From the NCBI GenBank assembly GCA_029252685.1, contig JAQXAY010000238.1, forward strand, positions 1 through 36,282: a stretch of DNA of 36,282 nt, read 5' to 3'. The position numbers and the translations under genes are program-made. Source of the DNA: Saprospiraceae bacterium (GTDB taxonomy: Bacteria; Bacteroidota; Bacteroidia; Chitinophagales; Saprospiraceae). Shown here piece after piece: positions 1 to 36,282 of the stretch. Position 1 is the first letter of the stretch. Every line of letters starts with the position of its first letter. The notes under the pieces are model-generated. The model was not told where the DNA came from. It saw only the letters and a program-made list of their open reading frames with translations, and searched no databases.

Positions 1-3000
1 CAAACGGTCTTCAGTATGTAAGAATTTGGGCTGCTACAGATGCATCTGGAAACGCTTCTCAAGATTTCTGTACTCAGGTAATTACAGTAAACCAGACTGG
101 TTTGACTCTACCTGCAGTAAATGTTAATCTTTCATGTGAGAGTTTCGATGCTTCAGTTTTTGATGTAAACTTAAATGCTGACAACAATACTGCTGAAGCA
201 GCGCGTCAAGCACTAGGTTACCCATCATTCAGTGTTGCTAATGACGGTGACTGCATGTACTCTATTACATACAGTGACATCGATCTTGTAGGTTGTGGTG
301 GTTTAGAGAAAATTATCCGTTCTTGGTCTGTAATCAACATGTGTACAAATGTTGTTACTCCTTATGAGCAGGTTATTTCTCTTGTAGATCTTAACGGACC
401 TTCTATTGATGGATCTGATTACACTGTTCAAGCTAACATTGTAGCTTCTCACCCACTGCCATGTAGATCAACTGAGTGGATCGTTCTTCCATCAATTGCT
501 GATGCATGTTCTGACGTAGCTTCAATTTCAATGTTTGTTGAAGGTTACGCTGAGCTTGATTACACATTTGATAACAACGGTAACATTACTGGTGGATATA
601 TTCCTGCTCCAGGTCTTGACCTTGGTGCACACACTGTAAAAGTTGTTGCAACTGATGTTTGTGGAAATGTTACTGAAGAGTTCTTCGGTATTGATGTAGT
701 TGATGGTATTGCACCAACAACAATCTGTAAAGAAATCACAACTGTTGCGCTTACTTCAAATGGTACTGCAGTAGTTCCTGCAGCTTCTTTTGACAATGGT
801 ACATACGATAACTGTTGTTTAGATTACTTCGAAGTTCGTCGTATGGATGATATTTCTTTCGGACCAACTGTATCTTTCGACTGTGAAGACGAAACTGTTA
901 CTGTTGTATTCCGTGCAGTAGATTGTTACGATAACCACAATGACTGTATGGTTGAGGTTCTTGTTGAAGACAAGATCGGAGCTTTCACAGCTTGTCCAAG
1001 TAACACATCTATCGATTGTGATGCTTACTATACTGATTTCGCACCAGCTCTAGATAATGGAGATAACTCTGTACTAGAAGTATTTGGTCTAGGAACAGTA
1101 GGTGATAACTGTGATTTCACAGATAGCTACGTTGTAGCTTACAATGTTGACCAATGTGGTGAAGGTTCAATCGTTCGTACATGGTCTGCACAAGATGCTG
1201 CTGGTAACACACCTGCATCATGTACTCAGGTAATTTCTATCTTCCACGTATCTGACTGGACTGTTTCATTCCCTTCAGATTTCGATCAGCCAGTAAATGC
1301 TGACTGTGATTATGATGAAATTGATTTCGGTGCTCCATCTATCTCTAATGATGAGTGTGAAATGATTGCTGTTTCTTTCAATGATACTCAGTTTGATGTA
1401 CCTGGTCAGGATGCTTGTTTCAAGATCTTCCGTGATTGGACTGTAATCAACTGGTGTACTTATGATGCTAACAACTCATCTGAGCAGGTAGCAACTCTTG
1501 CAAACTTTAATTACGATCTTGTAGGTGCTGAATTTATTACTTATACTCAAGTTATAAAAGTTAAAGATAACGTTGCTCCAACTGTATCTTTAGAGCTTTA
1601 CACTACTCAGGTTTCTGCAACTAGCTGTTTCGCTACATTTGCTCAATCAGGTATTGATGCTATTTCAATCGAAGATGGTTGTGATACTGATGCATACGTT
1701 ATCACTGTAAACTACGGTGACTTGACATCTTATTTGATTAACGGAAATTTCGTTAATGTACCAGATGGAGAATACGCAGTAACATTTGCAGTATCTGATC
1801 CATGTGGAAACGTAGGAACTGCAATCAAAACAGTAATAGTTGAGGAGAAAGCTCCTACAGCATACTGTACAGATGAATTAGTTATTGATTTGATGACAAC
1901 TGGAATGGCAGAGATTAACGCTGCAGATTTTAACTTTGCATCTTCTGATAACTGTACAGCTTCAGCTGACCTTTCTTTCGCATTCTCTTCAGACATCAAC
2001 AATACAACTATGGTTGTAACTTGTGATGAGCTTGGAGCTAATGCAGTAGAAATGTGGGTATTTGATGCTGACGGTTTGACTGATTTCTGTGCTGTAACTC
2101 TTACAGTTCAAAATAACAACGGTGCTGACTGTGGAACAGGTTCATTAACTGTTTCTGGTGCTGTTAACACTGAATCTTCTGCTGCAGTAAACGGTGTTAC
2201 TGTTGAAATCAACGGTGGACTATTCTCTGCAACTACAACTTCTAATGGAACTTACGAGATTACTGGTATCGCACAAGGTACTGATATCACTGTAGCTCCA
2301 TCTTTAGACGATGCAATTACTAACGGTGTTACTACATTTGATATCGTTAAAATTACACAGCATATCTTAGGTATCCAGACACTTGATTCTGCATACAAAA
2401 TGATTGCTGCTGATGCTAACAACTCTGCTACTATCACAACACTTGATATCGTAGCTATCCGTAAAGCGATTCTTCAGATTTCTACTGACTTCCCTAACAA
2501 CACTTCTTGGAGATTTGTTGATGCAGCTCAGACTATGGATTCTGATAACCCATTCGCTTTTGCTGAGGTTGTAAACATCAATAACGTTGCTGCTAATGTA
2601 TCTGCTAACTTCATCGCTGTTAAAGTTGGTGATGTTACAGGTGATGCTAACGTATCATTCACATCTGCTGAAAATCGTTCAGTTATCAACATCAATGCAC
2701 AAGACAAAGCTGTTAAAGCTGGTGAAACTGTTGCTGTTGAATTCACAACTGCTGAAGCTCTTGCTGGTTACCAGTTCACTTTGAACTTCGCTGGTCTTGA
2801 CTTAGTAGATGTTGAGTACGGTGTTGCTAAAGAAGAGAACTTCGGTTTTGCTTCTGTAGATGCTGGTGCACTTACAACTTCTTGGAATGCTGCTGAAGCA
2901 GTAAACCTTGATGGTGAGGCTCTATTCACTGCTGTATTCGTTGCAACTGAAGATGTACAGTTAAGCAATGCACTTGTTATCAACTCTAAAGTAACTGCTG

Positions 3001-3329
3001 CTGAAGCTGTAACTGCTGAGTTCCAAGCTGCAAATGTTGCTCTTGCATTCAACGGTGCTACTGCTAATACATTCTCAGTTTACCAAAACACACCTAACCC
3101 ATTCTCTGCAGAAACTGTTATCGGTTTCAATGCAATCGAGGCTGGAAACGCTACAGTTACTTTCACTTCAGTAGAAGGAAAAGTACTAGCTGTTAGAACT
3201 GTTGAGGCTGCTAAAGGTTACAACGCAATCACTGTAAATGCTGCGAACATCGCTGCTACAGGTGTTGTATACTACACAGTAGAAACTGCTAATAACACAG
3301 CTACAAGCAAAATGGTTATCGTTAAGTAA
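1..3329 (+). CDS. Large secreted repeat protein with dockerin-like, cohesin-like and T9SS type A sorting domains (5' end missing)
   Basis: The frame is already open at the first complete codon (position 3), so the gene begins upstream of the window. A TTG near 102 lies inside a repeat and is not a start. The bulk is tandem Ig/HYR-like modules with paired cysteines; repeated patterns are DNC, RTWSAQDAAGN plus CTQVI, and WTVINWC. A carboxypeptidase-regulatory-like module follows (about 2140-2300). Next comes a dockerin-like pair (about 2305-2520) whose second half has the calcium-loop pattern DANNSATITTLD. A cohesin-like beta domain (about 2690-3060) is followed by a T9SS type A sorting domain (about 3075-3326), starting YQNTPNPFS and ending KMVIVK. 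Inferred role: cell-surface adhesin or matrix protein exported through Sec and then T9SS. Asn, Phe and Ile are mostly AAC, TTC and ATC, unlike the gene at 4972, which suggests strong expression. No enzymatic domain is visible. A strong terminator follows. Confidence 0.9.
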   Translation, partial: NGLQYVRIWAATDASGNASQDFCTQVITVNQTGLTLPAVNVNLSCESFDASVFDVNLNADNNTAEAARQALGYPSFSVANDGDCMYSITYSDIDLVGCGGLEKIIRSWSVINMCTNVVTPYEQVISLVDLNGPSIDGSDYTVQANIVASHPLPCRSTEWIVLPSIADACSDVASISMFVEGYAELDYTFDNNGNITGGYIPAPGLDLGAHTVKVVATDVCGNVTEEFFGIDVVDGIAPTTICKEITTVALTSNGTAVVPAASFDNGTYDNCCLDYFEVRRMDDISFGPTVSFDCEDETVTVVFRAVDCYDNHNDCMVEVLVEDKIGAFTACPSNTSIDCDAYYTDFAPALDNGDNSVLEVFGLGTVGDNCDFTDSYVVAYNVDQCGEGSIVRTWSAQDAAGNTPASCTQVISIFHVSDWTVSFPSDFDQPVNADCDYDEIDFGAPSISNDECEMIAVSFNDTQFDVPGQDACFKIFRDWTVINWCTYDANNSSEQVATLANFNYDLVGAEFITYTQVIKVKDNVAPTVSLELYTTQVSATSCFATFAQSGIDAISIEDGCDTDAYVITVNYGDLTSYLINGNFVNVPDGEYAVTFAVSDPCGNVGTAIKTVIVEEKAPTAYCTDELVIDLMTTGMAEINAADFNFASSDNCTASADLSFAFSSDINNTTMVVTCDELGANAVEMWVFDADGLTDFCAVTLTVQNNNGADCGTGSLTVSGAVNTESSAAVNGVTVEINGGLFSATTTSNGTYEITGIAQGTDITVAPSLDDAITNGVTTFDIVKITQHILGIQTLDSAYKMIAADANNSATITTLDIVAIRKAILQISTDFPNNTSWRFVDAAQTMDSDNPFAFAEVVNINNVAANVSANFIAVKVGDVTGDANVSFTSAENRSVININAQDKAVKAGETVAVEFTTAEALAGYQFTLNFAGLDLVDVEYGVAKEENFGFASVDAGALTTSWNAAEAVNLDGEALFTAVFVATEDVQLSNALVINSKVTAAEAVTAEFQAANVALAFNGATANTFSVYQNTPNPFSAETVIGFNAIEAGNATVTFTSVEGKVLAVRTVEAAKGYNAITVNAANIAATGVVYYTVETANNTATSKMVIVK

Positions 3330-3345
3330 TTGACGAGTCATTATA

Positions 3346-3383
3346 AAAAAAAGGGTTTGAACTTCGGTTCAAACCCTTTTTTT
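3346..3383. terminator. Bidirectional intrinsic terminator between the repeat protein gene and rsmI
   Basis: A perfect 12-bp stem AAGGGTTTGAAC / GTTCAAACCCTT closes a TTCG tetraloop (3363-3366). It is flanked by an A run on the left and a T run on the right, so it can work on both strands. It sits between two convergent genes, 17 bases after the stop of the first. Confidence 0.9.
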
Positions 3384-3406
3384 ATTTAAGGCAAAAAAAA
3401 GAGGTG

Positions 3407-4123
3407 CTAAGCATCCTCATTCTTTTGTTTGTATTTATTGCCTTTTACTTTTTTAAGTTCTGGTTTTCCTTCCACAACCACTACAATTTCACCCTTAGGT
3501 GGTTTATTTGTATAATGTTCAACAAGTTCAGCTGATGTTCCTAATCTGTGCTCTTCAAACATTTTACTAATCTCTCTTGATACACTGATTTTTCGTTCTG
3601 CTCCGCAGAACTGACCCAACTCTCCCAGTAACTTGACCAATCTGTTCGGAGACTCATATAAAACAAAGCTAACATTGAGTTCTGCAAGAAAGAGATGTCT
3701 AGTTTGTCTACCTTTTTTGTGGGGTAGAAATCCTTCAAAGTGAAATTTATCGCAGGGAAGCCCCGAGCTTACAAGTGCAGGCACAAAAGCTGTCGCTCCT
3801 GGAAGTGTAGAGACTTGAATTCCCATTTTTTTGCAGGTTCTTACGATCAGAAATCCTGGATCAGAGATTCCGGGGGTACCTGCATCAGAAATTAAGGCAA
3901 GGCTTTTCCCTGCCTCAATTAATTCGATGATTTCCTCCTGTACTTTATGTTCATTGTGTGCATGATAAGCCTTCAGAGGTGTGTTAATACCAAAGTGCGT
4001 AAATAACTTTCGACTTGTGCGGGTATCTTCTGCCAAGACTAAGTCCGCCTCTTTAAGGATTCTTAGTGCCCGAAGCGTAATATCTTCAAGATTGCCTATA
4101 GGTGTAGGAATAATATATAACAT
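3407..4123 (-). CDS. rsmI: 16S rRNA (cytidine(1402)-2'-O)-methyltransferase RsmI
   Basis: Methylates the 2'-OH of C1402 in 16S rRNA using S-adenosylmethionine, fine-tuning the decoding centre. The 238-residue product opens with the family signature YIIPTPIGNLEDIT. It also contains LAEDTR, then SDAGTPGISDPG (about residues 79-90), then LPGATAFVPALVSSGLP, all characteristic of the tetrapyrrole-methylase-fold RsmI family. The acidic/lysine-rich C-terminus is short, so the small C-terminal extension of the E. coli protein appears reduced. It lies 6 bases downstream of pssA on the same strand, so the two are probably co-transcribed. The terminator at 3346-3383 ends the operon. Confidence 0.95.
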   Translation of the reverse strand: MLYIIPTPIGNLEDITLRALRILKEADLVLAEDTRTSRKLFTHFGINTPLKAYHAHNEHKVQEEIIELIEAGKSLALISDAGTPGISDPGFLIVRTCKKMGIQVSTLPGATAFVPALVSSGLPCDKFHFEGFLPHKKGRQTRHLFLAELNVSFVLYESPNRLVKLLGELGQFCGAERKISVSREISKMFEEHRLGTSAELVEHYTNKPPKGEIVVVVEGKPELKKVKGNKYKQKNEDA

Positions 4124-4129
4124 AATTAT

Positions 4130-4849
4130 TTAAGCTTCGTTGGTATTTATCTCAGATTTATCCTTGTGAAAAATGAGGGATAAAAGAATGTATATCAATA
4201 CTATAAAACTCAGGGATTGAAGTCCTATGCTTATTAAAAGCGCGATAGCTATTAATAGCATTGTCAACTTGAGTTCATTCCCTTTAACAGTAAATTGCTT
4301 GATTTTTAACCCAAATAGATTGATTTCAGCATTCATGAGTAGGGGCAATAAAATGCAAACTATATAAAGACTCATGTCGTTTTTTAATACTTCAGATAAG
4401 CCAAAAGTATTTTCTTCAATTATGAAATACAGACCTAGAACAAAAATAGTCATGGTTGGTGTATTAAGACCGATAAAATTCTCTGTTTGACGGGTGTCAA
4501 CATTAAATTTAGCTAAGCGGTAAGCAGCACCCATGGCTATCAGAAAGGCCGGAATGGCGTAAATATTAATTCCTTGCGATATTGGGTGATTCATCACTAG
4601 GTATTGATAAATAACAATAGATGGGAAAACCCCAAAGGAGACTAAGTCACATAATGAATCGAGTTGCTTTCCTATTTCTGAAGATACGTTTAGTAATCTA
4701 GCTACTAAACCATCAAGAAAATCAGCTGCTGCTGCAATGACTATTAAGGTTAATGCTAAACTTTGGTCATTATACAACCATAAAATTGAAGCATTTATAC
4801 CACAGAAGAGGTTTATTAGCGTTATCAGATTAGGCAGATGCTTTTTCAT
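4130..4849 (-). CDS. pssA: CDP-diacylglycerol--serine O-phosphatidyltransferase
   Basis: Integral membrane enzyme that makes phosphatidylserine from CDP-diacylglycerol and serine, the precursor of phosphatidylethanolamine. The full CDP-alcohol phosphotransferase signature D-G-x2-A-R-x8-G-x3-D-x3-D is present: D46, G47, A50, R51, G60, D64 and D68. The rest of the 239 residues is hydrophobic helices, about six to eight membrane segments, which fits the short PssA type II form. It starts 122 bases from the divergent gene at 4972 and leads into rsmI. No good -7/-33 pair is visible upstream. The serine specificity is assigned from family resemblance; a related CDP-alcohol transferase is the alternative. 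Confidence 0.9.
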   Translation of the reverse strand: MKKHLPNLITLINLFCGINASILWLYNDQSLALTLIVIAAAADFLDGLVARLLNVSSEIGKQLDSLCDLVSFGVFPSIVIYQYLVMNHPISQGINIYAIPAFLIAMGAAYRLAKFNVDTRQTENFIGLNTPTMTIFVLGLYFIIEENTFGLSEVLKNDMSLYIVCILLPLLMNAEINLFGLKIKQFTVKGNELKLTMLLIAIALLISIGLQSLSFIVLIYILLSLIFHKDKSEINTNEA

Positions 4850-4971
4850 AAAGTATTCTTAAAATTTAAGCTAAATTATAAATATTCATTCATCTTTAGG
4901 TTGCTAATAGTAAATTCGTCTTATAAATAAATTAGGACTCCCTGATCTACTTACCTAATTCGACAAACAAT

Positions 4972-7059
4972 ATGAGGAAGATTACACAAAAAATATTGAT
5001 TATTTTAATTGGATTAAGCCCATTGTTCACCCTTCAAGGTCAGAACTTAAATGACATTTGTCTGGGAGCAACTGAATTGACAGACTTGGATAATTGGTGC
5101 TCCTCTGTGGGCGCCTACAACAATAATCTAGCGACACCATCACTTGATGAAATTGATGTTCTTTGTTGGCCTGAAATAGGAAATGATATCTGGTTATCTT
5201 TTACTGCAGAAGCTAATTCTTTGAGTGTAAGTGTAGAAGGTAAAACATCACCTAACCCGGGAGGTTCATTGGTACAGCCCCAAATGGTTGTCTATTCAGG
5301 ATTTTGTGGAAGTCTAACTGAATTAAGCTGTATTTCTGATGCATTTACAACAAATGTAGTAGAGACTCAGATTCAAAACTTGGTCCCAGGCCAAAAGTAT
5401 TTTATTCGAATTTCAGCAAGGAATGATAATACAGGTTCTTTTAAACTATGTATTAATAATTTTAATGCTGTGCCAGATCCAAATGGAGATTGTGGAGGTG
5501 GTGTGATTCTCTGCGATAAATCTTCATTCACTGTTCCTTCTGTTTTTGGAGAAGGGAGTAATCCTAATGAATTGCAGGGTTTATGTCTAGGTAATGAGTT
5601 TAGTTCTTCTTGGTATAAATGGACCTGTGAAGAATCAGGTTCACTTACATTTACCTTAAACCCACTTGTAAGTACAGATGACCTAGATTTTGCAGTTTTC
5701 GAGATGCCTAATGGTATAGACGATTGTAGTAATCTAGAATTGCTACGTTGCATGGCTTCTGGTGAAAATGTGGGTGCACCTCTTTCGGATTGGATAGCTT
5801 GTATTGGTGCAACTGGCTTAAGTGCCGGTTCTGATGATATAGTGGAAACTCCAGGATGCAGTAATAGTGATGATAATTTTTTAGAACCATTGGCAATGGT
5901 GGCGGGTAAGAGCTACGCTTTGGTAATTAATAACTTCACAAATAATGGTAATGGCTATTCTATTGAGTTCGGTGGGTCAGGATCGTTTCTAGGGCCAAAG
6001 TTGGACTTTGAGATTGATCCCGAAGGAGAGGTTTCTTGTGACGTTGATATAGTTACCTTTACTCAAAATGCTGAAATTCCCGACGGTACCACTGCTACTT
6101 TCAATTGGTATTTTGGTGAAGGCGCCAATCCAGCTACTGCTACGGGGCCAGGACCACATGAGGTTGTGTATGAAAGTTTCGGGGATAAATCAGTTTTATT
6201 GCAAGCAGAAACAGATGTAGGCTGTATAGTTACTGATGTCACAGAAGTTCCAATATTGTCCTGCTGTGATCCAAGCTTTAACTTGGGAATCACCTTGGAT
6301 GAGTTTGGTGATCCAATCTGCTTTGATTCCAATACTGGATTTATAAATGTTGTCGGAACTGGTGGTAATCCATTTTACCAGTTCTCCATAGATGGTGAAA
6401 ACTTTCAACCAGTAGGAACCTTTGTAGGTCTTCCTGCGGGAGAACAGACTGTATATATTCAAGATATAAAAGGTTGTGTTGACTCACTTGATCAGAATTT
6501 AGTTAATCCACCCCCAATAATTGTAAATGCGGGTCAAGATCAAACTATAAATCTTGGTGAATCGACAAATTTGTCTGGATTAGTTAATGCACCTAACCCA
6601 GATGTTACTTCTTTTAGTTGGATTATTACAGATACTTTGTTGAGTGAAAATGCAATTTTGAATCCGCAAGCATTCCCTGTTGATGATACATACTTCTATC
6701 TTGAAGCTATTGATGATTTAGGATGTAATTCTAGAGATTCGGTTCTTGTGGTTGTACAGAAAATAAGGCCTATATATACTCCAAATATATTTTCACCGAA
6801 TTATGATGGAATTAACGACTACTTTACTGTTTACGGAAATGCTGCAGCAGAAAAAATATTGATATTAGAGGTTTATGATCGTTGGGGAGGTCTTGCATTC
6901 TCAGCTACAGATCTTGAATTAGGAGCTGAGCCAATGGGTTGGAATGGAGAAATTAATGGGCAAAAGGCAGAATCTGGTGTTTATGTTTACTATGCTCAAG
7001 TTGAATTTATAGACCGGGTAGTTTTACAATTCGAAGGCAGTATCACTTTGATCCGTTAG
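4972..7059 (+). CDS. Secreted multidomain protein with gliding-motility-type (T9SS type B) C-terminal domain
   Basis: A signal peptide covers about residues 1-24 (basic MRKITQK, a hydrophobic core, then LQGQ). Two cysteine-containing beta modules resembling bacterial pre-peptidase C-terminal (PPC) domains occupy about residues 25-165 and 170-340. A PKD-like domain follows (about 342-428, FNWYFGEG). A SprB-type repeat spans about 432-520 (GGNPFYQFSIDGENF ... GCVDSLDQ), then an Ig-like stretch. The C-terminal domain (about 602-695) begins YTPNIFSPNYDGINDYF, the hallmark of type B T9SS cargo; such proteins are usually retained at or released from the cell surface, often with the PorP/SprF partner family. 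No catalytic domain is recognisable. Codon use is AT-rich and ordinary (Asn mostly AAT). The 3' end overlaps the convergent pseudouridine synthase by 17 bases. Confidence 0.88.
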   Translation: MRKITQKILIILIGLSPLFTLQGQNLNDICLGATELTDLDNWCSSVGAYNNNLATPSLDEIDVLCWPEIGNDIWLSFTAEANSLSVSVEGKTSPNPGGSLVQPQMVVYSGFCGSLTELSCISDAFTTNVVETQIQNLVPGQKYFIRISARNDNTGSFKLCINNFNAVPDPNGDCGGGVILCDKSSFTVPSVFGEGSNPNELQGLCLGNEFSSSWYKWTCEESGSLTFTLNPLVSTDDLDFAVFEMPNGIDDCSNLELLRCMASGENVGAPLSDWIACIGATGLSAGSDDIVETPGCSNSDDNFLEPLAMVAGKSYALVINNFTNNGNGYSIEFGGSGSFLGPKLDFEIDPEGEVSCDVDIVTFTQNAEIPDGTTATFNWYFGEGANPATATGPGPHEVVYESFGDKSVLLQAETDVGCIVTDVTEVPILSCCDPSFNLGITLDEFGDPICFDSNTGFINVVGTGGNPFYQFSIDGENFQPVGTFVGLPAGEQTVYIQDIKGCVDSLDQNLVNPPPIIVNAGQDQTINLGESTNLSGLVNAPNPDVTSFSWIITDTLLSENAILNPQAFPVDDTYFYLEAIDDLGCNSRDSVLVVVQKIRPIYTPNIFSPNYDGINDYFTVYGNAAAEKILILEVYDRWGGLAFSATDLELGAEPMGWNGEINGQKAESGVYVYYAQVEFIDRVVLQFEGSITLIR

Positions 7060-7714
7060 GAAGATCCATAGCACAATGAACTTGACTTGGTAGTCCGATT
7101 TCATTTTTAGGGAAGCTGAGTTTGTTTGCATGTAGCAGTATTCTTCCCTTCTCCACTTGTTTGTGCATGATTCCTTCATATGTTGAATCACCTACAATAG
7201 GAGATTTAATATAAGCTAGCTGTGCGCGAATTTGGTGAAATCTGCCTGTGTATAAGTCAATATTTAATAAGTAGCCTAAATGAGTTTTCTTGTTGACGCT
7301 ATATTTTAGCTTTGCCTCTTTGGTGTTTTTACTTGACTTTTCATGGATGATAGCTTTTTTGCTTTTTATATCTTTTTCAATTTGATTGACTAAAGTGGCT
7401 GAGTCATTATTGGGTTTTCTTTCTACGATAGCTTGATACGCTTTTTTTATTTGCCGATTGGCAATCATGGTATTCAAGATTTTTAAGATGGATTTCTTCT
7501 TAGCAAAAATAATTAGTCCAGAAGTTACCTTGTCTAATCGGTGTACAACACCTACAAAAGCATTCTTTTTATTATTTGTGAGGTAGGTCTTTAAATGATC
7601 TTCAAGTGCCTGCTCGAATGGATTCGATTCAGTAATCATCCCGGAGGGTTTGTTCAAAATGATCCAGTTTTCAGATTCACTTATGATCAATTTTTCAAAG
7701 ATGATTTTTGGCAT
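7043..7714 (-). CDS. RluA-family RNA pseudouridine synthase
   Basis: Isomerises uridine to pseudouridine in rRNA or tRNA. The 223-residue protein contains the catalytic motif HRLDKVTSG (residues 58-66) with nucleophile Asp61. It also has the early WIILNKPSGM segment and the later GRFHQIRAQLAYIKSPIVGDSTY segment of the RluA/RluC/RluD family. No S4 domain is present at the N-terminus, as in the RluA/TruC-like short members. The exact RNA target cannot be read from the sequence. Its last codons overlap the 3' end of the convergent secreted-protein gene, with no terminator between them. A hairpin terminator of the upstream gene lies 27 bases before its start, so it probably has its own promoter. 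Confidence 0.9.
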   Translation of the reverse strand: MPKIIFEKLIISESENWIILNKPSGMITESNPFEQALEDHLKTYLTNNKKNAFVGVVHRLDKVTSGLIIFAKKKSILKILNTMIANRQIKKAYQAIVERKPNNDSATLVNQIEKDIKSKKAIIHEKSSKNTKEAKLKYSVNKKTHLGYLLNIDLYTGRFHQIRAQLAYIKSPIVGDSTYEGIMHKQVEKGRILLHANKLSFPKNEIGLPSQVHCAMDLPNGSK

Positions 7715-7740
7715 AGCTGTAAATATTTACCTAAATATAA

Positions 7741-7772
7741 AAAAAGGAGGCCTGAATTCAGGCCTCCTTTTT
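7741..7772. terminator. Intrinsic terminator after the 7776-8198 gene
   Basis: A perfect palindrome (GGAGGCCTGAATTCAGGCCTCC, 7746-7767, quoted in two halves GGAGGCCTGAA and TTCAGGCCTCC) is flanked by five A and five or more T residues. It starts a few bases past the stop of the minus-strand small secreted protein gene and has the U-run in that direction. It insulates the pseudouridine synthase gene downstream. Confidence 0.88.
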
Positions 7773-7775
7773 TGT

Positions 7776-8198
7776 CTATCTGTATCCCAACAATGTAACG
7801 TTAGCTTTTCGCTTGGATCGATTCTTTGTATCATAAAGAAATACAATCTTATCCACTTTTCTTTTACTTCCATTTAAGTCGATAACTCTGCTTAAATCAC
7901 CTGGTTTAAAGTTTCCTTTTAGTTTTATCTCTTGCTTAGTACCATTCATATAGTGAACGACACATTTGTGCATATTCAAACTTCCTCCTGTTACCTTGAA
8001 TTGCAATTTTGCATATTTAGGGGCACGTACGCCAAGATTGAAAACATCTCTGTCCGCTTTAAAATCAACTGTTTTTCTGCCGATTACATCCCATTTGATT
8101 ATACCTGGAGTAGCATTGGCGTCTGAGATTGAAAAGAAAGAAATCGTAATCAATAGGGCTAAAAACCCTTTTCCTAATTTTGAAATTGTATCTATCAT
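7776..8198 (-). CDS. Small exported protein, DUF2541-like
   Basis: A 140-residue protein with a clear signal peptide (about residues 1-30, KGFLALLITISFFSISDANA). The mature domain of about 110 residues has the pattern WDVIGRKTVDFKADRD, then alternating strands, HKCVVHYMNGT, and DLNGSKRKVDKIVFLYDTKN. It resembles what I recall of the DUF2541 (YaaI-like) family, in which a small beta domain carries a conserved arginine/aspartate-rich start. Function is not known. It has no lipobox, so it is probably periplasmic or secreted. It stands alone: the divergent hemJ gene begins 249 bases away, and the terminator at 7741-7772 follows the stop. Confidence 0.75.
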   Translation of the reverse strand: MIDTISKLGKGFLALLITISFFSISDANATPGIIKWDVIGRKTVDFKADRDVFNLGVRAPKYAKLQFKVTGGSLNMHKCVVHYMNGTKQEIKLKGNFKPGDLSRVIDLNGSKRKVDKIVFLYDTKNRSKRKANVTLLGYR

Positions 8199-8447
8199 AT
8201 CTAGTTATTTGAAGGGATAGACCCTACTCTACTACTTAGGTTTAATTGGTACAGAAGGCTTAAGATTTTTTTAACATTTAGCTTTTGTATTGCTATTGCA
8301 ACAGCAGGTTCACTTTTGTTGTTTGTAATTTTTACTAGTTAATGTGTGTGTAGACTTGCTGTAATTTATTACTGCGTGATTAAGCTTTTGTCTTAGACAC
8401 TTTTAAATTGAGATTATTTTATTCATTTTTGTTGAAAATTAATTTTT
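8199..8447. other. Divergent intergenic region between the DUF2541-like gene and hemJ
   Basis: 249 AT-rich bases separate two divergent starts. I find no tRNA-like fold, no terminator and no exact TAnnTTTG -7 element on either strand. The nearest to one for hemJ is CATTTTTG at 8424-8431, one mismatch, without a well-spaced TTG upstream. Promoters for both genes must lie here but cannot be placed with confidence. Confidence 0.5.
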
Positions 8448-9002
8448 ATGGACTTTTTGGTACAGTACATTCCTGTTTTTAAATCACTGCACTTAATCGG
8501 TATGGTGACCTGGTTTGCAGGGCTCTTCTTCCTTGGACGCATATTTGTTTACCATGCAGAAGCGCATAAGCAGGCAGATGGAGCAGCTGTGCTGAAGACG
8601 AATTATTTGGCCATGATGTGGCGACTATATAAAGCTATAGTCAATCCGTCAATGATGATTACTTGGACCTTCGGTCTATTAATGATTGCTGCTAATCCTT
8701 CTTATTTGAGTTTGGAACTTGGAACACCTGGATGGTTGATTGTAAAGCTTTCGTTGGTAGTACTTTTGACTGTATATCATATCCTTTGTAAAAAGCGCAT
8801 TAAGCTGATTGAAGCCGGGGAACCACAAGATTCTTATTTTCTTAGAGTATGGAATGAAATTCCAACTGTATTTTTAGTAGGTATTATCTTTATTGCAGTA
8901 TTTGGGAAATTAGGAACTCTTAACTGGACATATTGGGGTATCGGTAATTTTATTTTTGTTGTACTCCTCTATCTTGCAATTAAGCGAATCAATAGAAAGT
9001 AA
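8448..9002 (+). CDS. hemJ: HemJ-type protoporphyrinogen IX oxidase (UPF0093)
   Basis: Membrane enzyme that oxidises protoporphyrinogen IX to protoporphyrin IX, the penultimate step of haem synthesis, in organisms without HemY or HemG. The 184 residues form about four membrane helices. Family signatures are visible: SLHLIGMVTWFAGLFFLGRIFVYHAEA near the N-terminus (including the conserved histidines), MWRLYKAIVNPSM in the middle, WLIVKLSLVVLLTVYH, and RVWNEIPTVFLVGIIF near the C-terminus. Length fits the family (about 140-190). It ends in a bidirectional terminator shared with the convergent antiporter gene and is monocistronic here. Confidence 0.9.
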   Translation: MDFLVQYIPVFKSLHLIGMVTWFAGLFFLGRIFVYHAEAHKQADGAAVLKTNYLAMMWRLYKAIVNPSMMITWTFGLLMIAANPSYLSLELGTPGWLIVKLSLVVLLTVYHILCKKRIKLIEAGEPQDSYFLRVWNEIPTVFLVGIIFIAVFGKLGTLNWTYWGIGNFIFVVLLYLAIKRINRK

Positions 9003-9003
9003 T

Positions 9004-9037
9004 AAAAAAAGCCGACTGAAATCAGTCGGCTTTTTTT
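9004..9037. terminator. Bidirectional terminator between hemJ and the antiporter gene
   Basis: Stem GCCGACTGA / TCAGTCGGC (9011-9019 and 9022-9030) with an A run of seven on the left and a T run of seven on the right. It begins right after the hemJ stop, and its T run overlaps the stop codon of the convergent gene. Confidence 0.9.
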
Positions 9038-10859
9038 ATTTAATTTTTTCACCCAGGTAAACTAATTTTTCACAGTCTTCAATATTTATTTCAGATTTGT
9101 TAACTGGTATATTTTCTAAGGTTCCATCTTTAGATTTAGTAAACAGAGGAATACTCTTAGGCATTGCATTGATCTTGTCGAGCATTTCTAAGAAAACGCT
9201 TGGGTTCTCTCCTATTTCGATTTCTTGTATTTCGGGATAATCTCTAGCTGCCTCATTAATATTTAAATAATCATCCTTGTAGGAGATTAGATATTCAGGT
9301 ACTTCTTCTTCACCCTTCATTTCTTTTTGGGAAATAAGTCTGTAGGCACCTTTTTCTCCAAAAATACGCTTGTACTCTTTGATAGCAAAGCTGTTTACCT
9401 CATCAGAACCTGTCATAGCTACCAAGTAACCTATATCTAATAATTGGATGTTATCTTCCATGTTATCTTTGTAGATATTCGCTTCAAGTGCTTCTATTCC
9501 ATGCGATTTCGCATTGTTCACATTTGAGGGAGAATTATCTAACATGATGACATCTCTATTATTATCTTTTAGATATTGAGCAATCAAAATAGCTGCTTTA
9601 TTAGCCCCTACGATAAGGATACCATCTGAGCTAGTTTGGATTACCCTAAGCATCTTTGCAAATATTTTTGCAGTAGTTGCATTTAATAGAACGGTACCTA
9701 ACACCACCATAAATACTAATGGGGTAATGTATTCTGCATTAGGAACTCCATCATTTGCAAGTTTAAGTCCAAAGAGCGATGCTATACCAGCTGCTACAAT
9801 TCCTCTAGGTCCAACCCAAGAAATGAATAGTTTTTCATTAATATTCAAGTTGCTTTTTCTTGTACTGAGGAAAACACCTAGTGGTCGGACAACCAAAATT
9901 ACTACAAGGAATAGCATCAAACATCTAGGGTCCAATAACAATTGAAGATCTTCAATACTAATATTTGCCGCAAGAAGGATAAATAATATCGATATGAGCA
10001 GCACACTGAGGCTTTCCTTAAAATAAAGAATTTCAGATAATCTTGGCACATCTAAGTTTGCAAGTACTGTACCCATAACAACTACAGTTAAAAGACCACT
10101 TTCATGTGCTAAAAAGTCAGAAAGCACAAACACAAATAAGACCAGTGCAAGTGTAAATACATTCAATAAGAAGTGAGGAATTAGATCTTTTTTGAGTAAA
10201 TATCGTAGGAACAGCGCTGCAAATGTGCCTAATGCAGAACCCACTAGAATTATGCTTAAGAATTCTTTAAATGCATGTGAAGTGAATTCCACACTTCCTC
10301 CAGAAGACTGAATAAACTCATACATAAGTACTGCAGCAGTAGCTCCAATTGGATCGATTAAAATACCTTCCCATTTGAGGACAGTAGAAACACTTTTATT
10401 GAGCGGAACGTTCTGCAATATTGGAGCAATTACAGTGGGACCTGTAACGATTATGAGCGCTGAAAAAAGAAATGAAATAGACAGTGGTAGGCCCATAATA
10501 TAATGAGCTGCCACACCCGCCAAAACAAATGTCACTATAGATCCCAATGATATGAGTTTCACGATGGATGGACCAACTTCTCTGATTTCAGATAGTTTGA
10601 GAGTCAAGCCACCTTCAAAAAGTATTATACCTATCGATAGTGAAACAAAATAGAAAAGTGATTGACCAGGAAAAAGCCCCTCATTACTTGCAGCATCAAA
10701 GATTGGTTTCATCCATACTTCACCTCCATTCCAATAGACGGAAAGTGGGCCTACGAATAAACCGATAAGGATAAGCGGAAGAATAGCAGGTACTTTGACC
10801 TTCCAAGCTGTGTATTGTGCTAGAATTCCCAAAATGATAATGCTTGCAATTTGAGCCAT
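9036..10859 (-). CDS. CPA1-family sodium (cation):proton antiporter with C-terminal TrkA-N-like domain
   Basis: About twelve hydrophobic segments fill residues 1-405. CPA1 core motifs are visible: FEGGLTL (81-87), VTGPTVIAPIL (138-148), EGILIDPIGA (164-173, ion-site Asp169) and GPRGIVAAG (350-358). A soluble Rossmann-like domain (about 411-510) resembling TrkA-N/RCK follows, then a tail of about 95 residues with further mixed alpha/beta character. The glycine-rich loop is degenerate (GANKAA instead of GxGxxG), so nucleotide binding is uncertain. Likely role: exchange of Na+ or K+ for protons at the inner membrane, for pH and salt homeostasis. Length (607) fits NhaP-type antiporters with a cytosolic regulatory part. 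Whether Na+ or K+ is carried cannot be told. Confidence 0.88.
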   Translation of the reverse strand: MAQIASIIILGILAQYTAWKVKVPAILPLILIGLFVGPLSVYWNGGEVWMKPIFDAASNEGLFPGQSLFYFVSLSIGIILFEGGLTLKLSEIREVGPSIVKLISLGSIVTFVLAGVAAHYIMGLPLSISFLFSALIIVTGPTVIAPILQNVPLNKSVSTVLKWEGILIDPIGATAAVLMYEFIQSSGGSVEFTSHAFKEFLSIILVGSALGTFAALFLRYLLKKDLIPHFLLNVFTLALVLFVFVLSDFLAHESGLLTVVVMGTVLANLDVPRLSEILYFKESLSVLLISILFILLAANISIEDLQLLLDPRCLMLFLVVILVVRPLGVFLSTRKSNLNINEKLFISWVGPRGIVAAGIASLFGLKLANDGVPNAEYITPLVFMVVLGTVLLNATTAKIFAKMLRVIQTSSDGILIVGANKAAILIAQYLKDNNRDVIMLDNSPSNVNNAKSHGIEALEANIYKDNMEDNIQLLDIGYLVAMTGSDEVNSFAIKEYKRIFGEKGAYRLISQKEMKGEEEVPEYLISYKDDYLNINEAARDYPEIQEIEIGENPSVFLEMLDKINAMPKSIPLFTKSKDGTLENIPVNKSEINIEDCEKLVYLGEKIK

Positions 10860-10972
10860 AGTCTTAATTAGATTAGGCCAGCAAAATAATGAAATATCTG
10901 TTCCGATTTAAATAAAATCCTATTTTCAATATATTTCGAGCGGTCTCAAGTGTATATGATAAATTATATACC

Positions 10973-10980
10973 TACATTTG
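10973..10980 (+). promoter_or_regulatory. Putative -7 element for prfC
   Basis: TACATTTG matches the Bacteroidota -7 consensus TAnnTTTG exactly, 21 bases before the chosen ATG. At the usual 20-base spacing upstream the sequence is GTG rather than TTG, so the -33 half is weak. Confidence 0.45.
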
Positions 10981-11001
10981 CGATTTAAACGACTATTTTT
11001 C

Positions 11002-12582
11002 ATGGGCTTTATTGAAGAGATAAACAGAAGAAAGACTTTCGGAATCGTGAGTCACCCCGATGCGGGTAAGACGACACTAACTGAGAAGTTACTTTTATTC
11101 GGTGGCGCAATACAGACTGCAGGAGCAGTAAAGTCAAATAAGATCAAAAAGTCCGCTACATCGGATTTTATGGAGATTGAGAAGCAGAGAGGAATCTCCG
11201 TTGCTACCTCCGTGATGGGATTTGAATACAGAGATCTAAAGATCAATATATTAGATACTCCAGGTCACCAAGATTTTGCAGAAGATACTTTTCGTACACT
11301 TACTGCAGTGGATTCTGCCATAGTAGTTATTGATGTGGCAAAAGGTGTGGAGACTCAAACTGAAAAACTTGTAAAGGTTTGTCGTATGAGGCAGACTCCA
11401 ATCATAGTTTTTATCAATAAGTTGGATAGAGAGGGTAAAGATGGCTTTGAACTCTTAGATGAGATTGAGTCTAAGTTGGGATTGATGGTAAAACCACTTT
11501 CTTGGCCTGTAGGAATGGGACAACTATTTCAAGGGGTATATAATCTTTATGAAAAAAAGCTCGTCCTCTTTAGGCCTCACAGCAAACAATCTTCAGAAGA
11601 AATTATTGAGATTACTGACTTAGATTCAGATGAATTGGATAAACAAGTTGGTGAAAAGGCTGCCGACCTCTTAAGAGAAGAGGTTATGATGGTAGAGGAG
11701 GTTTATCCCGAGTTTGATAAGGATGACTACTTAAATGGGGATATCTCTCCTGTTTTCTTTGGTTCTGCGGTTAATAATTTTGGGGTTAAAGAAATGTTGG
11801 ATTGTTTTGTAGAAATTGCTCCAACACCACTAACTAGAGAAACGGAACAAAGAGAAATAGATCCTTATGAACCTAAATTCTCGGGATTTGTGTTTAAGAT
11901 ACATGCTAATATGGATCCTAAGCATAGGGATAGAATCGCATTTATGCGTATTTGTTCAGGAGTCTTCAAGAGAAATACAAATTACTTGCACGTTCGCCAA
12001 GGGAAGAAGATGAAGTTTCCGAACCCAACTACTTTCATGGCATCCAAGAAAGATATTGTAGAAGAAGCTTATCCTGGTGATGTTGTGGGTCTTTATGATT
12101 CCGGAAATTTCAAAATAGGTGATACCCTTACAGAAGGGGAAGTGCTCAATTTTAAGGGAATTCCAAGTTTTTCTCCAGAGCAATTTAGATACGTTAATAA
12201 TGCCGACCCAATGAAATCTAAGCAATTGGAGAAGGGGGTTCGTCAATTGATGGATGAAGGTGTCGCTCAGTTATTTATCAAGGAGTTAAATGGTCGTAAA
12301 GTAATAGGTACTGTTGGTGCTCTTCAATTTGAGGTGATCCAATATAGGCTTAAGCATGAATATGGCGCAACTGTTCAATATGAGCATCTTCCAATGAAGA
12401 AAGCTTGTTGGATAGAATGGGAATCAGAGGCGGATTTGAAGGAGTTTGAATCGCGAAGAAAAAAGGATTTAGCGAAAGATAAGGATGGGAATTTAGTCTA
12501 TATGGCTGAGAGTTCTTGGGCATTAAAGATGGCTCAAGACAATCACCCAAATATCAAGTTTCACTTTAGCAGTGAATACTAA
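11002..12582 (+). CDS. prfC: Peptide chain release factor 3
   Basis: Translational GTPase that removes RF1/RF2 from the ribosome after termination. From ATG 11002 the product is 526 residues, matching the usual 526-529. GTPase motifs: [13 protein letters not shown] (G1, 17-29), a G2 region with [27 protein letters not shown] (G3) and NKLDREG (G4). The C-terminal RF3 part includes [19 protein letters not shown] and [12 protein letters not shown]. The frame extends upstream to a TTG at 10978, but that TTG is part of the TACATTTG -7 element, so the ATG preceding [12 protein letters not shown] is the better start. Transcription then continues towards glyS, 46 bases downstream, which also has its own candidate -7 element. 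Confidence 0.95.
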
Positions 12583-12590
12583 AGTAAATT

Positions 12591-12598
12591 TATTTTTG
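12591..12598 (+). promoter_or_regulatory. Putative -7 element for glyS
   Basis: TATTTTTG is an exact match to TAnnTTTG, 30 bases before the glyS ATG and just after the prfC stop. No TTG occurs at the right distance upstream, so this may only be a weak or chance site. Confidence 0.35.
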
Positions 12599-12628
12599 AA
12601 AAAAATATATAGTTCAAAATAAGGTCTT

Positions 12629-14179
12629 ATGGCTCAACAGAATGATCAATTCAAGAAGATAATTGCACATTGTAAAGAATACGGATTTATTTACCAATCC
12701 AGTGAGGTGTATGACGGTCTTTCGGCTGTCTATGATTATGGTCCACTCGGATCATTATTAAAAAACAACATCAAGGAGTATTGGTGGAAGTCTATGGTTC
12801 AGATGAACAATAATATTGTAGGTATTGATGCTTCAATATTTATGCATCCAAAAACTTGGAAAGCTTCTGGCCACGTTGATGCATTTAATGATCCTTTGGT
12901 TGATAATAAGACAAGTAATAAACGCTATCGTGCAGATGTCCTTGTAGAGGACTATATGGCAAAGATTGAAGCAAAGATCAATAAGGAAGTTGCAAAGGCA
13001 AAGAAACGTTTTGGTGATGACTTCAACGAAGCGGAATTCCGATCTACCAATCAACGCGTTTTGGCTAATAAGGCGAAAATGGATGATATTGGAGGAAGAC
13101 TTGCTAAGGCAATGACTGACGAAGATATGGAGGGCTTAAAGCAATTGATCATTGATTTGGAAATTGCATGTCCGGAGAGTGGTTCTAAAGAGTGGACGGA
13201 TGTAAGGCAATTCAATCTTATGTTCTCTACTCAGCTAGGGAATATTGCAGGAGAAGAGGGGAAGCTTTATCTGAGACCAGAGACTGCTCAAGGTATATTT
13301 GTTAACTTTTCAAATGTTCAGAAAACCACTCGTCAAAAGGTGCCATTTGGAATAGCACAAATTGGAAAAGCATTTAGGAATGAGATCGTTGCTAGACAAT
13401 TCATTTTTAGAATGCGTGAGTTTGAGCAGATGGAAATGCAGTTCTTTGTTAAACCAGGCACAGAATTGGATTGGTATGAAAAGTGGAAAGAATATCGTTT
13501 GAATTGGCACAAGGCTTTAGGCACGCCAGAAACAAAGCTTAGGTTCCACGATCATGAGAACCTAGCGCACTATGCAAATGCTGCTGTTGATATCCAGTTT
13601 GAGTTCCCATTTGGTTTTAAAGAGCTTGAAGGTATCCATTCAAGAACAGATTTTGACTTGAAGGCACATCAGGAGTTGTCAGGTCGTAAGATTCAATATT
13701 TCGACCCAGAGGAAAATACAAACTACGTTCCATATGTAGTAGAGACATCTATAGGTTGTGATCGAATGTTTTTAGCTACTTTGAGTAATTGCTTGATTGA
13801 AGAGACGCTGACTTCTTCAGATGGTAAGGTGAGTAGCAGAGATGTGCTGAAATTGCATCCAGCAATTGCACCAATCAAGTGTGCAATTTTACCATTGAAG
13901 CGTAATGAGCCTGCTATAGTTGAAAAGGCTAAGGGCTTGTTTAAGGATTTAAGTTTCTCCTTCCAGTGTCAATATGATGATACGGGAAGTATTGGTAAAC
14001 TATATAGAAGACAGGATGCAGTAGGTACTCCATTCTGTGTGACTATTGACTTTGATACGCTTGAAGATAATACGGTAACACTAAGAGATCGTGATACTCT
14101 TGAGCAGATTAGAGTTCCTATGAATGAAGTAGAAGGAATAATTAGAGAAAAGGTAAATATGAAAAACCTTTTTGTTTAA
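12629..14179 (+). CDS. glyS: Glycyl-tRNA synthetase, homodimeric (class II) type
   Basis: Charges tRNA-Gly. The 516-residue single-chain enzyme is the alpha2 type, not the split alpha/beta type. It shows the N-terminal YGFIYQSSEVYDGLSAVYDYGPLG block, then LYLRPETAQGIFVNF, and class II motif 2 (IGKAFRNEI ... FRMREFEQME). Motif 3 (ETSIGCDRMFLATL) and a C-terminal anticodon-binding domain (LHPAIAPIKCAILPL ... YRRQDAVGTPFCVTID) follow. The metal-site region usually written CPxCG reads CPESGS here, so the zinc site seems lost or altered. It follows prfC by 46 bases on the same strand. A weak hairpin lies between its stop and the convergent ald gene. Confidence 0.95.
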   Translation: MAQQNDQFKKIIAHCKEYGFIYQSSEVYDGLSAVYDYGPLGSLLKNNIKEYWWKSMVQMNNNIVGIDASIFMHPKTWKASGHVDAFNDPLVDNKTSNKRYRADVLVEDYMAKIEAKINKEVAKAKKRFGDDFNEAEFRSTNQRVLANKAKMDDIGGRLAKAMTDEDMEGLKQLIIDLEIACPESGSKEWTDVRQFNLMFSTQLGNIAGEEGKLYLRPETAQGIFVNFSNVQKTTRQKVPFGIAQIGKAFRNEIVARQFIFRMREFEQMEMQFFVKPGTELDWYEKWKEYRLNWHKALGTPETKLRFHDHENLAHYANAAVDIQFEFPFGFKELEGIHSRTDFDLKAHQELSGRKIQYFDPEENTNYVPYVVETSIGCDRMFLATLSNCLIEETLTSSDGKVSSRDVLKLHPAIAPIKCAILPLKRNEPAIVEKAKGLFKDLSFSFQCQYDDTGSIGKLYRRQDAVGTPFCVTIDFDTLEDNTVTLRDRDTLEQIRVPMNEVEGIIREKVNMKNLFV

Positions 14180-14192
14180 AAAGATAGTTTAG

Positions 14193-14219
14193 GCCTGATG
14201 CCTTCCAAAGGTGTCAGGC
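14193..14219. terminator. Weak hairpin between glyS and ald
   Basis: GCCTGATGCCTT (14193-14204) can pair with AAGGTGTCAGGC (14208-14219), with two G-U wobbles and a three-base loop. There is only a short T run on either side, so termination efficiency is doubtful, but its position between convergent stops fits. Confidence 0.5.
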
Positions 14220-15449
14220 TTAAAAACTTGAGCTAATAAATAAGTTGATATCGGTAGACTTTATTCTAAAGCGTTTTCCGAGATATTCATTTGTAAGGCA
14301 GCCTTTATACATATAGACTCCATTTCTGATAGTTGTGTTACGGGCAAGGAGATGTTCCATTCCTCCACTTTCTATGGCTTCTATCAAGAGGGGCGTTATA
14401 ATATTACTCATAGCCACTGTTGCTGTTTTTGAAACAATCGAACTGATATTCGGCACACAATAGTGAATGATCCCATGTTTAGTAAAACTCGGATTGTTTA
14501 GTGACCTCAATTCAGAAGTAGCAAAGCAACCTCCCTGGTCTATACTTACATCAACGATGACTGACCCTTGTTTCATATTCTGAACCATGTCATCTGAAAC
14601 AACAACCAAGCTTCTTCCTGTCTTTGAATGCATAGCTCCGATGACTACGTCTGCTTCGAGAATTTCTTTTTGAAAGGACCCTGAATTAATAGTTGACGTA
14701 AATACTCGGTTTCCAAGTTGAGTTTGAATTCTTTTAAGTTTATAGATTTTATTTTCAAAGATTCGTACTTCTGCACCAAGTCCCATTGCTGCTCTTGATG
14801 CATATTCTGCAACTACACCTGCACCTATGATGACTACTTTTGCAGGTTCTACTCCCGTGATACCACCCAATAAAATACCAGTTCCATTGTTTGTAGTAGA
14901 AAGTAATTCTGAAGCGATGTGTATAGCTCCAATTCCTGCCATCTCACTCATCATTCTTACGATAGGAAAAAAGCCACTTTTGTCTTTGATGTACTCCATT
15001 GCTAGAGCAATCACACGCTTTTGTTTGAGTATATCTAAAAAATCAGCAGTAAGATTTGGAAGGTGTAAGGGAGATATGACGACCTGGTTAGGTCTAAGAT
15101 ATTGAAGTTCATCTTTCCTTAATGGTGCTATTTTAAGGATAATATCAGCTTTGAATATTTCTTGTTTGCTATGTACAATTTCTGCCCCACTTTCAGTAAA
15201 TGCTAGGTCACTAATAAATGCACCTTCACCAGAGCCTGACTCTATATTGATATTATAACCATTCTTGGTAAGTGATTTTACAGCTTCTGTGGTTAGTGCC
15301 GTTCTTTTTTCTTCACTGGAAAAATCATTGGGAACCCCAAGAGTGATTCTTTTATTCTTATTACCTATTAATACAGTTTCAGTCTGAGGCGAATACTGCG
15401 TCCCTGAAAGACTTTCTGGTATTTGGGTAGGTCTTTTCTTTTCACTCAT
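14220..15449 (-). CDS. ald: Alanine dehydrogenase
   Basis: NAD-dependent interconversion of L-alanine with pyruvate and ammonia. The 409 residues align with the AlaDH/PNT family. Recognisable residues are Arg49 (EKRTALTTEAV) and Lys106 (ILKIAPL) for substrate, His129 (SPLHLPN) as catalytic histidine, the NAD loop VVIIGAGVVAEY (205-216), and Asp304 in VIVDVSIDQGGCF. The protein is about 35-40 residues longer at the N-terminus than the classical enzyme of about 370, and the region after Asp270 equivalents (AMHSKTGRSLV) is shortened; I recall this form from Bacteroidota. It lacks the membrane part of transhydrogenase. It starts 18 bases after the tsaE stop, so it is probably in one transcript with tsaE. 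Confidence 0.88.
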   Translation of the reverse strand: MSEKKRPTQIPESLSGTQYSPQTETVLIGNKNKRITLGVPNDFSSEEKRTALTTEAVKSLTKNGYNINIESGSGEGAFISDLAFTESGAEIVHSKQEIFKADIILKIAPLRKDELQYLRPNQVVISPLHLPNLTADFLDILKQKRVIALAMEYIKDKSGFFPIVRMMSEMAGIGAIHIASELLSTTNNGTGILLGGITGVEPAKVVIIGAGVVAEYASRAAMGLGAEVRIFENKIYKLKRIQTQLGNRVFTSTINSGSFQKEILEADVVIGAMHSKTGRSLVVVSDDMVQNMKQGSVIVDVSIDQGGCFATSELRSLNNPSFTKHGIIHYCVPNISSIVSKTATVAMSNIITPLLIEAIESGGMEHLLARNTTIRNGVYMYKGCLTNEYLGKRFRIKSTDINLFISSSF

Positions 15450-15467
15450 TTCACTGGATGTTTTTTA

Positions 15468-15908
15468 CTACTCGAAAAGTCTGCATATGACTTTTCTATT
15501 TTCATTTTCCTGCCGTTCAATTCTAACTACACAAAGTGGCTCAGGGAGCAGTTGTTCTATTAGTTCAGGCCATTCTATGAATAAATAATCATCAGAAGAT
15601 AAAAGTTCTTCAATACCAATATCCAAAGCTTCTTCTATAGATTTTAGTCGATAGAGATCTAAATGGCTGATGGAAATCTGAGCTTCATTTTTGAATCCTT
15701 GGTACTTATTTATCAATGAGAATGTAGGACTATTTACTGCATCTTCTACACTGAAATAGCTGCAGATATTTTGAATAAGGGTAGTCTTTCCTGCCCCTAG
15801 GTTACCTAAAAAAACAAAGCGCCTGCAATCTCCTGCGAAGGATATAATTTCTTCAGCTAAGATTGGGTATTCTTTAAGATTCTGTAGGGTTTTATCAAAT
15901 ATCTTCAC
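15468..15908 (-). CDS. tsaE: tRNA threonylcarbamoyladenosine biosynthesis ATPase TsaE
   Basis: ATPase partner of TsaB/TsaD in making t6A at position 37 of ANN-decoding tRNAs. The 146 residues include Walker A GNLGAGKTT (35-43), the switch block NSPTFSLINKY (59-69), HLDLYR (82-87) and LFIEWPEL (109-116), in the order expected for the family and at the expected length. It precedes ald by 18 bases on the minus strand; the two are probably co-transcribed, although no functional link is known. The upstream gene is separated by the terminator at 16005-16037, so a promoter should lie in 15909-16004, where I see no exact consensus. Confidence 0.95.
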   Translation of the reverse strand: MKIFDKTLQNLKEYPILAEEIISFAGDCRRFVFLGNLGAGKTTLIQNICSYFSVEDAVNSPTFSLINKYQGFKNEAQISISHLDLYRLKSIEEALDIGIEELLSSDDYLFIEWPELIEQLLPEPLCVVRIERQENENRKVICRLFE

Positions 15909-16004
15909 GCTAAGTACTTGCTTTACTAATGATTAAAAATAGCTTTTTTTTTAATGATATACTATACCCTTCTAGACAAGAAGCGATATTGTTTAGGTAA
16001 ATAT

Positions 16005-16037
16005 AAAAAGGCCACTTTTTTCGAAAGTGGCCTTTTT
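16005..16037. terminator. Intrinsic terminator after the 16039-16680 gene
   Basis: Stem GGCCACTTT / AAAGTGGCC (16010-16018 and 16024-16032) with loop TTTCG, an A run on the left and a T run on the right. On the minus strand it directly follows the stop of the exported regulatory-domain protein. Confidence 0.88.
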
Positions 16038-16038
16038 G

Positions 16039-16680
16039 TTATTGTTGTTTCTTGAAATCACCCCGTTTCCAAGCATCGAAGAAATTTTTCCATGCTAGGG
16101 GACTGAATATTTGCATAGGAGGAGTCTGGCCGATATAATAGAAGTCGGTGGCTTGTTTCCTTAGATAATAGTCTGCATTTTCATTGGCATCCATAGGAAG
16201 TTCATTAGTCATTCTGAGGATTTTTTCAGACATCAGATTTTCCATGGCTTTAGCTTGTAATTCCGGTGTGATATCCATTGCTAGGAAATCAAGTCTAGTA
16301 TGATCTCGACTTGGCCAAGGAAAGACGACAGCCTCAGGAAGGTTGATTGTATCCATCGTCATTAATTGGACCATGGAGAACCTATTATCTTCCAATGAGT
16401 CTGGGATTACAAATTGGACCGTCTTGTAGCCAACTGCAGAAAATTCAACAATATCACCCTTTTTGGCTACCATAGAAAAGAAGCCCTTGAAGTCTGAGTA
16501 TGTACCTCTGTTGGATTCTTTGATATAAATATTCGTGTACGGTAGTGGCAATAGTTGTTCTGTCGTGCCATCAAGTACCATACCTGAGAATTGAACGAGT
16601 TGTTCATCAGAATAAATCTCTTGAGCATTAAGAATACCCAAATAGAAGAATACCAGTATGGTGCTGAAGAATAATTTCAT
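16039..16680 (-). CDS. Exported carboxypeptidase-regulatory-like domain protein
   Basis: A signal peptide covers about residues 1-19 (MKLFFSTILVFFYLGILNAQ). A CarboxypepD_reg-like beta-sandwich spans about 28-110: FSGMVLDGTTEQLLPLPYTNIYIKES, then GTYSDFKGFFSMVAKKGDIVEFSAVGYKT. In Bacteroidota this domain often sits at the N-terminus of TonB-dependent transporters, but here the protein stops at 213 residues with no beta-barrel. The rest is helical and charged (about 115-213), with PEAVVFPWPSRDHTRLDF just after the domain. Stand-alone versions are common envelope proteins of unknown role. It is flanked by terminators on both sides and so appears to be transcribed alone. Confidence 0.8.
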   Translation of the reverse strand: MKLFFSTILVFFYLGILNAQEIYSDEQLVQFSGMVLDGTTEQLLPLPYTNIYIKESNRGTYSDFKGFFSMVAKKGDIVEFSAVGYKTVQFVIPDSLEDNRFSMVQLMTMDTINLPEAVVFPWPSRDHTRLDFLAMDITPELQAKAMENLMSEKILRMTNELPMDANENADYYLRKQATDFYYIGQTPPMQIFSPLAWKNFFDAWKRGDFKKQQ

Positions 16681-16774
16681 ATTAAATGCTTGTGAATTAC
16701 TAATATACAGATAATAGACTTTGAAAAGGAATAATAAGTTGTACTGAGTTTATAATATTTTATTTAAATACACT

Positions 16775-16804
16775 AAAAAAGCCACTGTTTAAGGCAGTGG
16801 CTTT
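16775..16804 (-). terminator. Intrinsic terminator after lon
   Basis: GCCACTG (16781-16787) pairs with CAGTGGC (16795-16801). On the minus strand the stem is followed by a run of six U. It begins about ten bases past the lon stop. Confidence 0.8.
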
Positions 16805-16813
16805 ATTGTATTT

Positions 16814-19225
16814 TTATGTAATTGCATGTTTGATAACATCCTTCATCTCTTTGACATAGATGAAATCTACGTTCTTGAGATAATCTTGTGGGATCTCATC
16901 AACATGTTTTTTATTTTCTTCACAAAGCAATATTTCCTTTATTCCAGATCGTTTGGCTGCAAGGATTTTTTCTTTGATACCTCCTACAGGAAGTACTTTG
17001 CCTCTTAGCGTAATCTCTCCGGTCATAGCAAGGTATGGCTTTACTTGTCTGCCCGAAAGTGCAGAGCATAAAGCCGTTATCATAGTAACACCAGCAGAAG
17101 GTCCATCTTTTGGAATAGCACCTTCGGGAACGTGTATATGGATATCATTTTTCTCAAAAACTTCTTTTTTGATATCGAACTTTTTGTGATTTGCTTTCAG
17201 GTAGGTCAGCGCAGTACTTGCGGATTCCTTCATTACATTACCCAGATTACCTGTTAGCTTCAATGCTCCTTTTCCTGGCGTAAGCAGGGATTCTATAAAT
17301 AATATATCCCCACCTGTTTGTGTCCAAGCAAGTCCAACTGCTACACCGCTCGTTTTCTGAGCTTTATATGCGTCCTTATTGAAAATTCTAGGTCCAAGGA
17401 TACTTTCAATATCTGCATTAGAGATACTCACATTGTATTCTTGCTCCATGGCAATATTTTTTGCTACATGTCGGGACACACTTCCTAATCTTCTATTTAA
17501 ATTACGAACGCCAGATTCTCTGGTGTAATTTTCGATTAAGAAGGTAAGAGGTCCATTGTTCAATCTAAGGTTAGACTTCTTGATACCATGATCTTTGATC
17601 TGTTTAGGAAGCAAATGTTTTTTTGCAATGTCAATTTTTTCCTCAGTAGAATAACCATCAACGTGGATAATTTCCATTCTGTCTCTAAGAGCAGGTTGGA
17701 TAGATGCTAATGAGTTTGCAGTTGCTATGAACATTACCTTTGATAGGTCATATTCTAACTCTAAGTAATTATCGTAGAAGGTAGAATTTTGTTCAGGGTC
17801 CAATACCTCCAAAAGTGCGGAGGATGGGTCACCTCTATGATTGGCGCCAACTTTATCGATTTCATCCAATATGAAAACGGGATTATCTGATCCAGCTTTT
17901 TTCATGGATTGAATAATTCGACCTGGCATAGCGCCTATGTACGTTTTACGGTGTCCTCTTACTTCCGATTCATCATGTAAACCTCCAAGGGACATTCGAA
18001 TAAATTTTCTGTCTATTGAATTTGCTATAGACTTACCCAGGGATGTCTTACCAACTCCTGGAGGTCCAACAAGGCAAAGTATAGGAGCTTTCATATCTCC
18101 TTTCAACTTGAGTACAGCAATATGTTCGAGTATTCTATTTTTTACTTTTTCAAGTCCATGGTGTTCCTTGTCGAGTACTTTTTTGACTCTATTTAGGTCG
18201 AAGTTGTCTTCGGTGGTATCTCCCCATGGAAGATCGAGCATTATCTCCAAATAATTTAGTTGAATTGAATATTCAGCTATTTGTGGATTTATTCTAGATA
18301 ACTTGTTGATCTGATTGTTGAATGCTTTAGTAACTTCTTTTGACCATTTTTTAGTCAAAGCTCTTTTCTTAAGTTTTGCAAGCTCTTGCTCTTGCGGGTT
18401 ATGCCCTAACTCTTCTTGAATAGTTTTTAGCTGCTGATTTAGGAAATAATCTCGCTGTTGCTTTTCAATATCAGTACGAACTTTACTCTCAATTTTATTC
18501 TTCAGCTCAAGTAGCTTAAGCTCAGAGTCCATCATTGTTATAATGAGTTCAGCTTTAAGCTTGAGCTCTGAAATCTCAAGGAGTTCTTGTTTTTTCTTAA
18601 CATTAACGGCTAGGTTGGAAGCTATAAAATTCAAGAGAAAACTCTTTGAACTAATATTTTTAAGCATCACAATTGCCTCAGATGGGATATTAGGTGAAAG
18701 CTCAATAATTTGCTTCCCTTTATCCATAATGCTGGAGATTAGGGCTTCAAACTCAAGGGAGTCATTTGGACTTTCGTATTTGAGTACCTCTACTCGACCA
18801 ACCATAAATGGTTCATCTTGGGAGAGTTCGAATAACTCAAACCTTTTACGTCCTTGAAGTATAGCGGTGGTAGATCCATCTGGCATCTTTATCAACTTTA
18901 TGATACGCGCTATGGTACCACGGTGATAAATATCATCAAATGATGGATCCTCTACATCTGTATCTTTTTGAGAGACTACGCCAATGATTCTGTTGTTCTT
19001 GTAAGCATGGTTTATGGCTTTGATCGATTTGTCGCGGCCTACCATGATGGGTATCATGTTACCAGGGAAAAGTACAGTATTTTTTAGTGCCAGGATAGGC
19101 ATATTTCCTACAGGGTATTCTTCCGTGATATTGTCCTCTTCTTCTTCTTCAACTGAGATCAGGGGCATGAATTCTCCTTCTTCCTCAAAATTTTGCATGG
19201 AAAACAATTCTTCGAAACTACTCAT
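16814..19225 (-). CDS. lon: ATP-dependent protease La (Lon)
   Basis: Cytosolic AAA+ serine protease that degrades misfolded and regulatory proteins. The 803 residues start with an unusually acidic N-terminal tail (residues 12-36, EEEGEF ... [13 protein letters not shown]), followed by the Lon substrate-binding domain ([18 protein letters not shown]) and a coiled-coil linker. The AAA+ module has Walker [13 protein letters not shown] (about 386) and Walker [10 protein letters not shown]. The protease domain has the catalytic Ser in [10 protein letters not shown] (about 710) and the catalytic Lys in [14 protein letters not shown] (about 752). The acidic tail extends the usual N-terminus, but the ATG at 19225 is the only good start. 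The gene probably has its own promoter in the 234-base gap before it; no clear heat-shock or -7/-33 element is seen. Confidence 0.96.
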
Positions 19226-19459
19226 AATTATTGTGAAGCTTAAGTGTGATTATGTACCAGTATTTGTTTTTCTACTAGCATCTATCTTATATCAAGAAAA
19301 ATGCCAAACGTCTTTAAGACAAAATAATAGGAATTAAAAATCAAAAACTGACAGACTGCCCCCATTTAGAGTTTTAAGTTCTAAAAATGCGACAAAAAGT
19401 CAGATTCAAAGCAATTTGTAAGTTCAAATTGCCTTGGAAACTTTGACCAATAGCCTGTT
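19226..19459. other. Intergenic region upstream of lon, downstream of parE, with an inverted repeat
   Basis: 234 AT-rich bases. A perfect 8-bp inverted repeat GCAATTTG / CAAATTGC lies at 19411-19418 and 19425-19432 with a six-base loop, 28 bases past the parE stop. No T run follows directly, so it is a poor terminator on its own. The lon promoter should be in the part nearest 19226 but has no exact consensus. Confidence 0.5.
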
Positions 19460-21355
19460 TTAAGCTTCAATTAAACTTTCAGCCTTTTGTTCTTCTGTGG
19501 AGAGTTCGATGTCTTTTTCAACTTTTAGATTATCAATAATGAAAGTCTGTCTAGTCGGAGTATTTTTGCCCATGTAGTAATCAAGAAGCTTTTGGATATC
19601 TGTTTCCTTATTCATAATCACTGGTTCAAGTTTGATGTTTTCATTGATGAAATCTTTGAACTCAGACGGGGATATCTCACCCAATCCCTTAAATCGAGTG
19701 ATCTCCGGTTTTCCTCTTAATTCATTAATAGCGTTTTGCTTTTCCTTTTGAGAATAGCAATAAAAAGTCTTTTGTTTATTTCGAACCCTGAATAATGGTG
19801 TTTCGAGAATAAATAAATGGCCATTCCTTACTAGATCTGGGAAGAACTGTAAAAAGAAAGTAAGCAATAGTAGTCGTATATGCATGCCATCGACATCTGC
19901 ATCTGTTGCTATCACTACTTGGTTGTAACGAAGGTCATCCAAACCATCTTCTATATTTAGTGCGTGCTGAAGCAGGTTGAATTCTTCATTTTGGTATACT
20001 ATCTTTTTGCTTAAGCCAAAACAATTTAAGGGCTTTCCTCTAAGGCTAAATACAGCCTGGGTCATTACCGCTCTGGCTTTGGTAATCGATCCACTTGCAG
20101 AGTCACCCTCCGTTATGAATATAGTGGTTGATTTTTTATCTTGATCAGAGGATTTTCTTGAAGAGTCACTGTAGTGTACTCTACAATCTCTAAGCTTTTT
20201 GTTATGTAGATTTGCTTTTTTAGCTCTTTGGTTCGCAAGCTTTTTAACCCCTGCAATTTCTTTACGCTCACGCTCAGACTGCATGATTCTCTTTTGGATG
20301 TCCTTTGCAATTTCTGGATTCTTATGGAGGAAATTATCTAATTCTCTTCCAAGGAAATCGGAGATAAAAGCTCTTACACTTGGGCCTTCCGGGCCTATGT
20401 CATTTGAACCAAGTTTTGTTTTGGTCTGGGACTCAAAAACAGGTTCTTCAACGCGAACACTTATAGCAGAAATAATCGATGCACGAATATCTTTAGGGTC
20501 GTAGTTTTTGCCATAGAAGTCCCGGACAGTTTTTACGATAGCTTCTTTGAAAGCATTTAGGTGGGTACCTCCTTGGGTTGTATTTTGTCCATTTACGAAG
20601 GAGTAGTATTGCTCACCGTATTGGTTACCATGGGTCAGGGCAATTTCTATATCATCTCCTTTTAGGTGTATGATTGGATAGCGATTGGTCTCTTCATTGG
20701 TCTTATTATTCAAGAGGTCAAGTAGGCCGTTTTTGGATACTAGGGTCTTGTTGTTGAAGACTAATTTAAGTCCGGCATTCAGGTAGGCATAATTCCAGAG
20801 CATGTTCTCGACGTAATCATGTCTGAACTTATAATTTTTAAAAATCGAACTATCCGGTTTGAATACGGTTAATGTTCCATTGCCGTCAGAAGCAGAAGAT
20901 ATTTTATGGTCGTTTTCAAGATTACCCTGGTTGAATTCTGCTCGCTTCGTTTTTCCATCCCTAAATGCCTGCACCATGAAGTAATCGGAAAGTGCGTTTA
21001 CTGCTTTGGTACCTACACCATTCAAACCAACAGACTTTTTAAAGGCCTTGGAGTCGTATTTACCCCCTGTATTTATTTTTGAAACACAGTCTACAACCTT
21101 ACCAAGAGGAATACCACGGCCATAATCTCGTACGTGAATTTCTCCATCCTCAATCCGTATATCAATTTTCTTACCAAACCCCATAACGTATTCGTCAATA
21201 GAGTTATCCAGTATTTCTTTTAATAAGATATAGATTCCATCATCAGGGGATGAACCATCACCAAGTTTACCGATATACATACCGGGCCTGATTCTGATGT
21301 GTTCTTTCCAGTCTAATGACCTAATATTGTCCTCTGTATAATTTACATTACTCAT
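19460..21355 (-). CDS. parE: DNA topoisomerase IV subunit B (GyrB/ParE family)
   Basis: ATPase subunit of the type IIA topoisomerase that decatenates daughter chromosomes. From ATG 21355 the product is 631 residues. The GHKL ATPase site is clear: Glu47 and Asn51 (EILDNSIDE), DYGRGIP (77-83) and [13 protein letters not shown] (110-122). TOPRIM motifs are EGDSASG (about 415-421) and [10 protein letters not shown] (about 484-493), then [12 protein letters not shown] near the end. The changed EGDSASG (Ser for Gly) and [13 protein letters not shown] resemble ParE of Bacteroidota more than GyrB, whose usual motif is EGDSAGG. The frame runs 72 codons further upstream, but that stretch (rich in Phe, Cys and Ile) has no homology and would run toward the divergent gene. 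The parC partner is not in this window. Confidence 0.9.
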
Positions 21356-21518
21356 ACTACACGTAAAATTCTTTTGAATAATTTTCTTGTAAATCCCAAA
21401 ATAGAACCAAATTTGATAAATTGTAAATCTAAGATTGGGAAATGCCTTACATTGCGGTTCGAGGCAAAAAAATAAACAAATTGTTTTAAAAAATAATTCA
21501 AATTCAAGAGTTTTTTTG

Positions 21519-22889
21519 ATGAAGGCATTATTTAGACAGGTTGATATAACTTCTATTGTTTTTATTCGCATTGTATTTGGTGCCTTGGCATTTGGGGAAA
21601 TGATGGGGCTCTTTGCTTATTACCATTTGACAAAGGATACTTTTAATCCGGAAAAATTTCATTTCAGGTATCATGTGTTAGATTGGGTAAAACCACTGCA
21701 AGAACCTTATATGTCAATTGTTTTTGGTATTGGTTTAATAGCTAGTCTAGGGGTTTTATTCGGGAAATTCTATCGAGCATCTTGCCTGATTACCTTTGTT
21801 GTGTTGCTCTATGCTTTTAGTGCGGAGCAGTCCTTGTATTTGAACCATGGATATTTAATGATTTGGCTGTCGTTTATTTTGGCCTTTTTCCCAATGAACC
21901 GATCCTTTTCTTTGGATGTACATAGGCGGCCAGCATTGCGTCTTAAAACGGTTCCTGTGTACTATCAATTTATTCTAGCTTTCTTGATGGGTGTGGTCTA
22001 TTTTTATGGTGGTTTAGCCAAATTGAACCCGGATTGGATCAGGGCTCAGCCTTTGTTGATTTGGATGGAGTATAAGCGTAAGTTGTTTTTAATTGGACCT
22101 ATAGTCCAAAAAGATATCGTTGCTTGGGTCATGTCTATAGGTGGGCTTGCCTTTGACCTTTCCTGTGCTTTTTTGTTGATGTTTAAACGAACTAGAAAGC
22201 TAGGAATGACCTTGGCTATATGTTTTCATATAACTAATGTTTTAATTTTCAATATTGGTGCCTTCCCTTGGTTGTCTATTAGTTTAAGTTTGATGTTTTT
22301 TCCTCCGGATCTAATTCCTAGATTTTTGAATTGGATGGATAAGAAATGGTCTTTTTGGGCTCGAAAGCGAAGTACCTATAATAATCGATTCGCTTCATAT
22401 GTAGGGGCTATGGATATTTCTGCAAAAAAGTCGAGGTATATGCAAGTCTTGCTAATTTCTTTGGTAAGTTTTCATTTGCTTGTTCCATTGAGGCATCATT
22501 TATATTCGGGTAATGTAAACTGGACAGAGGAAGGGCATAAGTTTTCATGGAGGATGATGTTGAGGAATAAGAGTGGAACAGGAGAGTTTTTAATTAAGGA
22601 TGGAGATGGAGTATTAATTAAGCGTGAAAATGGTAGGTCTTATTTGAGTAGAAGGCAGCGACAAAAAATGTTAGGCCAGCCAGATATGATCCTACAATTT
22701 GGGCAATTCCTTGGAGCGGAATATAAAGCGAAGGGCTACGAGGATGTATCTGTTTTTGCCAATATCAGAATCAAGCTAAATGATAACGAGTATCAGCAAT
22801 TCATAGATCCTGAGGTGGATTTGATGCATCAAAAATGGCATGCTTTTGAGTCCGAAGACTGGATCATGCCATTTGAGTACTCACATTAA
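21519..22889 (+). CDS. HTTM / vitamin K-dependent gamma-carboxylase-like membrane protein
   Basis: A 456-residue protein with several membrane helices in its first 310 residues. It matches the VKG-carboxylase (HTTM) family along its length. [18 protein letters not shown] (107-124) corresponds to the NNHSYLYGL region of the animal enzyme. [14 protein letters not shown] (161-174) corresponds to the segment with catalytic-base Lys218 of human GGCX, here Lys168. [19 protein letters not shown] follows. A soluble C-terminal part opens [27 protein letters not shown], the most conserved block of bacterial members. The function of bacterial homologues is unsettled: vitamin K epoxidation, carboxylation and lipid-related roles have been considered. 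The frame also opens at a TTG at 21435, but ATG 21519 begins where homology begins. It ends 2 bases from the convergent FemAB-like gene. Confidence 0.85.
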
Positions 22890-22891
22890 TC

Positions 22892-23755
22892 TTATTGCTT
22901 GAGATTATACAAGGTCATCGATGTTTTCTTTTTGCTGAAGTCATCCTTGAGTGTTGATTTAGGATGTTTATAGAATTTTAATGCTTGACCTGCAAATCTT
23001 TTTAGCAGTCGTGTAAAGATTATTCCTTCCGCATTAATAGCCTTTCCTTTTTTAGTAGATGTAGGAAGGAAGGAGATCATTTTTCCGTGGCTAAAGAATA
23101 TAAAGTCAAGTGCAAGTATGGTTTTATCTGAGTCTTGAAGCGCGAAAACTTGGCCAAGTTGCCTTTGTTGTGCGTTGTAAAACAAACGCATTAGGCTAAA
23201 CTTTTCTTTATCCTTTAGTTTGTTTTCACGAGCCATAAATTCAGCGGTCTCCTCAATTTTTAGAGAATTTAGTGTGTATTTATCTAACTCTATATTGTGT
23301 TCAATATTTTTCAGCTCTTCAGAGAAGTCGTTGAGCAATGTTGTGTATCTACTTCCAATATTTAGAATATCTATTGAATGATTGCTTTGTTTGATCTGCT
23401 CTTGTTCTGGATTTATGAAGCCAATAAAGGCATTTTTTATATCTATACCGGCTACTTCTTGTTGGGCTAAATTCATAAATGCTTTTACTCTCTTGAAGGA
23501 GAGTACATTAACAGAATATAATTGAAAGAATGGAAGCAGTTTAGGGCTTTCAAACTTAATCTTACCCCAAAAGTTCTTTGCTTTGAAAACGGGCATAACG
23601 GAGTGGTAGTCATCTTCTACGATGCCGATCCAGTCTTTGGAAATATTATCGAGAAACCATAAATAGCCAAATGGATTGCCCTTTTCTGCATAGTGTACGC
23701 AGGAGTTCCACTTTATTTTATCGATATCTTCTCTCTGAACAATTCTTATATTCAT
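22892..23755 (-). CDS. FemAB/GNAT-like protein of unknown function
   Basis: A soluble protein of 287 residues with no signal peptide or membrane segment. The layout suggests a double GNAT-like fold of the FemAB class: FGYLWFLDNISKDWIGIVEDD, then PVFKAKNFWGKIKFESPKL in the first half, and in the second half GQVFALQDSDKTILALDFIFFSHGKMISFLPTS followed by a conserved-looking helix (NAEGIIFTRLLKRFAGQ). FemAB-like enzymes transfer amino acids or acyl groups onto peptidoglycan or lipids, but no specific substrate can be read here. Its ATG overlaps the glyA stop by one base (TAATG), so it is translationally coupled to glyA. An ordinary GNAT acetyltransferase is the alternative. The assignment is by pattern only. 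Confidence 0.6.
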   Translation of the reverse strand: MNIRIVQREDIDKIKWNSCVHYAEKGNPFGYLWFLDNISKDWIGIVEDDYHSVMPVFKAKNFWGKIKFESPKLLPFFQLYSVNVLSFKRVKAFMNLAQQEVAGIDIKNAFIGFINPEQEQIKQSNHSIDILNIGSRYTTLLNDFSEELKNIEHNIELDKYTLNSLKIEETAEFMARENKLKDKEKFSLMRLFYNAQQRQLGQVFALQDSDKTILALDFIFFSHGKMISFLPTSTKKGKAINAEGIIFTRLLKRFAGQALKFYKHPKSTLKDDFSKKKTSMTLYNLKQ

Positions 23756-25020
23756 TAATAAAGCGGATATGGTTGCATGAATGCGTTTACTTCTGAACGA
23801 ACCGAACGCAAGAGTTCTTCGTTTTCGCAGTCTGATACGACTGTATCAATCCAGTCGACAATCTTCGTGCAATCAGTTTCATTCAGACCTCGAGTAGTTA
23901 TTGCTGCAGTACCTAAACGAATTCCTGATGTAACAAAAGGAGATTGTGTATCAAAGGGTACCATATTTTTGTTAACAGTAATGTCAGCAAGTTCAAGTGC
24001 CTTTTCGATTTCTTTCCCTGTTCTTCCCTTTGATCGTAGATCAATCAACATAAGGTGGTTATCTGTTCCACCTGAAATTAGGTCATATCCTTTGTCAACG
24101 AAGGCTGCTGCCATGGACTGTGCATTTTTGACTACTTGTTTAGTGTATACCTTGTAATCATCTTTTAATGCTTCTCCGAAGGCGATTGCTTTTCCTGCAA
24201 TAACGTGTTCAAGAGGACCTCCTTGCATACCTGGAAATACTCCAGAATTTAAGATTGCGGACATCTTGATTGTCGTTCCTTTTTTAGTCGTTCTTCCCCA
24301 AGGGTTGTCAAAGTTTTTACCCATCATAAATACACCTCCTCTTGGTCCTCTGAGTGTTTTATGAGTAGTTGATGAAATGATATGGCAATATTCCATAGGA
24401 TTGTTCAAAAGTCCTGTTGCTATAAGACCAGCAGGGTGTGAAATATCTGCAAGGAGTAGTGCACCGACTTTATCTGCTATTTCTCTAAATCTTTTATAGT
24501 CCCAATCTCTTGAATATGAGGAAGCACCACAAATGACTAGTTTTGGTTGTTCCTTTATTGCTATAGCTTCAACCTTGTCCATGTCTATTAGGCCAGTTTC
24601 CTTTTCGACACCATAGAAAGAGGGTTGATATATTTTACCGGAATAATTTACGGGTGAGCCATGTGATAGGTGTCCTCCATGAGCGAGATCAAAGCCTAGG
24701 ATCTTATCTCCAGGCTTGAGTACTGCTAAGAATATTGCAGCATTTGCTTGGGCACCTGAGTGGGGCTGAACATTTGCATAATCAGCACCAAATAATTCTT
24801 TTACACGATCGATAGCGAGTTGTTCTATTTTATCAACAACTTCACAACCACCATAATATCTTTTTCCTGGGTATCCTTCTGCATACTTATTGGTCAAGCA
24901 TGAGCCCACGGCGTCCATAACTGCTTTTGAAGTAAAGTTCTCAGACGCAATTAGTTCTACACCTCTTAGTTGTCTGTTTAGTTCTTGGTTGATTAGTTCA
25001 TCGACAATTCTATCGGCCAT
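23755..25020 (-). CDS. glyA: Serine hydroxymethyltransferase
   Basis: PLP enzyme that converts serine and tetrahydrofolate to glycine and 5,10-methylene-tetrahydrofolate, the main source of one-carbon units. The 421 residues contain [10 protein letters not shown] near the N-terminus, [11 protein letters not shown] (50-60), [13 protein letters not shown] (85-97), the [11 protein letters not shown] loop (111-121) and the PLP-lysine block [14 protein letters not shown] with Lys221. [10 protein letters not shown] and [15 protein letters not shown] lie further on. Length and motif order are canonical. It is the first gene of a two-gene unit with the FemAB-like gene (one-base overlap). A possible promoter with one mismatch (TACTTTAG on the minus strand, 25054-25061) lies 34 bases upstream, with a TTTG 16 bases before it; spacing is short, so this is only suggestive. 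Confidence 0.97.
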
Positions 25021-25220
25021 GATAAATTAGTTAACAGGTTTTAAAATTATCGCCTAAAGTACAATAAAAAGCAGATACAAACGATTATTTTTAGGGGTTC
25101 AGATGTAGATAATTAGATAAATTTGACACAAATTCAGATCTTAAGTTTATTTAATATCTAAATAAAAATAATTTAACTTTATTGCTTCATTTTCTAGAGG
25201 TTTAATAAACGGCAATTTAT

Positions 25221-27095
25221 ATGCGAGATATTGGGATGATTAAAGCCAATGTATTTTTTTTCGTTTTGTTCTTTTGTGGGATTAATTCCCTGAAAGCCGA
25301 AGTTGATAAACTTCGGGTAATGTGGGAAGGTGATGCCTCTTCTACAGCAATCATTGGTTGGAACCAAATCTCTGGCTCGAATCCTACACTTTACTTCGGT
25401 ACTACAGATAGAGGTACAAGGTTGAAGCAATATTTGTATTCTAAATCTGTAACACTTTCTACTTCGAGCAGAGGTATGGATAGTAAGTTTGTGCATTTAT
25501 CAGGATTAAATGCGAATACGGTTTATTATTTTGTCGTTGCTGATTCAGAGGGCTTTTCTAATCGTTATTATTTTAAAACTGCTCCCGATTCAAGAAATGA
25601 AAAGATAAAGATGATCTCTGGCGGGGATTCAAGGAATTATAGAAAGATAAGAAGGGAGGCTAATAAAATGGTGTCTAAGGTTCAACCGACATGTGTAATG
25701 TTTTCTGGAGATATGACAAATAACTCCAGTCCTACTGAATGGAAAGCTTGGTTAGATGATTGGCAGTTGACTTTTTCTGCTGATGGACAGATTTTTCCAC
25801 TAATTGTAGCACGAGGAAATCACGAGCCTGATAATAAGTTGATGACAGAGATGTTTGGTTTGAGAGCAGCTGCTATATATTATTCCGTTCAAATAGGCGG
25901 TGACCTTGTTAATATAATTTCACTAAATTCTCTACATCCCTCTGCACCTGCGCAATCAGGTTGGTTGAGGCAAGAGTTGGAGCGAAGTCAAGGTTTTAAA
26001 TGGAAAATTGCTCAGTACCATCATTCTATCAGCCCACACACGAGTAAGAAGAAAATGCGCTTAGATCTTCTAAAACATTGGGCCCCTTTATTCTATAAGT
26101 TTGGGGTGGACCTTGCTATAGAGTCTGATGCCCACGTTATGAAGACGAGCTATCCCATAAAACCATCTATTGGCCCCAACGCTGAAAGAGGATTCGAGCG
26201 TGCAGGTGATGGAACAGTTTATATTGGTGAAGGCTGTTGGGGTGCGCCACTTCGAACTGTAAATATTGAAAATGCTTGGACGAGGCATACCGGAAGTTTC
26301 AATCAGTTTAAGTTAATATTTGTTTCATCTTCAGGAATTGAAATTCGAACTATTCCAATACCGGAGTCTTCTCATAGAATTCCAACTTTTGATAAGGTAG
26401 AGCCATTTCGTGTTCCATCTGATTTTCCTGTTTGGAGGAAAGATTCAGATGGTGTTTTGCAAATTGGACGGCCAGATTTTTTTGAGGCGGATTTATTAAG
26501 TGCAAGGGAGTCTGTAATTTTTAATCTTAAAGATATCGAGATTGAGAATGGCAAAGCTATATTAGGAATCAGTACTGAGAATGAACCCTCTGGTTGTACA
26601 TTAGAGATCAGTCGATCTTCGGATGGAGGTAAGACCTTTACGAATCTGAGGAATGAGAAATCGGTTTTAGCTTCACAGATTAATTACTCTTGTACCGATT
26701 TAGACATCACTGGAAAAAGAACTATTACATATCGATACATTATGCGGGCTCCAGATAATTCAATTTTATTTACTGAATTACAAGAACAAACTTATTTGAG
26801 TGAAGAACCTAAGGTCAATGATATGTTGTCGACTTGGGAACGATTCGCGAGGCTTGAAGTTCCTGGAAACAAACTTTTGCGGTTCTCATATTCTTTGGAG
26901 AATCGAGCAGCTGTGTCAGCTAAGGTCCTTCGGGTAAATAAATCTTTAGTGAAAAGTATAGATCTGCCTGTGCAGTCTGTTGGTAAACATGTTAAGGAAT
27001 TGGATGTGAGTGATTTGGGGCAGGGAGATTACATTTTGTTAGTATTTTCTAATAAAAAGGTCATTCGTAAATACCGCTTTAGGATTAGCGCTTAG
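25221..27095 (+). CDS. Secreted metallophosphatase, purple-acid-phosphatase-like architecture
   Basis: Signal peptide (about residues 1-26, ending SLKA). A fibronectin-like N-terminal domain spans about 30-122 (LRVMWEGDASSTAIIGW ... VYYFVVADSEGFSNRYYFKTA). A calcineurin-like phosphoesterase domain with metal-site motifs follows: GGDSRN (134-139), SGDMTNN (162-168), ARGNHEP (197-203), QYHHS (265-269) and ESDAHVMK (301-308). The usual GHxH is replaced by SDAH, and the tyrosine expected after GDxx in true purple acid phosphatases is absent. A beta-sandwich and a C-terminal stretch resembling a T9SS type A sorting domain (DLGQGDYILLVFSNKK ... RKYRFRI) end the 624 residues. Probable role: extracellular release of phosphate from organic esters. 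An ATG five codons later (25236) is an equally possible start. Metal content and substrate are unknown. Confidence 0.83.
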   Translation: MRDIGMIKANVFFFVLFFCGINSLKAEVDKLRVMWEGDASSTAIIGWNQISGSNPTLYFGTTDRGTRLKQYLYSKSVTLSTSSRGMDSKFVHLSGLNANTVYYFVVADSEGFSNRYYFKTAPDSRNEKIKMISGGDSRNYRKIRREANKMVSKVQPTCVMFSGDMTNNSSPTEWKAWLDDWQLTFSADGQIFPLIVARGNHEPDNKLMTEMFGLRAAAIYYSVQIGGDLVNIISLNSLHPSAPAQSGWLRQELERSQGFKWKIAQYHHSISPHTSKKKMRLDLLKHWAPLFYKFGVDLAIESDAHVMKTSYPIKPSIGPNAERGFERAGDGTVYIGEGCWGAPLRTVNIENAWTRHTGSFNQFKLIFVSSSGIEIRTIPIPESSHRIPTFDKVEPFRVPSDFPVWRKDSDGVLQIGRPDFFEADLLSARESVIFNLKDIEIENGKAILGISTENEPSGCTLEISRSSDGGKTFTNLRNEKSVLASQINYSCTDLDITGKRTITYRYIMRAPDNSILFTELQEQTYLSEEPKVNDMLSTWERFARLEVPGNKLLRFSYSLENRAAVSAKVLRVNKSLVKSIDLPVQSVGKHVKELDVSDLGQGDYILLVFSNKKVIRKYRFRISA

Positions 27096-27188
27096 TTATT
27101 TTTAGATAATTATATTTTAAGCACAATATTATAGTTTTTAGTTAGTTATAAAGGTAATTCTAAATTCACTATAAATTAATTAGTCTAT

Positions 27189-27425
27189 ATGGATTATAAC
27201 TCTACACATTTAAATTCTATACTTTTTATCTACGGCGAATTGAATGACGATGAGGAGTCCAGTCATCTGGATGTTCTATTAACTGACAATGTTGCCTTTG
27301 ACGAATTTGAGGAGATTGATAGTACCTATCAGTTACTCAATAGTATAAATAGTAAGCCTAAGAAGCAGACTATTGATAATATTATGGAATACAGTAAACG
27401 ATCAGCTTCTGAAAATGTTGATTAA
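27189..27425 (+). CDS. Small anti-sigma-like protein
   Basis: 78 residues, acidic, with no signal peptide, membrane segment or cysteine. The pattern LNSILFIYGELNDDEESSHLD, then a short loop, then FDEFEEIDSTYQLLNSI, then a C-terminal segment TIDNIMEYSK, resembles the N-terminal cytosolic helical domain of anti-sigma factors (usual form: YGELxxEE ... L...L), without zinc ligands. Such stand-alone domains occur next to ECF sigma genes in Bacteroidota, but no sigma gene is present here. It lies between the metallophosphatase and recA, and a terminator follows at 27435-27457. The reading frame and its low-complexity-free composition make it likely to be a real gene. Function by pattern only. Confidence 0.6.
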   Translation: MDYNSTHLNSILFIYGELNDDEESSHLDVLLTDNVAFDEFEEIDSTYQLLNSINSKPKKQTIDNIMEYSKRSASENVD

Positions 27426-27434
27426 AAAATAAGG

Positions 27435-27457
27435 GCCGCTTTTAAAGCGGCTTTTTT
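27435..27457 (+). terminator. Intrinsic terminator after the 78-residue protein gene
   Basis: GCCGCT (27435-27440) pairs with AGCGGC (27446-27451), extendable by one T-A pair to a three-base loop, followed by six T. It starts 10 bases past the stop and separates this gene from the recA promoter. Confidence 0.85.
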
Positions 27458-27460
27458 AAT

Positions 27461-27496
27461 TTTTTGTTTAAAACAATTTGTTTTTTTAAACAAAAA
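27461..27496. repeat. Perfect 13-bp inverted repeat overlapping the recA promoter
   Basis: Left arm TTTTTGTTTAAAA (27461-27473) and right arm TTTTAAACAAAAA (27484-27496) are exact reverse complements with a ten-base spacer. The spacer holds most of the TTTG of the -33 box (27477-27480). This is the geometry expected of a repressor or activator operator, though the arms are very AT-rich. Confidence 0.65.
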
Positions 27497-27508
27497 GTTT
27501 TAAGTTTG
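27477..27508 (+). promoter_or_regulatory. recA promoter (-33 and -7 elements)
   Basis: TTTG (27477-27480), a 20-base spacer, then TAAGTTTG (27501-27508): an exact match to the Bacteroidota sigma-A consensus (TTG, about 19-21 bases, TAnnTTTG). Transcription would start near 27514 and give a leader of about 90 bases before the recA ATG. Confidence 0.7.
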
Positions 27509-27604
27509 TTTTGTGTTGGTCAAATATTTTTAAATATACTCGCTTTTTTTGAAGCTTTTTTTGTTAATATTTGTTCTAATACAAACCACTTAAACTCAGA
27601 ATAT

Positions 27605-28672
27605 ATGTCAAAGGAAAAAGAAGCCAAACTGAAGGCACTGCAGATGACAGTTGACCGCCTTGAAAAGACCTACGGAAAAGGATCTGTAATGCGTTTAGGC
27701 GATAAGCAAGTCATGGAGGTCGAAACTATTCCTACGGGGTCGTTGAGCCTAGATATTGCACTTGGTATAAATGGATTTCCTAAAGGTAGGGTAGTAGAGA
27801 TTTACGGACCTGAATCTTCTGGTAAAACAACATTAGCTATACATGCTATTGCAGAGTGTCAGAAGAATGGGGGGATTGCTGCTTTTATTGATGCAGAGCA
27901 TGCCTTTGACAGATTCTATGCAGAAGGATTAGGTGTTGATACGGAGAATTTATTGATTTCCCAACCTGATAATGGTGAGCAAGCGTTAGAGATTACGGAG
28001 AACTTGATTCGTTCTGGTGCAATAGACATCATTGTAATTGATTCGGTAGCTGCTTTAGTACCTCGTGCTGAGATTGAAGGAGAAATGGGAGATTCCAAGA
28101 TGGGTCTTCAGGCTCGATTGATGTCTCAAGCTTTAAGGAAACTAACTGCAGCAATTGGTCGCTCGGGATGTTGTTGTGTATTTATCAATCAACTACGTGA
28201 GAAGATTGGGGTTATGTTTGGTAATCCAGAGACAACCACAGGTGGTAATGCACTAAAGTTTTATGCTTCTGTGCGTTTAGATATTCGCCGTTCTGGTTCT
28301 GCGATAAAAGATAAAGAGGGTAATGTAAAGGGTAATCACGTGAAAGTACGTGTTGTGAAAAATAAATTAGCCCCTCCTTTTAGAATTGCGGAATTTGATA
28401 TCATGTACGGAGAAGGTGTTTCGAAAGTAGGTGAGATTATTGACATTGGTGTTGACCAAGATATCATAAATAAGAGTGGTGCCTGGTATGGATACGGTGG
28501 TGTTAAAATTGCTCAAGGCCGTGAAGCAGCTAAGCAATTTATGGTTGATAATCCTGAAGTAGCTAAGGAGATTGAAGAGAAAATTAAAGTTAAAATAGCT
28601 GGGCTTGATGTTGAGGAGGAACCAGTAACAACAGAGAAAAAGAAAGAGGAAGATTCTTCTTTAGTGAACTAA
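27605..28672 (+). CDS. recA: Recombinase RecA
   Basis: Strand-exchange protein for homologous recombination and, where present, the co-protease of the SOS response. From ATG 27605 the product is 355 residues, the typical length. Motifs: [13 protein letters not shown] (21-33), Walker [12 protein letters not shown] (68-78), [30 protein letters not shown], and the L1/L2 region [14 protein letters not shown] ... [22 protein letters not shown]. The tail is acidic ([17 protein letters not shown]), as usual. The open frame extends 47 codons upstream (Phe/Cys/Ile rich), but that stretch is the leader and promoter region, so the ATG before [12 protein letters not shown] is the start. It has its own promoter and is followed by a strong terminator. 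Confidence 0.98.
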
Positions 28673-28673
28673 T

Positions 28674-28710
28674 AAAAAAAGGTTTGGGACAACTCCCAAA
28701 CCTTTTTTTT
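28674..28710. terminator. Bidirectional terminator between recA and rsmG
   Basis: Stem GGTTTGGGA / TCCCAAACC (28681-28689 and 28694-28702) with loop CAAC, seven A on the left and eight T on the right. It starts at the recA stop and its T run overlaps the rsmG stop codon. Confidence 0.92.
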
Positions 28711-29341
28711 ACCATTGTATATATAGGATATATTTGTCTTCAAATAGTTCTCTATCAATAAGATCTCTTAAAGGGTATATTTCATGATATTCTTTCTTCC
28801 CGAGTAAGGTAGTTTCTTTGTTTATATCTCCTCCCTTCAATGCAATCACGCCATTTGGCAGCGTGTGTTCTTGCTTTTTCTTGATAAGTCTTCTTGACCA
28901 GTTCATTAACTTATCTGATCCTGCAACAGCTCTTGTGATGACAAAATCAAAACGTTCTGTGCAGTCTTCTGCACGAAGATGTTTTGGGCGTACATTTTTG
29001 AGGCCTATTGCTTCTGCTATCTCACTTACTACTAAGATTTTCTTTTTTGTACCATCAATTAGTGTAAACTGAGTCTTTGGGAATAATATAGCCATCGGTA
29101 TACCTGGGAATCCTCCACCTGTACCGAGGTCAAGTACTGAACTTCCTGGATTAAGTTCAACTAGCCTTGCAATGCTAAGGGAGTGTAATATGTGTCGTTC
29201 GTAAATGTTTTCAGTATCTTTTCTTGAGATCACATTTATCTTATCATTCCATTCTTTGTAAAGGCCTTCCAGTGCTTTGAATTGTTCTTTTTGAACCTCA
29301 GTTAGGTTTGGAAAATGCTCTTCTATTAATTCGTATCCCAT
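28709..29341 (-). CDS. rsmG: 16S rRNA (guanine(527)-N(7))-methyltransferase RsmG
   Basis: Methylates G527 of 16S rRNA in the 530 loop with S-adenosylmethionine; loss gives low-level streptomycin resistance in other bacteria. The 210 residues contain YKEWNDKINVISRKD (28-42), RHILHSLSIA (49-58), the SAM-binding loop VLDLGTGGGFPGIP (69-82), and VITRAVAGSDKLMNW, all characteristic. It lies four bases after the stop of the flippase-like gene on the same strand, so it is probably the second gene of a two-gene operon. Unlike in many bacteria, it is not next to mnmG or parAB in this window. Confidence 0.96.
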   Translation of the reverse strand: MGYELIEEHFPNLTEVQKEQFKALEGLYKEWNDKINVISRKDTENIYERHILHSLSIARLVELNPGSSVLDLGTGGGFPGIPMAILFPKTQFTLIDGTKKKILVVSEIAEAIGLKNVRPKHLRAEDCTERFDFVITRAVAGSDKLMNWSRRLIKKKQEHTLPNGVIALKGGDINKETTLLGKKEYHEIYPLRDLIDRELFEDKYILYIQW

Positions 29342-29345
29342 AAGC

Positions 29346-30467
29346 TTAGTTGCTATTTCTTTGTTGAATTCGCTTCTTCTTTCTTTCGTTAATGACTTTC
29401 CTTAACCAGTTTGGAATGATAAAGGCTCCAATTGTCAAATAGGAGTAATAAGTTATCATCCGCCAGATAAAAGAAATAACCAATGTTTGCGTGCCTTTTT
29501 CCATATAATCTGTGAAAAAGGAACTGAACAATGCCTCGATTACTCCTGCTCCTCCAGGAGTTGGACTAAAGGCAATGATAACGAACATGGTCTCTAAACG
29601 TGCAAATAACGCAAATTGTGTCTGGAAATCAATGGATATAGGTGTAAAAGCTATGATTAAACTAGATAAAATTGTGAATCTGAAGGTCCAAGCAAGAAAT
29701 GTTGATAAAAATGCTTTAGTGTGGAATAGTTTGTCTTTGGATCGCATTTCTTCAGAAGCAATCATAATGTCATCTCCTAAGGACTTTGCTTTTTCGTTAA
29801 ACCTTTTCAGTGGCTTGAGTTTAGTTATCCAAGCTAGGAACTGTTTTATTTTTTTGGGTTGTTGGAAAAGTCCCCAATAAAATAAAAATCCATAAGCGGC
29901 CATACCTAGATATGCTAATAGGAAGGTGTATCCCAATGCATCAAGGTCTCTAAAGCTTTCCATATTAGGTCTTATAATTGAAAAACCGAGGATGGCTAGC
30001 CAAATAGGTAATGTAACAACAAAGAATAAAGTGTCGAGCACAATAGTGTAGGTGACTATTGTGGCTGTTCTTGCAGTGGATAATTTTTCTTGAGCTAATA
30101 CAAAAAAGGCTGCCGCTGATCCACCAACGGAGGTTGGTGAGACTGCAGAGCTAAATTCCCATATGAAAATCAGTTCAATACATTTCCACCAAGAAAATTT
30201 CTTGTCCGAAAGGGTATAGATTCTATAAGCATATGCGCAGTGCCTAAGAATCAAGAAGATTATGGCAACTGTTGTCCAGATAAGTATGTGTCTATCCCAG
30301 GCTATATCTCTGAATTCTTCAATATCAAATGATCTGTATAGCAAGATTATTACAACAGCTATACCCAAGAAGACAGGCAAAAGTATTCGACTAAGCTTGA
30401 TAGATTGAAGAACATCTGACTGATCCTTATCAAACATATCGTCCAGGTCTTGATCATTTTTATCCAA
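29346..30467 (-). CDS. Lysylphosphatidylglycerol synthase transmembrane (flippase-like) family protein
   Basis: 373 residues with a charged cytosolic N-terminus (MDKNDQDLDDMFDKDQ) and about eight membrane helices. The segment WEFSSAVSPTSVGGSAAAFFVLAQEKLSTARTATIVTYTIVLDTLFFV (about 103-150) and the late PGGAGVIEALFSSFF are hallmarks of the AglD/MprF-N (LPG_synthase_TM, UPF0104) family. MprF-type members flip aminoacylated lipids; stand-alone members in Bacteroidota are of unknown substrate, perhaps a lipid or lipid-linked sugar flippase. There is no aminoacyl-transferase domain, so it is not a full MprF. It is the first gene of the unit with rsmG and is divergent from the VWA gene (68 bases between starts). 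A CAAAATAA on the plus strand near 30512 is a one-mismatch -7 candidate. Confidence 0.82.
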   Translation of the reverse strand: MDKNDQDLDDMFDKDQSDVLQSIKLSRILLPVFLGIAVVIILLYRSFDIEEFRDIAWDRHILIWTTVAIIFLILRHCAYAYRIYTLSDKKFSWWKCIELIFIWEFSSAVSPTSVGGSAAAFFVLAQEKLSTARTATIVTYTIVLDTLFFVVTLPIWLAILGFSIIRPNMESFRDLDALGYTFLLAYLGMAAYGFLFYWGLFQQPKKIKQFLAWITKLKPLKRFNEKAKSLGDDIMIASEEMRSKDKLFHTKAFLSTFLAWTFRFTILSSLIIAFTPISIDFQTQFALFARLETMFVIIAFSPTPGGAGVIEALFSSFFTDYMEKGTQTLVISFIWRMITYYSYLTIGAFIIPNWLRKVINERKKKRIQQRNSN

Positions 30468-30535
30468 AAGAAAAGATTTTCGATTATTAAAAGCCTAGTT
30501 CTTAACTTACAACAAAATAACAAAACTTTTTAGTT

Positions 30536-31648
30536 GTGGACGGTCGAATTAGGAAATGGCGGCTCATTCTAGGGAAAAGCCAAAAGGATGGTGATTTGAA
30601 GGATCTAAATACGGAAGATCAGGAAATTGATAATGCTGTCGGGGCGCTTTATCAGCCCGATTTGTATGGGGATCTTCAGGGGCGAAATCCTAAAGTGCAG
30701 CGTTGGCTTGCTGATATAAAGGAGCACTTCCCTGACGACCAAGTTGTGATCATGCAAAAGGATGCGCTAGAGCGACTAGATTTAATTCAGTTATTGAAAG
30801 AAAAGGAATTGATAGATAACCTTGTCCCTGATATAAATTTAGCATCGAATATCATCTCAATGAAGCATCTCATACCAGATGATGTGAAAAGCGCTGCACG
30901 TGCAGTAATTGAAAAAATAGCCTCTAGGTTTAGTAAGGAAATTGGATTTAGCTTGGTCGAGAAGACAAGGGGAGCTTTGAATTATTCTGTTCGCACTAGA
31001 AAACCAAAATTTAGAGAGATTAATTGGACACAGACTATAAAAGCAAATCTAAAAAATTATCAAGAAGATATAGATGCTGTTGTTCTTAAACAGTTGTTGG
31101 GTAATAAACCAAAAGGAAAGAGCCTTGACCGTATTTACTTATTAGTAGATCAGTCCTATTCAATGACAGGTTCTCTAATTTATGCAGGATTAGCAGCAGG
31201 TATTCTTTCTCGGTTACCGGCATTAAAAGTGCACCTTATACTTTTTTCAAATGAAATAGTTGATGTAACGGACCAGTTGGAGGACCCAGTGGAATTATTA
31301 TTTGGAATTCAGTTGGGAGGTGGGACAGATATTCATAAGGCTGCTGCATATACAAACAAGTGTATCGATCAGCCCGAGAAGTCCGTTTTGATTATGATTT
31401 CTGATTTGTTTGAAGGAGGATCTGAAGATGGCGCATTAGCTGAGTTGTTAGATATGCATACGAAGGGTGTAAAGTTAGTCTGTATACCTTCTCTTTCGGA
31501 TGAGAACAAACCATCCTTTGATAAAAAATTCGCTCAGCGAATAAGGAATGTTGATATACCTGTTTTCAATTGTTCGCCCGCTCGGATTCCCGATTTGTTT
31601 AATACCTTGTTGAGAAATGGAGATCTTAAATCTTTTAAAGGGAAATAA
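30536..31648 (+). CDS. VWA-domain protein, of the MoxR-associated type
   Basis: 370 residues from a GTG start; no in-frame ATG precedes the conserved N-terminus RIRKWRLILG (4-13). Residues 30-190 are helical with PKVQRWLADIKEHFP and VVIMQKDALERL. A von Willebrand factor A domain spans about 197-365 with a complete metal site: DQSYS (Asp205, Ser207, Ser209), LGGGTDI (Thr264) and MISDLFEGG (Asp290). The whole pattern (WRLILG start, QKDALERL, LGGGTDI, ISDLFEGG, FDKKFAQRI) is that of VWA proteins which, as I recall, are usually encoded with a MoxR-type AAA+ ATPase and SWIM/DUF56xx proteins. No such partners are in this window; neighbours are a flippase-like gene and uvrB. It is probably a cytosolic chaperone-like adaptor. 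The uvrB start is 65 bases downstream. Confidence 0.8.
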   Translation: MDGRIRKWRLILGKSQKDGDLKDLNTEDQEIDNAVGALYQPDLYGDLQGRNPKVQRWLADIKEHFPDDQVVIMQKDALERLDLIQLLKEKELIDNLVPDINLASNIISMKHLIPDDVKSAARAVIEKIASRFSKEIGFSLVEKTRGALNYSVRTRKPKFREINWTQTIKANLKNYQEDIDAVVLKQLLGNKPKGKSLDRIYLLVDQSYSMTGSLIYAGLAAGILSRLPALKVHLILFSNEIVDVTDQLEDPVELLFGIQLGGGTDIHKAAAYTNKCIDQPEKSVLIMISDLFEGGSEDGALAELLDMHTKGVKLVCIPSLSDENKPSFDKKFAQRIRNVDIPVFNCSPARIPDLFNTLLRNGDLKSFKGK

Positions 31649-31713
31649 AAGCATAATACTTAAACTTATACCTCTCTTTTTGCCTTATCTTTAATGTTTA
31701 AATCTAATGGCAA

Positions 31714-33738
31714 ATGGCATTTAACTTACATGCACCTTTTAAGCCAACTGGAGATCAGCCTCAGGCTATAGATCAGTTGGTCGAAGGTGTCGACAAGAAT
31801 GAAAAAGCACAGGTGCTTTTGGGAGTCACTGGTTCTGGTAAGACTTTTACCATGGCTAATGTAATTGCGAAACTCAATAGGCCTACTCTTATTCTTACTC
31901 ACAATAAGACTTTAACCGCTCAGTTATATGGGGAGTTTAGAGAGTTTTTTCCAGACAACGCAGTCGAATATTTTGTTTCTTATTATGATTATTACCAACC
32001 TGAAGCTTATATATCAGTGTCCGATACTTTCATTGAGAAAGACCTTCAGATTAATGATGAAGTAGATAAACTTAGACTTCGTGCTACATCTTCCTTGCTC
32101 TCAGGGCGGCGTGATGTTGTAATTGTAGCATCCGTTTCCTGCATCTATGGTATGGGTAATCCTGAGGATTATAAGGGAAGTATTATACGAATTGAGCAGG
32201 GACAGGTTTTAAGTCGGAATGCTTTTTTGTATAAGCTTGTAGATAGCCTGTATTCTAGAACAGAAACTGACTTTGGGCGTGGAACTTTCCGAGTACGTGG
32301 TGACACCGTTTCGATTAATTTACCTTATTTAGATTACGGTTATAGAATTACATTTTTTGGTGATGAGATTGAATGTATCGATCGTATTGAGATTGAATCA
32401 GGGAAACGTGTAGAGTCCCTTTCAGAAGCTGCTATTTTTCCTGCAAATCTTTATGTTGCACCTAAGGATAGGATGAAAGGTATTCTTCAAGAGATAGATG
32501 AAGAGATGCTAGGCCAAGTCAAGTATTTTGAAGAGGAAGGAAGGTATCTTGAAGCAAAACGTCTTAGAGAGCGAACTAATTTTGATTTGGAAATGATGCG
32601 TGAGCTTGGCTACTGTAACGGGGTAGAGAACTATTCTAGGTATTTTGATCGTCGAAAGCCAGGGACTCGGCCATTCTGTCTCTTGGATTATTTTCCTGAC
32701 GATTTTTTAATGATTATAGATGAAAGTCATGTGACTATCCCACAGGTTCGAGGTATGTGGGGTGGTGATAGGGCTCGTAAAAATAATTTAGTAAATTTTG
32801 GATTCAGGTTGCCTTCTGCTATGGATAATCGGCCACTTAACTTCAATGAATTTGAGGAGCTGATCAATCAGGTTGTTTTTGTGTCGGCTACGCCAAGTGA
32901 TTATGAATTTGAGCGGACAGAGGGCGTTGTCGTCGAACAGTTGATTCGCCCAACAGGTTTGATCGATCCTCCAATAGAAGTCCGCCCTAGTAAAAATCAG
33001 GTTGATGATCTTCTAGATGAGATTAGGAAGCGAGTTGAGGTGGATGAACGGGTACTTGTTACAACGCTTACTAAGCGTATGTCAGAAGAATTATCTAAGT
33101 ATTTTGCTAAGCTAGGCATCAAAGTCAGATATTTACACTCAGAAATCGATACGATGGAACGCGTTGAAATTATTCGAGATTTGAGACTTGGGGAGTTCGA
33201 TGTATTGGTAGGTGTCAATCTTTTGCGAGAAGGTTTAGATATGCCTGAAGTATCTTTGGTTGCAATTATTGATGCAGATAAGGAGGGCTTTTTAAGAAAT
33301 GATAAATCCCTTACACAAACGTCGGGACGTGCTGCTCGGAATGCCAATGGTAAGGTTATTTTCTATGCTGATAAGATAACGGATAGTATGCGCAGAACCA
33401 TCGACGAGACTGACCGTAGACGTGTAGTTCAGATGGCATATAACGAAAAGCATGGTATTATTCCTCAGACAGTAAAACGGACTAAAGAGGAGATCATGAA
33501 TAAGCATTCAATACTTGATGTCCGAGCAACTGAAAAACCTAATTACCAAAAAGAACAGGAGCCGAGTCTTGTAGCTGATCCACTGATACAATATGCTGAT
33601 AGGGATCAACTTGAAAAGATGGTTAAGGTTACAGAGCAGCGCATGAAAAAAGCTGCCAAAGAACTTGATTTTATCACTGCGGCTCAATATCGGGATGAGA
33701 TTTTTGCACTAAAAAAACAATTGAAGGAATTGGACTAA
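31714..33738 (+). CDS. uvrB: Excinuclease ABC subunit B
   Basis: Damage-verification helicase of nucleotide excision repair; takes DNA from UvrA and recruits UvrC. The 674 residues include Walker A LGVTGSGKTFT (36-46), the beta-hairpin region YYDYYQPEAYISVSDTFIEKD (90-110), the DEAD-like IDESHVTIPQVRGMW, helicase motif VNLLREGLDMPEVSLVAIIDADKEGFLR and QTSGRAARN. The C-terminal UVR motif (about 630-672, LEKMVKVTEQRMKKAAKELDFITAAQYRDEI) contacts UvrC. Canonical length and order. The -7-like TATCTTTA (31686-31693, one mismatch) and a TGTTTAAA (31695-31702) precede the start. A short ATG-TAA frame at 31707 overlaps the start and is probably not used. Confidence 0.98.
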   Translation: MAFNLHAPFKPTGDQPQAIDQLVEGVDKNEKAQVLLGVTGSGKTFTMANVIAKLNRPTLILTHNKTLTAQLYGEFREFFPDNAVEYFVSYYDYYQPEAYISVSDTFIEKDLQINDEVDKLRLRATSSLLSGRRDVVIVASVSCIYGMGNPEDYKGSIIRIEQGQVLSRNAFLYKLVDSLYSRTETDFGRGTFRVRGDTVSINLPYLDYGYRITFFGDEIECIDRIEIESGKRVESLSEAAIFPANLYVAPKDRMKGILQEIDEEMLGQVKYFEEEGRYLEAKRLRERTNFDLEMMRELGYCNGVENYSRYFDRRKPGTRPFCLLDYFPDDFLMIIDESHVTIPQVRGMWGGDRARKNNLVNFGFRLPSAMDNRPLNFNEFEELINQVVFVSATPSDYEFERTEGVVVEQLIRPTGLIDPPIEVRPSKNQVDDLLDEIRKRVEVDERVLVTTLTKRMSEELSKYFAKLGIKVRYLHSEIDTMERVEIIRDLRLGEFDVLVGVNLLREGLDMPEVSLVAIIDADKEGFLRNDKSLTQTSGRAARNANGKVIFYADKITDSMRRTIDETDRRRVVQMAYNEKHGIIPQTVKRTKEEIMNKHSILDVRATEKPNYQKEQEPSLVADPLIQYADRDQLEKMVKVTEQRMKKAAKELDFITAAQYRDEIFALKKQLKELD

Positions 33739-33750
33739 GTTAAAAGTATC

Positions 33751-33781
33751 TTGTTCAATTGCTTAATTTTGAATAATTTTG
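33751..33781 (+). promoter_or_regulatory. mtaB promoter with duplicated -7 element
   Basis: TTG (33751-33753), 20 bases, then TAATTTTG (33774-33781), an exact consensus arrangement 22 bases before the mtaB ATG. A second exact copy of TAATTTTG lies ten bases earlier (33764-33771). Confidence 0.6.
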
Positions 33782-33803
33782 CAGTCTAATTAAACATTGT
33801 CTA

Positions 33804-35129
33804 ATGGCAACACCAAGATCTGTAGCATTTTATACGTTGGGATGTAAACTTAATTTTTCAGAGACCTCTTCTATAGGAAGGCTTTTTGAAGATGCTGGTT
33901 ATGCGGTAAATAAATTTGAGGAAGGAGCGGATGTATATGTTATCAACACTTGTTCGGTAACTGATTTTGCAGATCGAAAATGTCGTAAGACTGTTCGTAA
34001 AGCTTTGAGGATTTCTCCTCATGCGGTTGTGGTCGTTATAGGGTGTTATGCGCAACTCAAACCTAAAGAAATTTCAGAAATACCGGGTGTTGATTTGGTG
34101 CTGGGAGCGAAGGAGAAGTTTAGGGTGCTTGATTTTGTAAATGAATTAAGCAAGGCACCAGGTAAAGGTCTTGTGCATGCAAGTGACGTAAAGGAGGCTA
34201 ATGAATTTGTTAATGCATTTTCTTTTGGCGATCGGACACGTTCATTTTTGAAAGTTCAAGACGGATGTAATTATAAATGTTCATTTTGTACAATTCCTCA
34301 GGCTCGAGGCGCTTCTCGATCTGATACGATTGAGAGTGTTATTGCTAATGCAAAAAAGATTGCTGCGGGTGGTGTTCAGGAGATTGTGTTAACCGGCGTA
34401 AATCTTGGAGACTTTGGGAATGGAACAGAGGTGATTGAAGGACTTAAGCCAAAGAAAGAGGCTCTTTTTATAGACCTTATTAAAGAACTCGACGAGGTGG
34501 AAGGTATCGAGCGCTATCGTATTTCATCGATAGAACCGAATCTAGTGGATAATTCTGTTATTGACTTTGTGGCAGCATCTAAAAGATTTCTACCTCACTT
34601 TCACATTCCGCTTCAATCGGGAAATAATAAGCAGCTTAAGGCAATGCGAAGACGGTATAAGCGAGAGTTGTATGCAGATCGAGTAGCTTCTATAAAAAGT
34701 AAAATGCCTCATGCCTGTATTGGAGTAGACGTTATCGTAGGTTTTCCTGGTGAAACAGAGGAAGATTTCCTAGAGACATACAAGTTTATTAATGAGCTAG
34801 ATGTCTCTTATCTTCATGTGTTTACTTATTCTGAACGCGCGAATACGCTTGCAGCTGAAATGGATGGAGTAGTTCCTGTTGAAGAACGAAGAAGAAGAAA
34901 TGATATGTTGAGTATTCTTTCCGAAAAGAAGAAACGCCGCTTCTATGAAGGCTTCCTTGGTGAAAAGCGCAAAGTATTGGTTGAGAAGCATAGGAATTCA
35001 AATATGCTCTCTGGTTTTACCGATAATTATATCAAAGTAGAATTTCCATATGATGATTCTAAACTAAATAGTATAGTGGAAGTTGAGTTGAAAGAAATTG
35101 CGGATAATGGGAATGTGCTCATCGTATAA
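33804..35129 (+). CDS. mtaB: tRNA (N6-L-threonylcarbamoyladenosine(37)-C2)-methylthiotransferase MtaB
   Basis: Radical-SAM enzyme that adds a methylthio group to t6A37 of tRNA. The 441 residues begin with the UPF0004 domain (TLGCKLNFSET; cysteines 14, 50 and 81 for the auxiliary iron-sulfur cluster, in GCKLN, NTCSVT and GCYAQ). The radical-SAM motif DGCNYKCSFCTIPQARG follows, with Cys155, Cys159 and Cys162. EIVLTGVNLGDFG, FHIPLQSGNNKQLKAMRR and VGFPGETEEDF complete the core, with a TRAM-like C-terminus. Spelling GCKLN with T6A-type motifs favours MtaB over MiaB or RimO. It has its own promoter after uvrB, 65 bases between stop and start. Its substrate depends on the t6A pathway, to which tsaE (15468) belongs. 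Confidence 0.95.
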   Translation: MATPRSVAFYTLGCKLNFSETSSIGRLFEDAGYAVNKFEEGADVYVINTCSVTDFADRKCRKTVRKALRISPHAVVVVIGCYAQLKPKEISEIPGVDLVLGAKEKFRVLDFVNELSKAPGKGLVHASDVKEANEFVNAFSFGDRTRSFLKVQDGCNYKCSFCTIPQARGASRSDTIESVIANAKKIAAGGVQEIVLTGVNLGDFGNGTEVIEGLKPKKEALFIDLIKELDEVEGIERYRISSIEPNLVDNSVIDFVAASKRFLPHFHIPLQSGNNKQLKAMRRRYKRELYADRVASIKSKMPHACIGVDVIVGFPGETEEDFLETYKFINELDVSYLHVFTYSERANTLAAEMDGVVPVEERRRRNDMLSILSEKKKRRFYEGFLGEKRKVLVEKHRNSNMLSGFTDNYIKVEFPYDDSKLNSIVEVELKEIADNGNVLIV

Positions 35130-35177
35130 AAAAAAGAAATAGATCGAGTAAGAGGAATTACATGGAAAAGTAATTAG

Positions 35178-35185
35178 TACCTTTG
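35178..35185 (+). promoter_or_regulatory. Putative -7 element for lgt
   Basis: TACCTTTG matches TAnnTTTG exactly, 22 bases before the lgt ATG. No TTG lies 19-21 bases upstream, so the -33 half is missing or divergent. Confidence 0.45.
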
Positions 35186-35207
35186 AGAAAAGTCAAAAAT
35201 ATCAGCT

Positions 35208-36282
35208 ATGTATCCGGATTTCTCCTATGTTTTTAATGATCTTTTCGGAACTCCAGTAGATAACTGGACACAAATCTTTAAGACTTTTGGTCTGTTCTTG
35301 GTTCTCGGTATTCTGTCTGCTTCAGTGATTCTTAGAAGAGAATTAGTAAAGTTAGCGGAGCAAGGTAAATTCAAAGCCAAGATTGAAGAGGTTGTGCTTG
35401 GGGCAAAACCTAAATGGCAAGACCTTCTTGCAAATAGTATCCTCGGTTTTATAGTTGGTTTTAAAGGTGGACTTGTCTTAAGTGACTTTGAAGTCTTTCG
35501 ACTCGATCCAGCTGCGGCAATCTTAAGCACGAAGGGTAATTTTTTACTGGGTATACTAAGCTTAATCGTGTTTGCAGGCCTTAAATACTGGGAAATAAAC
35601 AAAAATGCGCTTCCAAAGCCTATCATTGAAAAAAAATCAATTTTTCCCCATCATAAGATTGGAGACATAACAGTATATGCTGCTGTTTGTGGGGTTATTG
35701 GGGCAAAATTATTTGCTGTATTGGAGACTCCAGCTGAATTTATACAGCGACCACTTGAAATGTTATTATCCGGAAGTGGATTAGCGATTTATGGCGGACT
35801 TATTGGAGGTTTCTTTGGTGTGCGATATTATCTTAAGCGTAATGATATTCCTTTTTTACATGTAGCCGACGCTGTTGCTCCAGCTTTACTTTTAGCATAT
35901 GGTGTTGGAAGGTTAGGCTGTCATTTTTCTGGTGATGGTGATTGGGGGATAGTTGCTGCTGCGATTCCAGAGTGGTGGTTTTTACCAGACTGGCTATGGT
36001 CGTATGATTATCCAAATAATGTTGCCAAGTCTGGGGTATTGATGGAAGGTTGTTCAGGTATTTATTGCACAAAATTAGTGCCTCCAGTATATCCTACCCC
36101 TATCTATGAATTAATAGTATCCTTACTTTTAGCATTTACATTGATTCGGATAAAACCTCGATTGAAATTGCCGGGGATGTTGTTTGCGATCTATTTGATC
36201 ATGAATGGAGTAGAGCGCTTTTTTATCGAAAAGATTCGTGTAAATGTAAAGTATGAATGGCCTTTGGGTTTACAACCTACTC
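35208..36282 (+). CDS. lgt: Prolipoprotein diacylglyceryl transferase, divergent (3' end missing)
   Basis: Membrane enzyme transferring diacylglycerol from phosphatidylglycerol to the lipobox cysteine of prolipoproteins. The frame starts at ATG 35208 (MYPDFSYVFNDLFG) and is open for 358 codons to the window end. Lgt landmarks: SGLAIYGGLIGGFFG (190-204), ADAVAPALLLAYGVGRLGCHFSGDGDWG (220-247), PTPIYE (296-301) and NGVERFFIEKIR (333-344). Arg235 and Arg338 fit the essential Arg143 and Arg239 of E. coli Lgt. However, the His of the HGG motif is Tyr195, and the signature GRxGNFxNxE reads GRLGCHFSGD. A long insertion (about residues 50-150) separates the first helix from the core. I recall similar sequences annotated as Lgt in other Bacteroidota, but whether this form is the sole active Lgt is not evident. 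Confidence 0.82.
   Translation, partial: MYPDFSYVFNDLFGTPVDNWTQIFKTFGLFLVLGILSASVILRRELVKLAEQGKFKAKIEEVVLGAKPKWQDLLANSILGFIVGFKGGLVLSDFEVFRLDPAAAILSTKGNFLLGILSLIVFAGLKYWEINKNALPKPIIEKKSIFPHHKIGDITVYAAVCGVIGAKLFAVLETPAEFIQRPLEMLLSGSGLAIYGGLIGGFFGVRYYLKRNDIPFLHVADAVAPALLLAYGVGRLGCHFSGDGDWGIVAAAIPEWWFLPDWLWSYDYPNNVAKSGVLMEGCSGIYCTKLVPPVYPTPIYELIVSLLLAFTLIRIKPRLKLPGMLFAIYLIMNGVERFFIEKIRVNVKYEWPLGLQPT

Follow-up and report, generated by a model that had tools for sequence, protein, structure and literature searches.

The window, the whole stretch of 36,282 nucleotides analysed from this Saprospiraceae genome, carries on its plus strand, by its sequence, a recA gene (355 aa, 27605-28672) preceded by a small open reading frame (27189-27425). 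The intrinsic terminator of the latter, GCCGC-TTTTAAA-GCGGC (GCCGC-N7-GCGGC) plus a T run on the plus strand at 27435-27457, ends three bases before a perfect 13-bp inverted repeat, TTTTTGTTTAAAA-CAATTTGTTT-TTTTAAACAAAAA, with a spacer of 10, at 27461-27496. A preliminary description of the sequence had pointed out this repeat, the nearness of its left arm to the terminator T run, and the TTTG of a consensus Bacteroidota promoter within its spacer, and all three are present as described. The TTTG (27477-27480, plus strand) is the predicted -33 element and TAAGTTTG (27501-27508, plus strand), after a spacer of 20, the predicted -7 element. Together they fit the Bacteroidota sigma-A type consensus, given as TAnnTTTG / TTTG for the main sigma factor of B. 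fragilis in the sections of PMC7366714 drawn on here. A second block at 27538-27586, in the recA leader, is largely kept in a same-genus relative and contains TTTGT-TCTAAT-ACAAA (27570-27585).

Two adjacent 17-bp palindromes, each with one mismatch to TAAAAC-N5-GTTTTA, overlie this promoter. Box 1, TAAAAC-AATTT-GTTTTT (27469-27485), spans the -33 TTTG, and the final TA of box 2, TTAAAC-AAAAA-GTTTTA (27486-27502), is the TA of the -7 element. Their starts lie 17 bp apart and their dyads fall at 27477 and 27494, with the dyad of the 13-bp repeat between 27478 and 27479; the repeat results from a match between GTTTAAAA, in the left arm, and the left half of box 2, which lies in the right arm. No other site with at most one mismatch occurs in the 36-kb window. 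Chance similarity in AT-rich DNA merits next to no credence as an explanation. The 179-bp recA upstream region is indeed 77% AT, and at least one site with at most one mismatch appeared in 117 of 5000 shuffles of it, but two such sites appeared in just 2 of 5000, the 17-bp spacing is diagnostic, and the box recurs at SOS genes and in other genera.

Taken alone the 13-bp repeat is unusual but not compelling, because perfect arms of at least 13 with a loop of at most 20 were found in 7 of 1000 dinucleotide shuffles of the same region. Its perfect arms and that low frequency are what could be said for the repeat itself being the functional unit, be it as an operator of its own, a cruciform or a second terminator. 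Such a role is most improbable. The full repeat, TTTTTGTTTAAAA-N10-TTTTAAACAAAAA, is single-copy in the genome and was found in 2 of the 48 recA upstream regions read, its own and that of the same-genus genome G001, whereas the 17-bp box is shared with other genes and other genera; on this lack of recurrence within the genome or beyond the genus the repeat was rejected as an operator, and its arms are too G+C-poor for a terminator. Conservation of the repeat in relatives, proposed earlier as a check, is found in G001, the sole same-genus genome with a readable recA upstream region, where it sits in a block identical to that of the window and the sequence farther out diverges. In G002, of the same genus, recA is a 3' fragment only. 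The earlier proposal of an operator placed on the -33 box of recA and blocking it very probably holds, with two amendments: the recurring units are the two 17-bp palindromes and not the 13-bp repeat, and the start of the -7 box would be covered as well as the TTTG.

The box was learned by EM on promoters of S24 repressor genes only, using no recA sequence, first on 20 and then on 75 non-redundant promoters (80 loci minus 2 with short upstream DNA and 3 near copies). The 75 promoters gave the palindrome TAAAAcAAaTTgTTTTA, 17 bp wide and 14.7 bits, with the consensus TAAAA(C/T)-N5-(G/A)TTTTA; even-width palindromes fitted worse than widths of 17 or 19. Best sites score at least 10 in 65 of the 75 and below 10 in the remaining 10. 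A second site (at least 7) lies exactly 17 bp away in 31 of the 65, the next commonest spacings having 4 each, and the spacing of the recA boxes is the same as this commonest one. The definition rests on repressor promoters because EM on 20 recA promoters alone did not place this palindrome at the top and scored wider, different palindromes better; without symmetry it returned AAACAAAAagTTTa. Loose matches carry no meaning, since the box is AT-rich and, at up to two mismatches, the genome holds 472 forward sites and 776 sites of the reversed control, without enrichment.

Within the same genome, scores of the matrix from the 75 promoters were taken over the 200 bp before each gene (250 bp for the parC-like gene) and set against 78 other upstream regions as background (median 1.6, 95th percentile 10.2, maximum 17.3). 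The recA boxes score 21.0 (box 1) and 15.4 (box 2). The sole Y-family (PF00817) polymerase gene has an upstream box of 21.0, two glucosaminidase genes have boxes of 19.1 and 20.9, the parC-like gene one of 14.8, and the repressor gene, for the protein here called SapLexA, an imperfect one of 12.8. Of the lexA-like, uvrA and dinB genes near which the preliminary description had proposed to seek the motif, the lexA-like and Y-polymerase genes carry it. The two uvrA genes and uvrB have no upstream box in this genome and were rejected as regulon members.

The placement of the boxes also allows the signal to be read as nothing more than a strong promoter, in which TTTG, TAnnTTTG and the intervening A and T tracts would be conserved for sigma and not for a repressor. 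Box 1 includes the -33 TTTG and box 2 shares its TA with the -7 box, which makes their conservation partly that of a promoter, and the 17-bp tandem spacing agrees with the -33 to -7 distance. This reading is nevertheless very unlikely. A set of 405 generic upstream regions yielded 14 matches to the promoter consensus, some of them nested, and none scores above -11.5 in the register in which recA box 2 reaches 15.4; the perfect box of one of the genome's own glucosaminidase genes, on C165, is read as lying downstream of its -7 box; and a second type of S24 gene has boxes 50-54 bp ahead of its start, often with another at about 20 bp.

SapLexA is a 241-aa S24 protein encoded on the minus strand of contig C93 (105-830), with a PF00717 match (E 8.8e-12), an Ala-Gly site and a Ser-Lys dyad. 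The residues A118, G119, S155 and K194 are invariant in 21 of 21 and in 35 of 35 aligned proteins. Pfam assigns PF00717 only and no HTH domain; the published non-canonical LexA proteins of Bacteroidetes begin with an all-helical CI-type HTH, known to Pfam as PF01381. An AlphaFold model of a protein 93% identical to SapLexA (L179; mean pLDDT 79.6, pTM 0.54) has LexA 3k2z as its best solved match (E 2.3e-5), with lambda/186 repressors lower, and places five helices in the first 85 residues; the canonical LexA winged-helix DNA-binding domain was not encountered in SapLexA, either by Pfam or in the all-helical N-terminus of the model. A ParA/Soj-like ATPase gene (L034:1115-1888, on C93) is oriented divergently to SapLexA, and a ParA-like gene is also present in the locus of one orthologue (L106). 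The contig ends just past SapLexA. In the two same-genus genomes a glucosaminidase gene follows SapLexA on the same strand (G001:C32:38639-40172 and G002:C36:6674-8196).

Two PF00717 matches occur in the genome, on C93 (SapLexA) and on C213. In the C213 protein (276 aa, L035:3433-4263) the catalytic Ser, which related proteins of the family (L366, L367, L369 and L370) retain, is replaced by Ala (GDAMEP); with no strong upstream box (5.6) and the serine missing, it was rejected as the regulator, and it is perhaps a non-cleavable repressor or partner. Orthologues of SapLexA (E 1e-53 or better) are present in 23 of 37 Saprospiraceae genomes and absent from the 23 others of the order. A search at E 1e-6 of 296 genomes sampled from the phylum gave near full-length matches from Saprospiraceae only; in 9 genomes of another family the match covered the C-terminal part. 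A scan of named records yielded 215 relatives, of which 80 were kept; their titles are Saprospiraceae, Saprospirales, Lewinella, Neolewinella, Phaeodactylibacter, Flavilitoribacter or the coarser Bacteroidetes, Bacteroidota, Bacteroidia, Chitinophagales, Sphingobacteriales and bacterium.

Type-2 S24 paralogues are also found in the family. Ten of their loci were fetched, one of them incomplete, and in all 9 where the gene was called a site of at least 11.8 lies 50-54 bp upstream of the start, often with a second site about 20 bp from it. By profile comparison, type-2 proteins match SapLexA over 219 columns (99.9%; N-termini 97.6%) and GGA-type proteins over 218 columns (99.9%), while SapLexA and GGA-type proteins match over the C-terminal 163 columns (98.4%), their N-termini giving no match. 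Among type-2 homologues outside the family, many of which matched mainly over the C-terminal half, CTAA-N5-TTAG (11) or GGA-N5-TCC (4) was found upstream in 15 of 19 readable loci of 24 fetched. Some Saprospiraceae genomes have, instead or in addition, a GGA-N5-TCC-type S24 gene beside a Y-family polymerase gene (L132 of G034 and L122 of G012), which suggests that SOS regulators have been swapped within the family.

The search of relatives covered 60 genomes, the 37 Saprospiraceae and the 23 others of the order, and the recA upstream region was read in 34 and 13 of them, respectively. The family omissions were G002 (3' fragment) and G011 and G019 (no recA match), and the second recA of G028 was dropped. 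Genomes with SapLexA (type 1) or a type-2 S24 gene were counted as S24-positive, giving 24 positive and 10 negative family genomes among those read; G005, G007 and G023, which have type-2 S24 only, were reclassed as positive once a perfect box had been seen at the recA of G023. The best recA box is higher in the 24 positives than in the 10 family negatives (Mann-Whitney p 7.5e-6, with classes partly set post hoc; p 6e-4 under the first classification and first matrix) and than in the 13 other genomes of the order (p 4.5e-6). With a cut of 9, picked after the scores had been seen, 20 of the 24 positives and none of the 23 negatives have a box, and the recA boxes of the 10 family genomes read that lack a repressor score 5.2 at most. 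The link between repressor and recA box amounts to few independent events, the negative label needing about two changes on the RecA tree. The recA boxes are weak in many relatives, and 4 of the 24 positives are without any of at least 9. A consensus promoter precedes recA in 20 of the 24 positives, and in 12 of the 24 a site of at least 6 overlaps that promoter.

The exact pattern TAAAACWWWWWGTTTTA was sought in the 60 genomes with the reversed pattern as control. The 26 S24-positive genomes hold 35 exact sites (control 13), in 14 genomes, and the site is absent from the other 12; the 11 negative family genomes hold 1 (control 3) and the 23 other genomes of the order 3 (control 5). In a hand tally from neighbouring frames and Pfam, 26 of the 35 sites precede named gene classes: 20 glucosaminidase (two of these assignments, G010:C285 and G023:C12, hinging on start-codon choice), 1 recA, 1 Y-polymerase, 2 parC-like, 1 parE-like and 1 dnaE-type. 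Two of the remaining nine lie within genes and seven are other or unclear. The genes termed parC-like and parE-like are presumably such, on Pfam together with known sequence features, since Pfam alone cannot separate them from gyrase; the parC-like exact sites lie 150 to 190 bp upstream of the start.

Homologues of the boxed polymerase, found by tblastn and scored with the first matrix, have boxes of 11.9 to 21.8 in G000-G003, G008, G011, G017 and G025, and of 8.3 in G032 and 4.9 in G028. Those of the SapLexA-bearing genomes G030, G016 and G012 have no box (1.3, -7.2 and -1.9), and those of genomes without SapLexA (G036, G034, G006 and G007) score -0.3 to 6.9. The boxed polymerase is a Y-family subtype other than Pol IV-type DinB; DinB of the latter type (RKIIHIDMDAF proteins) was rejected as an SOS gene, its best box among relatives scoring 7.0, short of a strong one.

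The most strongly boxed genes are the peptidoglycan glucosaminidases. At six loci, by coordinates, a type-2 S24 gene is divergent from a glucosaminidase gene (L306, L307, L308, L309, L310 and L312, that is G005:C96, G003:C109, G016:C199, G017:C93, G022:C317 and G031:C61), the box preceding the S24 gene in all five where that gene is called; two of the 20 exact glucosaminidase sites also face a divergent type-2 S24 gene. These loci, together with the preponderance of glucosaminidases at exact boxes (20 of 35, several perfect) and the imperfection of most recA boxes, would suit a real S24-bound box whose regulon is mainly a cell-wall or lysis programme, with recA secondary or weakly controlled and a signal that need not be DNA damage. 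We consider this unlikely. The boxes also stand at recA, Y-polymerase, parC-like, parE-like, dnaE-type and repressor genes, which is the SOS set of PMC8565304 as far as its main text goes, and the repressors retain their self-cleavage residues.

The preliminary description had regarded the SOS box of Bacteroidota as poorly defined. This does not hold, CTAA-N5-TTAG and GGA-N5-TCC having been published in 2021 for the non-canonical LexA SOS system of Bacteroidetes (Sanchez-Osuna et al. 2021; PMC8565304, main text), whose gene set includes topoisomerase IV, recA, polymerases and the repressor gene. Perfect sites of CTAA-N5-TTAG, GGA-N5-TCC or TTAC-N5-GTAA were sought in the 200 bp before recA and were found in none of 48 upstream regions. 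As described in that main text, the published system is like that of Saprospiraceae in its S24 repressor with an Ala-Gly site and a Ser-Lys dyad, in its 4-N5-4 palindrome geometry, commonly with two sites per promoter, and in having boxes at repressor, recA, Y-polymerase, dnaE-type and topoisomerase genes. In the genome of the window a 4-N5-4 palindrome precedes the repressor gene (an imperfect site), recA and the Y-family polymerase gene, and the type-2 paralogues of the family align with GGA-type proteins over their full length by profile. The systems differ in the dyad, which is AAAC/GTTT in Saprospiraceae (extended, TAAAAC/GTTTTA), in the glucosaminidase-rich set of boxed genes and the 17-bp tandem spacing, and in the N-terminal domain of SapLexA, which is diverged, does not align with GGA-type proteins and is not recognised by Pfam. 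The diverged 4-N5-4 boxes of Weeksellaceae, e.g. TTAC-AAATT-GTAA of Elizabethkingia anophelis (same main text), share the dyad-spacer architecture and an AC/GT core around an AT spacer, but their outer bases are TT/AA instead of AA/TT, and they belong to paralogues in one family, whereas the Saprospiraceae box belongs to another family and to a recA-polymerase gene set. On sequence comparison the Saprospiraceae box is best read as an addition to the boxes of the published non-canonical LexA kind, and SapLexA is predicted to be related to, and to work like, those LexA proteins, from which it differs in its diverged DNA-binding domain and in its box. Literature searches on SOS/LexA in Saprospiraceae, on LexA/DNA damage in Lewinella and on LexA-binding motifs in Bacteroidota since 2021 returned none, and the main text of PMC8565304 contains no mention of saprospir, lewinella, haliscomenobacter or aaac.

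The recA site is, with high probability, a tandem pair of SOS operators that would block both promoter elements until RecA triggers cleavage of the repressor. What the analysis shows is a pair of boxes spaced by 17 bp and placed on the promoter, the same box at other genes, conserved cleavage residues and a LexA/CI-like predicted fold. In the mechanism proposed, SapLexA would bind each 17-bp palindrome as a dimer, and two dimers 17 bp apart would lie over the -33 TTTG and the first bases of the -7 box, excluding sigma from the recA promoter. Upon DNA damage, RecA filaments would bring about self-cleavage of SapLexA at Ala118-Gly119 by the Ser155/Lys194 dyad, which would free recA, the repressor gene, the Y-family polymerase gene, the topoisomerase genes and several glucosaminidase genes. 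We infer repressor binding, cleavage, damage induction and, where two S24 paralogues exist, the choice between them. That the repeat region is the damage-response control site of recA, as first surmised, is very probable. Weak induction of recA would be unsurprising, because in S. agarivorans a boxed recA was not induced by mitomycin C (PMC8565304, main text).

For the family as a whole we favour, with somewhat less assurance, an SOS response running through TAAAAC-N5-GTTTTA, often in tandem at 17 bp, as a third box under a diverged S24 repressor, in which damage would couple repair to programmed cell-wall cutting. Such cutting after damage would amount to controlled lysis, DNA release or division arrest. 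A parallel is the mycobacterial cell-wall hydrolase ChiZ/Rv2719c, which is induced by DNA damage and restrains division (PMC3989709, in the portion used). The common feature would be a cell-wall hydrolase induced by DNA damage, induction being a prediction for the glucosaminidases; the phylum and the protein are different, and Saprospiraceae carry several boxed glucosaminidase paralogues per genome. The box would add to the published Bacteroidota set and show a paralogue with a drifted DNA-binding domain, would tie DNA damage to cell-wall hydrolases, and offers a testable SOS box, usable for annotating SOS genes across genomes, in a large, ecologically important and mostly uncultured family.

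Two further genes carry boxes. The HTTM / vitamin K-dependent carboxylase-like gene of the window (21519-22889, plus strand) has ATAAACAAATTGTTTTA at 21472-21488, 47 bp upstream; its score of 17.3 is the highest among the 78 background genes, and the gene is a possible further regulon member. A 231-aa protein with no Pfam match and an MKKQ.. N-terminus (L150:1606-2298, G000:C134) occurs in 15 of 24 family genomes searched, with upstream boxes of 16.7, 11.7 and 16.6 in the three genomes of its own genus.
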